In this document: positions 1-64,000 of the stretch, one piece after another
Layout of the letters: each line of letters opens with the position of its first letter
Numbering within the stretch: the first letter of the stretch is position 1
NCBI GenBank assembly: GCA_947497475.1
Contig: CANMGS010000002.1
Location: 310,001-374,000, forward strand
DNA: 64,000 bases
Reading direction: 5' to 3'
Source: an uncultured Amylibacter sp.
GTDB lineage: Bacteria; Pseudomonadota; Alphaproteobacteria; Rhodobacterales; Rhodobacteraceae
Notes under the pieces: model-generated
What the model saw: the letters and a program-made list of their open reading frames with translations, nothing else
What the model was told of the DNA's origin: nothing
The model's database searches: none
Position numbers and translations under genes: made by a program

Positions 1-913
1 TGAGGCGACCACCTTGGTATATAGGTTGTGTGGCTTCAATCCCAATAACCGCGGTTGTATCATCTAAATTTGTGGTGTCCGAGTTTGATCGCGCCGCAGT
101 CACATTTCCTGTTACAGTGATGTCTCTGTTTCCGCGGGCAATAGAAACAGCCTTTTCAGCTGCCTTTACCAAGAACTGTTGTTGAAGGATCTGTGGGTTT
201 CGAGCGATAGCAATAGCTTCGGCTGCATTTGCAGATGCAGGTAATTTTGGGGCAGGTGGTGGTGTTTGCAGGTTTTTAGGAGGTGAACCAATTGTTGCAA
301 TGTAGAAATCTATTGAACGTTTTAGTGCTGCACGACTTGTTTCCAATGTGCTTTGTGAAGCTGCGAACCGAGACTCTGCTTGGCTCACATCTGTTCGCGT
401 GACTTCACCAACTTCGAAGCGTTCACGTGCTGCACGTACTTCTTCGGACAAAACTTTCACACTGTTTTTTGAAAGTTCCACATTACGTATATCGCGGCGT
501 ACATCCATATAAGCCGTGACCGCATCCAACAAAACGTTTTGCTCTGTGTCTAATAAAGCTTGGCGGTTAGCCTGAACATTGAATTTTGCCTGATCAACGC
601 CGTTTAAACCAGTCAAGCCAGCATAAATAGGGATTGTTGTTGTTAAGGCTAAAGTACTACTGTTGCCTTCAGTGTTTCTGGTTCTGTTTAATGTTCTGTC
701 CGCTGAAGCTGTCGCAGCAATGCTTGGGCGCAATGCACCCCTAGCTTGGCTGACTGTTTCATCTGTTGCTCGCAGGTTGTTCTGACCAATCCGTAAAGAT
801 GGGTTAGTTTGATATGCTTGGATCAATGCATCTGTTAAAGTTGTCGCAAAAGCTGGCATGGCCGATAAAAGTGCGATACTTGCTGTTGTTACCTTAAGAG
901 CCTTTAAAAACAT
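1..913 (-). CDS. tolC: TolC family outer membrane efflux protein (partial, C-terminus off the window)
   Basis: The reverse strand opens with an ATG at 913 and stays open to base 1 (304 codons), so the C-terminal third is missing. The N-terminus is a signal peptide (MFLKALKV, hydrophobic core, cut after PAFA). It is followed by the TolC-type hallmarks of an AYQTNPSL segment, RA..E.VSQARGALRPS and later QPIYQGGRL near the window edge. TolC proteins form the outer-membrane channel of type I secretion and RND efflux systems, as a trimer with a periplasmic helical barrel. The gene lies 36 bp downstream of the isoaspartate methyltransferase gene on the same strand, a linkage common in Rhodobacterales, so the two are probably co-transcribed. 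The family call is firm; the exported substrate is not known. Confidence 0.9.
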   Translation of the reverse strand, partial: MFLKALKVTTASIALLSAMPAFATTLTDALIQAYQTNPSLRIGQNNLRATDETVSQARGALRPSIAATASADRTLNRTRNTEGNSSTLALTTTIPIYAGLTGLNGVDQAKFNVQANRQALLDTEQNVLLDAVTAYMDVRRDIRNVELSKNSVKVLSEEVRAARERFEVGEVTRTDVSQAESRFAASQSTLETSRAALKRSIDFYIATIGSPPKNLQTPPPAPKLPASANAAEAIAIARNPQILQQQFLVKAAEKAVSIARGNRDITVTGNVTAARSNSDTTNLDDTTAVIGIEATQPIYQGGRL

Positions 914-949
914 GGCTTGGCTTATCCTTCGGTCAGAAATTTTCTATAG

Positions 950-1603
950 TCAGAAAGTAAATTCGGGTTTGGTTTCAAATCCATTAAGAATAGGGGCAGA
1001 AGCATTAAATTCAGAACGCCAAGATATTTTGCCGTTCGATTTGTAGCCAACTTTACATTCACCCAATGCGCCATTTTGGAAAATAGCACAGATACGACCA
1101 CCCTCTTTAAGCTGATCTGATAGGGTCACAGGAATTTCCATAACAGCACCTTGCAGAATGATCACATCATAAGGACCGTTTTTAACATTACCTTCAGCCA
1201 GAGAACCTGTAGCAACAAAACCATTATCTACAGATTGCTCTGTCAAAGTTGTGTTGGCTTCTTGTGCCATACCTTGATCACTCTCTATAGATACCACAGC
1301 TTCGGCCATTTTTGCAAGAATCGCAGTTGAGTAGCCAAGGCCACAGCCAATATCCAATACCATTTCGGTTGGTTGTACATTGACGGCATCTAGCATCTTT
1401 GCAAAGGTTCTTGCGTCCAAAAGTACGCGGCCATTTCCAAGTTCAATATGTTCGCCTGCATAGGCTACTGGACGCTTTGACAAAGGGACATAAGCCTCGC
1501 GTGGTGTCGACAAAAGTGCATCAATAATCGGATATTTTGTAACATCAGAAGGTCTAACCTGACAGTCGACCATTGCTATACGTGCTGTTTTGTAATCAGA
1601 CAT
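950..1603 (-). CDS. pcm: Protein-L-isoaspartate O-methyltransferase family protein
   Basis: This 217-aa cytosolic protein has the SAM-binding motif I VLDIGCGLGYS at residues 82-92, followed by an acidic strand end (SIESD) that would contact the ribose of S-adenosylmethionine. The N-terminal part (MVDCQVRPSDV, then PREAYVP) is typical of the alphaproteobacterial branch of PIMT-like proteins. PIMT methylates isoaspartyl residues in aged proteins to start their repair. The branch found next to tolC is shorter and diverged from the classical enzyme, and its real substrate is uncertain. It sits 36 bp upstream of tolC on the same strand and is probably the first gene of that unit. Confidence 0.85.
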   Translation of the reverse strand: MSDYKTARIAMVDCQVRPSDVTKYPIIDALLSTPREAYVPLSKRPVAYAGEHIELGNGRVLLDARTFAKMLDAVNVQPTEMVLDIGCGLGYSTAILAKMAEAVVSIESDQGMAQEANTTLTEQSVDNGFVATGSLAEGNVKNGPYDVIILQGAVMEIPVTLSDQLKEGGRICAIFQNGALGECKVGYKSNGKISWRSEFNASAPILNGFETKPEFTF

Positions 1604-1695
1604 AACTCAACCTTGCCCTATGGTATCTTAGTTTTAGAAACTTGTGACACAGTTCAATGCGGTGAGCAACCAAACATGCCTAAAGAATTTACGGT

Positions 1696-2694
1696 TTATG
1701 TGCTTTTTTGCACAGGTATTGTCGGCGTAAGCTCTGGCTGATGTGTAATCACAGAAGGATGGATGTATTCTGAGGGACAATTTCCGATTTCACGGGGTTT
1801 GCGAGATAGGAAAAATTTAGCAATTCCACGCTTACTTCCCAGTGGTGTGGCATCTGGATCTTGGGGGAAGCGATCTCGCCATCCATCGGGAAGTTTCAGG
1901 CCGCATTTTTGCGCGCGTTCCAACATCCAGACCAAAGGTATATTGGATAAGTGGCGTGCTTTTGGGAATTCCCAAATATGTCCACCGACATCCGAATGTG
2001 CGCCGCGGAACCATACCTGTTCTAAATGACCCGGCCAATCAGGTTTTGTATGCCATATTACGGGACTATAGGCTGTGCGTGTTTCGTCCATTGCTAAAGC
2101 TTGGAAGCCATTTTTTACATGATTGGCAATGCTGTCATTATGAAATTCCGTTGCCATTGGCGCTAAATGACTGAGCAGGGGGTATTCTATTCCTAAAGCT
2201 TTGACTGTATCCCATACACCGATCATTTCGATGTCTATATCCGTATGACAATTCGCATCGAAGAAAGCTTTCATCACAGCTTCGGTGTCTTCGCATTCGT
2301 ATAAACGAAACGCTTGGCGCACATTGCGTTCAATGGCTTTGTCTTTTCTTAATAACCCAATAGCATCAATCATACCTGCCAAAGAGCGAACCGCATAGGC
2401 GCCACGACTGTAGCCAAATAAATAGATTTTATCGCCAATTTCATAATTGCTACTGAGATGGGCATATGCATCACGGATGGTTTGGTTTATTCCCAAACCA
2501 CTTGCCAAGGTTACCCATTTCCACAAACCGCGTCCCTGAACACCAGGATGATACCAAAGCGTTTCTTCTTTTCGATCATTGGTTTCCTCTAACAACCTGT
2601 AAAGTAAGCCAGCATTGGTTTCATGGCCTTCGATAAGGCGGCTTTGGGTGCCATCAATGATGATGATATGGTTTCTTGGTTTACCTGTGTTCAT
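1696..2694 (-). CDS. DUF2235 alpha/beta-hydrolase-like protein
   Basis: This 332-aa protein starts with HIIIIDGTQSRL, the family's DGT strand. It carries a nucleophile-elbow-like GYSRGA at residues 94-99 inside YLFGYSRGAYAVRSLAGMI, and an HSDVGGH segment further on. This is the pattern of DUF2235, whose relatives include Tle1-type phospholipase effectors of type VI secretion. No secretion signal, effector-immunity partner or T6SS gene is near, and the gene stands alone between the decarboxylase and the methyltransferase, so a housekeeping hydrolase is more likely than an effector. Substrate unknown. Confidence 0.8.
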   Translation of the reverse strand: MNTGKPRNHIIIIDGTQSRLIEGHETNAGLLYRLLEETNDRKEETLWYHPGVQGRGLWKWVTLASGLGINQTIRDAYAHLSSNYEIGDKIYLFGYSRGAYAVRSLAGMIDAIGLLRKDKAIERNVRQAFRLYECEDTEAVMKAFFDANCHTDIDIEMIGVWDTVKALGIEYPLLSHLAPMATEFHNDSIANHVKNGFQALAMDETRTAYSPVIWHTKPDWPGHLEQVWFRGAHSDVGGHIWEFPKARHLSNIPLVWMLERAQKCGLKLPDGWRDRFPQDPDATPLGSKRGIAKFFLSRKPREIGNCPSEYIHPSVITHQPELTPTIPVQKST

Positions 2695-2783
2695 GAGGCA
2701 AAGCTTTACACAGAAAAAAGGAAAAACAACACATCATTGCGCATTTCACGCAAATGCTATGCGATGTTAGAAATGTTACAGTT

Positions 2784-3920
2784 TCAAAGTTCTGTATTTG
2801 AGATCATTATTTCCTTGAAATGGCCATATCCGTTGAACTGTGTTGTGATGGATTTCACATAAGCGCCCATGTTTTCAAAAAGTATATAATCACCTTCTTC
2901 AATCGTGGATGGCAAAGACAGCGATTCTGGTAATTGATCCAGTGAATCGCAGGTTGGACCAAAAATGGTATAATGGGCGGTGTTTCCCATCTTTTGTACA
3001 CCATCCGATGTGATGGTATTGTAGCGGTCTACAGGGCCTATATCTCGGAACTCGGTTAGACCAGAATAGACACCGTCGTTTAGAAAAATATCATTTTTAT
3101 CCAGAGTCTTAACGCGGGTTGCTAAGCTATAACTGTCAGCCGAAATGCTGCGTCCAGGTTCGCAAACCAGTTCTGGTATGTTGATTTTGAAATGGTGTTC
3201 TACAGCTGATTGAATGGTTTGGAAAAACGCTATGAGATCAGGTTTGCTTTTCTCACGAAAGCTGGGGAACCCACCACCAACATTCAATCGTTCTAATGTA
3301 CAACCTGCTTTAAGCGCGATGTCTGAACAAGCTTTTATATACAATGCCCATGCTTTTGGGTCTGTACATTGTGTGCCGGGATGAAAGGTCATCGATGTAC
3401 GGTAATTGCTGTTCTTCAAACGCTTTAATAGGGTAATGCAGTCATTTGAATTTGCCCCAAACTTGGAACCGAAATCATAAGCGGCACCTTCTAAATCCAG
3501 TTTCAAACGGACAGATATTTCAGCACCCTCTGGTGCATATTCAACTAATTTTTCTAATTCTGCCATGCGGTCGACTGAATAACAGCGAATGTTATTTGAT
3601 ACGGCGTGTTTGATTTCTGAAACTGACCGGATTGGATTGTGATAATGAAGCGTAGCATTTGGGGCGATACCCTTAATCAAATCAATTTCAACAGGAGAGG
3701 CGACATCAAAGCTGGTAACGCCAGATGCAATTAATGTTTTTATCACTTTGGGATCTGGGTTTGCTTTTACGGCATAAGTGACAAGACCAGGGAAATGATC
3801 TTGGAACAATTTTGCGGTTTCAGTTAACTTTTGAGGGTTGAAAAACAATACGGGAAGATCGGGCTTGCATTGCTTTAGATACCCATGCCGTGTTTGCCAA
3901 ATCGCTTCTTGAAAACTCAT
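2784..3920 (-). CDS. Type III PLP-dependent ornithine decarboxylase
   Basis: Start chosen at 3920 (378 aa), because a GGAG stands 6 nt before that ATG; an upstream in-frame ATG at 3956 lacks a good site. The alanine-racemase-fold barrel carries the PLP lysine in YAVKANPDP (K52), HPGTQ at 180-184, the phosphate-binding GGGFPS at 215-220 and EPGRS at 254-258. The C-terminal beta domain has GPTCDSLD at 321-328. Its Cys (324) matches the catalytic cysteine of eukaryote-like ornithine decarboxylases and argues against diaminopimelate decarboxylase. The product would be putrescine, possibly cadaverine if the enzyme also accepts lysine. The gene is divergent from an Lrp-type regulator, which is its likely controller. 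Confidence 0.88.
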   Translation of the reverse strand: MSFQEAIWQTRHGYLKQCKPDLPVLFFNPQKLTETAKLFQDHFPGLVTYAVKANPDPKVIKTLIASGVTSFDVASPVEIDLIKGIAPNATLHYHNPIRSVSEIKHAVSNNIRCYSVDRMAELEKLVEYAPEGAEISVRLKLDLEGAAYDFGSKFGANSNDCITLLKRLKNSNYRTSMTFHPGTQCTDPKAWALYIKACSDIALKAGCTLERLNVGGGFPSFREKSKPDLIAFFQTIQSAVEHHFKINIPELVCEPGRSISADSYSLATRVKTLDKNDIFLNDGVYSGLTEFRDIGPVDRYNTITSDGVQKMGNTAHYTIFGPTCDSLDQLPESLSLPSTIEEGDYILFENMGAYVKSITTQFNGYGHFKEIMISNTEL

Positions 3921-3989
3921 GCCTGTCTCCGTTTTCTTATAGTTTGTGACACGCACCCGTAAAAAACAGTCGGCAATATGGGCATTTTG

Positions 3990-4020
3990 TGATTAATATG
4001 AATCATTATGACGAAATAAT
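3990..4020. promoter_or_regulatory. Candidate Lrp/AsnC operator (two tandem inverted repeats)
   Basis: Two short inverted repeats stand side by side between the divergent decarboxylase and Lrp genes: TGATT-N6-AATCA at 3990-4005 and ATTAT-N6-ATAAT at 4005-4020. Both have the same 5-6-5 design and are 15 bp apart, suiting an oligomeric Lrp-type regulator binding one DNA face. They end 11 bp before the Lrp start codon, fitting autorepression. The sites are seen directly; their function is inferred. Confidence 0.4.
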
Positions 4021-4031
4021 GGGCGTATTTT

Positions 4032-4463
4032 ATGGATGATATCGATAAACAGTTGATTGCAGCTTTGGCAGTGAATGCCCGAACGCCTGTATCCACTTTG
4101 GCGGGAACGCTGGGTTTGGCGCGCACTACGGTTCAAGCACGCTTGGATCGTTTAGAGAATTCTGGGACGATTGCGGGGTATACTGTACGTTTGACCGATG
4201 CAGCTATGGCGGGGCGCATACGTGCAACGGTTCTGGTGCAAGCGGACACAGGTAAACAGGCCAGCATTATTGGGCGTTTGAAAACAATGTCACACATCGA
4301 AGAGGCGCATACGGCATCTGGTCGGTTTGATCTGGTCTTGCAAATAGCTGCAAGTACTACGGCAGAACTGGACGATGTATTGGATCAAATAGGAGCCTTG
4401 GATGGTGTGAAGTCTTCTGAAAGCTTAATCCGTCTGACCACAAAGATTGACCGCGCTTTGTAA
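4032..4463 (+). CDS. Lrp/AsnC family transcriptional regulator
   Basis: This 143-aa protein has the usual two-domain layout. Residues 1-50 form a winged helix-turn-helix (MDDIDKQLIAALAVNARTPV, then ARTTVQARLDRLENSG). Residues 65-140 form the RAM ligand-binding domain, including the HIEEAHTASGRFDLVL strand. Such proteins form octamers that sense amino acids. The gene is divergently transcribed from the ornithine decarboxylase gene with 111 bp between them, so an ornithine- or lysine-responsive control of that gene is the simplest reading. It is followed after 36 bp by the HD-domain gene and may be co-transcribed with it. Confidence 0.9.
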   Translation: MDDIDKQLIAALAVNARTPVSTLAGTLGLARTTVQARLDRLENSGTIAGYTVRLTDAAMAGRIRATVLVQADTGKQASIIGRLKTMSHIEEAHTASGRFDLVLQIAASTTAELDDVLDQIGALDGVKSSESLIRLTTKIDRAL

Positions 4464-4499
4464 GCGGATGTAGCATTCTAATCAGCGATTGGAGGTATC

Positions 4500-5114
4500 A
4501 TGGATCAGGTTAAATTTACCCAAATGAAAGATGGGGATCGTGAAGATTATGATTTCCTGATGAAACATGAAGTTGAACATACCAAAGGTACAGCCGACAG
4601 ATTGCTAAAAGCACTTGTTGAATTGGACGAAGGCTTATCTGGCTATCAAATCACACGTTTAGGCCATTCGCTACAGTCCGCTACCCGTGCATGGCGCGAT
4701 GGGGCGGATATTGACTGGGTGGTTTCAGCACTATTACACGACATCGGCGATATCTTTGCGCCTTATAACCATGATGAATATGCTGCAACGATCTTGAAAC
4801 CCTTTGTGCGTGAACAATGCCGTTGGGTCGTGGAAAAGCATGGCGACTTTCAACTGGTGTATTACGGCGAACATGTGGGTGCCGATCCTGAAAAACGCAA
4901 AGCCTATGCTGGGCATGAGTTTTTTGGTGATTGCGCACAGTTTTGCGAGCGTTGGGATCAATCCAGCTTTGATCCGGACTATGACACATATGATATTTCA
5001 TTCTTTCGGGATATGGTACGTGAAGTCTTTGCACGCGAACCCTATGATCCTGCAGTTACACAGGCAAAACCACAGCCTTTGACCCATTCTCAACGTGCCG
5101 CTGAACGCGCTTAA
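4500..5114 (+). CDS. HD-domain protein of the PhnZ/TmpB-like oxygenase group
   Basis: This 204-aa soluble protein has metal-ligand candidates H56 ([10 protein letters not shown]), H80-D81 (ALLHDIGD), H91, H114 (VEKHGDFQ) and D153 in DQSSFDP. The pattern [14 protein letters not shown] and DQ.SFDP resembles the PhnZ/TmpB/myo-inositol-oxygenase branch of the HD superfamily, in which a mixed-valence di-iron centre oxidises C-H bonds next to phosphonates or alcohols. It is less like ordinary phosphohydrolases. The ribosome site GGAGG stands 4 nt upstream of the ATG. It follows the Lrp gene by 36 bp. No phosphonate genes adjoin it, so the substrate is open; general databases would call it an HD domain protein. 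Confidence 0.75.
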
Positions 5115-5197
5115 TCATTTACTGCATTTACAGGGCTTCCCCTTATGTGAAACCCCATGTAGAAAGCCATGAAACACTAATTTCAAGGCAAGACACC

Positions 5198-8086
5198 ATG
5201 GCGATGGAAAAGAATTTTGATGCAGCTGCAAACGAAGCTGCACTTTATGAAAAATGGGAAACATCTGGCGCGTTTAAAGCGGGCGCAAATGCAAAAGAGG
5301 GTGCAGATGCGTTCTGCATTATGATCCCACCGCCAAATGTGACAGGCGTTCTGCACATGGGCCATGCGTTTAACAATACACTGCAAGACATTTTGGTGCG
5401 CTGGCACCGTATGCGTGGGTTCGACACGTTGTGGCAACCTGGCCAAGACCATGCGGGGATCGCCACCCAAATGGTTGTGGAACGTCAGTTGGCTGAGCAG
5501 GGTATCAAGCGCACTGATTTAGGCCGTGATAAGTTCCTTGAAAAAGTTTGGGCTTGGAAAGAGCAATCAGGTGGCACGATTGTTGAACAGCTGAAACGTC
5601 TTGGTGCGTCATGTGATTGGGATCGCAACGCCTTCACAATGGCGGGTGCTCATGGCGACACGCGCACAGGTCATGAAAACAGCCCGAACTTCCATGATGC
5701 GGTTCTGAAAGTTTTTGTGAAGATGTACAACGAGGGTAAGATTTACAAAGGCAAACGCCTTGTGAATTGGGACCCGAAGTTTGAAACTGCGATTTCTGAC
5801 CTTGAGGTGGAGAATATCGAGGTTGATGGCCACATGTGGCACTTCAAATACCCGTTGGCGGGCGGTGCGACTTATACCTACGTTGAAAAAGACGAAGATG
5901 GGAATGTCACGCTGACAGAAGAGCGTGATTACATTTCTATCGCCACAACACGTCCAGAAACCATGCTGGGTGATGGTGCTGTTGCGGTTTATGTCAGCGA
6001 TGAGCGTTATGCGCCGATCGTGGGCAAGCTTTGTGAAATTCCTGTGGGGCCAAAAGAGTTCCGCCGTTTGATCCCGATCATCACAGATGAATACCCTGAT
6101 CCTGATTTTGGCTCGGGTGCTGTGAAAATCACGGGCGCGCATGACTTTAACGACTATCAGGTGGCCAAACGCGGTGGCATTCCGATGTATTCTTTGATGG
6201 ATACACAGGGGAATATGCGCGCTGACGGGAAACCATACGCAGAAGAGGCGGCTGTGGCGCAAGCGATTGCCAATGGTGAGCAAGAGTTTGACGAGGCAAT
6301 GATCGCCGCGATGAACCTTGTGCCCGATGAATATCGCGGTTTGGATCGGTTCGAGGCGCGTAAACGCGTTGTGGCGGATATCACGGCCGAAGGCTTGGCT
6401 GTGATGACGACAGACGAAGAGGGTAACGAGTCCCCTTACGTTGAAAACAAAAAGATCATGCAGCCGTTTGGCGACCGTTCCAAAGTGGTGATCGAGCCGA
6501 TGTTGACGGATCAATGGTTTGTGGACACAGCCCAAATCGTACAGCCCGCGATTGATGCGGTGCGTGATGGGACTGTGAAAATTCTGCCAGAAGGCGACAA
6601 GAAGGTGTATTTCCACTGGCTGGAGAATATTGAGCCTTGGTGTATTTCACGTCAACTGTGGTGGGGGCATCAGGTTCCTGTTTGGTATGATGAAAAGGGT
6701 ACAGCGTATTGTGCTGCAACTGAGGCTGAAGCATCAGAGTTGGCTGGTGGTAAATCTTTAGAACGCGACCCTGACGTCCTAGACACATGGTTCTCATCTG
6801 GCCTTTGGCCATTTGGCACATTGGGCTGGCCTGAAAATACGTCTGAGCTGGAACGCTATTACACGAACGACAATGTAGACCGTGTGTTGATTACGGGCTT
6901 CGACATCATCTTCTTCTGGGTTGCTCGTATGATGATGATGGGTATTGAAACCATGGATAAAGTGCCGTTTGAAACGGTTTACGTGCATCCGTTGGTGCGT
7001 GATGAGAAGGGCAAAAAGATGTCCAAATCCACGGGTAATGTTTTGGATCCGTTGGATTTGATCGACAAATACGGCACCGATGCCGTGCGCTTTACGCTGA
7101 CGGCTATGGCTGCGATGGGGCGCGATTTGAAACTTTCTGAGGATCGCATCACAGGCTATCGTAACTTTGGTACGAAGCTTTGGAACGCAGCGCGTTTTGC
7201 AGAGTTTAATGAGGCAACACCTGTTGCGGATTTCGACCCTACATCAGCCACGCAGACATTGAACAAATGGATCATCGGTGAAACGGCTCTGGTGCGTGAA
7301 GCCGTGGATGCATCATTAGAGCAATACCGTTTCAACGATGCCGCAAATGCGCTTTACGCATTCGTTTGGGGTAAGGTTTGTGACTGGTATGTAGAGCTGT
7401 CAAAACCACTGTTCCAAGGCGAAGATGAAGCGGTAAAGGCGGAAACCAAGGCGACGCTGTCATGGGTACTGGATCAATGTATCATCCTGCTGCACCCAAT
7501 TATGCCGTATATCACCGAACAATTGTGGGGCGATATTGCGGAACGTGCGAATATGTTGGTGCATGAGGATTGGCCAACATATACATCCGCTGATTTGTTG
7601 GATGCGGATGCATCACGCGAAATGAACTGGGTGGTTGGTTTGATCGAACAAATCCGTTCGGTTCGTGCGGAAATGCGTGTGAATGCGGGTGCTAAAATCC
7701 CGATGGTTCAATTGGAATTGGATGATCTGGGCAAAGCTGCGTTGGAACGTAACCTGCCAATGATCATGCGTTTAGCACGGATTGAGGAATTGACCGAAGC
7801 ATCCGAAGCGCCAAAAGGCTCAGTTACGATGGCTGTTGAGGGTGGCACATTCTGTCTGCCGTTGGCAGATATCATCGATGTGGATTCTGAAAAGGCGCGT
7901 TTGACCAAGCTGATTGAAAAGCTGGAAAAAGAGCTGAATGGCATCAAAGGCAAGTTGTCGAACGAGAAATTCGTGAACAATGCGCCAGAAGCCGTGGTTG
8001 CCGAAAACCGTGCCCGTATTGAAACGGGTGGCGAAGAGCTGAAAATCCTACAAGAGGCTTTTGAGCGTGTGGCAGCGCTAGGCTAG
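5198..8086 (+). CDS. valS: Valyl-tRNA synthetase
   Basis: Class Ia synthetase that charges tRNA-Val and edits misacylated threonine. Start placed at 5198 (MAMEKNFD, 962 aa) with AAGG 9 nt upstream; the frame stays open to a GTG at 5147 but that extension is unlike the family. The HIGH-type motif is HMGH at residues 53-56 and the KMSKS loop is at 607-611. The large CP1 editing domain lies between them, and a coiled-coil tRNA-binding arm closes the C-terminus (about 895-960). Length and motif order are full, so the gene is intact. It is monocistronic, ending at a strong hairpin at 8114-8145. Confidence 0.98.
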
Positions 8087-8113
8087 ACCAAAGCCGTTTA
8101 AGCAGATTGAAAA

Positions 8114-8145
8114 CACCCTGATGCGAGGCAGATAGCATCAGGGTG
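8114..8145 (+). terminator. Hairpin terminator after valS
   Basis: A perfect 11-bp stem (CACCCTGATGC with GCATCAGGGTG) with a 10-nt loop lies 28 bp after the valS stop. No T-run follows directly on the plus strand. It also lies just past the stop of the small minus-strand gene at 8153, so it may serve both directions. Confidence 0.7.
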
Positions 8146-8152
8146 CTAAAGC

Positions 8153-8332
8153 TTAGGCCGCTGCAGGCAACAGCGTTCCGCTTTTGAAATCTACACGTAA
8201 TGTTAGGATTGGATGTCCGTCTTCTTGAGGCGCGGACTTCGCTAGACCGTAGTCGCGAAGATCAATCACAGTTGGGTTTTGCATCATGGCTAATGTTTTT
8301 GCACGATAGTCTGAAAATTTAATCGGTTTCAT
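8153..8332 (-). CDS. Small conserved-looking hypothetical protein (59 aa)
   Basis: A 59-codon frame on the minus strand starts at 8332 with MKPIKFSDYRAKTL and ends LLPAAA. An AAAGGATACTGAG ribosome site directly precedes the ATG, and codon use matches the neighbours. There is no signal peptide, membrane segment or recognised motif; the middle (VIDLRDYGLAKSAPQEDGHP) is polar. The hairpin at 8114-8145 would end its transcript. I do not recognise the family. The call rests on the start signals and on an otherwise empty gap. Confidence 0.6.
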   Translation of the reverse strand: MKPIKFSDYRAKTLAMMQNPTVIDLRDYGLAKSAPQEDGHPILTLRVDFKSGTLLPAAA

Positions 8333-8433
8333 CTCAGTATCCTTTCATTGGCAGATGATAGATATGTGGATAACTTTGTGGATAAAAACAACCCACGGGG
8401 GCTGTGTAACACGCCCATGTGAAGGTTTCGTGA

Positions 8434-8625
8434 CTAGCGAACGACCCGATCTATGGCCCGCATGGCGCCAATTGCTTTGTCATAATAGACGGTCAAAATA
8501 CGCCGTGCGGGCGGCGATTTTGCAATATTTGGTAGGAATTTTACGGCGCCAGCAGCAGATGCTGTCGCTAAAAGGCCTCTGCGCGTAATTTTATTACCTA
8601 GCGCTTTTTCTGATTTCATAGACAT
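8434..8625 (-). CDS. Small twin-arginine-signal hypothetical protein (63 aa)
   Basis: The 63-aa product contains ITRRGLLATASAAGAVKFL at about residues 13-31, a twin-arginine motif followed by a moderately hydrophobic stretch, then a basic C-terminus (RRILTVYYDKAIGAMR). GAGG stands 11 nt before the ATG; a second ATG at 8619 is possible. It could be a very short Tat-exported or membrane-anchored peptide. No partner enzyme with a cofactor that would need Tat export lies beside it. Function unknown. Confidence 0.5.
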   Translation of the reverse strand: MSMKSEKALGNKITRRGLLATASAAGAVKFLPNIAKSPPARRILTVYYDKAIGAMRAIDRVVR

Positions 8626-8808
8626 TTACTGTATTACCTCTTCTATGTTCGCATATCAGGTATGTTGAATTATCAATAATACAAGATGTAGATGTTACAG
8701 TTTTTGCCTTCACATTGTGACCTTTGGGGCGCCAAAAACGAATCGAATGTTTGTTTTTGACTATTTTTAAAAGGTTAAAGTGCAAGAAATGCTGTGGATA
8801 TCAGCTGT

Positions 8809-10008
8809 TTAATGTTGCGAAATGACTAAACTTGCAGCTTCTAGGGCGCCATCACCGTGAGGGATGCCTAACGCTTTTAAGGCACTATCAATACTTCCAA
8901 GAGTTCCCATGATCATTGGCACATTAAGATGTCCCATATGGCCGATACGGAAATAATTATCCCATTCAGCAGAACCATGATCCGCCATCCCCAAACCGAT
9001 GCCCAGTGTGACGCCAGCGGTGTCTTCGCACCATTTGCGTATTCTTGTACCGTTTCCATCCGCCATTTTTATACTTGTCACGGCATGGGAACGGTATTTT
9101 GTATCTGTAATGTTAAGGGTTAGGGCACCATCTTTGCCCCATACATCTAATGCGGCCCAAATCGTATTGGCAAATCGCGTATGGCGTGCCCATGCATTTT
9201 CGATGCCTTCTTCGTGTACAAGAATGTTCAAAGCTTCCCGTAAACCATAGAGGTGGTGTGTTGGGGCAGTTCCACCAAAGTTCTGGTAATATATTTCTGC
9301 ATTTATACGCGGCATAAAATCCCAATATGCCGTCACCAAATCTGCAGTTTTTCTGGCCTCTAAAGCACGAGGATTGATAAAGACAAATGAAACGCCAGGA
9401 GGCGTCATAAGACCTTTTTGGCAACCAGCTACCATAATATCCACGCCCCAATCATCCATCATAAAGCGTTCACATGCCAAGCTTGCAATACAATCGACCA
9501 TAAATAGAGCTGGGTGCTTGGCCGCATCTATTGCCGCTCGTAAAGCAGGAATATCATTCCGAACTGAGGATGCTGTATCTGTTTGTGTGACTAAGATAGC
9601 TTTATAGTTATGGTCCTTATCGGCACGCAAAATCTCTTCTAACTTTGCAGGATCTGCATGCGTGGCATTCCCAAAATCAATAAGTGTGATGTCGAGACCA
9701 AGTGTTTTCCCCATTTCACCCCAGCCAATTGCAAAGCGCCCAGTGCCAAGCACCAATATTTTATCGCCTTTCGATAGGGTGTTGGTAAGGGCAGCCTCCC
9801 ATGAGCCGTGACCATTGGCGATATATATCGCTACATCCCCTTTTGTTTGTGCGACTGTTTTTAAGTCAGGGAAAAGAGAATAGGTCAGATCAATCAACTC
9901 TCCTTCATATATATTAGGAGAGGCGCGGTGCATTGCATTTTGAACGCTATCAGGGATTACTGATGGGCCCGGAATTGATAAAAGTTTGCGACCGTAACTT
10001 AATGACAT
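8809..10008 (-). CDS. Class V aminotransferase (serine- or alanine-glyoxylate aminotransferase-like)
   Basis: This 399-aa PLP enzyme of fold type I has the N-terminal IPGPSVIPDSVQNAM element, the cofactor-clamping IANGHGSWEAAL segment at about 63-74, VDCIASLACE at 171-180 (the PLP-ring aspartate) and the Schiff-base lysine K198 in GCQKGLMTPPG. This matches alanine/serine-glyoxylate aminotransferases, which make glycine from glyoxylate in photorespiratory-type and serine-cycle metabolism. No serine-cycle genes are adjacent, so the amino donor cannot be fixed. It is divergent from the ABC exporter gene with 130 bp between. Confidence 0.88.
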   Translation of the reverse strand: MSLSYGRKLLSIPGPSVIPDSVQNAMHRASPNIYEGELIDLTYSLFPDLKTVAQTKGDVAIYIANGHGSWEAALTNTLSKGDKILVLGTGRFAIGWGEMGKTLGLDITLIDFGNATHADPAKLEEILRADKDHNYKAILVTQTDTASSVRNDIPALRAAIDAAKHPALFMVDCIASLACERFMMDDWGVDIMVAGCQKGLMTPPGVSFVFINPRALEARKTADLVTAYWDFMPRINAEIYYQNFGGTAPTHHLYGLREALNILVHEEGIENAWARHTRFANTIWAALDVWGKDGALTLNITDTKYRSHAVTSIKMADGNGTRIRKWCEDTAGVTLGIGLGMADHGSAEWDNYFRIGHMGHLNVPMIMGTLGSIDSALKALGIPHGDGALEAASLVISQH

Positions 10009-10138
10009 GAATGAAATCCTTATCGTTACTGAGATTCGTAAGACAAAGCAAAATGAGCGTCAATCAAACACTTCGTTGGACACTGCCGTATTCGGTGATA
10101 AACAAAGGGACGGAATAGTCTAAGGGCATCGGTCGGGG

Positions 10139-11983
10139 ATGACAAAAAGAGAACCAAGAAAGCTATCTGCAAAAGAAGCCTATGGGCGTTTGTGGCATGG
10201 TTGGGTCAAAAAACATTGGGTCGGCTTAACTGTATCCGCTTGCCTTATGGTCGTTATTGCTTTGTCCACGGCAGGGTATGCCAAGTTCATGGAGTATTCT
10301 ATTGCAGCTCTTGAAGCGCAAGATGTGAATATTATTTATTGGGCCCCTATAGGGATTATTGCACTGACAAGTGTTCGGGGTATCAGTCAATACCTTAATG
10401 TTGTGCTGCAAAATAAGCTTCTTAGCCGAGTTCAGGCCGATATGCAGCGTGAAATGTACAATACGCTGGTTGACATGGACCTAGCAGAATTATTGGCAGA
10501 AGCGCCAGCAGCAATTTCTGCAAGATTTTCGGCTGATATCGAATTGGTACGGGGGGCGACGATTGCGGTTTTTGGCTCTGTAAGAGATGTACTGACATTG
10601 ATAGCCACTGTTGTCGTTATGCTCTCTATTGATTGGGCTATGACGCTTGCATTGTTGGCTATTTTTATGTTGGTGTTTTTGCCCGTTGGATTTGCTGGGT
10701 CGCGCATTCGTAAAACATCCAAAGATATACAAGAAGAAATTGGTCAGATGACCAAGTCGGTAAACGAAGGTTTGTCGGGTATCCGTATGGTGCGAACATA
10801 CCAATTGGAAAATACCTTAAAAGAGACATCAAATAGAAGTTTCGAACGTCTCTTTGGATTGCGGGTTTCAATTGTAAAATGGCAAGCTGCATTAACACCA
10901 CTTGTAGAAATTCTTGCGGGTTTTGCTGTTGGTGTCACATTACTCTTGGTTGCTTTACGTATGCAAGATGGAGCTATTGATATTGCTGGTATGATTGGGT
11001 TGATCACAGCATTGGGTGTTTTAACAAACCCTGGACGGAAACTTACACAAGCATTTGCAGTGGGGTCGCAGGGTATTTCAGCTTTAGAGCGGGTTTATAG
11101 TTTCTTTGACACTAAAAATACTGTGGTAGACGGCCCTGATACAGTAAAAGGTGTGCGTGCTAAGGGACTAATAGAGTTTAAGGATGTAGATTTTACATAT
11201 CCAGATGGCTACCAAGCGCTTAGCAATATTAATCTGAAAATTGAAGCTGGTAAAACCTATGCTTTTGTGGGCCGCTCTGGTGCTGGTAAAACAACGGTGT
11301 TTAACCTATTGCCACGTTTGTTTGATGCTTCTAAGGGAACAATTTCACTGGATGGCGTCGATATATGCTCTCTTACTTTGCAATCCTTACGCGATCAGAT
11401 TTCACTGGTAAGCCAAGACAGTATTCTTTTGTCCGGCACTGTAGTAGACAATATTGGGTTTGGTCGAGATGGCTCTGATCGAGATGCATGTATTCAAGCC
11501 GCTAAAGATGCTGCTGCGCATGGGTTCATTTCTAAACTGACTGATGGGTATGATACCCTAATTGAGCCTTCTAAATCCACATTTTCTGGGGGGGAACGCC
11601 AACGTTTATCTATTGCACGTGCGATTGTTCGTGATGCGCCTATCTTATTGCTTGATGAACCTACATCGGCACTTGATGCAGAATCTGAAGCGTCTATCCG
11701 TGAGGCATTGGATAGGCTGTCACAAGGCCGCACAACACTTGTTATCGCGCATCGTTTGTCGACTATTTTAGATGCAGACCAAATCGTCGTTATGGATGCA
11801 GGCGAAATCGTAGCGCAAGGAACGCATGATGAATTGTTAGAAGAGGGCGGTCTATATTCTGATCTATTCAATCTACAGTTTGATATGAGTGCATCAGAAG
11901 ATAAACCACGTCGCAAGCGTGCAGGCGAACGTAAACCAGCCGTCTCTGCTGTGGAACGTATATTCCGTATGCTAGGGTTTTAG
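10139..11983 (+). CDS. MsbA-like ABC exporter (fused permease/ATPase)
   Basis: This 614-aa half-transporter has six predicted membrane helices over about residues 25-300. The nucleotide-binding domain follows, with Walker A GRSGAGKT at about 378-385, the signature SGGERQRLSIARA near 482, Walker B LLLDEPTSALD near 503 and the H-loop IAHRLS near 536. It would work as a homodimer exporting a lipid or hydrophobic compound; the layout matches lipid A flippase MsbA and its relatives. The C-terminal tail is basic (PRRKRAGERK). The last four bases overlap the convergent glycosyltransferase gene, the two stop codons sharing TTAG. Confidence 0.9.
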   Translation: MTKREPRKLSAKEAYGRLWHGWVKKHWVGLTVSACLMVVIALSTAGYAKFMEYSIAALEAQDVNIIYWAPIGIIALTSVRGISQYLNVVLQNKLLSRVQADMQREMYNTLVDMDLAELLAEAPAAISARFSADIELVRGATIAVFGSVRDVLTLIATVVVMLSIDWAMTLALLAIFMLVFLPVGFAGSRIRKTSKDIQEEIGQMTKSVNEGLSGIRMVRTYQLENTLKETSNRSFERLFGLRVSIVKWQAALTPLVEILAGFAVGVTLLLVALRMQDGAIDIAGMIGLITALGVLTNPGRKLTQAFAVGSQGISALERVYSFFDTKNTVVDGPDTVKGVRAKGLIEFKDVDFTYPDGYQALSNINLKIEAGKTYAFVGRSGAGKTTVFNLLPRLFDASKGTISLDGVDICSLTLQSLRDQISLVSQDSILLSGTVVDNIGFGRDGSDRDACIQAAKDAAAHGFISKLTDGYDTLIEPSKSTFSGGERQRLSIARAIVRDAPILLLDEPTSALDAESEASIREALDRLSQGRTTLVIAHRLSTILDADQIVVMDAGEIVAQGTHDELLEEGGLYSDLFNLQFDMSASEDKPRRKRAGERKPAVSAVERIFRMLGF

Positions 11984-12660
11984 CGGCGGTAACGTTCAGC
12001 AAGTTTATCTGGTGATATACCGATAAAATAACGCGCTAGAGTGCCAAGATTTTTTCCAGCTCGTTTAAACCATCCATCTTTTATGTAGCGATCAGATCCC
12101 GTTGTGGCTGTTATGTCTAACAGGGTAAGTTTTCCTCGCAGTTTCCGAACTATAGCAACATCTTCCATCAATGGAATTTCAGGATAACCGCCTGTGGATT
12201 TATAGAGATTTTTTGATATCAATAATGTTTGGTCGCCATATGGAAGGCCAAATAAACGACTTCTTAGATTTGCACAGGCCGCAATGAAACGTGCAGGGGC
12301 AGTGTCTGTGTCAAACTTAAGCCTGCAATAAGCAGCATTCGTCTTGGTGTTTATATGATTGCCCATCGTGTGAACCCAGTTTTCTGACAACACTGTGTCT
12401 GCATGGATGAATAATATCCACTTGCCTTTAGCAACTTTTGCTCCTGCGCTTAATTGTGACCCGCGCCCTTTAGGAGATGTTACAAGAGTTGCACCAACCT
12501 CTTTCGCGATTTCCTTGATACTGTCTTCTGAACCGCCATCGGCAAAGATCACTTCGCATATAAGAGATTGTCCCATGCCTTCATAAAGACAAGCTAATGT
12601 CGGGCCGATAGTGTGAGCGGCGTTAAGTGTTGGGATGACGACAGAGATAGGTGCGGGCAT
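11980..12660 (-). CDS. Family 2 glycosyltransferase (TIGR04283 type)
   Basis: This 226-aa soluble GT-A enzyme begins with ISVVIPTLNAAHTIGPTL. It has the UDP-sugar-binding FADGGSEDS, GRGSQLSAGAKVAKG and the metal-binding HADT (LFIHADTVL) in the order typical of the TIGR04283 group, often called rSAM/selenodomain-associated transferase 2. That group is frequently paired with a TIGR04282 partner, which is absent here. Acceptor unknown. It converges on the ABC exporter gene with a 4-nt stop-codon overlap and is divergent from ygfZ. Confidence 0.82.
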   Translation of the reverse strand: MPAPISVVIPTLNAAHTIGPTLACLYEGMGQSLICEVIFADGGSEDSIKEIAKEVGATLVTSPKGRGSQLSAGAKVAKGKWILFIHADTVLSENWVHTMGNHINTKTNAAYCRLKFDTDTAPARFIAACANLRSRLFGLPYGDQTLLISKNLYKSTGGYPEIPLMEDVAIVRKLRGKLTLLDITATTGSDRYIKDGWFKRAGKNLGTLARYFIGISPDKLAERYRR

Positions 12661-12721
12661 TTGAGTGTCTTAGTGGATTGTATCAACTCTTATTAAAGCA
12701 TAAGCACAGAGAAAGCGACTG

Positions 12722-13480
12722 ATGAGTCTTTTGATTATAGATGAGGCGACAATGGATAGAACTGTTTTGAAAATTAGCGGCAGCGATGCACGTAAATTTT
12801 TACAAGATTTGGTAACGAATAACCTATCTGATGATGGGTTGGTTTATTCCGCTCTATTAACTCCGCAAGGGAAGTATTTATTTGATTTCTTCTTGTTAAA
12901 GCATGGTGATGATTGGTTATTGGATGTGAAATCTGATCGTGCAGCAGCTTTAGCACAACGATTAACTATGTACCGCTTACGCGCAGATGTAGTGATAGAA
13001 GACAGCGGGCTAAAAGTGAGCCTAGGCTTGGGGCAGGGACCTGATGGTGCAAATGTCGACCCACGTCATGAAGCCTTGGGCTGGCGGTTCTATGGTGCTG
13101 ACAGTGTTGAAGGGGATGTCGTTGATTGGGATGCAATCCGTGTGGAGCATTGCATACCTGAAACAGGTATCGAATTGGTTGTAGATGATACATATATTCT
13201 AGAAGCTGATTTTGAACGTTTGAACGGTGTTGATTTTCGTAAAGGCTGTTATGTGGGACAAGAAATATCGGCGCGGATGAAGCATAAGACTGAACTACGC
13301 AAAGGATTGGCGCTTGTGTCCTTAAAGGGCTCTGTCCCAGTTGGGACAGAGATTACATCTGACGGCAAAGCCGTCGGTAAGGTCTACACACAATCACACG
13401 GAAAAGGGATTGCGTATTTAAGGTTTGATCGTGCAAAAGGTAAGATGCTTGCAGATGGAATAGAGATTGTACGGGGTTAA
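12722..13480 (+). CDS. ygfZ: YgfZ/GcvT-domain folate-binding Fe-S cluster factor
   Basis: This 252-aa protein is related to the aminomethyltransferase GcvT but shorter, with the YgfZ signature KGCYVGQE at about residues 173-180 followed by ARMKHKTELRKGL. YgfZ proteins use tetrahydrofolate and the conserved cysteine in that motif to help assemble or repair certain iron-sulfur enzymes, such as MiaB. All hallmark residues are present. The gene converges on suhB, sharing a TTAA stop overlap. Confidence 0.9.
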   Translation: MSLLIIDEATMDRTVLKISGSDARKFLQDLVTNNLSDDGLVYSALLTPQGKYLFDFFLLKHGDDWLLDVKSDRAAALAQRLTMYRLRADVVIEDSGLKVSLGLGQGPDGANVDPRHEALGWRFYGADSVEGDVVDWDAIRVEHCIPETGIELVVDDTYILEADFERLNGVDFRKGCYVGQEISARMKHKTELRKGLALVSLKGSVPVGTEITSDGKAVGKVYTQSHGKGIAYLRFDRAKGKMLADGIEIVRG

Positions 13481-14268
13481 GCGTTACGCACAATTTTTAC
13501 GAATTGATTAAACACAAGCTCGTTTGAGGCAATCACACTGCCATCAGACATGCTGTCGCCGTTTTCGTAAACAGATTCCGTTAGGCCGCCTGCCTCTTTG
13601 ATCATCAACAAACCTGCTGCGATGTCCCATGGTTGCAAACGGCGCTCCCAAAAACCGTCATAACGACCAGCAGCCGTATAGGCCAAATCTAAAGATGCTG
13701 CACCCCAGCGGCGCACACCAGCACAAGCTGGTAAAATACGTGCTAAGTCTTGCAATGTATCAGGTAAATCGCCGCGGCCGCCAAAAGGTAGACCTGTTGC
13801 AAAGATCATTTCGATCATACTACGACGACCAGAAACGCGGATACGCTTATCGTTCAACCAAGCGCCGCCACCTTTTTCAGCGATAAACATTTCTTCGCCA
13901 GCAGGGTTAAAGATTACAGCGGCAACGATTTCACCTTTGTGCTCCAAAGCAATGGAAATTGCCCAGTGCGGAAGACCGTGTAGAAAGTTTGTTGTGCCGT
14001 CCAGTGGGTCAACGATCCAGCGGCGTGTTGGGTCTTCACCTTTAACTTCGCCATTTTCTTCGCCTAGGAAACCATAGTTGGGGCGGGCTTCCATCAACTC
14101 TTCTTGTAGAATTTCTTCGGCTTTCATGTCGGCACGGCTTACGAAATCACCTGGGCCTTTTGAGGACACCTGTAGATTTTCAACTTCTTTAAAGTCACGC
14201 ATCAAAGAGCGGCCAGCTTTGCGAGCAGCTTTGATCATCACATTGATATTGGCAGACCATTGCGACAT
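13477..14268 (-). CDS. suhB: Inositol monophosphatase family protein (SuhB)
   Basis: This 263-aa lithium-sensitive-phosphatase-fold enzyme has the metal-site residues in GEENG (E70-E71), the DPLDGTTN motif at 87-94 and the C-terminal WDIAAGLLMIKEAGG. It hydrolyses inositol-1-phosphate or related sugar phosphates; SuhB of enterobacteria additionally binds the NusA antitermination complex. The length is normal. Its stop codon overlaps that of ygfZ, and metR lies 64 bp upstream on the same strand. Confidence 0.92.
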   Translation of the reverse strand: MSQWSANINVMIKAARKAGRSLMRDFKEVENLQVSSKGPGDFVSRADMKAEEILQEELMEARPNYGFLGEENGEVKGEDPTRRWIVDPLDGTTNFLHGLPHWAISIALEHKGEIVAAVIFNPAGEEMFIAEKGGGAWLNDKRIRVSGRRSMIEMIFATGLPFGGRGDLPDTLQDLARILPACAGVRRWGAASLDLAYTAAGRYDGFWERRLQPWDIAAGLLMIKEAGGLTESVYENGDSMSDGSVIASNELVFNQFVKIVRNA

Positions 14269-14332
14269 GGATTTCGTCCTTTTGTTCGGTAGGCCGCTCT
14301 ATAGGCCTTGTTTATAGAAAACAAAAGGGGTT

Positions 14333-15226
14333 TTAGCCCATTGTTTGATCTTTCGTAAACTGAACAAAGTCTTCGATATAGCCCAAGTCTTTGTCCGGAA
14401 TGCGAACAGCGGCATATAAACGACGTGACAAACCATCTTTTGTGATCTTTTTTGCAACAAAATCATGGCCGTATTGTTCATTTGCAACCACCCAGTCTGG
14501 CAGAACAGCAACGCCGCGGTTTGAGGCGACCAATAGCATGATTACAGCTGTTAATTCAATTTGACGCTGAGCTTTTGGCTCTACACGTGCTGGGGTTAGC
14601 AAATCTGTAAAAACATCAAGGCGTGTTTTATCAACTGGATAAGTGATCAAGGTTTGATCGCGCAAATCTTCGGCTACGATATATTCTTTATTCGCTAATG
14701 GATGATCAGTTGCACATATGAATGTGGGTTCATAATCAAAGAGTGGAATAAACTCGACACCTTCCAAATCCTCTGGATCACCAGAAATAACAACGTCTAC
14801 CTCTTCGCGTTGTAACGCGGGCAAGGCATCGAATGCCAAGCCTGGGCGGATATCCACATCAACACTGCTCCAGCTTTTGCGGAAGCTTTCCAAAACTGGG
14901 AACAACCATTCGAAACAGGCATGACATTCAATCGCAATGTGTAATCGACCTGCTTTACCAGCGATGGTTTCTGAAAAATCCACCTCAATAGCTTCGACGC
15001 GTGGCAAAACCTCTTCTGCCAATTTCAAAAGCTTGTGTCCTGCTTTAGATAACTTCAAAGGTTTGGAGCGGCGCAGGAACAATTCCATGCCGACCTGATC
15101 CTCAAGCGCCTTCACTTGATGGGACAAAGCTGATTGGGTGATGTTTAAAATATCAGCCGCGCGTGCCAAACCGCCTTGGTCGTGAATAGCTTTAATTGTT
15201 CGCAAATGACGAAATTCTAAGTACAT
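14333..15226 (-). CDS. metR: LysR-type regulator MetR
   Basis: This 297-aa LysR protein has an N-terminal winged HTH (RHLRTIKAIHDQGGLARAAD, then TQSALSHQVKALE) and a periplasmic-binding-like effector domain. Identity as MetR rests on the divergent metF gene and on a perfect TGAA-N5-TTCA box between them; the N-terminal sequence also fits MetR, the homocysteine-responsive activator of methionine genes. The start ATG is at 15226, about 45 bp from the box, allowing autorepression as known for MetR. Confidence 0.88.
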   Translation of the reverse strand: MYLEFRHLRTIKAIHDQGGLARAADILNITQSALSHQVKALEDQVGMELFLRRSKPLKLSKAGHKLLKLAEEVLPRVEAIEVDFSETIAGKAGRLHIAIECHACFEWLFPVLESFRKSWSSVDVDIRPGLAFDALPALQREEVDVVISGDPEDLEGVEFIPLFDYEPTFICATDHPLANKEYIVAEDLRDQTLITYPVDKTRLDVFTDLLTPARVEPKAQRQIELTAVIMLLVASNRGVAVLPDWVVANEQYGHDFVAKKITKDGLSRRLYAAVRIPDKDLGYIEDFVQFTKDQTMG

Positions 15227-15270
15227 GGTTTAACCTTTGTGAGCGATTTTCATATTGTATATGAGAAATA

Positions 15271-15283
15271 TGAATTTGATTCA
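15271..15283. promoter_or_regulatory. MetR binding box
   Basis: TGAATTTGATTCA matches the MetR consensus TGAA-N5-TTCA exactly. It lies 48 bp upstream of the metF ATG and 45 bp from the metR start. A second palindrome, CATAT-N3-ATATG, at 15251-15263 may be a half-site or helper. Binding is inferred from the consensus and context. Confidence 0.75.
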
Positions 15284-15330
15284 ATCATCTTTCTGTGAAA
15301 AATCAGGCTTAACAAAAGGAAATTGTATCA

Positions 15331-16212
15331 ATGTCAGTTATTCGCGAAAGCTTCGGTCTCTCATTCGAGTTCTTCCCACCTCAATCACTTGAGGCAAGCT
15401 TTAAGCTATGGTCAGCCGTAGATACTTTGGCTGGCCTTTCTCCTGATTTCGTATCTGTGACTTACGGCGCGGGTGGCTCGACGCGTGAACTGACGCGTTC
15501 AGCGGTTTCCGTGATCCGTGAAAACTATGGTTTAGAAGTTGCAGGCCATCTGACATGTGTAAATGCATCACGCCAAGAGGTTATGGATGTTGCCAAGGGC
15601 TATGCTGAAAGCGGTGCAAAAGAGATTGTTGCCCTGCGCGGTGATGCTCCAAAAGGCCAAGACAGTTTTTCAGCGCACCCTGAAGGTTTCGCAAGCAGCA
15701 TTGAGTTGATCGAAGCATTGAAAGAAACAGGTGATTTCAAAATCCGTGTGGGTGCGTATCCCCACAAACACCCAGAGGCGGCAGATGATCAGGCTGACAT
15801 CGAATTTCTAAAGCGTAAGTTTGATGCTGGTGCTGATGTCGCGATGACACAATTTTTCTTTGAAGCAGAAGACTTCCTTCGCTTCCGTGATCGTTGTGAA
15901 AAAGCAGGTATCACTGGTAAAATCACACCAGGTATTTTGCCAATTGAGAATTGGGAAAAGACTAAGAAGTTTTCTGCACGTTGTGGAACATTGACACCAC
16001 AATGGATGGATAAAGCATTCCAAAATGCGCAAAATGCTGAGGAAACACGTATGTTGTCGACTGCACTTTGCACTGAGATTTGTGATGATCTGTTGTGCGA
16101 AGGTGTCGAAGATTTGCACTTCTACACATTGAACGACCCTACATTAACCCAAGATGTTTGTCGTGCATTGGGCCGTAAACTCGCTTCTCCCGCTTTGCAC
16201 AAAGTTGCATAG
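15331..16212 (+). CDS. metF: 5,10-methylenetetrahydrofolate reductase
   Basis: This 293-aa flavoprotein with a TIM-barrel fold reduces methylene-THF to methyl-THF for methionine synthesis. Typical features are FEFFPPQS at the N-terminus, SVTYGAGGSTR (E. coli-type flavin/folate loop), ALRGDAPKG, GAYPHKHPEA and TQFFFEAEDF. AAAAGGAAA lies just upstream of the ATG. It is divergent from metR, with the MetR box between, and ends at a 10-bp terminator hairpin. Confidence 0.95.
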   Translation: MSVIRESFGLSFEFFPPQSLEASFKLWSAVDTLAGLSPDFVSVTYGAGGSTRELTRSAVSVIRENYGLEVAGHLTCVNASRQEVMDVAKGYAESGAKEIVALRGDAPKGQDSFSAHPEGFASSIELIEALKETGDFKIRVGAYPHKHPEAADDQADIEFLKRKFDAGADVAMTQFFFEAEDFLRFRDRCEKAGITGKITPGILPIENWEKTKKFSARCGTLTPQWMDKAFQNAQNAEETRMLSTALCTEICDDLLCEGVEDLHFYTLNDPTLTQDVCRALGRKLASPALHKVA

Positions 16213-16219
16213 CACTTGG

Positions 16220-16256
16220 AACCCTCTGTTACGTCATTTTACAGAGGGTTTCCTTT
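16220..16256 (+). terminator. Rho-independent terminator of metF
   Basis: A perfect 10-bp stem (AACCCTCTGT with ACAGAGGGTT) and an 11-nt loop are followed by TCCTTTT. It begins 8 bp after the metF stop and lies just past the stop of the convergent nitronate monooxygenase gene. Confidence 0.85.
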
Positions 16257-16259
16257 TAT

Positions 16260-17333
16260 TTAGGCGGATTTCATCTCTGACCATAGGTTTTCAGTGATTT
16301 TAGTCGCTGATATATCTTGTGCAAGTCGTGCGCTTTGCCCAGCCCATGCTTGGATGCAATCGATATTATTTTCCTTTGTCCCTGTATCACGCATCACTTG
16401 GCTTAGGCCGCGTTGTACGGGGTAGGGTGCAGGTGCTGGCGCGTCTTCAGCTTCCATAGCCAATGCGTATTTTGTTGCAATGCTGCGCCCGTAACGCCCT
16501 GAAAAGGCACGTGTTAGGATAGTATCCTCTGGCGCTGTCTGAGCAATGGCATCAGCCCATGATGTTGCAATGCCTGCTTCTGGTGCACGTAAGAAACCTG
16601 TTCCAATTTGAACGGCTGATGCACCCAGTATTAAAGCCGCCAGTGCTGTTCTGGCATCACTGATACCACCTGTAGCAATAACTGGAACGTTTACAGCGTC
16701 TACAATTGCGGGGGTAAGGGAGAGCGTACCCACAGCTTGGCGCGCTGCAAGATCAGGATTAAATGCACCAGAATGCCCTCCAGCTTCCATACCTTTAGCA
16801 ACAATCACATCCGCACCCGCAGCTTCTGCTGCCAATGCTTCGGTGACAGTAGAAGCATTGGCAAACCATTTAATGCCTTTGGCTTTCATACGCGCAACAT
16901 AATCTGCATCGAAAACGCCCATGATGGATGAGATCACGGAGGGATTAGCTTCTAACATAGCTTCACATTGGTCATTGAAATTTGGTGGTGTTCCATTTGC
17001 AGCTTCTTCGCTGACCTCTGGCCCCCATTGGTTTAGGAATGCGCGGAGTTCATTTTCATGCACACTATCACGCTTTGGGGATGCATCTGGTATCCAGAGA
17101 TTCAATTGAAAAGGACCATCTGTTTGATTGCGAAAATCATCTGCCCATTTCATGATGGCATCAGGTTTCATCAAAAGTACACCACACGCCCCCATACCAC
17201 CGCCATTGGCCACAGCGGCAGAAAGGCTGACAGGGCATGCGCCAGCCATTGGCCCAAGAAAGATCGGGGCTTTCATATCGTAATCAGTCGCGAATTTTTC
17301 TGCATTATCAATAGCTTTATCTAACATATTCAT
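16260..17333 (-). CDS. Nitronate monooxygenase-like FMN enzyme (2-nitropropane dioxygenase family)
   Basis: This 357-aa TIM-barrel flavoprotein has the FMN-phosphate motif ATGGISDARTALAAL, the catalytic-region KGMEAGGHSG and a GASAVQIGTGFL segment. The enzymes oxidise alkyl nitronates or 3-nitropropionate, but many members remain unassigned. GGAG precedes the start by 7 nt. It is divergent from a LysR gene with 91 bp between, so it is probably that regulator's target. A second, shorter family member lies at 45633-46592. Confidence 0.85.
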   Translation of the reverse strand: MNMLDKAIDNAEKFATDYDMKAPIFLGPMAGACPVSLSAAVANGGGMGACGVLLMKPDAIMKWADDFRNQTDGPFQLNLWIPDASPKRDSVHENELRAFLNQWGPEVSEEAANGTPPNFNDQCEAMLEANPSVISSIMGVFDADYVARMKAKGIKWFANASTVTEALAAEAAGADVIVAKGMEAGGHSGAFNPDLAARQAVGTLSLTPAIVDAVNVPVIATGGISDARTALAALILGASAVQIGTGFLRAPEAGIATSWADAIAQTAPEDTILTRAFSGRYGRSIATKYALAMEAEDAPAPAPYPVQRGLSQVMRDTGTKENNIDCIQAWAGQSARLAQDISATKITENLWSEMKSA

Positions 17334-17402
17334 AGAATATCTCCTTAATTAAGGGTATTATAAGATGGGCGTATTTCTTTTTATAGTGATTGTTTTAAGT
17401 AT

Positions 17403-17418
17403 TTAATATCAGTATTAA
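17403..17418. promoter_or_regulatory. Candidate LysR operator
   Basis: TTAATA-TCAG-TATTAA is a perfect 6-4-6 inverted repeat ending 6 bp before the LysR start codon, in the spacer shared with the divergent monooxygenase gene. The position suits autoregulation. It is seen directly; the function is inferred. Confidence 0.35.
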
Positions 17419-17424
17419 TGATAT

Positions 17425-18273
17425 ATGGATATTCAACTTTTAAAGACAATTGTCTGTGTCGCGGATGTCGGCAGTTTTTCAAAAGCGGCTGATGCTATGA
17501 ACTGCGTGCAGTCAAATATCACGGGGCGTATAAAGCGTTTAGAGGCGCATTATAATCAGACGATCTTTGAACGGGGGCGTGGTGGTGCGCGTTTAACTCC
17601 CTTTGGTCTGACATTATGTGAGCGTGCTAAATACTTGATCGCAGAATTTGACCAAGCTGAACGTGAATTGATGGACACGGCCAATCATGCAGCGCCTTTG
17701 CGTTTGGGGGCTATGGAAACAACGGCGGCTGCTAGGTTGCCCCATGTTTTAAAAGAATTACGGCAGTCCTGTCCGAAATCGAAAGTTTCATTGCGGACGG
17801 GGCCCACAGCAACATTGCTAACGCTTTTATGGGAACAACAGATTGATGCATGTTTTGTTGCGGCACCAATCGATGAAAGCCGATTTAAGAGTACGTTTGC
17901 ATTTACAGAAAAACTGATGAAAGTGACTGCAAAAGGGCAAGAGGCATCTGGGCCATTATTGGTGTTTTCCAAAGGATGTAGTTACAGGTCTTTGTCCGAA
18001 ACTTGGCTGCGATCGCAGGGACGATTGGATACAGAAGTGATCGAAATGGGATCGTTTGAAGGTATCCTAGGATGTGTCGAGGCTGGGATGGGCTTTGCTG
18101 TACTGCCTCATGCTGCGCTTATACCGCATATAAAAAGTCGTGATTTAATATCTACGCCGCTGCCAGAGCCATATTGTACTGTGGAAACCAGATTGGCGAC
18201 AAGGTTTGGGACTGAGGATATCCATTCGTTGCAACAGCTGCGAATGATCCTAGCGGAAAAGAAAGCTGCATAA
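17425..18273 (+). CDS. LysR family transcriptional regulator
   Basis: This 282-aa protein has an N-terminal winged HTH ([19 protein letters not shown], then VQSNITGRIKRLE) and a substrate-binding domain ending in AVLPHAALIPHI. The HTH is of the IlvY/CysB-like layout, slightly shorter than average. It probably controls the divergent nitronate monooxygenase-like gene; the inducer cannot be read from sequence. No clear ribosome site precedes the ATG, which may indicate a leaderless or weakly translated message. It ends at a terminator at 18278. Confidence 0.87.
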   Translation: MDIQLLKTIVCVADVGSFSKAADAMNCVQSNITGRIKRLEAHYNQTIFERGRGGARLTPFGLTLCERAKYLIAEFDQAERELMDTANHAAPLRLGAMETTAAARLPHVLKELRQSCPKSKVSLRTGPTATLLTLLWEQQIDACFVAAPIDESRFKSTFAFTEKLMKVTAKGQEASGPLLVFSKGCSYRSLSETWLRSQGRLDTEVIEMGSFEGILGCVEAGMGFAVLPHAALIPHIKSRDLISTPLPEPYCTVETRLATRFGTEDIHSLQQLRMILAEKKAA

Positions 18274-18277
18274 AGCA

Positions 18278-18308
18278 AAGCCCCGCAACGCTGCGAGGCT
18301 TTTCATTT
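18278..18308. terminator. Bidirectional terminator between lysR and mscS
   Basis: AAGCCCCGCA and TGCGAGGCTT form a 10-bp stem with one mismatch and an ACGC loop, followed by TTCATTTTT on the plus strand. It lies between the two convergent stop codons. Confidence 0.75.
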
Positions 18309-19115
18309 TTACTTAGCGTTGTGAACAACGATTTGTTGGAATGGGATTTCAATGCCGTCTTTTTGGAATTGCTCATAGATGGCTTGAGGTAATGCGTATT
18401 TGATATCGAAATAATGCTCGCCTTCGCAGAATGGGCGCACCAACAGATCAACAGAACTTGCCGCCAATGTTTCGACTTCAACAAATGGGGCAGGGTCAGC
18501 CAAGACGTTTTTGTTGGCTTTCAGAACTTTAGCAATACTTGCTTTGGCTTTTTTGATGTCCGTACCATAGGCAACAGAGGCCACCATATCGACGCCACGA
18601 ATGTTGTGATGTGAATGGTTGGTGATCTTTGCCCCCCAAATACTCGCGTTCGGTACTATGATGTGCTGATTATCGAATGTGATCATGTCTGTTGTAAATA
18701 AAGTGATTGCATCGACCTTACCAAATGTATCAGCAGCTTGAACAAAGTCGCCAACTTTATATGGGCGGAACATCAGTAGCATTACACCTGCAGCAAGGTT
18801 AGAAAGTGTGCCTTGTAAAGCCAGGCCAACGGCCAAACCTGCGGCACCAATTAAGGCTATCAGTGATGTCGTTTCAATGCCGAAACGGTTTAGGACTGCG
18901 ATGCCAGCAAAGGCTAGAACAGCGTAACGAGCTATAGAGCCTAGGAAGTGGAAAAGCGTTTCATCTAATTTTTCATAATTCTCACCCATACCAACGATGA
19001 GTTTTTTGACAAAATTGGAAACCCAGATTGCGATAAAAATAATCGCTACAGCATAAAGAATGTTTACAGTATTCGCTGCAAACCAACCGCCGACACTATT
19101 TATGGAATTAAACAT
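18309..19115 (-). CDS. MscS-type mechanosensitive channel
   Basis: Start taken at 19115 (MFNSINSVGGW, 268 aa) because AGGGGGAAAG directly precedes it; an upstream ATG at 19175 has no such site. Three membrane helices occupy about residues 10-115. The third, pore-lining helix is rich in Gly/Ala (ALIGAAGLAVGLALQGTLSN), the hallmark of MscS. The beta domain follows with FRPYKVGDFVQAADTFGKV and the ivPNA segment. It releases solutes upon hypo-osmotic shock, functioning as an inner-membrane heptamer. The length is close to E. coli MscS (286 aa). Confidence 0.9.
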   Translation of the reverse strand: MFNSINSVGGWFAANTVNILYAVAIIFIAIWVSNFVKKLIVGMGENYEKLDETLFHFLGSIARYAVLAFAGIAVLNRFGIETTSLIALIGAAGLAVGLALQGTLSNLAAGVMLLMFRPYKVGDFVQAADTFGKVDAITLFTTDMITFDNQHIIVPNASIWGAKITNHSHHNIRGVDMVASVAYGTDIKKAKASIAKVLKANKNVLADPAPFVEVETLAASSVDLLVRPFCEGEHYFDIKYALPQAIYEQFQKDGIEIPFQQIVVHNAK

Positions 19116-19194
19116 CTTTCCCCCTGAAATGGTTATTAATAGAGGAAAGGTAGGTATCGCTAGGGCGTATTGCAACGCCTTAGGCTATAATAAA

Positions 19195-19758
19195 TTACGC
19201 GCGTTCTGCGTATTCCATTGTTTCTGTGTTGATCACGATATCTTCGTCTTGGCCAACGAATGGGGGAATCATCACACGCACACCGTTGTCTAGAACCGCA
19301 GGTTTAAAGCTGTTTGCCGCTGTTTGACCTTTTACAGCAGGTTCGGTTTCTGCAACTTTACAAACCACTTTATGTGGAACTTCTGCACTTAATGCTTCGG
19401 ATTCGTGGTATTCGATTTTGATTGTCATACCATCTTGAAGGAATGGGCGGCGTTCGCCCAAGATATCCGAAGGCAATTCGATTTGCTCGTATGTTTCCAG
19501 ATCCATGAAAACCAACATACCATCAGATTCATACAAGAATTGTTGGTCTTTTTGGTCCAAACGTACCTTTTCAACCTTATCAGCAGAGCGAAAACGTTCG
19601 TTTAATTTTGAGTTATTTCGAAGGTTTTTCATCTCTACCTGAGCAAAAGCGCCACCTTTACCAGGCTTTACATGATCGACTTTCACGGCAATCCATAGGC
19701 CATCGTTGTGTTCAAGAATATTACCAGGGCGGATTTCGTTCCCATTGATCTTAGGCAT
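19195..19758 (-). CDS. efp: Elongation factor P
   Basis: The frame is open far upstream, but the family start is [13 protein letters not shown] at 19758, giving 187 aa. Three beta-barrel domains are present, with the modifiable lysine K34 at the tip of the loop KPGKGG (31-36). The [11 protein letters not shown] version carries the lysine used by EpmA-type beta-lysylation; no epmA/epmB gene is in the window. EF-P rescues ribosomes stalled at polyproline. No strong Shine-Dalgarno is seen. Confidence 0.93.
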
Positions 19759-19867
19759 GTTTTCGCTGCTTTCGTTTGAAAAGGTTGAAAAATTATTTAA
19801 TCGGTCTATATAATGACCTCCTGCTATAAGCAAGCCGATGTGGGATCGGTTCGGGAACTGCCAAATA

Positions 19868-19888
19868 GCCATGCATATAACGCATGGC
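19868..19888. repeat. Hairpin in the efp / DUF6280 spacer
   Basis: GCCATGC and GCATGGC form a perfect 7-bp stem with a 7-nt loop in the 217-bp spacer between divergent efp and the DUF6280 gene. Upstream of it a TTGAAA-N18-TATAAT promoter-like pair faces the DUF6280 gene (19787-19816), which would place the hairpin in that gene's 5' leader. Function unknown. Confidence 0.35.
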
Positions 19889-19975
19889 AGATATTCCATA
19901 TCGGCAAGACACGAATCGTCACAAAAATGACATATTGGTGCGACCCTAGAAATAAGAGAAAAGATCAAGACGAAA

Positions 19976-20290
19976 ATGTTTGATACAATCGATAATTCTG
20001 CTTTCACGAATGATCAAGGTAAACGCTCTGCCAAGTTGTTTGCTGCTGTCGTCCTAGCTGCCCTAGACGATGCAATCGCTGATGATAAAAAATATGGTAA
20101 TGGTGTTGAATCAATCGCACGCTGGGCGCGCTCCCGTGATGGACGCGAAGTTCTGATGTGTGCTGGTATTGAACCAACTGAACGTTGTGTAAAAGGCATG
20201 ATGGAATTCGTATCACGTGGTGTGCGTACTTCTGTTGCGCTATCTCGTGAAGAAAGCGAACGCCAAGCAGCGGCTAAAGAAGCTGCATAA
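19976..20290 (+). CDS. DUF6280 family protein, first copy
   Basis: This 104-aa soluble, charged protein has the core [20 protein letters not shown], then [19 protein letters not shown] and [20 protein letters not shown] recognise this as the small Rhodobacterales family DUF6280, whose function is unknown. It ends with a charged tail ([13 protein letters not shown]). A strong terminator follows directly, and a second, shorter copy lies 135 bp downstream, with 68 of 71 bases identical over the conserved 3' half. Confidence 0.8.
20159..20229 (+). repeat. Near-identical direct repeat, copy 1 (copy 2 at 20590-20660)
   Basis: The 71-bp block coding for the C-terminal half of the DUF6280 protein recurs at 20590-20660 with three mismatches. 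All three changes are silent third-codon positions. Flanking coding sequence is clearly more diverged, which suggests gene conversion or strong selection on this part. Confidence 0.85.
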
Positions 20291-20305
20291 ATTAACTAAA
20301 TAGAC

Positions 20306-20341
20306 AAAAAAAAGGCGCCTCATTGAAGGCGCCTTTTTTTT
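20306..20341. terminator. Strong bidirectional terminator
   Basis: An A-run, GGCGCC, an 8-nt loop, GGCGCC and a run of eight T form a textbook intrinsic terminator that would work in both directions. It separates the two DUF6280 copies, so the second needs its own promoter. Confidence 0.92.
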
Positions 20342-20424
20342 AACAAACCCCCTTCATTTTAATGACCAAGAATCGGTTCATAAACTTCCTAATAGTTAAT
20401 CATGCAACTACGGGAGAAAACGTT

Positions 20425-20697
20425 TTGGCATCTATGGCTTCTGAAGGGACTGCAACCTTTCAAAAACTCTTTTCAGCAGTGGTATTAGCTGCATTAGATG
20501 ATGCAATCATCGACGACAAAAAATACGGTAACGGGGCAGAGACCATAAAGCGTTGGGCGCAATCGCGCGATGGGCGTGAAGTTCTGACATGTGCCGGTAT
20601 TGAACCAACGGAACGTTGTGTAAAAGGCATGATGGAGTTCGTATCACGTGGTGTGCGTACATCCATGGCCTTATCGCGAGAAGAAATGAGCCGTTAA
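20425..20697 (+). CDS. DUF6280 family protein, second copy
   Basis: A paralogue of the preceding gene with the same core ([20 protein letters not shown], then [19 protein letters not shown], then [19 protein letters not shown]) but lacking most of the C-terminal tail. A TTG at 20425 has GGGAG 8 nt upstream and gives 90 aa. The next ATG at 20434 has no suitably spaced site, and a further upstream ATG at 20362 would add an unrelated 21-residue extension. The start is therefore uncertain. Function unknown. Confidence 0.72.
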   Translation: MASMASEGTATFQKLFSAVVLAALDDAIIDDKKYGNGAETIKRWAQSRDGREVLTCAGIEPTERCVKGMMEFVSRGVRTSMALSREEMSR

Positions 20698-20761
20698 ATT
20701 ATATTGTATCGATACATCGGTTTTTAAATGACAATCCTGTCATCTGTGTAAATATGTTTGC

Positions 20762-21937
20762 ATGTTAAAAGATATTACACCTAAAGCGGTATTCACAGGT
20801 TTCTTAACGACTTTCGTTGGCTTTGCTGCATCCTTTGCTGTTGTCATGCAAGGGTTGTATGCCGTTGGAGCAACGGATGCGCAGGTTATATCTGGCTTGA
20901 TGATGCTTTGTTTCTTCAAAGCGATTTGTGAAATTTACCTGTCTTTAAAACTAAAGATGCCGATTACAATTGCATGGTCTACACCAGGTGCTGCTTTGCT
21001 GGCTTCTACGGGAGCAATGCAAGGTGGGTTTGCGGCTGCGGTCGGGGCTTTCTGTGTGGCTGGCGCACTTGTTGTACTGGCTGGATTATGGAAACCGTTG
21101 GAACGCCTCGTTTCGAATATTCCACTCTCATTGGCAAATGCGATGCTGGCTGGTGTGTTGTTGCCGCTTTGCTTGGCGCCTTTTATAGCGATCAATGACT
21201 TTCCATTATATGGGTTGTTAATCCTGCTAACTTGGATTGGTGTTGGGCAAATAAATAAACTTTGGGCTGTGCCTGCTGCATTGGCAGTTTTTGCCATTAT
21301 CCTTTTTGTAGGTATAGGTGTCACTTCAGAACAAATGCAAACTGTTGGCGCTGCAGCATTTGTGTTCCCAGAATTCGTAACCCCACACTTTACATGGCAG
21401 GCCATGATTGGTGTCGGTGTTCCGTTATTTATTGTCACGATGGCATCCCAAAATATCACGGGTTATGGCGTTTTGCGCGCGTATGACTATGCCCCCAAAG
21501 CAGGGGAGCTGTTTTGGGTGACGGGTTTATTCACCGTTTTTTCAGCGCCTTTTGGTGGGCATGGTATCAATCTTGCCGCTATTACAGCGGCTATGTGTGC
21601 CAGTGATGAAGCTGGGCCAGATCACACGAAACGATATTGGGCATCAGTAATGTCAGGTATTTTCTACCTTATGCTTGTACCCATTGTCGGCGCTGCGATT
21701 GCTTTTGTAGCATTAGCGCCTGTTGCTTTGATCAAAGCTGTGGCTGGTTTGGCTTTGATAGGGGCACTCGTCGGTGCTTTAAAAGGGACGGTTGAAGCGG
21801 CCGAAGAACGTGAAGCGGCTGGATTAACATTCTTAATCACTGCATCGGGCATCAGCTTGCTTGGTATCTCAGCACCATTTTGGGGGTTGTTGGCGGGGAT
21901 TGCTATGTTGGCTGGCTTGAAGTGGCGTAAGTCTTAA
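20762..21937 (+). CDS. BenE family benzoate/H+ symporter-like transporter
   Basis: This 391-aa integral membrane protein has about 12 helices. The family's hallmarks are FVGFAASFAVVMQGL near the start, ITIAWSTPGAALLA in the first third and APFGGHGINLAAITAAMC in the second half. BenE proteins take up benzoate by proton symport in aromatic degraders, but most Rhodobacterales copies lie away from aromatic genes, as here, so the substrate is open. Its stop codon overlaps that of hrpB (TTAA). Confidence 0.87.
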   Translation: MLKDITPKAVFTGFLTTFVGFAASFAVVMQGLYAVGATDAQVISGLMMLCFFKAICEIYLSLKLKMPITIAWSTPGAALLASTGAMQGGFAAAVGAFCVAGALVVLAGLWKPLERLVSNIPLSLANAMLAGVLLPLCLAPFIAINDFPLYGLLILLTWIGVGQINKLWAVPAALAVFAIILFVGIGVTSEQMQTVGAAAFVFPEFVTPHFTWQAMIGVGVPLFIVTMASQNITGYGVLRAYDYAPKAGELFWVTGLFTVFSAPFGGHGINLAAITAAMCASDEAGPDHTKRYWASVMSGIFYLMLVPIVGAAIAFVALAPVALIKAVAGLALIGALVGALKGTVEAAEEREAAGLTFLITASGISLLGISAPFWGLLAGIAMLAGLKWRKS

Positions 21938-24414
21938 CTCTTACGGGGCTTCACACGGCGTGTTGGCTCGGCAATCGTTGGGTCCTCTGGCCAAGGATGT
22001 TTTGGATAACGCCCGCGCATATCTTTGCGCACATCCGCATAAGACGTTTTCCAAAAGTTCGGCAGGTCAGCGGTCATTTGTACCGGGCGTTGTGCAGGTG
22101 ATAAAAGGTTAATCAACAACGGCAAACGATCAGGGCCAACGCATGGGTGTTGGTTTAACCCAAATAATTCTTGCAACCGGACAGAGACACTTGGCTGCTC
22201 CCCTCCATAATCAACCGCTAAAGTCGTACCTGTTGGCGCTTTAATAGAGGCAGGGGCGAGTTGTTCGACAAGTTGCTGTTCTTCCCAAGATAAACAGCCC
22301 TTTAAGATCATCGTCATATCCAGACGTTTTAGATCGTCAGTTTTTTTCATTCCCGATAAATGCGGTTGCAACCATGTTTCTATATTATCCAACAAAGCTT
22401 CATCTGACAGGTCAGGCACATCAGCACCTTTATCTGCTAACCATTCTACGCGAGCACGATATAATGTTGCGGTTTTCGACATTGGTAGAACACCCATACC
22501 AAGGTCGCGAATACCCTCTACCATTCCAGCCGCTAATGCATCAGCAGGGCAATCTTTCCAATTGTGATCCTCTAGTACCAAAGATTGAAAACAACGCTGT
22601 AACCGCGCATCAACACGGCGTTCCCGTTTATTCCATATACACAGCTTACGCTCTTCGATTTGGCTGCCATAAAGTTGGGTGAAGTCTTGATCAGATAAAG
22701 GTACCGCTAACCGAATGCGGGCTTCTTTTGCGTCGCCATCTAAATCTGTGGCAACGATCATACGGGTGTTTGCCAGACTATCACCATGCTCAAAGACAGC
22801 TCCTTTGCCCCCAGATAATAAATAACGAGGGGCATCACCTTTGCGGCGCAGACCAATACGATCAGGATAGGCGAGTGCGCACATAGCACCTAATGACAGT
22901 ACTTTTCCACCTTGTGGTTTAAGCCGCTTGGCCTCTTTCTTAATGGCGTCCACTGTAATGCGGTTGGCTTTATAAGGGCGCTCTGAATGGAACTTGCCAA
23001 TATCACGTAAAGCTTCCCATCGCAGTGTCAGATCGCTTGGGAATTGACGGTTTTCACGCAAAAGTGGATCACGCGCCTCCAGCAATGCTGCCAATACATC
23101 TGCCTCAGATCCTGCCTGAAGCAGAACATGAGCCAAACGAGCATGTGTGGGTTGGGTGGCAAGTTTACGACCATAATCGGTTATGCGCCCTTGGATGTCC
23201 AAAGCTCCTAACATGCGCAACAGGTTCTGTGCCATTGCAAAATCATTTTCCCTTGGTGGGCTTAGAAATGCCAGTTCAGTTGGGTCATTTGTGCCCCAAA
23301 GTGCGAGTTCCAAAACTAAACCTGTCAGATCGGTTGACCGTATCTCAGGCTCTGGAAAGGCCGCCATGCCACCGTTTTCGCCTTTGGTCCAAAGCTTATA
23401 ACAAACACCTTCTGCAACACGTCCTGCACGCCCCTCGCGCTGGGTGGATTCGGCTTTGGTCACGCGCTGGGTAACAAGACGAGACATACCCGAATTGCCA
23501 TCGAATTGCGCACGCCTTGCACGGCCAGCATCAACCACCACTCGTATATCTGGGATTGTTAGGGATGTTTCAGCGATAGAGGTCGCTAAAACCACCTTGC
23601 GCCCTGACTTTGGCGGTTCAATCGCTGCGCGTTGGTCTTTAAATGGCATGGCACCATAAAGGGGCTTTATGGCAACGTCCGATCCTAACGAATTTCCCAA
23701 AAGCTGCTGAACACGGTTGATTTCACCCGCTCCTGGGAGGAATACCAAAACGCCGCCTTCGGTTTCTGAAACGGCTGTTTTGATTAACGCGGCTGTTGCA
23801 TCCTCTAATCGTGGTCCTTTGCGGCCAGTTTGCGCCCAAGGTTGTGATAGAAACCGTTGTTCTACTGGATATGATTTACCCATAGAGGTGACAATGGGTG
23901 TATCGCCCATCAATTTTGCCACTGGAGCAGCATCCAATGTGGCGGACATGGCAATAATGCATAGGTCTTCGCGTAGAGCACTGCGTATTTCTAAGGACAA
24001 AGCCAAGCCAAGGTCGGCTTGTAAGCTGCGTTCGTGAAATTCATCGAATATTACACAAGATATATCAGGCAGCTCTGGGTTGCTTTGGATCATGCGGGTT
24101 AAAATGCCCTCTGTCACGACTTCTATTATTGTATTAGCAGAGGATTTATTATCGCCACGCATCCGGTATCCAACCGTTTTTCCAACAGGTTCCCCCAAGA
24201 TATCCGCCATACGTTCCGCCGCGGCACGTGCTGCCAAACGTCTGGGTTCTAGCATAAGTATTTTGCGATCAAATAGGGACTGCTCCAGTAAAAACAAAGG
24301 AATGCGTGTGGTCTTACCAGCACCTGGTGGTGCTTGTAGAACAGCTTGGTTATCTGATTTTAATGCAGCTAACAGATCGGGCAGGGCTGCCTCAATCGGC
24401 AGCACTGCAGTCAT
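21934..24414 (-). CDS. hrpB: ATP-dependent RNA helicase HrpB
   Basis: This 826-aa DEAH-box helicase has Walker A GAGKTT at 31-36, DEFH at 124-127 in place of the usual DEAH, the SATLD motif III and QREGRAGRVAEG motif VI. After the HA2-like region comes the HrpB-specific C-terminal domain (LPLLINLLSPAQRPVQMTADLP region, then DVRKDMRGRYPKHPWPEDP). Full length. The function in bacteria is poorly known; it is thought to act in RNA metabolism. The DUF3108 gene lies 6 bp upstream, so the two are probably co-transcribed. Confidence 0.93.
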   Translation of the reverse strand: MTAVLPIEAALPDLLAALKSDNQAVLQAPPGAGKTTRIPLFLLEQSLFDRKILMLEPRRLAARAAAERMADILGEPVGKTVGYRMRGDNKSSANTIIEVVTEGILTRMIQSNPELPDISCVIFDEFHERSLQADLGLALSLEIRSALREDLCIIAMSATLDAAPVAKLMGDTPIVTSMGKSYPVEQRFLSQPWAQTGRKGPRLEDATAALIKTAVSETEGGVLVFLPGAGEINRVQQLLGNSLGSDVAIKPLYGAMPFKDQRAAIEPPKSGRKVVLATSIAETSLTIPDIRVVVDAGRARRAQFDGNSGMSRLVTQRVTKAESTQREGRAGRVAEGVCYKLWTKGENGGMAAFPEPEIRSTDLTGLVLELALWGTNDPTELAFLSPPRENDFAMAQNLLRMLGALDIQGRITDYGRKLATQPTHARLAHVLLQAGSEADVLAALLEARDPLLRENRQFPSDLTLRWEALRDIGKFHSERPYKANRITVDAIKKEAKRLKPQGGKVLSLGAMCALAYPDRIGLRRKGDAPRYLLSGGKGAVFEHGDSLANTRMIVATDLDGDAKEARIRLAVPLSDQDFTQLYGSQIEERKLCIWNKRERRVDARLQRCFQSLVLEDHNWKDCPADALAAGMVEGIRDLGMGVLPMSKTATLYRARVEWLADKGADVPDLSDEALLDNIETWLQPHLSGMKKTDDLKRLDMTMILKGCLSWEEQQLVEQLAPASIKAPTGTTLAVDYGGEQPSVSVRLQELFGLNQHPCVGPDRLPLLINLLSPAQRPVQMTADLPNFWKTSYADVRKDMRGRYPKHPWPEDPTIAEPTRRVKPRKS

Positions 24415-24420
24415 AGCACC

Positions 24421-25134
24421 TTACTTTCGTGTGGCGCGGATCTTGCCAATAGACGCATCAGCTGTAAATTCTTGAAAGCGGTAAGTTCCATCATCATTCT
24501 GCTCATAGCGTACAGAGAATGGAAAGTTGACCTTCTTTTTCATCTTATCGGGTGAAAACCCTGCAAGACGCTTATAATTCCCACTGCATGTTGCTGTTGT
24601 ACCTGATATTTTGGGCTTACCCAAAGACAATTCAGACAAACGGCGCCCGTCAAACATTTTGCGTTTGGAATTACACAAAGTGTTAGGTGTGGCCGTTTTA
24701 AAGGTCAGATAGGCTGAAGACAGCAAATCTATCGTGCCAGTTTGTTTGGAAGGCGTCAGGTCATAATCGCGTCTTGCACGTTCTGGGTTGTAGGTATCAA
24801 CAATAGGTCGACTGCCTTTCCAACGCATTTTAACGATTGAATTACGTGAACCCGTACGCGCATTGCCAGAGTATTTTCGAACCTGTAGTGCATCCTTTTT
24901 GATCACACCTGTTGCAGAGCCAGTATATCCAATATCTTTGATCTTTTTAAGCAACTTTGTGGGTGTCACGGCACCACGTACTGCATATGCATCTGGTGTT
25001 TCAGATGCATTCACATTGATTGTTCCTGCCTTAATACCGAAAGCATAAAGGTTTAGACTGATGTTTTCCGCTTGCGCATTGGTCGCAAAGGCAAGGGCTC
25101 CAATTAAGGAAAAAGACTGCACGATAGATTTCAT
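24421..25134 (-). CDS. DUF3108 periplasmic protein
   Basis: Start at 25134 (MKSIVQSFSL, 237 aa), where GGAG lies 6 nt upstream; a longer frame up to 25236 has no such signal. A signal peptide (about residues 1-21, cut after AQA) precedes a beta-rich domain opening with SLNLYAFGIKAGTI, characteristic of DUF3108, with a C-terminal FSVRYEQNDDGTYRF strand. Members are thought to be periplasmic beta-barrel-like proteins of unknown role. It probably heads a two-gene unit with hrpB. Confidence 0.8.
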   Translation of the reverse strand: MKSIVQSFSLIGALAFATNAQAENISLNLYAFGIKAGTINVNASETPDAYAVRGAVTPTKLLKKIKDIGYTGSATGVIKKDALQVRKYSGNARTGSRNSIVKMRWKGSRPIVDTYNPERARRDYDLTPSKQTGTIDLLSSAYLTFKTATPNTLCNSKRKMFDGRRLSELSLGKPKISGTTATCSGNYKRLAGFSPDKMKKKVNFPFSVRYEQNDDGTYRFQEFTADASIGKIRATRK

Positions 25135-25461
25135 CGGATACTCCGAACTTATTGTTTGTGCCAATTTATGAACCCTTTTCCACAAATATAAGGGGGGCCT
25201 CATCACAGAATTTAACAAAGTTGAAATGAATCGCATTAAAAACCATTTTTAGAGTGATAATGCGCAAATATTCGCAAAAAACGTCCATAAAATTACATAA
25301 AACAGCTAATATTGTTGTGATAACTGTTTGGTCTACTCTATATATCTGGCCTTGAATTTTACGCGATGGTCTGTCAAAGAGCGCCACAATGCTGTGGATG
25401 TGGATAATTTAGCACTTACAGCCAGAGAATCCCTTGACGCCCAACAATATCGGGCATAAAG
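25135..25461. other. 327-bp divergent spacer between DUF3108 gene and rpmB
   Basis: AT-rich and without a convincing open frame or RNA gene. The right end holds the likely rpmB promoter; the left end holds start signals of the DUF3108 gene. In the middle is a run of short A/T tracts (about 25,225-25,320) that may bend DNA. Nothing else is recognised. Confidence 0.6.
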
Positions 25462-25462
25462 G
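25434..25462 (+). promoter_or_regulatory. Probable sigma-70 promoter of rpmB
   Basis: TTGACG at 25434-25439 is followed after 17 bp by TAAAGG at 25457-25462, leaving a 65-nt leader before the L28 start. The -35 is close to consensus and the -10 is weak. Confidence 0.45.
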
Positions 25463-25527
25463 TGCGGCTCGAAATTCAAGTGCCAAGGGGCAAAGGGCCC
25501 GTTGGACAAATGACAAGGAAGCTAGAC

Positions 25528-25812
25528 ATGTCACGTGTTTGCGAATTGACTGGTAAAGGTCCAATGACTGGCAACAATGTCAGCCACGCTAAAAACAGAA
25601 CTAAACGCCGTTTTTTGCCGAACCTGAATGATGTGACTTTGGCAAGCGACGTGCTTGGCCGTTCATTCAAGTTCCGCATTTCTGCGGCTGCATTGCGCAC
25701 AATCGATCACCGTGGTGGTTTTGATGCGTTCTTGGCTAAAGCGAAAGACAGCGAATTGTCTGCGAATGCTTTGAAAGTTAAGAAAGACATTGCAAAAGCT
25801 CAAGCTGAATAA
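25528..25812 (+). CDS. rpmB: 50S ribosomal protein L28
   Basis: Start at 25528 ([12 protein letters not shown], 94 aa) with AAGGAAG upstream; the frame opens earlier but that part is not L28. Family hallmarks: [17 protein letters not shown], then [11 protein letters not shown] and a C-terminal [14 protein letters not shown]. The cysteine pairs that bind zinc in some L28 forms are reduced to a single Cys. L28 is a late-assembling part of the large ribosomal subunit. It ends at a strong terminator. Confidence 0.97.
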
Positions 25813-25834
25813 GCTTTTAGTTTTTTGAAATTTG

Positions 25835-25870
25835 GCGGCCTCAAAGGAAACTTTGGGGCCGCTTCTTTTT
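25835..25870 (+). terminator. Terminator after rpmB
   Basis: GCGGCC-tc-AAAG, a GAAA tetraloop, CTTT-gg-GGCCGC and a T-rich tail form a stable stem of 6 plus 4 bp around a small internal loop. Confidence 0.88.
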
Positions 25871-25940
25871 GTCCTGTTGGACTCTGGTCTGATGGGAATA
25901 AGTTTCGCACAGATAATTTAAATATGAATAGGATTGAAAA

Positions 25941-26480
25941 ATGGCTGAAAAACAAAAAACAGGTACATTTGCAATTGTTCTAGCAAGCTTGGTTGTTATA
26001 GCGGCACTTGTGTTTCTTGCATGTGTGCTAAAACATAAAATGGATGGTCACTCTATGTTTGCTCATCACGTGACACCAACCGAAGGTGTTGTCGTAGAAG
26101 GGGCCTATGCCCGTGCAAATGGTGCCTCTGCAAAAGCGGGTGCTGCGTTTATGGTGATCAAGAATTATAATGCAGAAGCTGACCGTTTGATCGCAGCTTC
26201 AACTGACGTTGCGAATATGGTTGAATTGCATACACATATCGAAGGCGAAAACGGCGTTATGATGATGCGTCCAGATGAAGATGGCTTTGATTTGCCTGCA
26301 AATGGCGAAGCACATCTAAAGCGTGGCGGTGACCATGTGATGATGATGGGTTTGAAGCATGCGCTTAATCATGGCGATACAGTTGAGGTCACATTAGTCT
26401 TTGAAAAGGCTGGGGAAATTAAGATTCAGGTTCCTGTGGACTTGGAGCGTAAACCTGCCTCTGGTGACGCGCACCACTGA
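25941..26480 (+). CDS. PCu(A)C-type copper chaperone
   Basis: This 179-aa protein is anchored by one N-terminal helix (about residues 9-30). The periplasmic cupredoxin-like domain carries the PCu(A)C ligand set in VELHTH (H97, H99), the methionines MMM at 107-109 and DHVMMMGLK (H132, M134). These proteins hand Cu(I) to the CuA site of cytochrome c oxidase. An extra His/Met-rich stretch follows the anchor (KHKMDGHSMFAHH, about 31-43), which could bind additional copper. The C-terminus also ends in two histidines. A hairpin terminator follows. Confidence 0.87.
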   Translation: MAEKQKTGTFAIVLASLVVIAALVFLACVLKHKMDGHSMFAHHVTPTEGVVVEGAYARANGASAKAGAAFMVIKNYNAEADRLIAASTDVANMVELHTHIEGENGVMMMRPDEDGFDLPANGEAHLKRGGDHVMMMGLKHALNHGDTVEVTLVFEKAGEIKIQVPVDLERKPASGDAHH

Positions 26481-26488
26481 TATTTATG

Positions 26489-26515
26489 CGGTCGAGTGCA
26501 AAGCGTGCTCGACCG
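26489..26515 (+). terminator. Terminator-like hairpin after the copper chaperone gene
   Basis: CGGTCGAG and CTCGACCG form a perfect 8-bp stem with an 11-nt loop, 8 bp after the stop. No T-run follows. Confidence 0.6.
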
Positions 26516-26520
26516 TAATT

Positions 26521-26557
26521 CCTTGATCCGCTAAGGTGTTGGAGAACACGATCAAGG
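26521..26557 (+). promoter_or_regulatory. Inverted repeat covering the ribosome site of the phosphatase gene
   Basis: CCTTGATC at 26521-26528 pairs with GATCAAGG at 26550-26557. GTGTT-GGAG-AACAC forms an inner hairpin. The right arm contains the AAGG that would be the Shine-Dalgarno of the gene starting at 26566, so folding could hide it. Confidence 0.4.
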
Positions 26558-26565
26558 ACACCTCT

Positions 26566-27018
26566 ATGCCCCCTAAAATTATGTTTGTTTGCCTTGGGAA
26601 TATTTGCCGTTCCCCAACCGCCGAAGGTGTGTTTCGTGGTCTCGCGGGGCAGGCGGGCTTGGACGTTATTGTAGACAGTTCTGGCACGGGCGGTTGGCAT
26701 GTGGGGGAACAGCCAGATCGGCGTGCGATGGCAGAGGCGGCATCACGAGGGTATGATCTGTCACAGCAACGATCGCGGCAAGTATCACAGGATGATTTTG
26801 ATCAGTTTGATCTGATCTTGGCGATGGATAAAAGCAATCTGAATAACCTGAAATCTATTGCCCCATGCGGCAGTCATGCAGAAGTAAAACTATTCCTAGA
26901 ATACGCACCAAATCAATCGCTTACAGAAGTGCCTGATCCGTATTACGAAGATAATTTTGAGGCAGTCTTTGACTTGATCGAAGAGGCCAGTAGGGGGCTG
27001 ATAAAGGCGCTGTCTTAG
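26566..27018 (+). CDS. Low-molecular-weight protein-tyrosine phosphatase
   Basis: Start at 26566 (MPPKIMFVCLGNICRS, 150 aa), with AAGGA upstream. The P-loop C-X5-R-S is C9 to R15-S16 close to the N-terminus, and the general-acid aspartate lies in PDPYYED near residue 121-122. The enzymes dephosphorylate tyrosine-phosphorylated proteins; in bacteria they often control exopolysaccharide kinases, but none is adjacent. The stop overlaps that of the convergent secreted-protein gene. Confidence 0.92.
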   Translation: MPPKIMFVCLGNICRSPTAEGVFRGLAGQAGLDVIVDSSGTGGWHVGEQPDRRAMAEAASRGYDLSQQRSRQVSQDDFDQFDLILAMDKSNLNNLKSIAPCGSHAEVKLFLEYAPNQSLTEVPDPYYEDNFEAVFDLIEEASRGLIKALS

Positions 27019-27317
27019 GATGGGTTACACTGCAAAGCGGCGATCTGTCCCCATTCTTTATAACGCAGCCAAAAGCGTTCTTTGGCGGCATTATCAGACT
27101 GACGTGTGTCCTGTGCCAATTGCGGATCTTTAAAGAATTTTGCAGCCTGTTTTTGATCTTTACTGGACAAACGCACATTAGCAACATCTTGGATACATGA
27201 GCATAAAGAGCGGGATGCGTTTTGACGATCAGAGGCATTACAAGCCCGCTCAATCGGCCCCGCAAAAAGCGGTGTAGCCAGCAGTGAAATTGCGCAAGTC
27301 GTCAGTAGAATTTTCAT
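27015..27317 (-). CDS. Small secreted Rhodobacterales protein (often mis-annotated arginine transporter)
   Basis: A 100-aa product starting at 27317 (MKILLTTCAISLLA) with a signal peptide cut after LFA. The mature part has RSLCSCIQDVAN with a CxC pair and a C-terminal KEWGQIAALQC. This conserved small protein is carried by many roseobacters and is frequently labelled arginine transporter, without support in its sequence: there is no membrane domain beyond the signal peptide. The cysteines suggest a disulfide-bonded periplasmic protein. Function unknown. Confidence 0.8.
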   Translation of the reverse strand: MKILLTTCAISLLATPLFAGPIERACNASDRQNASRSLCSCIQDVANVRLSSKDQKQAAKFFKDPQLAQDTRQSDNAAKERFWLRYKEWGQIAALQCNPS

Positions 27318-27549
27318 GTCCGCTCTCATGTCATATATGCCGTGGGATGCCCCATCATTTTGTTAAGATATGCCCGAAACAATGGGGCTGATCAAGAGGC
27401 CTAAGCCGCACAAAACCGTGTATGATCTACGTGCACAGGACGTGCACCGTACGTATGACAAAATGTGTGACAGGATTTGTGAAATATTTGCTTTGGATGT
27501 GCATGTTCAAACCACAATCAGCGGTTCAAGTCAGATCAACTGTACGCAA

Positions 27550-27726
27550 TTACTTTTTATCGCGTGCAGCTTTTTCTTCTTTTGTCAGGATGTTGTTCCA
27601 AACATTTTTGCTGATGCCCAATTCGGGGCGCATAGGTTTGGTTTTGCCAACACTGACTTTTCCGCCTTTGTTCAGAAATTCCTGAATAAGAGCATCATCT
27701 GTGGTTTCTTTTGGGACATGTTTCAT
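27550..27726 (-). CDS. Small basic hypothetical protein
   Basis: From ATG 27726 the product is 58 aa (MKHVPKETTDDALIQEFLNKGG, charged, ending KEEKAARDKK). A TTG start at 27762 would add 12 residues. EFLNKGGKVSVGKTKP and LGISKNVWNNILTKEEK read like a conserved small cytosolic protein I have seen in related genomes, without known function. The spaced charge pattern and codon use support it over the longer plus-strand frame that crosses the same bases. No strong ribosome site. Confidence 0.6.
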   Translation of the reverse strand: MKHVPKETTDDALIQEFLNKGGKVSVGKTKPMRPELGISKNVWNNILTKEEKAARDKK

Positions 27727-27839
27727 AATGGCAAGCTTATCTATTACTCGGGCTGCAAGCAACAGGTGTTATCTTGTTTGTTGCGTTTGCAAGTATGATA
27801 TGTGAACGTCCAGCTTTCACCACCAAAGGATACGACGAC

Positions 27840-28163
27840 ATGATACTCTATGGATTGCATACATGTGCCGCTTGCCAAAAAGCGATTAAGGCGTTGGAGG
27901 GTGTGGGTAAAGACGTCAGCTTCCGCGATATCCGTGCTGAACCATTGAGTGAGGTTGAATTGGCAGAGTTGATTGCAGAGTTTGGGGATCGGTTGGTAGA
28001 TCAGACAACCAATGATTACCGTGCGCTGAACACATGGCTTAAAAATTCAGAAGCAGATGCGCAGATTTCTGCACAACCCAAAGTCATGGCACGTCCCGTG
28101 ATACGCGATGGGGATGCGCTTTACTTAGGATGGGATGAGAGTGTTCAAGAGGCTTTGTCTTAA
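27840..28163 (+). CDS. ArsC/Spx family (arsenate reductase-like) protein
   Basis: Start at 27840 (MILYGLHTCAACQKA, 107 aa) behind AAAGGA. The thioredoxin-like fold has CAAC (C9, C12) where Spx/ArsC proteins have CxxC or CxxS, then FRDIRAEPLS and a PVIRDGD segment that matches the family's cis-proline strand. It lacks the RCR/arginine triad region of true ArsC, so arsenate reduction is not assured and a redox role is as likely. It stands alone. Confidence 0.8.
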   Translation: MILYGLHTCAACQKAIKALEGVGKDVSFRDIRAEPLSEVELAELIAEFGDRLVDQTTNDYRALNTWLKNSEADAQISAQPKVMARPVIRDGDALYLGWDESVQEALS

Positions 28164-28288
28164 TAAGATAGTAGTCTGATGTTTATTACCAATGTCTGCT
28201 GTGGGGGACAAAGCTGTCGTTCAGGATGATTGTTTATTCCTTATTTATAGATACAATATGTAATGAATTGATTAGGTAGTTTTACAAT

Positions 28289-28663
28289 ATGACTCACCAT
28301 GGCAGAAGAGGCGGACGAACACTTGAATTAATTATTATGCTTCTCTTGATAATTCTAACTATTTTCTTGTCATATAAAGGGTTTCTCATGGGCCTTTCTT
28401 TCACGGTTGCAGGAACGACTTATAAGAAAGAATTTCTTTTACCTATATATGGTATGTCAATTGGAGCTCTAATATCAGGTATATTTTGGTTGTATTTTCT
28501 TCGTTATTACAAATATTCAACTAATCTCAAGCCTATCCTTACTAAAACTGAAAATAACGCAAAAAATGAATCTCAAGATCAGATACTCAAACCAGAAACA
28601 AAAGTTGATAGAGTTAAAGCCATTACTGATGATTTGGACGAATTGAAACGACGATTAAAGTAA
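28289..28663 (+). CDS. AT-rich two-helix membrane protein, hypothetical
   Basis: This 124-aa protein begins with a basic MTHHGRRGGR, followed by two membrane helices (about 13-34 and 48-70) and a cytosolic, charged tail with coiled-coil potential (VKAITDDLDELKRRLK). The base composition is markedly more AT-rich than the neighbouring housekeeping genes, pointing to recent acquisition. I do not recognise the family. Confidence 0.55.
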   Translation: MTHHGRRGGRTLELIIMLLLIILTIFLSYKGFLMGLSFTVAGTTYKKEFLLPIYGMSIGALISGIFWLYFLRYYKYSTNLKPILTKTENNAKNESQDQILKPETKVDRVKAITDDLDELKRRLK

Positions 28664-28721
28664 GGCGATTATTAAATTGATAAGTTAAGAAATTATAAAA
28701 TTACTAAGCTGGAGCCTATAA

Positions 28722-28934
28722 ATGTTTGATAAAAGAGAACCGACTTTATTCGAAAAGATAGTATTATTTAAGTATAAAATCTTAACAGTAAAACAAATAA
28801 CCAATACAATAAGCTTATTTGAGGTCCAGCATCCGAAAATTTTCATAATATTAAAGTTCTCTTACATGGGTAATGTCCAATACCACAAGCTAAGCAATGA
28901 TGAGCTTCAAAAGCTTAAGATCGCGTTACCATAA
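28722..28934 (+). CDS. AT-rich hypothetical protein
   Basis: A 70-aa frame starting MFDKREPTLFEKIV with GGAG 9 nt upstream. Basic and hydrophobic residues alternate, and there is no clear membrane helix or motif. It shares the low-GC character of the preceding gene and may belong with it as a small acquired insert between the ArsC-like gene and lepA. Confidence 0.45.
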   Translation: MFDKREPTLFEKIVLFKYKILTVKQITNTISLFEVQHPKIFIILKFSYMGNVQYHKLSNDELQKLKIALP

Positions 28935-29113
28935 AGAACCATATTTAATGTCTAGTTTGGGCTCAAAGCGGATATTAACGCTTCTGGGTAATGCAGTTCA
29001 TGCTGAATGATGACCACGGAGTAGGTTCTAGGGCAATAAGCGATTATAAATAAGGTATGTGGCGTATGAACCGACCTTGACCAAACCCCAATTCCATATC
29101 ATATCCCATATCC

Positions 29114-30913
29114 ATGACTGATATATCTAAAATCCGCAACTTCTCGATTGTTGCACACATTGACCACGGTAAATCTACGCTTGCGGATCGTTTGATCCAG
29201 CAGACGGGGACGGTGGCCGAGCGCGATATGGAAGCGCAGATGCTCGATACGATGGACATCGAAAAAGAGCGTGGCATTACCATCAAAGCCAACTCGGTTC
29301 GGATTGAGTATCAGGCCAATGATGGTGAGACCTATGTGCTCAATCTGATCGACACACCGGGGCACGTGGATTTCGCCTATGAGGTGTCGCGGTCTATGCG
29401 CGCTGTGGAAGGATCATTGTTGGTGGTGGATGCATCCCAAGGTGTGGAAGCGCAGACATTGGCGAATGTGTATCATGCGATTGAGGCGGATCATGAGATT
29501 GTGCCTGTGTTGAACAAGATCGATTTGCCTGCGGCGGAACCTGATCGTGTGTGTGAACAGATCGAAGATGTGATTGGGATTGATGCAACCGATGCTGTGC
29601 ATATTTCAGCGAAAACTGGCATTGGCATCCCTGATGTCTTAGAAGCGATTGTTACACGTTTACCTGCCCCTGAGGGCGACAAAGATGCGCCACTGAAAGC
29701 CATGTTGGTGGACAGTTGGTATGATGCCTATTTGGGTGTTGTGGTTTTGGTGCGTGTTGTGGATGGGCATCTGCGTAAGGGCGATAAAATCCGTATGATG
29801 AACACAGGGGCGACGTATCCTGTGGACCGTGTGGGTGTGTTCCGCCCGCAGATGGAACCGATTGATGTGTTGGGCCCTGGTGAAATGGGGTATCTGACAG
29901 CGAGCATCAAACAGGTGCGCGATACGGCCGTTGGTGACACGATCACCCATGATAAAAAAGAATGCGCGGAACCGTTAGAGGGCTTTGCGCCAAGTCAGCC
30001 TGTTGTGTTCTGTGGGTTGTTCCCTGTGGACAATGCGGAATTTGAGGATTTGCGTGAGGCGATCAGTAAACTGTCACTGAATGACGCGAGTTTCAGCCAT
30101 GAGATGGAAACATCTGCGGCTTTGGGCTTTGGCTTTCGTTGCGGTTTCCTTGGGTTGTTGCACCTTGAGGTGATCCGTGACCGTTTGGAACGGGAATATA
30201 ATATTGAGCTGATCACGACGGCACCGTCTGTGATTTATCACATTCATATGCGCGATGGGACTGTGGTGGAACTGCACAACCCTGCGGATATGCCCGATCT
30301 GACCCATGTGGAACATATCGAAGAACCGCGGATTAAAGCGACAATTTTGGTACCTGATGAATATCTGGGCGATGTTCTGAAACTGTGCCAAGACCGTCGT
30401 GGTATTCAAGAGGACCTGACCTATGCAGGCACACGGGCGATGGTGGTTTATGATCTGCCGTTGAATGAAGTTGTGTTTGACTTCTATGACCGTCTGAAAT
30501 CTGTGACCAAGGGCTATGCATCGTTTGATTATACGATGGAAGGGTACCGTCAGGATTTCTTGGTCAAGATGCAGGTGTTGGTGAATGACGAACCTGTGGA
30601 TGCACTTTCCACGATGGTGCACCGCGACCGTGCCGAGGCGCGCGGGCGTGTGATGTGTGAAAAGCTAAAGGACTTGATCCCGCGCCATATGTTCAAAATT
30701 CCTATTCAAGCAGCCATCGGCGGCCGCATCATCGCACGTGAGACTTTGGCTGCGATGCGCAAAGACGTGACGGCGAAATGTTATGGTGGGGACGTGTCGC
30801 GCAAGAAGAAGCTGTTGGACAAACAGAAGGCGGGTAAGAAAAAGATGCGCCAGTTTGGTAAGGTAGAGATACCGCAGCAGGCGTTTATTTCTGCGCTGAA
30901 GATGGATGAGTGA
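29114..30913 (+). CDS. lepA: Elongation factor 4 (LepA)
   Basis: This 599-aa translational GTPase has G1 AHIDHGKST near residue 14, DTPGHVDF and NKIDLP, then EF-G-like domains II, III and V. It closes with the LepA-specific C-terminal domain ([28 protein letters not shown]). LepA binds ribosomes and aids initiation or back-translocation under stress. Length and motifs are complete. It is single, with AT-rich genes upstream. Confidence 0.97.
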
Positions 30914-31001
30914 CCTAATGCCCTGTTAAAAAGGGTATGTTTATACTTTCTATTTGAGAATGATTATGTAGTACTAATTCTATTATATATAGGGGGATTG
31001 T

Positions 31002-31646
31002 ATGTTAAACTTATTACGTTTGGCTGTAGCGCTTACAGCTAGTCTTTTTATTCCACATATTTCATTCGCATCTGATTTTATTGGTAACCCAAAATATGTT
31101 TCGATTGTTGTTGAAAGAGATACAACGCGTGTTCGTAATACAGATCGAATGACAATGAATTTCTGTCCTGTAAATGCTGAGAATTCTTTTAAAGGTAGTT
31201 GTTGGAATGATGCATATGTGCATCCAGGAAGTAAGGGTGTTACTTATGAAATCATCAAAAATGACCGTTATGAATATGTTATCGGTTGGCAGCGACCAAA
31301 GCCAAGGGCTGTTTATGCATTTGCAAATGGCAGTCAAGGGGTTGCACCTGCGGCTACTATTTTAAGCAGTGGTAATTTATTAGTGGGGCCTGCAACGATT
31401 ACGGAAACAGCTGTGATGGAAGGTGGTTCAGTTGTTGTAAAAGCGCGACCTGAAACACGATCAAAGAAATTTCAAAATGCGTCGGTGGCCCGTGTTAAGG
31501 CTATTTTTAAGAAGCATTACGGTACAGATATAACAAAACAGATGAAGTTTTCTCATTTCGCATATACGAATGTCAGTTGTCTGTATTCTAGTGAAACTAG
31601 ATTGTTTCAATGGCAAATTCGCAAAAATAAATGTGTTTTGAGATAG
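31002..31646 (+). CDS. Secreted hypothetical protein (214 aa)
   Basis: A signal peptide (about 1-23, cut after SFA) leads into a beta-rich domain with a repeated basic/hydrophobic alternation (KYVSIVVERDTTRVRN). It has four cysteines (FCPV, GSCWND, SCLYS, NKCVLR) that could form two disulfides. AGGGGG lies 6 nt before the start. Unrecognised; the pattern suggests a small periplasmic or secreted domain. Codon use is more AT-rich than lepA. Confidence 0.6.
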   Translation: MLNLLRLAVALTASLFIPHISFASDFIGNPKYVSIVVERDTTRVRNTDRMTMNFCPVNAENSFKGSCWNDAYVHPGSKGVTYEIIKNDRYEYVIGWQRPKPRAVYAFANGSQGVAPAATILSSGNLLVGPATITETAVMEGGSVVVKARPETRSKKFQNASVARVKAIFKKHYGTDITKQMKFSHFAYTNVSCLYSSETRLFQWQIRKNKCVLR

Positions 31647-31673
31647 GCTTAAGTTATTTGAAAGCTATCATTC

Positions 31674-32228
31674 ATGCTACTTGCTACACTCCAAACTCGC
31701 GCCAATAATGCTTGCGAACTTTGTTCTGCGAATGCTGATCTGACAGCGTTTTCTGTGGGGGCAAATTCAGACGGCACTGCAATGATGGCGGCATTATTAT
31801 GTGCGACTTGTTCCATGCAAATCGAGGGCGATATGGATGTGAACCATTGGCGGTGTTTGTCGTCTTCAATGTGGTCAGAACATCCACCTGTACAAGTTTT
31901 AGCGTGGCGGATGTTGGATCGGTTATCGGGTGAGGCTTGGGCGCGGGATTTATCGGACATGCTTTATCTGGATGATGAGACGCTGGCGTGGGCTAAATCA
32001 GAAGTGATCCGTGACAGTGGGCACAAAGACAGCAATGGCGCTAAGTTAGAGCAGGGCGATACTGTGGTGTTGATCAAAGACCTACCTGTAAAAGGTGCAG
32101 GCTTTACAGCTAAGCGTGGTACTGCTGTGCGTGGTATATCGCTGGTTCAGGATAATCCAGCGCATATTGAGGGCCGTGTTGAAGGGCAACGCATTGTTAT
32201 TCTGACGGAATTTGTGAAGAAGAAGTAA
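31674..32228 (+). CDS. PhnA/YjdM-like zinc-ribbon protein
   Basis: This 184-aa protein has an N-terminal zinc ribbon made of C14/C17 (CELC) and C43/C46 (CATC). The C-terminal PhnA SH3-like domain shows DSNGAKLEQGDTVVLIKDLPVKG, then RGTAVRGI and ILTEFVKKK. PhnA-type proteins were first linked to phosphonate use, but the E. coli homologue YjdM is of unsettled function. There are no phn transport genes here. Confidence 0.88.
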   Translation: MLLATLQTRANNACELCSANADLTAFSVGANSDGTAMMAALLCATCSMQIEGDMDVNHWRCLSSSMWSEHPPVQVLAWRMLDRLSGEAWARDLSDMLYLDDETLAWAKSEVIRDSGHKDSNGAKLEQGDTVVLIKDLPVKGAGFTAKRGTAVRGISLVQDNPAHIEGRVEGQRIVILTEFVKKK

Positions 32229-32315
32229 TATACGCAATGCACTTTATGCGTGAGTATGTGTGTATATGTGCTACTTTTGCTTGCATATGTGGATATCTCG
32301 CTTACAATTTAATGT

Positions 32316-33020
32316 ATGTATTTTCGTTACTTAAATATTTCTATGCTCGTGTTTTCCATAACTGTGGCTTTCACTGGGTCTGTTCAATCAGGCAGTTTAT
32401 ACGAGTTGGAAACGTCGTTAACTGATCGTGCAAAGTTCAAGAGTTTAGGGGTAAAAGATTGGGTTGGATTTGATCCTAATGAGATTGTATTGGGGCAGCC
32501 GCGCCCTGATGAAAAGACGTGGACATTTACAGGGCAAGGGACTGCTCTACAACAGTTGTTAACTCTGATTGCTTTTGCTGAAGCGGGATCAAAGCAATAT
32601 GATGCGGTGCATTTTGGAGCAAAACGCAAAACGCCCAAACGTCCCACACAGATGACGATTAGAGAGGTGCAACGCTGGGTGCGGGCCACGCCAAAGCAAC
32701 CACATGCCATTGGGCGCTATCAATTTATCCCATCTACATTCAATACATTGGTGCGAAAATTAGGATTGCCAGGCGACACAAAATTTAATGCGCAAACGCA
32801 AGATAAGTTGGCATATCAATTACTTGTGGGTGCTGGTTACACCAAATTTCAAAAAGGCCAAATCAGTCAATCCAATTTTATGGACCGTTTGGCAAAGGTT
32901 TGGGCGGGTTTGCCCACGCGTAACGGAAAATCATATTATGATAAATATGCTGGTAACCGCGCCACGATTTCACGTTCGTTTTTTAAACGTGAAATGCAGC
33001 GGATATTTGGGAAAAGCTGA
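32316..33020 (+). CDS. Secreted muramidase-like glycoside hydrolase
   Basis: This 234-aa protein has a signal peptide (about 1-25). The lysozyme-fold core has LIAFAEAGSKQYDAVHFGA (candidate catalytic E89) and HAIGRYQFIPSTFNTLV, the substrate-binding signature of phage-type lysozyme/GH104-like muramidases. It would cleave peptidoglycan in the periplasm. Its small entericidin-like neighbour on the opposite strand and the SGNH hydrolase further on make an envelope-related cluster. The start is assigned by the signal peptide. Confidence 0.8.
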   Translation: MYFRYLNISMLVFSITVAFTGSVQSGSLYELETSLTDRAKFKSLGVKDWVGFDPNEIVLGQPRPDEKTWTFTGQGTALQQLLTLIAFAEAGSKQYDAVHFGAKRKTPKRPTQMTIREVQRWVRATPKQPHAIGRYQFIPSTFNTLVRKLGLPGDTKFNAQTQDKLAYQLLVGAGYTKFQKGQISQSNFMDRLAKVWAGLPTRNGKSYYDKYAGNRATISRSFFKREMQRIFGKS

Positions 33021-33027
33021 GGCTTGA

Positions 33028-33156
33028 TTAGCTTGCAGTTTTTGTAATGGCTTTGCCTGCTGTGGAAATGTCTTTGCCGATACCTTGAACGGTGCCGCAA
33101 GCCGAAACAGCAAGTAGCGTTGCGATGATAGTGATACGGGCGAATTTAGATGCCAT
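33028..33156 (-). CDS. Entericidin-like small lipoprotein
   Basis: A 42-aa product starting at 33156 with a lipoprotein signal: MASKFARITIIATLLAVSAC, in which LAVSAC is the lipobox. The mature part GTVQGIGKDISTAGKAITK matches the entericidin A/B pattern C..V.G.GkDi..aG. AAGGA lies 8 nt before the start. Entericidins are short outer-membrane lipopeptides with toxin-like effects under stress. Confidence 0.85.
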   Translation of the reverse strand: MASKFARITIIATLLAVSACGTVQGIGKDISTAGKAITKTAS

Positions 33157-33186
33157 TGGTCTAGTCCTTATAATGTTGCATTAATG

Positions 33187-33242
33187 CTAGAATAAGATGT
33201 TGCGTCTCGCAAATAGAGAGATGCTTATTCTAGGCTATTTTT
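33187..33242. terminator. Long imperfect hairpin between the entericidin and SGNH genes
   Basis: CTAGAATAAG (33187-33196) pairs perfectly with CTTATTCTAG (33224-33233), with an inner GCGTCTC/GAGATGC stem. A T-run follows on the plus strand at 33237. It overlaps no coding sequence apart from touching the SGNH stop and likely ends that gene's transcript. Confidence 0.65.
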
Positions 33243-34161
33243 TGCTTAGGGCGACTTGTTCAAAGATCGCGTTACAGATGTTCTGTTGCTCGATTTTGAA
33301 AAACTGACGCGCGGCACGTTTGTTCGGGTGGAATGGGTCTTTGACAGCACCAGATTTTTTCAAACGGAAGTGCTTTTTATTGCCAAGATTTGCAGCAATC
33401 GTTTGTGGTGTTAACCCTTCGACAAATGTACAGCGATTACCCGTTTCAGCGAAGGCTTTCTTGATGTTGTTTTGCGCGCGCAAACGGTCATCATTTACCT
33501 TTTTCTTATAGGCAGGGGCCGTTGTCATAAAGATGCAAGGCGTGTCTTTGGGCAGATGTTTGATCGTAGCTTTTACATCTGTAATGGCTGCTGATTTACT
33601 TTTGGCCCATGTACCAGAAGAATTGCCAAGGAAGGACAGAACCAAAAGTTTTGGGTCATAGTAATTGTCTTTGAACATTGCTTCAAAAGGAGAGAGGCCT
33701 TTTTTGCAGAACTGATATTGTTTACCTTGACCGATTTGAACGTAGACATTCTTTGCATTCTTTTTGGCTACAGTTCCGTATGAACCTGCATTCACTTTCC
33801 ACTTCGGATCGACATCACATACAGATCCCTTTGGTTTACCGCTGCGTGCTGTCCATGAGTGTAAGGATGTGGAGCGCACGCCGATAACGCCTACGGATTG
33901 TTCGCCAAGCTTTTCTAGGTCGCGTTGTTGTGCCTTTGTTGGAGAACAATTTTTCTGGATATTTTCAAAGAAATCCAAAAAAGCAGGGCCTGATCCAAAT
34001 GTGATCTGTGAATCGCCCAGAACAAGAATATCTGGTTTTTTAAATGAAGATGCAGAGGCTTGTGGCGCGATGGCGAATGAACAAAGCAATGTTATTGCGA
34101 GTATGGATGGTCTTTTCTTAAGAAAACCGTGTTTGGTCAGTGTCTTCACTTTGCGCCTCAT
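33235..34161 (-). CDS. Secreted SGNH/GDSL-type hydrolase
   Basis: This 308-aa protein has a long N-terminal signal (basic start MRRKVKTLTK, hydrophobic core, cut near SAS). Block I LVLGDSQ holds the nucleophile S51, and block V is DPFHPN with D275 and H278. Relatives include acyl-esterases acting on polysaccharides; here there is no second domain. The mature protein is lysine-rich. Four cysteines could form two disulfides. It lies apart in a gap-flanked position. Confidence 0.78.
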   Translation of the reverse strand: MRRKVKTLTKHGFLKKRPSILAITLLCSFAIAPQASASSFKKPDILVLGDSQITFGSGPAFLDFFENIQKNCSPTKAQQRDLEKLGEQSVGVIGVRSTSLHSWTARSGKPKGSVCDVDPKWKVNAGSYGTVAKKNAKNVYVQIGQGKQYQFCKKGLSPFEAMFKDNYYDPKLLVLSFLGNSSGTWAKSKSAAITDVKATIKHLPKDTPCIFMTTAPAYKKKVNDDRLRAQNNIKKAFAETGNRCTFVEGLTPQTIAANLGNKKHFRLKKSGAVKDPFHPNKRAARQFFKIEQQNICNAIFEQVALSKK

Positions 34162-34377
34162 ATCTTCGAATTCAGTCAGCTTAGAATAAGGTTATACTGT
34201 ATATAATGTGAAATAAAACTTTTGACGTAAACTGTCACAAGAACGTGCTTATTCTTGCGAAGTGTTACAAGTTTTTAACAACGGATAAAGAATACGTGAG
34301 GGGGGCTTCTTTGAGATGAAATTAGACGTAGTATCAGGGCAATTCAGGACCCCGTGTGTAATAAAAGGATACATATT

Positions 34378-34890
34378 ATGAAACTTCTCCCAACACTTGC
34401 CTTTGTCGCTATGACACTTCCAGCCGTTGCTTTTGCTGGCCCACAGTACCTTGATAAAACAGGTTATGCTGTTTCAGGTTATGATGTTGTTGAATATTTT
34501 AACCTAAAACAGAATGCTGTTGGTCAAGACCAGCCAAAAGGTGTTCCAGGAAAATCAAAATACACTGCAGAATACAATGGTTCGAAATGGGCTTTCTCTT
34601 CAAAGAAGAACCGCGATAAGTTTTTGGAAAACCCAGCTGCTTATGCTCCACAATATGATGGACACTGTGCTTACGGTGTTGCTCAGGGCGGTAAAATTCC
34701 AGGTAACCCAAATTTATGGCGTATCCGTGATGGCAAACTATACCTTAACGTAACAAAAGATGTTGTTGGTTTCTGGGAGCAGGATATCCCGGGTAACTTG
34801 CGTAAGTCTGGTAAGAACTGGAAAAAGCTTGAGCCAAAAGCAGCAACAAAGAATAAAATTCCATTCTTTACATCAGCTGCACCGCTATAA
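34378..34890 (+). CDS. YHS-domain secreted protein
   Basis: Start at 34378 (MKLLPTLAFVAMT, 170 aa) with AAAAGGA upstream. After a signal peptide (cut after AFA) the YHS-type domain shows GYAVSGYDVVEYF, KYTAEYNGSKWAFSSKKNRD and YDGHCAYGVAQG. The Cys-His segment YDGHCAYGV may bind metal. This exported YHS group is common in marine proteobacteria and its function is unknown. A strong terminator-like hairpin follows before the rhodanese gene, which may attenuate read-through. Confidence 0.85.
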   Translation: MKLLPTLAFVAMTLPAVAFAGPQYLDKTGYAVSGYDVVEYFNLKQNAVGQDQPKGVPGKSKYTAEYNGSKWAFSSKKNRDKFLENPAAYAPQYDGHCAYGVAQGGKIPGNPNLWRIRDGKLYLNVTKDVVGFWEQDIPGNLRKSGKNWKKLEPKAATKNKIPFFTSAAPL

Positions 34891-34906
34891 GATATTATAA
34901 CAATTT

Positions 34907-34935
34907 ACTGGGATGCATCGGCGTCCCAGTTTTTT
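34907..34935 (+). terminator. Terminator between the YHS and rhodanese genes
   Basis: ACTGGGA and TCCCAGT form a 7-bp stem with a 10-nt loop, followed by five further T. The rhodanese start lies only 14 bp downstream, so its message comes by read-through or from a promoter inside the hairpin region. Confidence 0.85.
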
Positions 34936-34948
34936 ATAAGGGCTGTAA

Positions 34949-35410
34949 ATGCCAACAGATATAAAGAGTAAGTTTATGAACCGTCGTGTAATGATTACAG
35001 GTGTAATTGGCGCTGTTGCTGTCGGAACTGTTGCTTGGAGCCAAGCTACGAAATTGCCGTTTAAAGGCGAAGCTATTGCGCCGCAGACAGCACATGAATA
35101 CGCGACTGCTGGTAAGATTACTTTGATTGATATTCGCCGCCCAGATGAATGGGCCAGAACGGGTTCTGGTCAAGGTGCCAACCGTTTGGACATGCGTCGC
35201 GGCGACTTCATCGAAGAGCTCGACAAAATCGTAGGTGGCGACCGTTCAAAGCCTGTGGCGTTGATTTGTGCACGTGGTGTGCGTTCTAATCGTATGAGCG
35301 AAAGACTAAAAATTGCTGGGTTCACAAATATAATTGATGTTCCTGAAGGAATGCTTGGATCAAATGCTGGTCCTGGTTGGTTGAAACGCGGCCTGCCAGT
35401 GGTGCGCTGA
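34949..35410 (+). CDS. Rhodanese-like protein, membrane-anchored
   Basis: This 153-aa protein has an N-terminal hydrophobic segment (about 14-30) and a single rhodanese domain. Key elements are TLIDIRRPDEWARTG and the active loop C-A-R-G-V-R-S with Cys at 107. An in-frame ATG at 34976 is an alternative start; AAGG lies 7 nt before the one used. Rhodaneses transfer sulfane sulfur to thiols or cyanide. It lies 15 bp upstream of the esterase gene and is probably co-transcribed with it. Confidence 0.82.
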   Translation: MPTDIKSKFMNRRVMITGVIGAVAVGTVAWSQATKLPFKGEAIAPQTAHEYATAGKITLIDIRRPDEWARTGSGQGANRLDMRRGDFIEELDKIVGGDRSKPVALICARGVRSNRMSERLKIAGFTNIIDVPEGMLGSNAGPGWLKRGLPVVR

Positions 35411-35425
35411 ATTTAAGGGACAGTT

Positions 35426-36253
35426 ATGCTTTCTGTTTTATGGAAAACTGCAATTGTTTCTGCAGTTGCCACTACTGCGGCTCATGCTGGATGTGTGGAT
35501 GAAGTTGATGCTTGTGAAATACCATCTGGCACATATCACATTCAATTACCGGAAAATCATTCCGCAAATATGCCGACAGTTGTTTTCCTACATGGGTATG
35601 GCAGCAGTGGTCAGGCGAGTATGGGGAATAAACGTATTGTGGAGCCGCTTTTAAAGCGTGGCTATGCAGTGATTGCACCGAATGCGTTAAAGCGTGAAGG
35701 GCGTAATGCAAGGGCTTGGAATTTTCACCCTGATTTTCACCGTGTACGCAATGAAGCCGCTTTTTTCAAAGATATTAAAGAGGATGCTGTAAAGCGATTT
35801 GGGCTTCACAAAGATAATATGATACTCGCTGGGTTTTCCATTGGCGGATCTATGACAGCCTATGTCGGGTGTAATAATCCTGACTTGTTCAAGGCTTACG
35901 CACCAGTAGGGGGTAATTTCTGGCGGCCACATCCAACAGAGTGTAAGGCGCCTGTTAAGCTATTTCACACACATGGTTGGCGCGATAGTACTGTTCCTTT
36001 AGAGGGGCGCCATATTACGGCTGAGTTCCGGCAAGGGGATGTGTTTTATGCTATGAATATATGGCGTAAAACAAACGAATGTGTTCAACCACGTGCCAAT
36101 AAATTCTCAACCACTGGGCATTTCATGCGTCGTCAATGGACAGATTGCAATCCAAACAGCGCATTGGAATTCGTCTTGTTCCCAGGTGGGCATACTGTGC
36201 CTAAAGGCTGGGCTGACATGGTTGTGGATTGGGCCGAGAAACTGCCTGAATAA
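35426..36253 (+). CDS. Secreted polyhydroxybutyrate-depolymerase/feruloyl-esterase-like hydrolase (LpqC family)
   Basis: This 275-aa protein has a signal peptide (cut after AHA). The alpha/beta-hydrolase core has the oxyanion-hole VFLHGYGSSG and the nucleophile elbow GFSIGGS with S138. The acid lies in HGWRDSTVP near residue 196-199 and the catalytic His in PGGHTVP near 255. The family includes extracellular PHB depolymerases and feruloyl or acetyl-xylan esterases, so the substrate is uncertain. AAGGGA precedes the ATG by 6 nt. Its stop lies in a bidirectional hairpin shared with opgH. Confidence 0.82.
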   Translation: MLSVLWKTAIVSAVATTAAHAGCVDEVDACEIPSGTYHIQLPENHSANMPTVVFLHGYGSSGQASMGNKRIVEPLLKRGYAVIAPNALKREGRNARAWNFHPDFHRVRNEAAFFKDIKEDAVKRFGLHKDNMILAGFSIGGSMTAYVGCNNPDLFKAYAPVGGNFWRPHPTECKAPVKLFHTHGWRDSTVPLEGRHITAEFRQGDVFYAMNIWRKTNECVQPRANKFSTTGHFMRRQWTDCNPNSALEFVLFPGGHTVPKGWADMVVDWAEKLPE

Positions 36254-36270
36254 CTTTATTCTGCAGGCAG
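36242..36270. terminator. Bidirectional hairpin spanning two stop codons
   Basis: CTGCCTG-AATAA-CT-TTATT-CTG-CAGGCAG folds into a 12-bp stem with a small bulge, covering the 3' ends of both the esterase gene and opgH. It sits inside coding sequence on both strands, an economical convergent terminator. Function inferred. Confidence 0.6.
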
Positions 36271-38148
36271 TCTGGATGATGCTTCTAGGGCTTTACTCAT
36301 CTGGCTGCGATAACGTTCTGCTAAAACGATAACAGGGGGCGCTGATAGCTCGTCTGGTGTGCCAAGCTGTTTACTGGACCAACGTTTGCGCGTTAGGTTC
36401 ACACCGCTTAGAGCAGAGAATAAAACAGCACCTGCTAGGCTGATTGCGATTGGCAGCAGCCAAAGCGATACAAGATTGTTTGCCATACCTGTCAGCAAAG
36501 CAATACCTGTGACCGTTTCAATCATGTGGAACTTGATGAGTGTGCTCAGTGGATATTCACCACCTTGGCGTTTTTGTGGGTTCCAACCTTCGCTAAACCC
36601 AAGGAAATAGCGCAGTACTGCAACCGTTTGTTGGATCATTAAGATTGGGGCATAAATAATAGATGTCACAAGCTCGATCATCACTGAGATTAGGAACTGT
36701 ATGCCACCGCCATAAGATTTACGCAAATTGGGGCTGGCCCATATCACAGCTGCACCAATGATCTTTGGTGCTAAAAGCATACCATACATAAAGAGCAGAA
36801 TAACAAGGCTGTTTACATTGCTGATGTGTGGCCAAATCGGCATTGTTGGATTGGCAGCGCTGAAATAACTGATGACGTTTTCATTGTGACCATTGCTGAG
36901 CAAAGCCCAGAAGGTGAGCAGAATGAACCATGCAGGTGATAATAGATAACTGATAGCTCCATGTAGCATATGAAAGCGTGATGTGGCGTGTAGGCCCGCA
37001 GCGTGCAAGATGCGCAGGTGTTGCAGGTTGCCTTGACACCAACGTCTGTCGCGTAACGCAAAATCGATCAAGGTTGCAGGTGTTTCTTCGTAGCTGCCCT
37101 GAATGCGCGGTAAGAAGCGTACAGCCCAACCAGCGCGGCGTAATAGGCCAGCTTCTACAAAATCATGGGATAGAATTAGGCTTTCTTTACCGCGAAGAGA
37201 TTTTAAACGTGGCAATCCTGCACAGGATGCGAAGGCCGCTGTGCGAATGATTGCATTATGCCCCCAGTAGTTGGCTTCACGGTTCGTCCAAAGTGAAAGA
37301 CCTTCGGCCAATAGGCGCCCGTAAGTCACATTTGAGAACTGCTGCATACGCGCGAAAAGTGTTTTTGCGCCAAATAGACTTGGGGCAGATTGGATCAATC
37401 CTGCGGAAGGATCATTGGCCATTTCATCGGCAAGGGCCAGAATAGCATTGCCTGTCATTAAACTGTCAGCGTCCAGAACCAGCATAGCATCAGAGGTGCC
37501 ACCCCAACCTTCGATCCAGTCAGCAAGGTTTCCTGTTTTGCGATCTATGTTTTGACTGCGACGGCGGTAATAAAGCTTAGACCCTTCTGGGAATGTTGCT
37601 TGTAAAGATGCCATTGCGTGTAATTCTTGTTCAGCAATGTCACTATTTTGCGTATCACTTAGTATGAAAAGTGAAAAATTATGATTGGTTTTGGAGTGCT
37701 GTAATTCATCCCACATGGCAGCTGCATTGCCGAAAACATCAGAAGGGGTTTCGTTGTATATCGGAACCAATAGAGCAACATTCAGTGTTTCTGCTGTTTT
37801 TGGTTTTGAGGGTTCTGTTTTGTTTTTCAAAGACAGATTCAACAAACCCATAGATGCTGTGCTTACGGATAGAGATATCCAAAAGAATGTAAGCCCAACC
37901 ATAGTGATGAGGAAAAATTCAACTGGGCCTAAGCCACCTGTCGACAACCAGTCTGTAAAAGCCGCAAGCAATAGAATTGTGGTGAAGAAGGCCGGGCCGA
38001 AAATCGCATATTTCCAGATTCTAGATGTTGAGGCTGATTTCCAGTTAGGAGCTGCATTATCGCGGTATGGTTTGCGAAAATCTTGCTCTGGCATGCCAAG
38101 TGGCTTGCGTTCCGGCATCAATGGATATGTCTGGTCGACGTTTGCCAT
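36256..38148 (-). CDS. opgH: Glucans biosynthesis glucosyltransferase OpgH
   Basis: Start at 38148, where the ATG shares its A with the opgG stop (TAATG), giving 630 aa. The cytosolic GT2 domain has LVPIYNE, the metal-binding LDADS near 226, the general base D near 329 in SHDFVEA and RRWCQGN near 368. It is surrounded by about six membrane helices. OpgH polymerises the glucan backbone of osmoregulated periplasmic glucans and moves it across the inner membrane. It is shorter than the E. coli protein (about 850 aa), as in other alphaproteobacteria, lacking the long N-terminal part. Confidence 0.9.
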   Translation of the reverse strand: MANVDQTYPLMPERKPLGMPEQDFRKPYRDNAAPNWKSASTSRIWKYAIFGPAFFTTILLLAAFTDWLSTGGLGPVEFFLITMVGLTFFWISLSVSTASMGLLNLSLKNKTEPSKPKTAETLNVALLVPIYNETPSDVFGNAAAMWDELQHSKTNHNFSLFILSDTQNSDIAEQELHAMASLQATFPEGSKLYYRRRSQNIDRKTGNLADWIEGWGGTSDAMLVLDADSLMTGNAILALADEMANDPSAGLIQSAPSLFGAKTLFARMQQFSNVTYGRLLAEGLSLWTNREANYWGHNAIIRTAAFASCAGLPRLKSLRGKESLILSHDFVEAGLLRRAGWAVRFLPRIQGSYEETPATLIDFALRDRRWCQGNLQHLRILHAAGLHATSRFHMLHGAISYLLSPAWFILLTFWALLSNGHNENVISYFSAANPTMPIWPHISNVNSLVILLFMYGMLLAPKIIGAAVIWASPNLRKSYGGGIQFLISVMIELVTSIIYAPILMIQQTVAVLRYFLGFSEGWNPQKRQGGEYPLSTLIKFHMIETVTGIALLTGMANNLVSLWLLPIAISLAGAVLFSALSGVNLTRKRWSSKQLGTPDELSAPPVIVLAERYRSQMSKALEASSRLPAE

Positions 38149-39659
38149 TATGCTGTCCACCTATAAAGCCAAACTTCGGTAATGGTTTTGCCGTCAATCA
38201 GCAATTGGGCGCGCAATTCTGTAGAATTTGCGTCTGCTGGATCAAAAGTAAAAGCCAAGCGAACGCCGCCCGTATCTGGATTACGTTGTAAGATACCTTC
38301 GCTAATTTCGCCTCTGCTAGAGCTTACATGTATTGTAACCATGTCTAGATCTTTTGGGAAAGCGATGTTCTTTTCAAAATCAATTGTGGTGATATAGCCG
38401 CCAGTAAATCTGGTGCCCATACGCGTGTTTAGAACGCGTGCCACTGGTTTGCCCGACAATGGCTCACCACCCCAGCTGAGGCGATACTGAAAACTGTGTG
38501 ATGTCCCTGCAGGAATAGGAGTGCGTGGACGCCAATAGGCAACGATATTATCGTAAATCTCACGATCTGCTGGGATTTCAACCAGAGTGACAGCGCCTTT
38601 GCCCCAGTTTTCACCAGGTTCAACCCACAATCCTGGACGTTTATGATAAAGCGCCTCTAGGTCAGCGTAATCTGAAAACTCTTGTGGACGTTGCATCAAG
38701 CCAAAGCCTTTGGGGGCATCATCGACAAAGCTGCTGATCTGTAGAGTTTTAGGGTTCGCTAAAGCACGCCATAGCGTTTCGCCAGCGCCATTTTGAATAA
38801 GCAAACCATCTGAATCGTGTACCGCAGGGCGGAAATCATTAAAACGCGAACGATTGGTTTCATCGAAAAGGAACATGCTGGTCAGTGGGCCAAGCCCGAT
38901 GTTGTCCAGCTCTGCACGCGTGAAAATTTGTGCAGTGACATCCATAATTGTTGGATCGCCAGCTTTGACCGTAAAGCTGTAAAGACCCGCCACTGATGGG
39001 CTGTCCATCATGGCGTGAATAATTATGCTTGTGTCATCTGCTGCTGGGCGTTCAATCCAGAAACGTGTGAAGTCTGGGAACTCTTCGCCCTGTGGAGCAG
39101 CAGTATTTATAGCAAGACCGCGTGCGGAGAGGCCGTAGTTTTGACCTTTGGCGATCGCACGGAAATAGTTCGACCCTTGCATAACGAAGAATTCTTCGAA
39201 ATCATTTTTCTTGACCATCTCTGTGCGTAGACGGAAACCAGAATAACCTAGCGTTTCATCAAGTGGAAGTTCAGGTGCATTTTCATGCTTTTTGAACAGG
39301 TCATAATCAAAGCCAAGCTTCTTGGCTGTGGCATCTTCAACTATATTTACTTCTACTGGATGCGGAAAATACAAGCCAGGGTGAAAGAAATCTATGTGGA
39401 TCGGGCTGTCGGTATCAAGCCATAAAGCTTTCTTGGTGTCGAACTGGATCAGGCGGTATTCGTCATACGTTAAATCTTGCCATTCTTGCGGTACTTTTTG
39501 GCGCTCTTGATAAGGGCTGGCTGCCAAATTGCGAGCTTCTTCTATCAAAGCTTCACGGGAAAATGGGCTTTCTGCAATGACCATAGGAGCCGCAAAAGTT
39601 TTGCTGCCTGCCATGGCGGCAAAGCTTGCAAGGGCTGATATGAAATTCCGTCTATGCAT
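38148..39659 (-). CDS. opgG: Periplasmic glucan biosynthesis protein OpgG/OpgD
   Basis: This 503-aa protein has a twin-arginine-type signal (MHRRNFISALASFA) cut after the Ala-rich core, followed by the family's long beta-sandwich domain (YDEYRLIQFD, KPGLWVEPGENWGKGAVTLVEIP) and a C-terminal Ig-like domain. OpgG acts with OpgH on the glucan; a Tat signal is more typical of the paralogue OpgD, so the gene could be named either way. It lies 7 bp downstream of opgC and overlaps opgH by one base. Confidence 0.88.
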   Translation of the reverse strand: MHRRNFISALASFAAMAGSKTFAAPMVIAESPFSREALIEEARNLAASPYQERQKVPQEWQDLTYDEYRLIQFDTKKALWLDTDSPIHIDFFHPGLYFPHPVEVNIVEDATAKKLGFDYDLFKKHENAPELPLDETLGYSGFRLRTEMVKKNDFEEFFVMQGSNYFRAIAKGQNYGLSARGLAINTAAPQGEEFPDFTRFWIERPAADDTSIIIHAMMDSPSVAGLYSFTVKAGDPTIMDVTAQIFTRAELDNIGLGPLTSMFLFDETNRSRFNDFRPAVHDSDGLLIQNGAGETLWRALANPKTLQISSFVDDAPKGFGLMQRPQEFSDYADLEALYHKRPGLWVEPGENWGKGAVTLVEIPADREIYDNIVAYWRPRTPIPAGTSHSFQYRLSWGGEPLSGKPVARVLNTRMGTRFTGGYITTIDFEKNIAFPKDLDMVTIHVSSSRGEISEGILQRNPDTGGVRLAFTFDPADANSTELRAQLLIDGKTITEVWLYRWTA

Positions 39660-39666
39660 ATAATAT

Positions 39667-40905
39667 TTAAACCTTTTTTACGCGCCACGGTTGGGATTTA
39701 ATCCATGCGACGAAATAAGCGACTAGAATGATTGTTGCCATACCAAGGAAATTTACCATTGTCGTCTTGAAGGTAGAGCGACCCATCTGATCTAGCAGAA
39801 ATCCGCTGAAACGAGCGAAGACCATAGAGAATACAAAGACGGCAAGTGATTGCTGACCAACTTTCATGATGATTGCGATCAAGCGTGCCCAGAATACGGA
39901 TAGGCCTTCTTTACTGGTAACGATCAGGCGTTTGCCGCCTTCGCCAGCGATGACCCAACCAAGGTAAGCAAGAGCTAGGAATTGAACATAACGCAATATG
40001 CCGAAGTCTGATTTATCGAAGAACTCTTTGTTTGCAACACGCCACTCGATGACCCAATTGCTTTCAAAAGCGCCGAACCACTCGCGGCTGACTGCACGTA
40101 CACCAATATTGGATAGTGGTATGTTTGCGATGACGATAAAAGCTGCGATTGCTATCAACCATTTTGTTACGGGCGGAGCAGGGATCCAGCCTCGCATCAA
40201 AGCAAACCCAGTGAAGAATACAAGTTGCCAACCGAATGGGTTAAAAAACCAACGACGTTCTGACCAAGGTTCTGCAGGTAGATTTAATGCAGCATCTCCA
40301 AGGCCAAATTGCGATAAGATTAGGCGTTGTGCGAATATCCATACGATGATCACGAACGCTGCAACCAACCAAAGATTTACACGGGATATAGCCATGATTA
40401 ATGGCATCATCACAAGGATCACCATATACATTGGTAGAATGTCGAAATAGTTCGGCACATAAGTCAGGGTGAAGAGACCTATGAGATTCTCGGCAGCATC
40501 TCTGAAGAACGGCACAAGATTGAGTGAGCCTGTGTAGTTTTTATCGAACAAACCTGTGCTGTCCCAAAAGCTCAGCATCATAGCGATTGCAAAGAACATT
40601 CCGATATGTGCCCAATAGACTTGCCAAACGCGGTATCCAACGCGTGCTGTACCCAATGCCCAACCCGCGCGATCAAAAGTGCGGCCAAAGGCAATGGCGG
40701 AAGCCATTCCTGAGCAGAATACAAACATTTCTGTTGCATCTGAAAAACCCCAACGGGCAGGGATCCAGCTGGTGAAGAAGTTACCAGGTGTGTGAGCAAA
40801 TAGAATGATGAACATCGCGATGCCGCGATAGAAATCTAAACGAGGGTCGCGAACGGTTGCTGTTGGTGCAACAATAGGGCCCGTAGGTGTGGTTGTTAAG
40901 CTCAT
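39667..40905 (-). CDS. opgC: OpgC-family membrane protein (glucan succinyltransferase-like)
   Basis: This 412-aa protein has about ten membrane helices. It starts with DPRLDFYRGIAMFIILFAHTPGN, the acyltransferase-3-like signature with the H-containing first helix, and ends with a cationic tail (VKKV). OpgC members add succinyl groups to periplasmic glucans. The gene heads opgC-opgG-opgH with spacing of 7 bp to opgG, so all three are one operon; the TPR gene 37 bp upstream may join it. Confidence 0.87.
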   Translation of the reverse strand: MSLTTTPTGPIVAPTATVRDPRLDFYRGIAMFIILFAHTPGNFFTSWIPARWGFSDATEMFVFCSGMASAIAFGRTFDRAGWALGTARVGYRVWQVYWAHIGMFFAIAMMLSFWDSTGLFDKNYTGSLNLVPFFRDAAENLIGLFTLTYVPNYFDILPMYMVILVMMPLIMAISRVNLWLVAAFVIIVWIFAQRLILSQFGLGDAALNLPAEPWSERRWFFNPFGWQLVFFTGFALMRGWIPAPPVTKWLIAIAAFIVIANIPLSNIGVRAVSREWFGAFESNWVIEWRVANKEFFDKSDFGILRYVQFLALAYLGWVIAGEGGKRLIVTSKEGLSVFWARLIAIIMKVGQQSLAVFVFSMVFARFSGFLLDQMGRSTFKTTMVNFLGMATIILVAYFVAWIKSQPWRVKKV

Positions 40906-40942
40906 ACGTGTTCTTCTAACTTAATGATTTTTAGGCTTTTAT

Positions 40943-42316
40943 TTACTCAGCTGGCATTTGCAAGGGCAGATTGCTGTCTCCGCGGCCTGCTGCGATCATC
41001 TCGAACCTTACTGATGCGTAAGTGTCCTCTGCGCCGCCTCGTTTTGCTTTGCGCTCGTTTAGGATTGCTTCAGCTTCGTTTAAGAAACCGCTGCGGATAC
41101 CTGCATCGATTGTCAGACGTTCAAAGACATCACGTTGGGCGTGGCTGCCACCTGCGTCTTGCATATTTGATCGTGCTGTGGAGAGATTGATGAAGGCAGT
41201 TTTATAGTCAGATTCGCCAAATGCCTCTAGGCCTGTGGCGGCAGCAATGCCTGGTTCAGCCATTGCTTTTTGGATGTCAGATTTGCACATTTTAGCGTCC
41301 TTATGCATTCGGGACATCATCGTTTTAACGGCATCATCGCGGTCACCGCCTACAAGGGCTAGCATATAGTGTAGGTCTGCAAAGATTAGGCAGCCGTCTT
41401 CTGTGCGGTTTTCTGAAATATCTGCAAGCTCTTCCCAGCGGTTACCGACATCCACGCCTTCAAGCTCCAAACGGCTTAGAAGGGACGTCGCGTTTGAGAT
41501 ATCGCGGTAATCATCTGTTTTATCTTTGCGGATTTCATTGTCATATAAATCCATAACCACGTCGATTTGCCCTTGATCTAGGTGCATCAAAGCTTTGTGC
41601 CACCAAACGTGATAGCGGAAGTTATTGCAATGTTCCCATGCGCTTTCGCGTGTGCCAAGCCACTCAAGGCCAGCTTTTGCATTGGCTGTCATATCATACA
41701 CGTGTGCAACGGCGTGTAAGCCCCAAGCATCATCCGGTGCCAACAACATGCCTTCACGGCCTGTTTTTTCGGCTTGGCGATAATCGCCTGTTTCTTCCAA
41801 TGCGAATGCATAACAGCCCAGCATATAACCGCGGCCTGCATGTTGGGCGTCATATGTGTCGATTACGGTTTCAATTGAAGAACGCATCGTTTTTGAATCG
41901 CCAAGGATAAATGAGATCGCTTGGGATACTTTCATCGCCAATGTATCCATCGGGGCAAAGGCTAGAACTTCTTCAATACGATCACGTGCTGCGCGTGGGC
42001 TGCCTGATAACCATAGAGATAATGCATCAACAAAGGCACGTTCGCGGGCCGTTGGCATCGATTGTTTGACTGCGGCTTGTGCTGCTGCATTGGCTTCGAC
42101 TGAGGTCTGTACCAATTCTCTGCGACCTAGCATCATATAGAACAAGCCTTTAAGTGCTTGAGCTGCTGCAAACTGTGGTTCGCGTTCAATTACATCCATC
42201 AAGTGAGTAGGGGTAATGGCCGCATGTGCCAAAAAGCCAAGCTGCATTTTATTCCAGCTCTCAAGTGCTGCAGGGGTTTCAAGAGAAACGTCATTCCCGA
42301 ATATATCTGTAAGCAT
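40943..42316 (-). CDS. Tetratricopeptide-repeat protein
   Basis: Start at 42316 (MLTDIFGNDVSL, 457 aa) with AAAGGA 8 nt upstream. The protein is almost all helical, with degenerate TPR units (for example LALAPDDAWGLHAVAHVYDM and WHKALMHLDQGQIDVV). It has no signal peptide. The conserved WGLHAVAHVYDM and YHVWWHKALMHLDQG resemble a roseobacter TPR family. The gene precedes the opg operon on the same strand and follows the CoA-transferase gene by about 260 bp. A scaffold role is a guess. Confidence 0.75.
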   Translation of the reverse strand: MLTDIFGNDVSLETPAALESWNKMQLGFLAHAAITPTHLMDVIEREPQFAAAQALKGLFYMMLGRRELVQTSVEANAAAQAAVKQSMPTARERAFVDALSLWLSGSPRAARDRIEEVLAFAPMDTLAMKVSQAISFILGDSKTMRSSIETVIDTYDAQHAGRGYMLGCYAFALEETGDYRQAEKTGREGMLLAPDDAWGLHAVAHVYDMTANAKAGLEWLGTRESAWEHCNNFRYHVWWHKALMHLDQGQIDVVMDLYDNEIRKDKTDDYRDISNATSLLSRLELEGVDVGNRWEELADISENRTEDGCLIFADLHYMLALVGGDRDDAVKTMMSRMHKDAKMCKSDIQKAMAEPGIAAATGLEAFGESDYKTAFINLSTARSNMQDAGGSHAQRDVFERLTIDAGIRSGFLNEAEAILNERKAKRGGAEDTYASVRFEMIAAGRGDSNLPLQMPAE

Positions 42317-42562
42317 TGAGTCGTCCTTTGATGAAGTATTATTCGTTTGATGCACTCTATGATGTTATAAGCCCAAGAAATACAGTGTGTATTGTCAGAT
42401 AACGTGTATTTGACCGAGCTTGAGGTGCAAATTGAGACTTTTGATCGTTTTTTAAGCTATTTCCCCGAAAAAACCCACTTTTTTCATTGTTTTGAGGTAA
42501 GCAAAATGCTGCTTGTAACAATTAATGTAACAATATTGGGTGTTGAAAATGTACTTTTTAGC

Positions 42563-42591
42563 CAGATAAGGCTCTTAATCTTGCTTATCTG
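42563..42591. terminator. Inverted repeat at the 3' end of the CoA-transferase gene
   Basis: CAGATAAG at 42563-42570 pairs perfectly with CTTATCTG at 42584-42591. A T-run follows on the plus strand. It covers the last codons and stop of the minus-strand CoA-transferase gene. Confidence 0.4.
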
Positions 42592-43759
42592 TATATTTTT
42601 TCAGGACCTCATCTGTGTCTTGGCCACAGTTTGGAGGGGCTGAACGGTATGTTACAGGTGTACGTGAAAAGTTTAGAGGGTTCCCTAGAACTGAAATATC
42701 CCCGTCTTTGACAGCATCATGTGGCATTTTGCGAACCATGTCTCTGGCAATCGCTTGATCAGACTCTAAGGCGCCTTTAACTGTATTGATTGGGCCAACT
42801 GGCACTTTTAGGTTTTCTAGACCTTCAATGACTTCAGCCATAGAGTGTTGCATCAATGGTGGGCTTATAAGAGATTTTAAGTCTGCACGGTTTTCGATGC
42901 GTGCGACATTGGTTTTATATGCATCGTCTTGAGCCAGTTCTGGCATGTTTATGAAATCACAGAAGCGCGCGAATTGAGCGTCATTGCCAACTGCAACGAT
43001 GATGTGGCCATCATTTGTTTCAAACACATCGTAAGGCACAATGTTTGGGTGACCATTGCCACGACGTTCTGGAACTTTGCCAGATGTCAGGAAGTTTGTA
43101 CCTTCATTAATCAGCCATGCCATTTGCGTATCGACCAAAGCCACATCAATATGTTGACCTTCGCCCGTTTGATCACGATGACGTAGCGCTGCCAAAATGC
43201 CGATGGTGGCATACATTCCGCACATTACATCCGCAATACCAACGCCAACTTTGGTTGGAACACCTTCGGGATCACCTGTCAGGCTCATAATACCACCGTA
43301 CCCTTGCGCCATAAGATCGTACCCAGGTTTCAAACGGTTTGGGCCAGTTTGGCCAAAGCCAGAAATTGAACAGTAAACAAGGGCAGGGTGTGCCTTTAGT
43401 AATGTTTCATGATTTAACCCGTATTTTTTCAACCCATCTGGTTTGAAATTTTCAATCACTATGTCTGCACGTGCGGCCAGTTGGCGAATGATATCCTGAC
43501 CTTCTTCGGTTGCGATATCTACTGCGATCGATTTTTTATTACGGTTGGCACACATGAAGTAGGCGCTGAGGTCGGTTTTTTCACCATCATGTCCAATAGC
43601 GTAATTCGGCCCCCAAGCACGCGTATCATCGCCACCTGTTTTAGGGTTTTCTATTTTCAGGATTGTTGCGCCTAAGTCACCGAGCATCTGTGTGGCGGTT
43701 GGACCCGCTAAAATACGCGATAGGTCTAATACAACCAATCCATCAAGTGCGCCTGCCAT
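42575..43759 (-). CDS. CaiB/BaiF family CoA-transferase
   Basis: This 394-aa class III CoA-transferase shows the N-terminal LVVLDLSRILAGP, KIENPKTGGDDTRAWGP, CANRNKKSIAVDIATEEG and the GYDLMAQGYGGIMSLTG segment, plus ADIVIENFKPD. Such enzymes move CoA between acyl groups (for example formyl-CoA:oxalate, or succinyl-CoA:glutarate). It lies 13 bp downstream of the ThDP-enzyme gene and is almost certainly co-transcribed with it. Confidence 0.9.
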   Translation of the reverse strand: MAGALDGLVVLDLSRILAGPTATQMLGDLGATILKIENPKTGGDDTRAWGPNYAIGHDGEKTDLSAYFMCANRNKKSIAVDIATEEGQDIIRQLAARADIVIENFKPDGLKKYGLNHETLLKAHPALVYCSISGFGQTGPNRLKPGYDLMAQGYGGIMSLTGDPEGVPTKVGVGIADVMCGMYATIGILAALRHRDQTGEGQHIDVALVDTQMAWLINEGTNFLTSGKVPERRGNGHPNIVPYDVFETNDGHIIVAVGNDAQFARFCDFINMPELAQDDAYKTNVARIENRADLKSLISPPLMQHSMAEVIEGLENLKVPVGPINTVKGALESDQAIARDMVRKMPHDAVKDGDISVLGNPLNFSRTPVTYRSAPPNCGQDTDEVLKKYTDKQD

Positions 43760-43772
43760 TTTGGTATCCTAT

Positions 43773-45419
43773 CTATATGCGACCATCATAATCACCACGA
43801 TCAATCGTAGCGGCAATAAGGGTGAATGTATCGGCTGTTTGCGCTTGTGCAAGAGCGTCTCGCAATTCTTCACGTGAACCAACCGTGTGACCTGCGCCAC
43901 CAAAGCTGCGGGCGATAGCAGCATAATCATGTGTGCCAAAATCAACAGCGTAGTTTGTAAGCTGACGTTGACGTTGTTTTAATTCAATCAACGCAAGGCT
44001 GGCATCGACGAAAACAATGAAGATTGGTTTGATTTCGAGTTCGGATGCAGTTGCCAATTCACCAGCGACCATCAAAAAGCCAGCGTCACCAGAAAATGAG
44101 ATGACGGGGCGCTCAGGGGATGCGATTTTGGCACCCATAGCGAGGGGTACAGCACAGCCCATTGTACATAGGGCAGAGGATTGCATTAATCCGCGTGGTT
44201 CATAGCAATCCCACATCTGAGATAGAAGGATGCGGTGCGCGCCGCTGTCGGCCGTTGCCAATGTGTTTTTTGGTAAATTAACACGACACTCTGCGATAAC
44301 AGCAGCAGGTCCCCAAGTGTCATCTTGTGGGAATGCAGCATCTAGGGCTGTTTTTACGGCTTCAATTTCACCATTTTGCCAAGTTGCGTGTGGTTTTGTA
44401 TTTTCTGAGAATAGAGTAAGGGTCGCGCCAGTATCAGCAATAAAGTTCATCGTAGCCTGATGCATATAGTGATGGTTTGGTTCTGCTGTTATATCAATCA
44501 CATTGGTTTGTGCTGGATCCCAGATATCACGCCAACCAGGGCGCATTTCTATTGGATCGTATCCTACACATATAACCAGATCAGATGATTGAATAAACGG
44601 CACTAAGTGCTTGTCCGCTAAAGGAGAAAGGCCACCAGAACCTAGGCAAAGTGGGTGGTTTTCAGGAACGATACCTTTGGCTTTATAAGTTGTTACAAAA
44701 GGCACGTTGTGTGTTTCGCAAAATGATAGGATTTGTGTGCTTGAATTGTCATTCATAGCATCCAAACCGACAACCATAACTGGCTTTTTTGCATTGTTGA
44801 TCCAATTGCATGCTTCAACGAAATCTTGGCCTTTTGCTGGTGCCAATGGGCTGGCTGGGCTGCGTCTGCGCAAATGGCTTGGCTTAGATTGTGTATTTGC
44901 CACAGAAATTGGTACATCAATATGTACAGGGCCGGGGCGGCCTTCGGTGGCAATAGCAACGGCTTTATCTGCCACTGTATCTGCACCATCAGCCGTTAAA
45001 CGGAATGTGGCTTTGGTGATGGAGTTGAATACGGCACTGTGGTCCATAATTTGATGCGTATATGTCAGCGCTTCGTCTTCATCTACGCAGCCTGTTAGAA
45101 CAATAAGCGGGACGCGATCTTGGTGTGCATTCACGATGGAATTTATGCCGTTCATGGCACCTGGACCAAGAGTGGCTACCAGAATACCAGGGGCGCCGGT
45201 GCGGTGATAGGCACCTTCAGCCATAAAGCCTGCGCTGTTTTCATGTTTTACTAAGATGAATTCGATACCAACTTTGCGTAATGCATCGACAAGGGTCAGG
45301 ACTTCGCCACCCGGCATACCAAAAGCATAACGACAGCCTGCTTCGTATAATCGTTCTGCTAAGAAATCTGCCGCGCGTTTTGTTGTCAGTGTCATGGGTA
45401 CCCTCAAATTCATATTCAT
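43773..45419 (-). CDS. ThDP-dependent enzyme of the acetolactate synthase superfamily
   Basis: This 548-aa protein has three domains: N-terminal PYR with the catalytic glutamate in VKHENSAGFMAEG, a middle NAD/FAD-like domain, and a C-terminal PP domain with GDAGFLM but no typical NN pair (VDASLAL instead). AAGGA stands 4 nt before the first ATG, and a second good site (GAGG, 6 nt) precedes the ATG at 45395, so the start is ambiguous. The pairing with a CaiB-type transferase recalls oxalyl-CoA decarboxylase/formyl-CoA transferase, but the sequence is nearer to acetolactate synthase-like proteins, and the reaction is unknown. Confidence 0.82.
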   Translation of the reverse strand: MNMNLRVPMTLTTKRAADFLAERLYEAGCRYAFGMPGGEVLTLVDALRKVGIEFILVKHENSAGFMAEGAYHRTGAPGILVATLGPGAMNGINSIVNAHQDRVPLIVLTGCVDEDEALTYTHQIMDHSAVFNSITKATFRLTADGADTVADKAVAIATEGRPGPVHIDVPISVANTQSKPSHLRRRSPASPLAPAKGQDFVEACNWINNAKKPVMVVGLDAMNDNSSTQILSFCETHNVPFVTTYKAKGIVPENHPLCLGSGGLSPLADKHLVPFIQSSDLVICVGYDPIEMRPGWRDIWDPAQTNVIDITAEPNHHYMHQATMNFIADTGATLTLFSENTKPHATWQNGEIEAVKTALDAAFPQDDTWGPAAVIAECRVNLPKNTLATADSGAHRILLSQMWDCYEPRGLMQSSALCTMGCAVPLAMGAKIASPERPVISFSGDAGFLMVAGELATASELEIKPIFIVFVDASLALIELKQRQRQLTNYAVDFGTHDYAAIARSFGGAGHTVGSREELRDALAQAQTADTFTLIAATIDRGDYDGRI

Positions 45420-45632
45420 CCTGTCCTTACAGTCAGTTTATTGGCAAAGCAAATGGAGCTGAAATATAGTAACAAAGATCAACTTTTTGGGAACATAAGT
45501 AACTTACTAGAATTGCTGAAAGTACACGAAAAATGATATGAAATACCACAAAAAATGATGTCCTTTGATCTGGACTATACATGGGATAGATGTAGAGTTT
45601 TTCTGGCAAATTAAGGTATAAGCGAGGATGTT

Positions 45633-46592
45633 GTGATTAAGACCAGATTAACAGAAAAATTTGATTTAAAGCATCCTATTATACAAGCCCCAATGGCTTT
45701 TGCTGCAGGTGGCAAACTTGCATCTGCAGTAACAGCGGCAGGCGGTCTTGGTTTGATCGGCGGCGGATATGGTGATGAAGATTGGCTGAATGCGCAGTTT
45801 GAAGCAGCTGGTAACCAAAGTGTGGGCTGTGGTTTCATTACATGGTCTTTAAAGCAAAAGCCGCATTTGCTGGATGTGATCCTAGATCGTAATCCTGCTG
45901 CTATATTCCTATCTTTTGATGACCCAGAGCCGCTGAATGAAACAATTAAAGCTGCCAACACTCCTTTTATTTGCCAAGTGCAGACCCTGCGTGACGCCAA
46001 GCATGCTATTGATTTAGGGGCTGATGTAATTGTTGCCCAAGGATCCGAAGCAGGTGGGCATGGTGAAAAACGTGCGACTATGACTTTGGTGCCAGAAGTG
46101 GCTGACTTTATTGCAGTTAATGCGCCAGATGTCGTTTTATGTGCGGCAGGCGGGATTGCAGATGGGCGCGGATTGGCCGCAAGTTTGGCTTTGGGGGCTG
46201 ACGGTGTTTTGATAGGCTCACGGTTCTGGGCAACATCTGAAGCTTTGGTCCATCCTGATATGTTGAGTGCAGCGGTTAAAGCGGATGGTGATGATACGAT
46301 CCGCTCAAAAGTTGTTGATGTGGTGCGAGGTTATCCTTGGCCTGAACGCTATGATGCGCGGGTGCTGCAGAATGCGTTTATTGATAAATGGCATGGAGAT
46401 ATTAATGGTTTGAAGCAGACACCAGAAGCATCTCAGAAATGGATCGAAGGCTGGGCTGCCGGTGATCCGAAGGCTGCAAATACATTTGTGGGCGAGGCAA
46501 CAGGTCTGATTAACAACGTCAAACCTGCTGCAGGCATTGTCGATGCGATCGTTACACAAGCAGAACAAATTTTAGCAAAGCGTTATGAATAA
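45633..46592 (+). CDS. Nitronate monooxygenase-like FMN enzyme (short form)
   Basis: This 319-aa barrel protein starts at a GTG at 45633 with GAGG 5 nt upstream. It shows HPIIQAPMAFAAGGKLASAV, AGGLGLIGGGYGDEDWL, VAQGSEAGGHG (catalytic His region) and AAGGIADGRG plus GSRFWAT (FMN phosphate site). Relatives oxidise nitronates. It is divergent from the ThDP-enzyme operon and convergent with an MBL-fold gene 8 bp away. The paralogue at 16260-17333 differs in length and sequence. Confidence 0.86.
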   Translation: MIKTRLTEKFDLKHPIIQAPMAFAAGGKLASAVTAAGGLGLIGGGYGDEDWLNAQFEAAGNQSVGCGFITWSLKQKPHLLDVILDRNPAAIFLSFDDPEPLNETIKAANTPFICQVQTLRDAKHAIDLGADVIVAQGSEAGGHGEKRATMTLVPEVADFIAVNAPDVVLCAAGGIADGRGLAASLALGADGVLIGSRFWATSEALVHPDMLSAAVKADGDDTIRSKVVDVVRGYPWPERYDARVLQNAFIDKWHGDINGLKQTPEASQKWIEGWAAGDPKAANTFVGEATGLINNVKPAAGIVDAIVTQAEQILAKRYE

Positions 46593-46600
46593 GCATCTTC

Positions 46601-47461
46601 TTAATTGTTTCTTAACTCGTTGAGAATGACCCTTAGGCTACTGGCGCGCCATGGCCCATAACGTTGCCAAGTTTTATAATCTGTGTCGCTTTGCATAATG
46701 TCAGAGATTATGCTGCGATCAGATTTACCCTGCTTCAATCCTGCACGAACGGCTTCAATACTGCCTTCTAGATATTTTACCCATTCAATGGCATCGGCGC
46801 GGGTTCCTACACGGCCATGACCCGCTGCAAAATACTTAAAGTCTTTGGATGTGAAATGCTTCATCTGATTAAGCTGTGCAATTGCAGATTGCCCCGGCTC
46901 GCTTAGGGATGGGATGCGTTTTGGTGCAGCAATATCAACAACAAACCCAACGTTTTCGGGGCGTACGATGACAGAAATTGAATCTTCGCCGTGACCACCC
47001 GAACCTAAATAGCTTAACTCAAACTGCTTATTGCCAACTTTGAACGTATGATCTTGAGAAAACCGAACGGATGGTTTTACGCCATCTATCGTTTGTGGCG
47101 CTTTTTGATGTGCAAACGTATCTGTTTTGCCAAAGACTCGCCCGCCACTGGCATGATCTAAATGGCTGTGACTAAATATAATATGAGTGATGGGCTTATC
47201 TGTGATTTGTGAAAGGTTGCCTTTCAACCATGTGGCGGCTCTTGTGTTTAACGGATCCACGAGCACAACGCCGTTTTGGGTGACTGTGACGAGAGAATAA
47301 TGGCCACCTTCTCTCATACGGTACACATCACCCGTGACATGAGATATTTCGCGCGGCGCAGTAAGGCCCGCAGAGAGGGCTTGAATGGGTGTAAAGGTAG
47401 TAAAGGTTAAAACCACTAAGCTTATGAGTTTTATGGGGGGAAGCACACTATGTCCTAACAA
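46601..47461 (-). CDS. Secreted metallo-beta-lactamase-fold hydrolase
   Basis: This 286-aa protein has an N-terminal signal (about 1-31, cut after LSA) and the MBL metal-binding motif H98-S-H100-L-D102-H103 in IFSHSHLDHASGG, then HGEDSI and an AAGHGRVGT site for the third ligand. It belongs to the general MBL hydrolases (periplasmic alkyl-sulfatase or quinoprotein-relay type) rather than to an antibiotic-resistance class. No partner is adjacent. This is the last chromosomal-type gene before the mobile element; the base composition shifts after it. Confidence 0.83.
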   Translation of the reverse strand: MLGHSVLPPIKLISLVVLTFTTFTPIQALSAGLTAPREISHVTGDVYRMREGGHYSLVTVTQNGVVLVDPLNTRAATWLKGNLSQITDKPITHIIFSHSHLDHASGGRVFGKTDTFAHQKAPQTIDGVKPSVRFSQDHTFKVGNKQFELSYLGSGGHGEDSISVIVRPENVGFVVDIAAPKRIPSLSEPGQSAIAQLNQMKHFTSKDFKYFAAGHGRVGTRADAIEWVKYLEGSIEAVRAGLKQGKSDRSIISDIMQSDTDYKTWQRYGPWRASSLRVILNELRNN

Positions 47462-47549
47462 GTGAAATGAGATGTTTTTCTATGTATAGGAATGAAAGCT
47501 GAGTGAGCGCTGATTGTGTTTAAGAAATAATAAACCTCTGGCGCGCAAC

Positions 47550-47612
47550 GAACAAGGTTGTTCAAACGAATTGTTCGATACGCTTGCTGACTGGGAACAT
47601 GTTTTAAAACAT
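47550..47612. promoter_or_regulatory. Palindrome-rich mobC leader, candidate oriT/operator
   Basis: GAACAAGGTTGTTC at 47550-47563 (6-bp arms) and ATGTTTTAAAACAT at 47599-47612 (perfect 14-bp palindrome) sit directly upstream of mobC. CGAATTGTTCG in between repeats half of the first. Relaxase origins and MobC operators usually lie here. It is not matched to a known nic site. Confidence 0.4.
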
Positions 47613-47641
47613 TCGAATATTGATTTGCGAGGGCCAAAACC

Positions 47642-48022
47642 ATGAATCCCTTGCAAACTAATAATCCACCAAGACCAGCACCATTCTCCCTACGCCTCAA
47701 TGAACAGGAACGTGAGAGATTAGAAGCCGCCGCAGGTGGTATGCCCTTAGCGTCTTATATTAAATCCGTGGTTTTTGCTGACGAGGCACCCAAATACCGA
47801 TCGAGGCGGAAACCACCTGTTGCAGAGCAACAGCTTCTGGCCGAGATATTGGCACGTTTAGGTGCAAGCCGCACCGCAAACAATCTTAATCAAATTGCCA
47901 AAGGCATTAATCAAGGCGCGTTGTTTGTTGATGAGACCCTAGAGGCTGATTTGAACCAAGCCATTATTGAGGTGGCTTGGATGCGGACAACCTTGATCGA
48001 AGCCTTAGGTTTGAAACAATGA
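47642..48022 (+). CDS. mobC: MobC-like relaxosome accessory protein
   Basis: This 126-aa basic protein opens with PFSLRLNEQERERLEAAAGG and shows SYIKSVVFAD, the ribbon-helix-helix-type DNA-binding region, then the family's SRTANNLNQIAKGINQG. It would bind oriT with the relaxase and help nick it. GAGGG stands 8 nt before the ATG. Its stop codon overlaps the relaxase start (ATGA), so the two are translationally coupled. Confidence 0.87.
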   Translation: MNPLQTNNPPRPAPFSLRLNEQERERLEAAAGGMPLASYIKSVVFADEAPKYRSRRKPPVAEQQLLAEILARLGASRTANNLNQIAKGINQGALFVDETLEADLNQAIIEVAWMRTTLIEALGLKQ

Positions 48023-49290
48023 TCCTGAAAGGCTCGCAACGCGCGGGTGTTTCAAATTTATCCAATCACTTGCTGAATGATCGTGACAACGATCATGTCT
48101 CGTTGTTAGAGTTGCGGGGATTTATATCAAGTGATTTACACGGAGCATTAACCGAAACCTATGCGATTTCTCGCGCAACGCAGTGCAAACAATTTATGTT
48201 TTCACTGAGTTTAAACCCGCCCAAAGATCATACTGCGACTGAGGAAGATTTTCTCAATGCCGCCGATCAAGCTGAATTGAAACTTGGGTTGCAAGGTCAG
48301 CCCCGCGCCATTGTTGTCCATGAGAAAGAAGGCAGACGCCATGCTCATGTTGTGTGGTCTCGCATTGATACGGATAGCATGACCGCAATCAATTTGCCGT
48401 TTTTCAAACGTAAGTTAAATGACCTGTCGCGGGATTTGTATCTGGATCACGGATGGCAATTGCCCGAAGGTCTGCAAACACATGGTGGTAAATCACCTCT
48501 AAATTTCACATTGGAAGAATGGCAACAAGCCAAACGCCAAGGCGTTGATCCACGCGAGATCAAACAGATTTTGCAGGACTGCTATCACCGTTCGGATAGT
48601 TTGAAGGGATTGCAGAACAGCATAGAAGATCGTGGCTATTTCCTCGCCAAAGGGGATCGTCGCGGCTTTGTAGCGTTGGATGTTGAAGGCAATATCTATT
48701 CTTTATCGCGTTGGTCTGGTGTCAAAGCCAAAGACTTAAAAGCAAAGCTTGGATCGCCTGAACAGCTTCAATCCGTAACAGAGGCACAATCTCATATCAA
48801 ATCCCGCCTGACAGATCAGATGAAAGACTTCATTCAACAGGTCAAAGCGCGTCATGCGCGCGATTTTGAACCGTTGAAAGCCGAGCGCAATGATATGGTT
48901 GTGGATCATCGCAAGGAACGTGACCAACTTCAAACCAAACAGGATGAACGCTGGCAGAAAGAGGTCAAAACCCGCTCTGCGCGGCTTAATAAAGGTATGC
49001 GTGGTCTGTTTGATTGGATCAGCGGTAAAGGCACAAAAACCAAGGCACAAAACGAATATGAAGCCTACCAATGCCTTCTGCGGGATCGTGAGCAACGCAA
49101 TGATTTAATCAAAGCGCAGATGAAAGATCGCCAGAGTTTGCAACGGCGTTTCGACAAACTGCGCCATAAACAAAAACAAGATCGCAGCATCCTTGCTCGT
49201 AACGTTGCACAATCGTTACGGCAACATTCTAAAAATCAAAATATTACCCACACACGAGGACGCAAACGCGACCTCAATCTTTCAATTTAA
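48019..49290 (+). CDS. mobA: MobA/VirD2-type relaxase
   Basis: Starting at 48019 (MILKGSQRAGVSNL, 423 aa), overlapping the mobC stop. The N-terminal relaxase domain has ELRGFISSDLHGALTE, FSLSLNPPKDH and the three-histidine metal site HEKEGRRHAHVVW (H101, H108, H110). The tyrosine nucleophile cannot be placed with certainty. The C-terminal half is long, charged coiled coil (about 265-400). It nicks oriT and pilots the DNA strand. It belongs to the MobP/MobQ-like relaxases by motif type. Confidence 0.88.
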   Translation: MILKGSQRAGVSNLSNHLLNDRDNDHVSLLELRGFISSDLHGALTETYAISRATQCKQFMFSLSLNPPKDHTATEEDFLNAADQAELKLGLQGQPRAIVVHEKEGRRHAHVVWSRIDTDSMTAINLPFFKRKLNDLSRDLYLDHGWQLPEGLQTHGGKSPLNFTLEEWQQAKRQGVDPREIKQILQDCYHRSDSLKGLQNSIEDRGYFLAKGDRRGFVALDVEGNIYSLSRWSGVKAKDLKAKLGSPEQLQSVTEAQSHIKSRLTDQMKDFIQQVKARHARDFEPLKAERNDMVVDHRKERDQLQTKQDERWQKEVKTRSARLNKGMRGLFDWISGKGTKTKAQNEYEAYQCLLRDREQRNDLIKAQMKDRQSLQRRFDKLRHKQKQDRSILARNVAQSLRQHSKNQNITHTRGRKRDLNLSI

Positions 49291-49316
49291 TCCATACTTA
49301 ATAGGAGATACATACA

Positions 49317-50990
49317 ATGTATAATGGATATTATGACTTCGGGTTATTGATAACCCGTATCGTGATGATGGTTTTATCCGTCGGTGCTGGCTTTATGATT
49401 GGGTGGTTTTTATCCCCACAAGCCGCGCATTTAAGGCGAAAATTTTTAATTGGTATTGCTCTGCTTTTTTTGGCTGTAGCAATTATCAGTAACGGGGCGT
49501 TGGGGTGGAGTGCCGCGTCATTTATCTCCACCATAGGTTTCTTGTTTGGTATCTTTTATTGGCTGGGCGGATATGTTTCAGGAATATTAGAACGACCAAC
49601 AACATTTGGTTCAAGCCGCTGGGCAAATGAAGACGACCTGAAAGAAAACAATGTTTTAGGAAATAATGGTATTCGCCTCGGTGAATTTGAGGTCGAAGAC
49701 AATAATCAAAGCATCTCATACAATGGAGACCGCCATCTTTTAACGGTTGCACCAACGCGTTCTGGCAAAGGAACAACACAGATTATTCCAAACCTTCTAA
49801 GCTATAAGGGATCATGTCTGGTGATCGATCCAAAGGGCGAAAACGCCCTGATTACAGCTAAAGCTCGCAAAGCTATGGGGCAAAATGTGCATATCGTTGA
49901 CCCATGGGGCATTGCTCATGTCGAAGGTATTGAGACGGCACGCTTCAACCCTCTTGATTGGTTAGACATTGCGGATATCGATATTACTGAAAATGCAATG
50001 CTTTTGGCGGATGCATTAGTTGTTGAAAGTAAAAGCGATAAGAGCTTTTTTATCGAAGAGGCGAAAGCTCTTTTGCAAGGCTTGATAATGTATGTGGCAA
50101 CTGCCGATGAAGAGGAAGGTCACAGGACGCTGACACGGGTACGCCAACATCTTGTTGCAAATAGTGAAGAACAAAAAAAGCTGTTTCAGAACATGGCAAA
50201 TTCAGGTCACCATATTATTGCAAGCACAGGCAATCGATGTTTGCAAAAAGACCCTGAATTGTTGTCGAATGTGCTAGCTTCAACGCAAGCGCAAACGCAC
50301 TTTTTAGACAGTGCGCGTATTCAGAAAAATCTTGAAGCATCTGATTTTAAATTCGAGGCCTTAAAGGCAAAACCAATGACGATCTATCTGGTCTTGCCAG
50401 CGGATCGCCTCAATGCCTTTGGTCGGTGGTTGCGTCTGTTGGTACAACAAGCCATTACTATGAATGCCCGTAACATAGACATTCAACCAGAAAAGCCTGT
50501 GCTGTTTATTCTGGATGAATTCGCGGCATTGGGTCGTTTAAGCATGGTTGAACAAGCATACGGGCTTATGGCTGGCTTTGGCATTCAGCTTTGGGGTATT
50601 GTGCAGGACTTTAATCAGTTGGAACGTATTTACGATAAAGGATGGCAATCCTTTGTGTCTAACTCAGGAATGATTAATTACTTTGGTTCCAGCGATAAAA
50701 TGACTTCTGAATATTTTTCATCCATGTGTGGTGAAACAACCGTTTGGAATTTTAGCACGGCGGTTTCCAGTGCGTTCTCGGGCGGTACGAGTGGTGGTTC
50801 AACGAATACTTACACAGACACTCGTGCAGCATCACAACGTAAATTGATGTATCCAGATGAATTGATGCGCTTGAAAAAGGGTAAGCAAGTAGTGTTTGTT
50901 GAAAATATGCACCCATTGATCGCACAAAAAACTCCGTGGTTTGAGGATGACGATCTGAAAACTAAAGGTGTAGATTTACACAGTAAATAA
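49317..50990 (+). CDS. virD4: Type IV coupling protein VirD4/TraG
   Basis: This 557-aa protein has two to three N-terminal membrane helices (about 10-88) and a RecA-like ATPase with Walker A APTRSGKGT at 145-153, LVIDPKGEN near 165-175 and Walker B LFILDEFAALGRL near 398. It connects the relaxosome to a type IV secretion channel. GGAG precedes the ATG. Only 26 bp separate it from the relaxase gene, so mobC-mobA-virD4 is one operon; a full mating-pore set is not in the window. Confidence 0.93.
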   Translation: MYNGYYDFGLLITRIVMMVLSVGAGFMIGWFLSPQAAHLRRKFLIGIALLFLAVAIISNGALGWSAASFISTIGFLFGIFYWLGGYVSGILERPTTFGSSRWANEDDLKENNVLGNNGIRLGEFEVEDNNQSISYNGDRHLLTVAPTRSGKGTTQIIPNLLSYKGSCLVIDPKGENALITAKARKAMGQNVHIVDPWGIAHVEGIETARFNPLDWLDIADIDITENAMLLADALVVESKSDKSFFIEEAKALLQGLIMYVATADEEEGHRTLTRVRQHLVANSEEQKKLFQNMANSGHHIIASTGNRCLQKDPELLSNVLASTQAQTHFLDSARIQKNLEASDFKFEALKAKPMTIYLVLPADRLNAFGRWLRLLVQQAITMNARNIDIQPEKPVLFILDEFAALGRLSMVEQAYGLMAGFGIQLWGIVQDFNQLERIYDKGWQSFVSNSGMINYFGSSDKMTSEYFSSMCGETTVWNFSTAVSSAFSGGTSGGSTNTYTDTRAASQRKLMYPDELMRLKKGKQVVFVENMHPLIAQKTPWFEDDDLKTKGVDLHSK

Positions 50991-50999
50991 TTACAAAGG

Positions 51000-51024
51000 A
51001 TTTGGCGGGGTTCTCCCGCCAAAT
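51000..51024 (+). terminator. Terminator after virD4
   Basis: ATTTGGCGGG and CCCGCCAAAT form a perfect 10-bp stem with a 5-nt loop, 9 bp after the stop. No long T-run follows (TGCATTT). Confidence 0.75.
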
Positions 51025-51058
51025 TGCATTTAAAAATTCATAAATAAGGATCGTTAAA

Positions 51059-51601
51059 ATGTCCGATGAAGGTAAGAAATCCAATGAAAGCTCGGAAGAT
51101 TACAATGCAGAAAATGACACACGCGCGGTTGCTGATAAGGATACGACTAAACAGACGTTAAAGCCTAAATACGCTCGTTCTATTGGTAATGCAGCAATGA
51201 CACCAACTGGAACAATTTCTATTCCAGCAAAGCGCGAAGTAACAATAACCGTTACTAATGAGGAACTACCAGAAAGTGTAGTAAAAATTGATCTTAGTCG
51301 TAATGACATTAACCATGAAGAAAAGATCAAAGATGTAAACGTTCTTCTTCGATTGGATTATGATGGCGCTAACCCAGAAGGGATTGATGGTGGTCGCATT
51401 ACCAGAATGACACTGACAAAAGGTGAAGTTGGGGAAGAGGAAATCTTAGCTCATTTCGATAATGGAGACTGGGTACAAAAACCTGAAACACCTTTGGAAA
51501 TACAAGTGATGATGAAGGCAAAGAAAGAACATAATGGCTTGGAAATGCCAGAGATAAAAGCCGCATTTGATCAAGCTTTGAAAAACAAAATAAAACCATA
51601 G
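51059..51601 (+). CDS. Acidic hypothetical protein
   Basis: This 180-aa acidic protein has a long disordered N-terminus (about 1-45, rich in Ser, Glu, Asp) and a later beta-rich part (SIPAKREVTITVTNEELPESV, then VLLRLDYDGANPEG). A ribosome site AAGGA lies about 8 nt before the ATG. I do not recognise it. Its position behind virD4 suggests element-specific cargo. Confidence 0.55.
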   Translation: MSDEGKKSNESSEDYNAENDTRAVADKDTTKQTLKPKYARSIGNAAMTPTGTISIPAKREVTITVTNEELPESVVKIDLSRNDINHEEKIKDVNVLLRLDYDGANPEGIDGGRITRMTLTKGEVGEEEILAHFDNGDWVQKPETPLEIQVMMKAKKEHNGLEMPEIKAAFDQALKNKIKP

Positions 51602-51641
51602 CAAAGTAGTTTTAGGTCAGCATTTATGATATATTATATGT

Positions 51642-52280
51642 ATGGCAGAAGATAAATTTAATCGAACTACTGAGTACATTGGAAGACTAGTAAAAAACGG
51701 ATTTGGGAAACTCGAGACCGTTACTCTACCCAAAGGGTACTGGGAATATTTTGATTGGTGCGTTCAGCAAGGCTGGGACATGGATGAGTGGACCATGTAT
51801 CAAGACTACGACCGTTTACCAGACGATAGTTTTAGCGAAAAAATTCATTTCGAATTCTGGCGGTTATTATGCAGTAGGCACAAACAAGGATTGCTTTGTC
51901 CACCTAACTGTCCGCCTGACGGTTATGATGATTTTCTTGAGGATATAGAATCTGGCAAATACAGCGAAATTCTACCTAATGATTCAGATATAAATAATAT
52001 GGGCGAACGAGTTTCTAAGCCTCTTATAACGGCATCGGATCAGGTTGAAATTGTGTCTTTACCTCGTAGGCATTGGTTACATTTTGAGTGGTTGTATATT
52101 CATGGCAGGGATATGGAGGCGTGGGTCAAAAAGCTGGATTTAGAGCGTCATACATATGAAGGTTTTCGAATAACGCTAGAAAGGTATTTGGAAATGGCTT
52201 TGGTCATGGATGAAGCTAACCGTCACAGAGCGGGTGAGGATGTCCCTTTATTTATTAACCCGCACCGTTGTGTAGATTGA
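51642..52280 (+). CDS. Hypothetical protein with two RHH_4-like repeats
   Basis: This 212-aa protein contains two similar copies of a segment: residues about 26-79 (VTLPKGYWEYFDWCVQQGWDM, then FWRLL) and about 136-190 (VSLPRRHWLHFEWLYIHGRDM, then RYLEMAL). Each resembles the RHH_4 ribbon-helix-helix domain, in which a strand (SLxxxxW) is followed by two helices. A tandem RHH protein would fit an element regulator. The family match is my reading and weak. The last 58 bp overlap the convergent resolvase gene. Confidence 0.55.
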   Translation: MAEDKFNRTTEYIGRLVKNGFGKLETVTLPKGYWEYFDWCVQQGWDMDEWTMYQDYDRLPDDSFSEKIHFEFWRLLCSRHKQGLLCPPNCPPDGYDDFLEDIESGKYSEILPNDSDINNMGERVSKPLITASDQVEIVSLPRRHWLHFEWLYIHGRDMEAWVKKLDLERHTYEGFRITLERYLEMALVMDEANRHRAGEDVPLFINPHRCVD

Positions 52281-52738
52281 TTTTTCTTTTTTCTCGGTCG
52301 CCCAATTTTAACACCACGCTTTCTGGCGGCTTCCATGCCCGCTTTTGTTCGTTCGCTGATATTTTCCCGTTCAAATTCCGCAAAAACTGCAAGCTGACCG
52401 TAAAGCATTCGCCCTATAGCCGTTGTTGTATCTATCCCTTGGGTGATAGCCTGAAAATCCACACCGCGATTTCTGAGGTCATCCAAAAGCTGTAAAAGAT
52501 GAATTGTAGAACGTCCAAGACGATCCAGCTTCCAAACAACCAGAGTATCGCCTTGTTTCAGACTTGATAGCATTTCATCAAGCCCACGCCGCTTCTTAAT
52601 TGATCCTGATACGCCATGATCGCCATAAATGATGTCGCAACCCACGGCCTTTAATGCATCCACTTGTAATGCTTCGGTTTGATCCTTGTCCGATACGCGA
52701 ACGTAGCCAATAATCTTTCCAGTTGTTTTTTGTGTCAT
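52223..52738 (-). CDS. Serine recombinase (resolvase/invertase family), C-terminally shortened
   Basis: The 171-aa product has the intact catalytic domain: GYVRVSDKDQ with the nucleophile S16, VVWKLDRLGRS, and the long E-helix FERENISERTKAGMEAARKRG. It ends at GRPRKKKNQ with 20 unrelated residues in place of the usual 40-45-residue helix-turn-helix of Tn3-type resolvases. It could still act if another protein supplies DNA contact, or be decaying. Its 3' end overlaps the convergent RHH-like gene. Confidence 0.85.
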   Translation of the reverse strand: MTQKTTGKIIGYVRVSDKDQTEALQVDALKAVGCDIIYGDHGVSGSIKKRRGLDEMLSSLKQGDTLVVWKLDRLGRSTIHLLQLLDDLRNRGVDFQAITQGIDTTTAIGRMLYGQLAVFAEFERENISERTKAGMEAARKRGVKIGRPRKKKNQSTQRCGLINKGTSSPAL

Positions 52739-52800
52739 AATAAAATCGTATCCTCTAAAAATGCTATCACAAGCATGTTTTTATTCGATTTTCTATTGCC

Positions 52801-52939
52801 AAAAGGGTTCCCTTTTGTAGACGGCTGTGAACAACGGTTTGAAATAAAATCACCCCTGAAAAAACTGTGGAAAAACAACGGTGGGATGACTTTTGTGATG
52901 ATTTATGTCAAATTAATCAAAAAGGAACCCTTTTGTAGA
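52801..52939. repeat. Repeated palindromes upstream of the resolvase (candidate res region)
   Basis: AAAAGGG-TT-CCCTTTT at 52801-52816 and AAAAGG-AAC-CCTTTT at 52920-52934 both continue as GTAGA, so the 12-mer CCCTTTTGTAGA recurs 118 bp apart (52810-52821 and 52928-52939). The span lies 62-201 bp upstream of the resolvase start, where res sites of serine resolvases sit. Confidence 0.45.
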
Positions 52940-52972
52940 TGCGGATGAGCGCACCAACAAAAGAGGATCATA

Positions 52973-53794
52973 ATGAAACCCCGATTTTTTACAGCATTAG
53001 CAACGTGCTTTGTAACAGGATTGCCAAGTTTTGCCGATGAAATTCAAAAAGGGATTGCTCCAACTGAAACCGCTGATGTCAGAGGTTTTTACATTGGTAT
53101 GAGCTTACAAGACGCAAAGGTTAATCTGGCAAAGATTTTGCCGAACAGTCGTTATAAAGAACATGTTAGTGCTCATCGACATTCCAAACAGCAATACAAG
53201 AATATTATAACCCTGTTTTCACCAAACGAAGATTGGCGTCTGCATTTCACAGGCCATTATTCAGGAAACCGCTTATATGCTTTGACGCGAACTTTAAGGT
53301 ATCCTGAAAATGCTCAGGCTCCATTTAAGGAAACACGCAATAACATTTTAGATAAATATGGTTTGCCAACATATGCCTCATGGGGTGGCAGCATCAGTTA
53401 TATTTTTGACGGAGAAAAGCGATTGCTTGCATCCAAAGAAAAGTTGGCTGAGTTGGTAAAGCAAGATGTTAATGACGTGAATTTCCTGAAATTTATCCAA
53501 GAAAATAATAATGAGAATGTTGGAGAAATCAGTGGTGCTTTGGACTGTTTTAATCTGATTAAGAAAGTACAAAACGCACAGTTTTTTAATCCGACTAGAG
53601 CAAAAGGAAAGCCACCTGAAAAGTGTAAAGCAGCGATGCAATTTAAGCTTTCTGGGAATAGCAACCTATTGAGAACGATGACTGTCACTATGGCTGATTT
53701 CCAGTTTGTGTTGTCTGCTGCTGCTATTGACCAAGCCGAAGATGAAAAACGGATCAACGTTCCAACTCCAAAAGCGAGTGCGCCAAAGCTATGA
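52973..53794 (+). CDS. Secreted hypothetical protein
   Basis: This 273-aa protein has a signal peptide (MKPRFFTALATCFVTGLPS, cut after SFA). The mature part holds GFYIGMSLQDAKVNL, the start pattern of many periplasmic proteins that compare a small-molecule or peptide input, and two cysteines (LDCFN, EKCKA). GAGG lies 7 nt upstream. Its stop overlaps the next gene (ATGA), so the two are one unit. Function unknown. Confidence 0.6.
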   Translation: MKPRFFTALATCFVTGLPSFADEIQKGIAPTETADVRGFYIGMSLQDAKVNLAKILPNSRYKEHVSAHRHSKQQYKNIITLFSPNEDWRLHFTGHYSGNRLYALTRTLRYPENAQAPFKETRNNILDKYGLPTYASWGGSISYIFDGEKRLLASKEKLAELVKQDVNDVNFLKFIQENNNENVGEISGALDCFNLIKKVQNAQFFNPTRAKGKPPEKCKAAMQFKLSGNSNLLRTMTVTMADFQFVLSAAAIDQAEDEKRINVPTPKASAPKL

Positions 53795-54264
53795 TATTTG
53801 GTAAAAAGAAACAGACCTCACTTGAAACGCTAACAGGTGAGGTTTCCAATCTGCGGTCAAGCACTGTCGTGAGTGGGAATGTCCGTAAAGGCAAAGGACG
53901 TGTATCAAGCTCAGAGAATTTGAATTTTTTGATTGACGGGAAAGCCGTTTCTTTGGGCGATGGTGAGCGTGTGAATTTATCCGATGGAGATAAACTAACT
54001 GTTGCTGGAAGGTCGTCAAATATAGGCTTAGGCGCTATGGCTTTTTATAATCATACAAATGGTACCTACGGTGAAAATGGTTCATTCATCAAATGGTTTG
54101 GCTGGGGTTTTTATATATTTGCAGGGTTGTGGGTGCTGGTATCATTGGTTGAAAAAGAATTTGAACTTATATGGTTTCCGCTTATCCCAGCCCTTATTGG
54201 TCGCTGGCTTTGGAAAGTAGGTAAAGAATATGAGCAAGCTTTAAAGCTATGTATGCCCAAATAG
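53791..54264 (+). CDS. Hypothetical membrane protein with polar N-terminal domain
   Basis: This 157-aa protein starts within the stop codon of the previous gene (ATGA). The first 75 residues are soluble with a Ser/Gly-rich beta pattern (ETLTGEVSNLRSSTVVSGNV, then GDGERVNLSDGDKLTVAGRS). Two membrane helices follow (about 100-121 and 125-141) before a short cytosolic tail. The translational coupling with a secreted protein suggests a pair working at the envelope. Not recognised. Confidence 0.55.
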   Translation: MIFGKKKQTSLETLTGEVSNLRSSTVVSGNVRKGKGRVSSSENLNFLIDGKAVSLGDGERVNLSDGDKLTVAGRSSNIGLGAMAFYNHTNGTYGENGSFIKWFGWGFYIFAGLWVLVSLVEKEFELIWFPLIPALIGRWLWKVGKEYEQALKLCMPK

Positions 54265-54801
54265 ATGCGTATCCAACATGCGTAATGTTGGTCATGGTTC
54301 CAAGGGGCAGGAACGCCCCTTGGTCGGGTTCAGCTTTGACAAGCTGACGGCATTCAATCGGCGGACGGTTGATCTCCATGATATGGTCTATGGGGTGTTG
54401 GGGAGAGAGACTTCTCCCCAATGAGAGATCAAACAGCGATATGTTTGCATGGTGATGGGCAGGCTCAATGCCAGTCTATCATCATTGGCTTTGGGGGATA
54501 AAACGGGGGAGCGCATGCAACCCCCTTTTCAAGTTTGTGTGGTACTACCGCACACAACTTGCGTTACTCCTTAGTAACGTAATATGCTCGAAGGGGATCG
54601 CAGCAGTAACGGGTCAATGACCCACAACTGGCCATGTTCACTAATGGATCAGTTATTGCAAAGCTGACCCTGCGATTGGTGTCTTTAGGATCGCAGCATA
54701 AACGGGTCATCGTGGTTCGTTGTAAATTAGGTGGGAAAGTTGAATTTCTAGTTTCAGAGAAGCATCAACGAGTATGTCATATGATTGAAGAGTAAGCGGT
54801 A
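54265..54801. other. Hairpin-rich non-coding region (537 bp)
   Basis: No convincing gene. At least eight perfect or near-perfect stems follow one another: 54300-54323 (9 bp), 54330-54347 (7 bp), 54398-54421 (9 bp), 54505-54525 (5 bp G/C), 54535-54557 (TTGTGTG/CACACAA), 54562-54579 (7 bp, CCTT loop), 54611-54623 (GGGTC/GACCC) and 54626-54654. It is flanked by the end of a plus-strand gene and by the 3' end of the minus-strand operon. It could be a structured RNA, an origin, or a cluster of terminators; see the findings. Confidence 0.6.
54595..54709. repeat. 22-bp direct repeat with a complementary element between the copies
   Basis: Copies at 54595-54616 and 54688-54709 match at 20 of 22 bases (GGATCGCAGCA..AACGGGTCA). 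Between them TGACCCTGCGAT at 54665-54676 can pair with either copy, six plus six base pairs around a bulge, so the two stems exclude each other. Confidence 0.7.
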
Positions 54802-55773
54802 TTATGAATTAGCAGAGCCAAACATTGCAGTTGTAGATAAATTCAAACATACTTTTTGTCCTGATGCAAATGCATCAGATGTCGTCGAAGCGTTATTTCT
54901 ATGTGTCGAGTAATGCCAAACTCGAACGTCTGGATGAAATCTTATCGCAATAATTAAAGAAAATACTGCGAATATTTTAGGTCCCATCGGTAACAAAAGT
55001 ACTCTGTGTGTAGCTTTTTTATGTCGAACCAATTCAAATAATGATGCAAGTGTTTCTTCGGGGGAGGAAAGATCATATTTCACAACATTATTGGAGTTCT
55101 CAATAAACTCAAACCCGTAGTTTGCATTCCTGATAGCATCCTCAAAACGTGGGTCTGTTCCGACTGGAGTAAATACAAAAATCTCATCTGGCTCTAAACG
55201 ATCTTGTGCTCCAATAACTTTGCCGAACTCATATCCAGAACCGACAATCATACATAGTTTTTGATCGCTTGAGCGGGATGAGCCCGAAAACTCTGGTAGC
55301 ACTGGGCCGAACTTTGAAACGGTATCGAGCACATTGAAAGGTTTGGAAAAAACTTGAGGAAAGTACAATACATTGACATCAATAATAATTCCTCGATTCC
55401 TATAAACAGCTAATAGTAGCTCTGAAATTAAACTGCGGTCTAGCGAGCTAAAATCAATCGTGACACTTATCTTATTACCGCTATATTCAAGGCACCGACG
55501 ATTGAATTCATTTATGAATAAATTAGGGTCTGAAAGTTTATTATCATCTAACTGCATCTCATTTACGATCTTTAGATTAGCATCATAGCTATGCATACCA
55601 ACAGCTTGATAATCATAAATTAAGATTGCATCAAATTCTGTTAGTGTTTCAGATAACAAAAATTGACATGATCTTTTCTCATAACCCAATGCACCAATCA
55701 AAATCTTGACGGTTTTCGTTGCATCTTCTGTTGGCTTTGAAAGCATATCATTCGTCCCAGTTAAAAAGCGCAT
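54802..55773 (-). CDS. Last protein of the methylase-phosphoesterase-ATPase operon, unknown fold
   Basis: This 323-aa soluble protein starts at 55773 with GAGG 6 nt upstream; an in-frame ATG one base after the ATPase stop (55746) is an alternative. Alternating strands and helices (VKILIGALGYEKRS, ISVTIDFSSLDRSLISELLLAVY, LCMIVGSGYEFGK, ATHRVLLLPMGPKIFAVFSLIIA) suggest a Rossmann-like alpha/beta fold in two halves. GYEKRS recurs in some defence-linked unknowns, but I cannot assign a family. It overlaps the ATPase by 26 nt, so their production is coupled and they probably act together. There is no nuclease or ligand motif I can name. Confidence 0.75.
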   Translation of the reverse strand: MRFLTGTNDMLSKPTEDATKTVKILIGALGYEKRSCQFLLSETLTEFDAILIYDYQAVGMHSYDANLKIVNEMQLDDNKLSDPNLFINEFNRRCLEYSGNKISVTIDFSSLDRSLISELLLAVYRNRGIIIDVNVLYFPQVFSKPFNVLDTVSKFGPVLPEFSGSSRSSDQKLCMIVGSGYEFGKVIGAQDRLEPDEIFVFTPVGTDPRFEDAIRNANYGFEFIENSNNVVKYDLSSPEETLASLFELVRHKKATHRVLLLPMGPKIFAVFSLIIAIRFHPDVRVWHYSTHRNNASTTSDAFASGQKVCLNLSTTAMFGSANS

Positions 55774-57556
55774 TTTGCGCCTCAGGTTGATGAAACTCTA
55801 AGTGTGAAATTTTTCGTTCACTACCAGTTTGGGTGGGTAAAGGGTACCATGGTGAAAGCTGGTAAGAAATTCTAAACCTCAATCCTTGGAGGTCTAAGTG
55901 CAACCCTCGTTGATTAGATTCATCTAGAATAATAGCACCTGAATTCACAGCAATACCCAATATTCGCAATGAATAATCTCCCATACTTTGAGCAATTTTA
56001 AATGCAAGTTGCGGTTCAGGTGAAAATGTTTTTGTAATTAATTGTGTATATAGTCCTTCTCCTAAAATATCGACAACATCAAGAGCGTGTGACATTCGTT
56101 TATTATAGCTTGGATCAAACGGTACAATTTGTGTTGCAACTAACGCTCGAAATCTATTAACATTTTTTTTGATAACATCTTTTAAAGCGCCTTGTGACGG
56201 CCTATTAGCATTCATACAGTTAATAATGTCATCGCAATAAAAATGGATAGCCCTTGGGTTTTGCTCTGTAAGTTTTAATATCTGATCAAAGCTATTGAAA
56301 TAATGATATGATTTGCGAGAGGCTTTTATCCCTTTGCCGCCCTTAAACGACTTCAAATAATGATATCTAAATTCAGAGACACCACCTAATTTTCTCACAA
56401 GCGGAGCTTTGTTCTTCTCAGTATAATTTGATATTTCAGAAATAATTATATTGTTATCTTTTAGATATGATGCAAAGGTATGATCCTTTTCGGATAAACT
56501 TCGAAATATCTCCTTATATCGGCGTATACGGTGCCCATTATCTTTAAATTGCAAGGTATGTTGATCTGCAGCGGAGTTCACGTATTTTTTGAATGAATCC
56601 AGATTTACATCTCGACTATCGCAAATCTTGGAAATTAGTTCTGAGGCAAAACTGTAAGTTTCATTTTTAAATTTTCCACTCAACGTTATAGTTTCAAAGT
56701 CATGTCCTTCTTGTGGCCCAGAACGACTAGAGCCATCCTCCTTTACAAAATCAATATACGGGAAAAGTGAAAATTTTATCACAGCCCTACTATCAAAGGA
56801 GCGTAAGCGTTGATAAATCTCGTTTAATATTGATTGTGGTGCTATTTCCATTTCATCAAAATGGAGGGCCCATTTTTTAACACCAGTAAGCTCCTGCATA
56901 ATTTCAAAGAAACCAGTTAACATTATAAACAGATTTCTTGGTTCTTCATGATTTATATCTGAGAAGTCAGGGTCATCTAAGGAATTAATCATAGCAGAAT
57001 AACTATTCTGCCGTTTCAGTAGCGCTAATTTAAGTCCTAAAAAAGATTTTGGGCGACTTGGTAACTCCCAAAACGCAGAACATTCTTGGCATATATTTGC
57101 TTCAACTTCACGAGAAACTTTAAAACACCACTTAGGTAATTCTTCATCATACTTAGTCGCAATCTCAGCGGCATCTTGAATTGACGCTATAACTTCATAC
57201 AAGCAATAATCTACAAATAAGGCATGTTGTACAAATTGGATAGTTTCAGATTTAATATCTGAGCGGCCTAGGCTTTGCATATTTTCAAATGCACTAGCCT
57301 CTCCTTTCCATAGAGTGTCAGCTGGAATATATAATGGAACATGGTCAAGGTCCAAATTTTCAAACTCTGGCCTTTTACGTAATTCATGTAATCCTGTAGG
57401 CGTCAACAATTTAAGTATCGTTGTCTTACCTATACCTCTAGGACCAACTAAAACCTTACTTTGATACTCTAAAATTTTCTCAAAGTCATCGGGTTTTACA
57501 AATGATTGTGCGATTTGACGAGGATCACTATTGCGGGCATTATATGCATCAGACAT
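55748..57556 (-). CDS. ORC/CDC6-like AAA ATPase
   Basis: Start at 57556 (MSDAYNARNSDPRQ, 602 aa) with GGAGG 6 nt upstream, overlapping the phosphoesterase stop by 8 nt. The P-loop GPRGIGKTT is at 38-46 and Walker B HFDEM at 232-236. The opening ARNSDPRQIAQSFVKPDDFEK, ending just before the P-loop, is typical of bacterial ORC-CDC6-type ATPases seen in defence islands. A winged-helix-like C-terminal part is possible (about 500-560). A CxxC pair at 156-159 (CQEC) may bind metal. It would drive the partner nuclease or translocation along DNA; that is inference. Confidence 0.85.
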   Translation of the reverse strand: MSDAYNARNSDPRQIAQSFVKPDDFEKILEYQSKVLVGPRGIGKTTILKLLTPTGLHELRKRPEFENLDLDHVPLYIPADTLWKGEASAFENMQSLGRSDIKSETIQFVQHALFVDYCLYEVIASIQDAAEIATKYDEELPKWCFKVSREVEANICQECSAFWELPSRPKSFLGLKLALLKRQNSYSAMINSLDDPDFSDINHEEPRNLFIMLTGFFEIMQELTGVKKWALHFDEMEIAPQSILNEIYQRLRSFDSRAVIKFSLFPYIDFVKEDGSSRSGPQEGHDFETITLSGKFKNETYSFASELISKICDSRDVNLDSFKKYVNSAADQHTLQFKDNGHRIRRYKEIFRSLSEKDHTFASYLKDNNIIISEISNYTEKNKAPLVRKLGGVSEFRYHYLKSFKGGKGIKASRKSYHYFNSFDQILKLTEQNPRAIHFYCDDIINCMNANRPSQGALKDVIKKNVNRFRALVATQIVPFDPSYNKRMSHALDVVDILGEGLYTQLITKTFSPEPQLAFKIAQSMGDYSLRILGIAVNSGAIILDESNQRGLHLDLQGLRFRISYQLSPWYPLPTQTGSERKISHLEFHQPEAQNALFNWDE

Positions 57557-58793
57557 CGTCTTCCTCCACGTAAAAAGCGAATTTTTCCACTCCATTTTTG
57601 GGTATCGTTTCTACTGAATGCGTATTTTTTAAATACGCCTGCAAATCATGTAAATCGTTTTGAGTAAGAAACTTTAATTCAGGCACTGTCTCGAATGCTG
57701 CCCGTCCTGTCAAACTGCCTCCATCTTTGACTTCTTCGTAGATTTTATTGGCAATTTCTGTGATTGAAGCTTTACGACCAAAGCCAATAAGATGTGTCAT
57801 TCCTGATGAACCAGCTTTATCCCATTGATTTGCAACCCAATCCCAACTACGAATTTGCCCAGATAAAGATTTAGTTGCATTATCCAAATTAATATCCAAA
57901 ATGTGGAACTGGCATTTATAATTTTCTTCCATTTTTGGATAAGGTCTCGCAGCAAGACTTGCTGCCGATAATATCCAAGGAGAATTAGCTTTATCGTTAT
58001 ATTTTTGAAAATTAACAAAATGCTTATGGCCGTGAATTACAAAGCTAGGCTTATCCATTTTTTGCAAAGCGGATAAGAAATCGGCTCCATTCTCAATGTA
58101 GTCAGTTTCTATGTCCTGTTCTTGATGAACAGAGATTGGATGGTGGTGCATTGAAACGATAAAAGCAGAACAAGCAGATTTTTTCATTCGCGTTTCAATT
58201 TTGTCAATCATGTCGTCGCTAATAAAACCTTTATTCCATAGGTCTGATTTATTTGCCCCACCATAACCTAAAAGGGATGATGTATCTATTAGCACTAAAC
58301 CAATGTCTCCATCTTCAATAATCGTAAACTTTTCGCTATGGTATTCTGTATGCTGTTTTTTATCTTTTACAGGAAAAAGTGGTTTCAAATGATTTAACAT
58401 CGAATTCGGAAGCCCATTTTCGAAGTCGACTTTATGGGCTGCTACGTCATGATTTCCACTAACGGCTAACAACTTAGATATATTCAAATCAGAGGCAATA
58501 TTATTTAGTTGTTGCCATATAATTTGGAGTACACTTTTTTTACATTGATGAGCCATATCGCCAAGACAAATCATATAGTCAATTTCATCGTCTAATTTAT
58601 TTTCTTTCAGGAACTTGGGGACAGCGAGTAAACGATTTTGCCGAACTGACATTTCTTCAACCATTACAAGCCCTCTAGTAGTACCGCTATACCCACCGAC
58701 TGCTTTCAATTGCGGCTTAGGTTGAGTGCTCTCGGTTAAATCCAAAAGGTCTTTTGACATCGCATGGATATCGCTGATTATGAGAATTTTCAT
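57549..58793 (-). CDS. Calcineurin-like metallophosphoesterase
   Basis: This 414-aa protein shows all five blocks of the calcineurin-like fold: D8-x-H10 (ISDIHA), GD at 78-79 (CLGDMAH), GNHD at 113-116, the H216-H218 run (MHHHP) and GHKH at 255-258. It is therefore probably active with two metals. Family members with such domains include Mre11/SbcD nucleases as well as phosphodiesterases. The C-terminal 120 residues (after about 290) are outside the fold and may bind DNA or a partner. Four bp separate it from the methylase gene, and its stop overlaps the ATPase start. Confidence 0.88.
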   Translation of the reverse strand: MKILIISDIHAMSKDLLDLTESTQPKPQLKAVGGYSGTTRGLVMVEEMSVRQNRLLAVPKFLKENKLDDEIDYMICLGDMAHQCKKSVLQIIWQQLNNIASDLNISKLLAVSGNHDVAAHKVDFENGLPNSMLNHLKPLFPVKDKKQHTEYHSEKFTIIEDGDIGLVLIDTSSLLGYGGANKSDLWNKGFISDDMIDKIETRMKKSACSAFIVSMHHHPISVHQEQDIETDYIENGADFLSALQKMDKPSFVIHGHKHFVNFQKYNDKANSPWILSAASLAARPYPKMEENYKCQFHILDINLDNATKSLSGQIRSWDWVANQWDKAGSSGMTHLIGFGRKASITEIANKIYEEVKDGGSLTGRAAFETVPELKFLTQNDLHDLQAYLKNTHSVETIPKNGVEKFAFYVEEDDV

Positions 58794-58797
58794 ATTA

Positions 58798-59688
58798 TTA
58801 TAGTACTGCTATTAATTCGTTTTGACTGTTGCGCCGATTTTTAAACCCACCAACATTCCTAGATACTTGAATTTCTTCCTGTATACAGTCATCAAAGAGA
58901 TCGCGAAATTCGGCACATTCTTTATATGAAACAATTACTTTGTTTCCATTATTTGCCCATTTACGTGCCACATTAGACAAGCGAATTAAATCATCATGTG
59001 AAAATGTTTTAGGGCCGTATTCCCGAAAGACTCTCTGACCAGCAGTATAATATGGTGGGTCCATGTAGATAGTACCGTCTACGGGGCCGACATCATCAAG
59101 AAATTGTTCAAAATCACAGCTATGAAACTCAGCTTTTTTTATAAGCTCTGAAAATTTCAAGAAACTATCTCTATCAATTAACTTTAACTTACCACCTCCA
59201 AAAGGCGTATTAAATTTATTTTGCAAATTAGTTCTATAAATCCCGTTAAAACAAAGATGATTTAGGTACATAAAATATGCTGACCTGCGCACACAATTTC
59301 TCATCCGATTATACTCAGATCGAACCCAATAATATGTATCCTGATCGACCTTCAAACGGTTATATATTTCCCACAATGGTTCAGGATTATCACTTGCATC
59401 ACGATAAAAATTAATAAGCGATATATTTAAGTCATTTAGATACGCGCCTTCAGGTTGATTTCTAAAAAAAAGAACTGCAGACCCAGCAAAAGGCTCATAA
59501 TATTTTTTTGTGAAATCAATATAATGTTCCAATGACGGGGCTATTGGTAATTTACTACCAGCCCATCGTATCGGTTTAATCTGGTGTGCTTTATAAATGG
59601 CGTGCCTATCTCTTTTTATTAATCGTTTATACAGTAGACAGACTGAATTATACTCAGATTCTGAATAAGCATTAACATAACATACCAA
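58798..59688 (-). CDS. D12-class DNA adenine N6-methyltransferase (Dam type)
   Basis: This 296-aa protein contains KPIRWAGSK (38-46), motif I EPFAGSAVLF (65-74), the FNGIYRTN segment at 147-154 with the D12 hallmark, and motif IV DPPY at 210-213. That order (WAGSK, F.G, FNG, DPPY) is the Dam/DpnM class, which methylates adenine in short palindromes such as GATC; the actual target is unknown. The only plausible start is a TTG at 59688 without a good ribosome site, so the N-terminus (about 36 residues before KPIRWAG) is uncertain. It is the first gene of the operon. Confidence 0.86.
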   Translation of the reverse strand: MVCYVNAYSESEYNSVCLLYKRLIKRDRHAIYKAHQIKPIRWAGSKLPIAPSLEHYIDFTKKYYEPFAGSAVLFFRNQPEGAYLNDLNISLINFYRDASDNPEPLWEIYNRLKVDQDTYYWVRSEYNRMRNCVRRSAYFMYLNHLCFNGIYRTNLQNKFNTPFGGGKLKLIDRDSFLKFSELIKKAEFHSCDFEQFLDDVGPVDGTIYMDPPYYTAGQRVFREYGPKTFSHDDLIRLSNVARKWANNGNKVIVSYKECAEFRDLFDDCIQEEIQVSRNVGGFKNRRNSQNELIAVL

Positions 59689-59804
59689 TAGTTGAGATAA
59701 CTGCCAACATTTTACTTAAAGTATTCTTGGTTATTATTATAATTAGACAATTAAAAATGAAACTCGATACGCTCGATTAATAATAATGAAATTTAGAGGA
59801 TTTA

Positions 59805-60707
59805 ATGTTTAAGGAAAAACAATTTGATATTGAGCATGCGCTTAGTATGTATGCTTTAAGCGATTTTTGCTTTCCTGTTGAAGCAATATACGACGATGAA
59901 ATTATTAAGTCTCTAGGGGAAAGAGTTAACAATTGCCATATTTATATGATTGGTTTGATGCCCGAAACAATGATCTTAGATGTTGTTCAAAAAGATAGTG
60001 AATTAATTGTATCTTTTAACGTTCTTGATAAAGAGCATGATATTTCCATCCCAATTCAAGATGGTTACAATTTAGTCCAAAATGAAAACGATTTTTTCGT
60101 CGAGAATGATCAAGGCGAGCAATTATACCTGCCTCAAAATCTAATAATGAATGCATTAAGTAATCAAATTGGAGGGCTTCCTTTTAATGTACAATATATA
60201 GGGCAAGCGTATGGGGCAGATGGGTCGAGAAACGCCATTGATCGGCTAAGAAAACACGAAACTCTACAAAAAATTTCAATAAAAGGCACTCCAGATGGAC
60301 ATAGATTAATGTTATATTTGTTAGAGATTGAACCTGCAAATCAGGTGTTTACATTTTTTAATCCGTTTGCCGATGATACGACACAGGGAGAAGAACGTAT
60401 TCAGGCGGGGGTGAAAAAATTGTTTGGTACAAGTGAAGGCGAACGTATTACATTATATGAAGCGTCATTAATTCGTTATTTTCGCCCCCATTTTAATACT
60501 GTTTTTAAAAATAGCTTCCCATCAACAAAAATGAAAGTTTTAGAAGATTGTTACGAAAAGGATTTTTCAGCAATCGTTGCTGAGATTTGTTTTGATCATA
60601 ATCCGTTTTTATTGTGTTCAGAAAATGTTGAACCTAGTGAGTATCACATAATCAGACATAATCTTCATGAAACTGCAGAACGTCAGGTCTTCTTTTTCGG
60701 AAAATAA
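59805..60707 (+). CDS. GIY-YIG-like protein with an extra N-terminal domain
   Basis: The 300-aa protein is divergent from the methylase operon. Residues 128-240 resemble a GIY-YIG nuclease core: VQYIGQA at 129-135, RLRKHETLQKI at 147-157 (the R..H element), then EASLIRYFRPHFN at 219-231 with the family's E...LI..F.P..N. The first motif reads YIG without a clean GIY partner. N-terminal residues 1-125 are of unknown type. GAGG lies about 8 nt upstream of the ATG. A nuclease role is inference. Confidence 0.7.
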   Translation: MFKEKQFDIEHALSMYALSDFCFPVEAIYDDEIIKSLGERVNNCHIYMIGLMPETMILDVVQKDSELIVSFNVLDKEHDISIPIQDGYNLVQNENDFFVENDQGEQLYLPQNLIMNALSNQIGGLPFNVQYIGQAYGADGSRNAIDRLRKHETLQKISIKGTPDGHRLMLYLLEIEPANQVFTFFNPFADDTTQGEERIQAGVKKLFGTSEGERITLYEASLIRYFRPHFNTVFKNSFPSTKMKVLEDCYEKDFSAIVAEICFDHNPFLLCSENVEPSEYHIIRHNLHETAERQVFFFGK

Positions 60708-60857
60708 AATTATAGATTACTTTATTCTATTTATTCGTCTCTAAAGCGTGGAAACGTTTCTCATTTAAAAGCGATAGTCTTGGTTTAATAATCAATTGGA
60801 AAGCTGGATTGATGGAGATGTATGATACGATAGACTATATTGTTATAAGTTTTAATA

Positions 60858-61814
60858 ATGAAAAATGATCTCCAAATTAATACTGCACTTTATAGTGCCT
60901 TAGAGCATTATCGAGAAATCTTTGATAGATTTCCCCAAAGTGAGTTAAGTATAGATACAATCAACAACCTTGGTTTCTTTGCTCTAGCAAAATTACAAAA
61001 TGAAAAACTTAATATCCAAATTAGCCTTGGTGTCCTTGATAGTATTCAATCCCTTTGGAGGAACTTCTTAAAAGCCAATCAAGACACGTTTTTTGGTTCT
61101 CTAGGCAAGGGAAAATTAATCCAAGGCTCCTTAGTTTGGCTTTTTCTTCACGAACTCAGCCACTACACACTCGGTCATTTTAAAATTACAGGCGAGCAAG
61201 CAATAGCGGAAACAGCCAAAGGCCGTGAATTTGGTTTACTGTCCCGCGCGCCAGAACAGAAACTTCCATATGACGCCTTAAATGATCTGGATTACGTGCA
61301 AATTGAGCGGTGTCTTGAATTACAGGCAGATCACGAAGCGATAGATATGTTTCTAGAAGGCTATTCAACAGATGAATGGGAAGAATTACGTCTGCGTGTG
61401 GCCTGTATATCTGCTGTTATGGTTTTGATTGATGTTGAAGACAGCAAACATACGGTTGTAGATTCATCCCACCCCAAGGCGGCAACGCGGATATTTCAGC
61501 TATTGGGGCATTTATCCGAAATGCCTTTGATTCATGCGCAACTATCAGGTGATACGAATGATATCCCAACCGATGATGAACAACGCGCGTTTTCAAAAGA
61601 GGTTGTTATTCCAGCCTTCTTTGATGCAATCGAATTAGTAAAAGCCGTAAACGCAGAGCATATATTGGATGAATTGGGTGATTTACCCACTTTTTTCCAA
61701 GACGTGTTATTGGTAAAAACAAATACTCAAGCTGGAGCTGGCCAATATCAAACGGTTGGTGCAATAGAGTTGAGTGGGTTAATAAGTTTGAATGAGAAAA
61801 TTCTGTATTTTTAA
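60858..61814 (+). CDS. HExxH metallopeptidase-like protein (M48-like)
   Basis: This 318-aa protein lacks signal peptide and membrane segments. The zinc motif HELSH at 98-102 (LFLHELSHYTLGHF) is followed 51 residues later by E154 in CLELQADHEA, with a D at 158, the gluzincin ligand pattern of M48/M41-like peptidases. A C-terminal SHPKAATRIFQLLG adds the M48-type HP..R region. It could be a cytosolic protease activated upon infection or stress. The lack of a membrane domain sets it apart from HtpX/Ste24. Confidence 0.72.
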   Translation: MKNDLQINTALYSALEHYREIFDRFPQSELSIDTINNLGFFALAKLQNEKLNIQISLGVLDSIQSLWRNFLKANQDTFFGSLGKGKLIQGSLVWLFLHELSHYTLGHFKITGEQAIAETAKGREFGLLSRAPEQKLPYDALNDLDYVQIERCLELQADHEAIDMFLEGYSTDEWEELRLRVACISAVMVLIDVEDSKHTVVDSSHPKAATRIFQLLGHLSEMPLIHAQLSGDTNDIPTDDEQRAFSKEVVIPAFFDAIELVKAVNAEHILDELGDLPTFFQDVLLVKTNTQAGAGQYQTVGAIELSGLISLNEKILYF

Positions 61815-61880
61815 TGAATAATTATTATAATTATATAAAATAAGCTTTTTATTAATAAAATATTTTAGGAGTAACCAATA

Positions 61881-63857
61881 ATGCTATTGTCTCGTGTATT
61901 TAATTACTCTCAAACTTTATCTACTATGGCCTTAACAACAGCACTAACTCTTAATACAACTTTTGCTGTGTATGCACAAAGTGATAACAGCACTATTCAG
62001 GATAATTTGCCACAAGGGGCAAATGAAATACTGCCACGTCTAGATAAGTCAGCTGACCTCCTTTTACCTGACGGCCGTGAAATTAGTATACATCCAGATT
62101 CTAGAACTGCTGCGGGCACCATTGGGTCACAATTCTTCCATAGACCAATTAACGCGTTCATTACAGTAAGTGATAGTAAGCACGGACACGCCATTATTCA
62201 TGATAAATATGAAGATGAGACACATGTTTATATTGCAATTAGGTTGGCTGTCTCAACTCCAACATTTAGAGAGCTTAGCCGTGGCGCTGTAATAGAAGAG
62301 GATCCTGCTGTTCGCCTAATAAAACCAGAAATAGAAGATCGAGAGATTGATGTGAGGCGTTGGCCTTTGAAGCTATATCGATTAGAAGCAAAACACGCGC
62401 TTACAGGAAAACGATACAGTGAAGCTTCCGATCTAGAATCTCTTCGTTCTAGGGGGGATGAGCTGCCAATGATCATTAAAATACCTTCTGATGAATATGA
62501 AGAATTTTTAATAAACCTAAAAGCAGATCGAATTAATTTTTATCCATCCTATACTTTTAATAATGCTATTATTGCATTCGGGCAATCAGCGACAACACTC
62601 TCAGGTGAAGTATCAATTGCAATCAGCAATGCTTTATCCAGCCAGCAGCTAGAAGAAGGCGGCGCCATTTTTCAGGAAGATGCAAGTAAACTTGAAAATT
62701 TGATTGAGCAAAATATAGTTACAACTATTAGGGCAACTGATCAAAGTGTTTTGGCACATATAACGCCAAAAGATGTATCTAGTAAAATTATTCAAGCAGA
62801 AAGTTTAAAATTTAATTCTCTTGGCGGAGATGAAGCCTTGTTAAGCAGCGTTTCCGAGTACTTAGTACCTATAGTTAGAAAAATGAAAGAAGAATACCAT
62901 GATGAAACAACTACAAGTAGCACAGACGAACAAAATGATGATCTTACAATTAAATTAGGAGCAAATGCTACGCCAACTACTATAGGGAATATGCTTAAAA
63001 CTGGTCTTGGTATTAGTGGCGATTTGACGCTTACGAAAAAACAAGTCCAGACCTTAACGAATGTACATAACGTTAAATTTAATGAAACCGAAGAAAAAGA
63101 TGTTATTGAGCCGCATAGCATCAGCATCAGTACTATTCGTAATGGTTGGCAGAATGACCTTCTAAATATCTTTCAGACAATTTATCTGGCCGTCGGTCGA
63201 GACAATTCATTTCAACAGGATTCGTCGTTTCGAGCTAGTTTTACATTACAGGTTTTGGGCGAGGCAATAGGTGAAAACCAGATTGTTGTGTCACCATACA
63301 GTGGTGTCCCTAAAGGTGTGCCAATGATTAGTTTCCGTTCTGATATCCCCAAAGGCTGGGTAGCTCTGGATGGTAAAGCTATCTGGCCTAATGAGAACTG
63401 GGTACCAAAACATCTACGTAGTAAACATGTACCAGATATGAGAGGAGCATTTGCACGTGGAGCTATGCCAAATGAGTTAATCGGGCAAATGTTGCTTGAA
63501 AACACGATTAAAATCCCTTCTAAAACTATTAAAGGTGCTGATTTTATTTTAGATGGGCAAGGTGATGTCTCTGCATTAAACAGCCGAAGGCAGATAACTC
63601 AATATATCGCTGAAGAAGATAATCAACAAGGCACCGGTAACCTTACTGGATGGTATAATCGTAAAGCGCATGGTAGCTTATTTTATGATGTCGGTAAACG
63701 AGTACAGGGTAAGCCACCACAAGTATTCACTGTAGATATCTATAAAGATTATACCATTAAAGGTACTCATGTTATTCCTGAAGAAAACATCGATTTGGCT
63801 GATCCAAAGCACCAGCCGCCCCACAATGTTGGGCTTTGGATTATGAGGATCAAGTAG
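61881..63857 (+). CDS. Large secreted protein with phage tail-collar-like C-terminus
   Basis: This 658-aa protein has a signal peptide (about 1-33, cut after VYA) behind an AGGAG ribosome site. The central part (about 35-470) is of unknown type, with a long polar segment and coiled-coil-like stretches. Residues from about 487 show IPKGWVALDGKAIWP, VPDMRGAFARGA and a final PPHNVGLWIMRIK, the order of phage tail-collar/tail-fibre tip domains. In phage these bind receptors; here the host-style signal peptide and absence of phage genes suggest an exported protein using that fold. Function unknown. Confidence 0.7.
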   Translation: MLLSRVFNYSQTLSTMALTTALTLNTTFAVYAQSDNSTIQDNLPQGANEILPRLDKSADLLLPDGREISIHPDSRTAAGTIGSQFFHRPINAFITVSDSKHGHAIIHDKYEDETHVYIAIRLAVSTPTFRELSRGAVIEEDPAVRLIKPEIEDREIDVRRWPLKLYRLEAKHALTGKRYSEASDLESLRSRGDELPMIIKIPSDEYEEFLINLKADRINFYPSYTFNNAIIAFGQSATTLSGEVSIAISNALSSQQLEEGGAIFQEDASKLENLIEQNIVTTIRATDQSVLAHITPKDVSSKIIQAESLKFNSLGGDEALLSSVSEYLVPIVRKMKEEYHDETTTSSTDEQNDDLTIKLGANATPTTIGNMLKTGLGISGDLTLTKKQVQTLTNVHNVKFNETEEKDVIEPHSISISTIRNGWQNDLLNIFQTIYLAVGRDNSFQQDSSFRASFTLQVLGEAIGENQIVVSPYSGVPKGVPMISFRSDIPKGWVALDGKAIWPNENWVPKHLRSKHVPDMRGAFARGAMPNELIGQMLLENTIKIPSKTIKGADFILDGQGDVSALNSRRQITQYIAEEDNQQGTGNLTGWYNRKAHGSLFYDVGKRVQGKPPQVFTVDIYKDYTIKGTHVIPEENIDLADPKHQPPHNVGLWIMRIK

Positions 63858-64000
63858 AAAAGAATGTATTTTACTCTCTGAAATAGTGGTTCTCTGTTTT
63901 CGGAGCCGACTTCGTGATGCGTCATTCAGATATGCCATGGCTCTTGTGACCATAAAAATAGGAACTGCTGTACCGCATTTTTGTTGTCTCAAGGTTCTGC

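Follow-up and report, generated by a model that had tools for sequence, protein, structure and literature searches.

A cassette of four genes, encoding a Dam-type adenine methylase, a metallophosphoesterase, an ORC/Cdc6-like ATPase and a CARF6 protein, recurs in several bacterial phyla, and its methylase is absent in the sampled hosts that have a chromosomal Dam of their own. The cassette was studied in an uncultured Amylibacter sp. (GCA_947497475.1, contig CANMGS010000002.1, 310,001-374,000; this stretch of 64,000 nt is referred to as the window). We consider it probable, at roughly 60%, that the genes form a methylation-guarded anti-invader cassette, with a Dam-type self-mark, an ORC/CARF6 sensor and a phosphoesterase effector.

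Gene content and recurrence of the cassette

In the ORF list the cassette comprises four ORFs, all on the minus strand between positions 54802 and 59688 of the window (Table 1). The methylase and phosphoesterase genes are separated by a 4-bp gap, and the ATPase gene and the fourth gene overlap by 26 nt. From its listed ATG the ATPase gene overlaps the phosphoesterase gene by 47 nt; from an internal ATG (residue 14, position 57556), which agrees with the starts of homologues, the overlap is 8 nt. The first-pass annotation had described four minus-strand genes with the same gap and overlaps of 8 and 26 nt, and this arrangement stands, the 8 nt being the overlap counted from the internal ATG. The methylase ORF contains no ATG; its sole standard start is TTG at 59688, and an ATT at 59598, closer to the start of homologues, is a possible alternative.

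Table 1. Coordinates of the cassette genes and neighbouring genes in the window
Feature	Position	Strand	Basis
D12-class (Dam family) N6-adenine DNA methyltransferase	58798..59688	-	PF02086 3e-42; TIGR00571 7e-56
Predicted effector: metallophosphoesterase of calcineurin-like type with a wHTH at its C terminus	57549..58793	-	PF00149 1e-11; PF24408 3e-11
ORC/Cdc6-STAND-clade AAA+ ATPase, probable start 57556	55748..57595	-	PF24389
Predicted nucleotide sensor: two-lobed, stand-alone CARF6 protein (start possibly at 55743)	54802..55773	-	PADLOC CARF6
Relaxase gene	upstream of cassette		PF03432 above cut-off
MobC-like gene	upstream of cassette		just below profile cut-off
Coupling-protein-like gene	49317-50990		named from sequence reading
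Resolvase-like gene	52223-52738		named from sequence reading

The cassette had been placed behind mobilisation genes, which agrees with the relaxase match (PF03432) over its cut-off and the MobC-like match just under it. Defence-like genes also occur in the surroundings, namely AbiH at one related locus (L128) and a Lit-like gene in the window.

Relatives were collected by a scan of species genomes using an alignment as query, which returned at least 59 loci. Among the matches listed, the phosphoesterase gene lies directly upstream of the ATPase gene in 57 of 59, the fourth gene lies directly downstream of it in 57 of 59, and a Dam-type methylase heads the cassette in 44 of 59. Distance matrices of the cassette proteins correlate at 0.77-0.89 (permutation maximum 0.19), and the co-occurrence of the genes is far above chance. 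Recurrence in unrelated genomes had been put forward earlier as the check on the cassette, and the four genes do behave as a recurring unit. A scan of close relatives with the ATPase alone as query gave no match, and no relatives were found in phage records (tblastn, 1e-5) or in IMG/VR (alignment query). Locus L105, a weak ATPase match without partner genes, was rejected as a family member.

At related loci an HD-CE or PRTase-CE enzyme occupies the effector slot while the ATPase/CARF6 core is kept. Three of these loci have a C5 or N6 methylase. Among the neighbours scanned, a methylase was recognised in 3 of 7 unfused loci that are not of the window's type, a proportion that counts against a methylation guard.

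The cassette methylase and host Dam

The methylase scores 189.8 bits against TIGR00571 (cut-off 114.85), and its nearest solved structures are DpnM (2dpm, 9e-34) and EcoDam (4rtj, 5e-24). DPPY is present at residues 210-213, where it had first been read, and the family sequence together with this catalytic motif places the enzyme in the Dam family. NG..R and DPPY are conserved in 45/45 methylases; NG..R and N.P, motifs with a role in GATC contact, are common to the cassette methylase, DpnM and EcoDam. Judging from homology and from the host distribution described below, the cassette methylase most likely marks GATC. Neither the cassette (13 GATC sites observed, 19.7 expected) nor the window (301 and 320.8) is far from expectation in GATC content.

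The complementarity between the cassette methylase and host Dam is new here. In the 68 rows compared, all 20 methylase-less cassettes are in hosts with a chromosomal Dam, and none of the 48 methylase-bearing ones is. This pairing involves four transitions, all concordant (4/4), which are not significant by themselves (sign test, p 0.125) and lie on a tree compatible with loss or gain of the methylase alike. The window's own genome is without a housekeeping Dam and has the cassette methylase only. The presence of methylase-less cassettes exactly in Dam-positive hosts argues for a Dam/GATC self-mark. The earlier proposal that the methylase marks self thus gains support, in that the enzyme behaves as a self-marker replaceable by host Dam.

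A cassette was scored as methylase-less, a call that covers the D12-type class, when the stretch retrieved around it contained neither a D12-type profile match nor an ORF with DPP[YFW], phosphoesterases apart; on the upstream side of the phosphoesterase gene, 495 bases of contig remain for L079 and 641 for L091. Three loci whose methylase slot is filled by a diverged D12 protein were scored as methylase-bearing, on PF02086 for L051 and L055 and on position and the DPP[YFW] motif for L053. L090 and L095, with a methylase nearby on the opposite strand, were scored likewise, and the result is the same without them. The 68 rows leave out L072 (its contig breaks off upstream), L103 (truncated ATPase), L105 (non-member), L067 (the record of L003), and the plasmid records without host chromosome L002, L003, L004 and L005, among which L004 is a methylase-less cassette on a Pseudoalteromonas plasmid. 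Also left out are L080 (a fragmentary MAG) and L135/L038 (the distant subfamily), both of them counter-cases. L080 is methylase-less and no Dam was found in its 1.3-Mb fragmentary MAG. The distant subfamily (G332/G182; loci L135/L038) has the phosphoesterase-ATPase-CARF6 set, in which no methylase could be recognised, and its hosts lack Dam.

These distributions also bear on the idea that the cassette serves a mobile element for its maintenance or for addiction. In the manner of restriction-modification addiction, loss of the methylase would then let the other three proteins kill element-free cells, and there would be no main anti-phage role. Cassette copies do occur on plasmids, a relaxase gene adjoins the cassette here, and the guard logic would be the same. 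However, methylase-less forms in Dam-positive hosts have no methylase whose loss could cause addiction, contigs of more than 1 Mb carry several of the copies, and some neighbours are defence-like (the AbiH and Lit-like genes above); we regard this explanation as improbable.

Predicted sensor and effector

The ATPase matches the Pfam ORC-CDC6-like family PF24389 at 363 bits (cut-off 27) and has an ORC/Cdc6-type fold. Its P-loop begins at residue 51 and its Walker B acidic pair is D247/E248 in ORF numbering; counted from the internal start these become 38 and 234/235, in line with the P-loop at 38 and Walker B at 232-236 reported earlier.

The fourth protein had been described as an unknown alpha/beta fold, a description that no longer applies. 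It matches the PADLOC CARF6 profile PDLC01918 (3.9e-39, residues 21-308), and its structural model (pLDDT 91) has two lobes, like the Can1/SAVED nucleotide receptors. Structural matches of the model are Can1, Can2, Csm6 and Csa3, consistent with the Rossmann-like CARF fold, with Foldseek TM-scores that are low overall (0.37 to Cap5). Conserved residues are E32, R34 and D107 in one lobe and G180, E182, G264 and K266 in the other. They come after the first and fourth strands of both lobes (counting a two-residue strand at 79-80), and in the model this placement fits a predicted ligand pocket. CARF6 profiles also match 13 stand-alone counterparts at other loci, and in one natural fusion the CARF_STK_AAA profile covers the whole length. 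No CARF6 match was obtained for the candidate genes next to the weak ATPase loci L045 and L046.

In the phosphoesterase all five metal blocks are present, as first annotated (D8/H10, D79, N114-H115-D116, H217 and H254/H256/H258), and the metal ligands are conserved in 55 or 56 of 56 sequences. The C-terminal region matches PF24408, wHTH-Calcineurin_assc (43.5 bits, cut-off 27). The strongest profile match is Lmo2642 (1.7e-17), which alone spans the domain, followed by Rv0805 (1.9e-10, over a 63-position stretch); we take both to be cyclic-nucleotide phosphodiesterases. Mre11 (2.6e-4), SbcCD (2.9e-4) and SMPDL3A (1.4e-4) follow on one level. Since the profile is nearer Lmo2642 and Rv0805 than Mre11, the ATPase-driven nuclease suggested at first is the less likely of the two readings of this enzyme.

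This ranking weighs on a restriction-like alternative with the same guard, in which the phosphoesterase would be a DNA nuclease, brought to unmethylated GATC DNA by its wHTH and the ATPase, and would cut it. A Dam-type guard as in DpnII-like restriction-modification, the wHTH tail, the ORC/Cdc6-type fold of the ATPase and the Mre11 and SbcCD matches, level with SMPDL3A, are all in keeping with such a role. But the strongest matches are to Lmo2642 and Rv0805, the same slot also holds HD-CE and PRTase-CE enzymes, by name not DNases, and the CARF protein is left unexplained, so that we judge this alternative rather unlikely.

The phosphoesterase might instead act as an off-switch that destroys the cyclic nucleotide bound by the CARF protein, with the toxic step elsewhere. 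The presumed activity of its nearest solved relatives, Lmo2642 and Rv0805, and the CARF/SAVED-like receptor in the cassette speak for this. So does the cleavage of cGAMP by SMPDL3A, as described in PMC13092281. Against it, the four genes include no other effector or cyclase, unrelated enzyme classes fill the same slot, and a SMODS cyclase scored over the cut-off in just 8 of 51 hosts and not in the window's genome. We consider this role very improbable.

Under the preferred reading of a methylation-guarded cassette, the Dam-type methylase would mark host DNA, most likely at GATC, and the ATPase with its constant partner, the tandem-CARF6 protein, would form the sensor. DNA without the mark, a nucleotide accompanying invasion, or both, may be the trigger. 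The sensor would then activate an interchangeable effector, here the metallophosphoesterase, whose most likely target class is nucleotides, free or cyclic. Their degradation would halt replication of the invader, probably at a cost to the cell. No nucleotide cyclase or Cas10 is present within the cassette, which leaves the CARF ligand unexplained and counts against this model.

Relation to known systems

The first-pass annotation recognised no described system with this set. This holds in part: the four-gene set was unnamed in the titles and abstracts found by a literature search (most subscription papers being outside its reach), but the ATPase and the phosphoesterase tail fall above cut-off in fittingly named Pfam families, and so this kind of system has already been predicted. 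PF24389, PF24408, PRTase-CE (PF24390) and HD-CE (PF24391) reportedly come from Nicastro et al. 2023 (NAR), and the loci with HD-CE or PRTase-CE in the slot correspond to this set; the complementarity with host Dam comes from the present analysis. The name CARF6 is said to derive from Makarova et al. 2020. The fourth protein and its 13 counterparts share the profile, but here the protein is stand-alone and ATPase-paired, and the four genes include none of type III CRISPR. Unlike Can1 (6sce) and the SAVED receptors (Cap4/Cap5), it has no fused nuclease.

The methylase, nearest DpnM, recalls DpnII/MboI-type restriction-modification, but no restriction endonuclease was found among the PADLOC, Pfam and NCBIfam matches of the other three proteins. 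Best PADLOC E-values were 7.5e-4 for the ATPase and 2.6e-3 for the phosphoesterase, neither with a good model. BREX (BrxC) was rejected in the absence of PglZ, BrxX/PglX and BrxL among the four proteins, and Ssp (SspC) in the absence of Ssp proteins. No CD-NTase, as in CBASS, is among the four and no SMODS match was found in the window's genome. PF22335, used as a probe for Cas10, matched nothing in the window's genome and matched 23 of 51 hosts at E 0.001, 11 of them over the 27-bit cut-off (best 34.8); E. coli is also over the cut-off, and the probe therefore cannot separate Cas10 from ordinary GGDEF proteins. What the cassette has in common with the DefensePredictor systems DS-8, DS-9 and DS-41 is a metallophosphatase, which is SMPDL3A-like there and was required for protection in two systems that were tested (PMC13092281), but the present cassette has no NACHT or HAD partner. 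DS-9 was rejected, the phosphoesterase scoring 36.8 bits against a cut-off of 420 for DS9_1 (NF053862); the ATPase scores 28.1 bits against DS41_1 (cut-off 370).

We raise only tentatively the possibility that the cassette represents a new immunity class. Here an ORC/Cdc6-type ATPase would read the absence of Dam/GATC methylation and prompt a nucleotide signal, received by a tandem CARF protein independently of Cas10 and CD-NTase and answered by destruction of nucleotides rather than DNA cutting, with a methylase that can be shed where host Dam is used instead. Should the guard reading be correct, conflict genes that had been an orphan set could be assigned a definite trigger, namely DNA lacking Dam methylation. 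The cassette would also be a defence system that borrows its host's housekeeping epigenetic mark, and would raise the question of which ligand the CARF6 clade reads without a co-encoded Cas10 or CD-NTase.

Gene content and surroundings of the cassette

The four open reading frames of the first-pass annotation were recovered at the same coordinates in the ORF listing of the window. The methylase is of the Dam family (NCBIfam TIGR00571, 189.8 bits against a cut-off of 114.85) and its closest solved relatives are DpnM and EcoDam; its NG..R and N.P motifs, whose residues we take to be contacts to GATC, are kept in 44 to 45 of 45 sequences. The metallophosphoesterase has a C-terminal wHTH that Pfam names calcineurin-associated (PF24408), and the ATPase falls in the 'ORC-CDC6-like' family PF24389 (363 bits against a cut-off of 27). 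The fourth protein, listed as unknown in that annotation, lacks a Pfam match and is named by the CARF6 profiles of PADLOC (4e-39).

Beside the cassette is probably a mobilisable element, judging from its genes, those of coupling-protein-like and resolvase-like type being named from sequence alone. The predicted metallopeptidase beyond the cassette weakly resembles Lit, a protein of phage exclusion (PADLOC 8e-9; NCBIfam PRK09672 8e-7, well below its cut-off), and is possibly another defence gene.

Features of the window and of homologous loci (L-numbers)
Sequence	Coordinates	Strand	Feature	Remark
Window	47642-52738		MobC-like gene, MobA/VirD2-type relaxase, then coupling-protein-like and resolvase-like genes	MobC just under cut-off
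Window	58798-59688	-	cassette methylase	no ATG; needs a far-upstream TTG or rare ATT start (59598)
Window	59805-60707	+	300-aa protein	no Pfam/NCBIfam match over cut-off
Window	60858-61814	+	putative metallopeptidase, HELSH motif	second gene beyond cassette
Window	61881-63857	+	658-aa protein	no Pfam/NCBIfam match over cut-off
L042	6494-10213		single 1239-aa protein	end-to-end match to PADLOC model CARF_STK_AAA
L046	2585-3874		type II-like methylase	beside PF24389 ATPase
L083 (Aliivibrio)	10772-11644		thymidylate synthase gene	just downstream of methylase-less cassette
L131 (genome of Vibrio mytili's family)	10725-11576		thymidylate synthase gene	just downstream of methylase-less cassette
L128	10921-11799		AbiH-family gene	beside methylase-less cassette

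Recurrence of the four genes

The distribution of the cassette is patchy, since among 61 genomes searched at E 0.001 the ATPase was found in the window's own genome and in none of its 60 relatives. A relative was present on each of five plasmids, four of which were opened; three (S. meliloti pSmeSM11b, Cupriavidus and Methylobacterium) hold the four genes arranged as in the window, and the fourth (Pseudoalteromonas) is without the methylase. An alignment-based scan of 84,980 species genomes gave at least 59 loci. The first-pass annotation had asked whether the genes recur together in unrelated genomes; they do, all four in 43 of the 59 loci among the matches listed, spread over Pseudomonadota, Bacteroidota, Actinomycetota, Planctomycetota, Verrucomicrobiota, Gemmatimonadota and one unassigned SAR324 MAG (the Cyanobacteriota label of one Rhodococcus is a name clash). 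Among these matches the phosphoesterase is directly upstream of the ATPase in 57/59, CARF6 directly downstream in 57/59, and the methylase adjacent in 44/59; loci without phosphoesterase or CARF6 are cut by contig ends (L072, L103) or a non-member (L105). With longest ORFs, a 4-nt overlap was the commonest junction among the matches listed, both for phosphoesterase/ATPase (29/57) and for ATPase/CARF6 (18/57). In the 45 sets with all four families (44 loci and the window), distance matrices correlated at 0.77 to 0.89, against a permutation maximum of 0.19; therefore the cassette is inherited as one unit.

Exchange of the predicted effector around the ATPase and CARF6

The PF24389 cut-off was exceeded in 14 of 398 genomes of the phylum, and 83 match at E 0.001. 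From the 13 other genomes over the cut-off, 11 loci were opened together, and G182, a copy of the distant-subfamily genome G332, separately. In seven of the 11 the ATPase gene is followed directly by CARF6, and in one the two are fused; in the remaining three (ATPase 29 to 41 bits) no CARF6 was recognised in the part of the neighbours scanned with PADLOC. Where the cassette has its phosphoesterase, L037 and L039 carry HD-CE, and L036, L040, L043 (Pfam) and L041 (clustering) carry PRTase-CE. Both HD-CE loci include a C5 methylase in their gene run, and in L036 a methyltransferase directly behind CARF6 matches N6_Mtase over cut-off; in the part of the neighbours scanned, no methylase was recognised in the other four unfused loci. 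The L042 fusion points to a kinase variant of the ATPase/CARF6 core. L046, where CARF6 was not recognised and a TniQ-like protein adjoins, is perhaps another branch.

PF24389, PF24390 (PRTase-CE) and PF24391 (HD-CE) are numbered consecutively and reportedly have one common source, Nicastro et al. 2023; thus this kind of system was already known in prediction. The first-pass annotation recognised no described system with exactly this gene set. The components and the kind of system are recognised in Pfam and PADLOC, and a description of the four-gene set was not found in the openly licensed literature.

In the proposed scheme the methylase would mark self DNA, the ATPase and CARF6 would take the decision, and the swappable enzyme, here the phosphoesterase, would execute it. 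HD-CE and PRTase-CE are enzymes predicted to target nucleotides, and the phosphoesterase has as its nearest relatives of solved structure presumably cyclic-nucleotide phosphodiesterases; by this analogy we favour nucleotide hydrolysis as the probable effector action, the main rival being that the effector cuts DNA directly. Metallophosphatases are shown to be essential for phage defence in DS-8 and DS-9 (PMC13092281). As to makers of a CARF ligand, the cyclase probe SMODS exceeds its cut-off in 8/51 hosts and has no match in the window's own genome; the unspecific Cas10 probe matches 23/51, never above 35 bits. With these probes no source of the ligand is visible, a point against the proposed scheme.

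Methylase absence and host Dam

At eight of the 59 loci among the matches listed, the sequence fetched contains no D12 methylase (L052, L077, L079, L080, L081, L083, L088, L091). All are labelled gammaproteobacteria except L080, a 1.3 Mb MAG fragment labelled Nitrosomonadales, with an ATPase nearly identical to that of L079. Contigs end 495 (L079), 382 (L080) and 641 (L091) bases upstream of the phosphoesterase; L129, near-identical to L091 and with the full upstream stretch, is also methylase-less. The housekeeping Dam model NF008152 was searched in hosts of 50 of the 59 loci and the own genome, then in eight more (L067 repeats L003). In the first of these searches it scored 333 to 447 bits in seven genomes, exactly the methylase-less ones there, and at most 181 in the rest. 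Groups around Aliivibrio (394 genomes), Pseudoalteromonas (345) and Vibrio (329), which overlap in part, were also sampled and yielded a further 13 cassettes; tested in the same way, each lacks the methylase, and all their hosts score 379 to 439 bits. The thymidylate synthase genes next to two such cassettes may reflect chance or a link.

On the ATPase tree, the 68 usable rows comprise 20 methylase-less with Dam and 48 methylase-bearing without Dam, both mixed cells being 0. The tree yields four independent pairs, all concordant (sign test 0.125), one being a long-branched distant clade (L113, L114, L126-L128, L133, L134); loss and gain of the methylase are indistinguishable on it. Lineage alone is insufficient as the cause, because the Dam-less gammaproteobacteria Cellvibrio, Teredinibacter, Halomonas, Methylomonas and Dyella keep the methylase in the same tree, two as sisters of methylase-less clades. 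Two cases count against the proposed guard by methylation: L080, methylase-less with no Dam match in its host, and the distant phosphoesterase-ATPase-CARF6 set of G332 and G182, whose genomes have no Dam and where the sequence fetched showed no recognisable methylase. Read most simply, the complementarity would mean that the cassette methylase and host Dam make the same mark. This complementarity is new to us, and it is open to direct testing.
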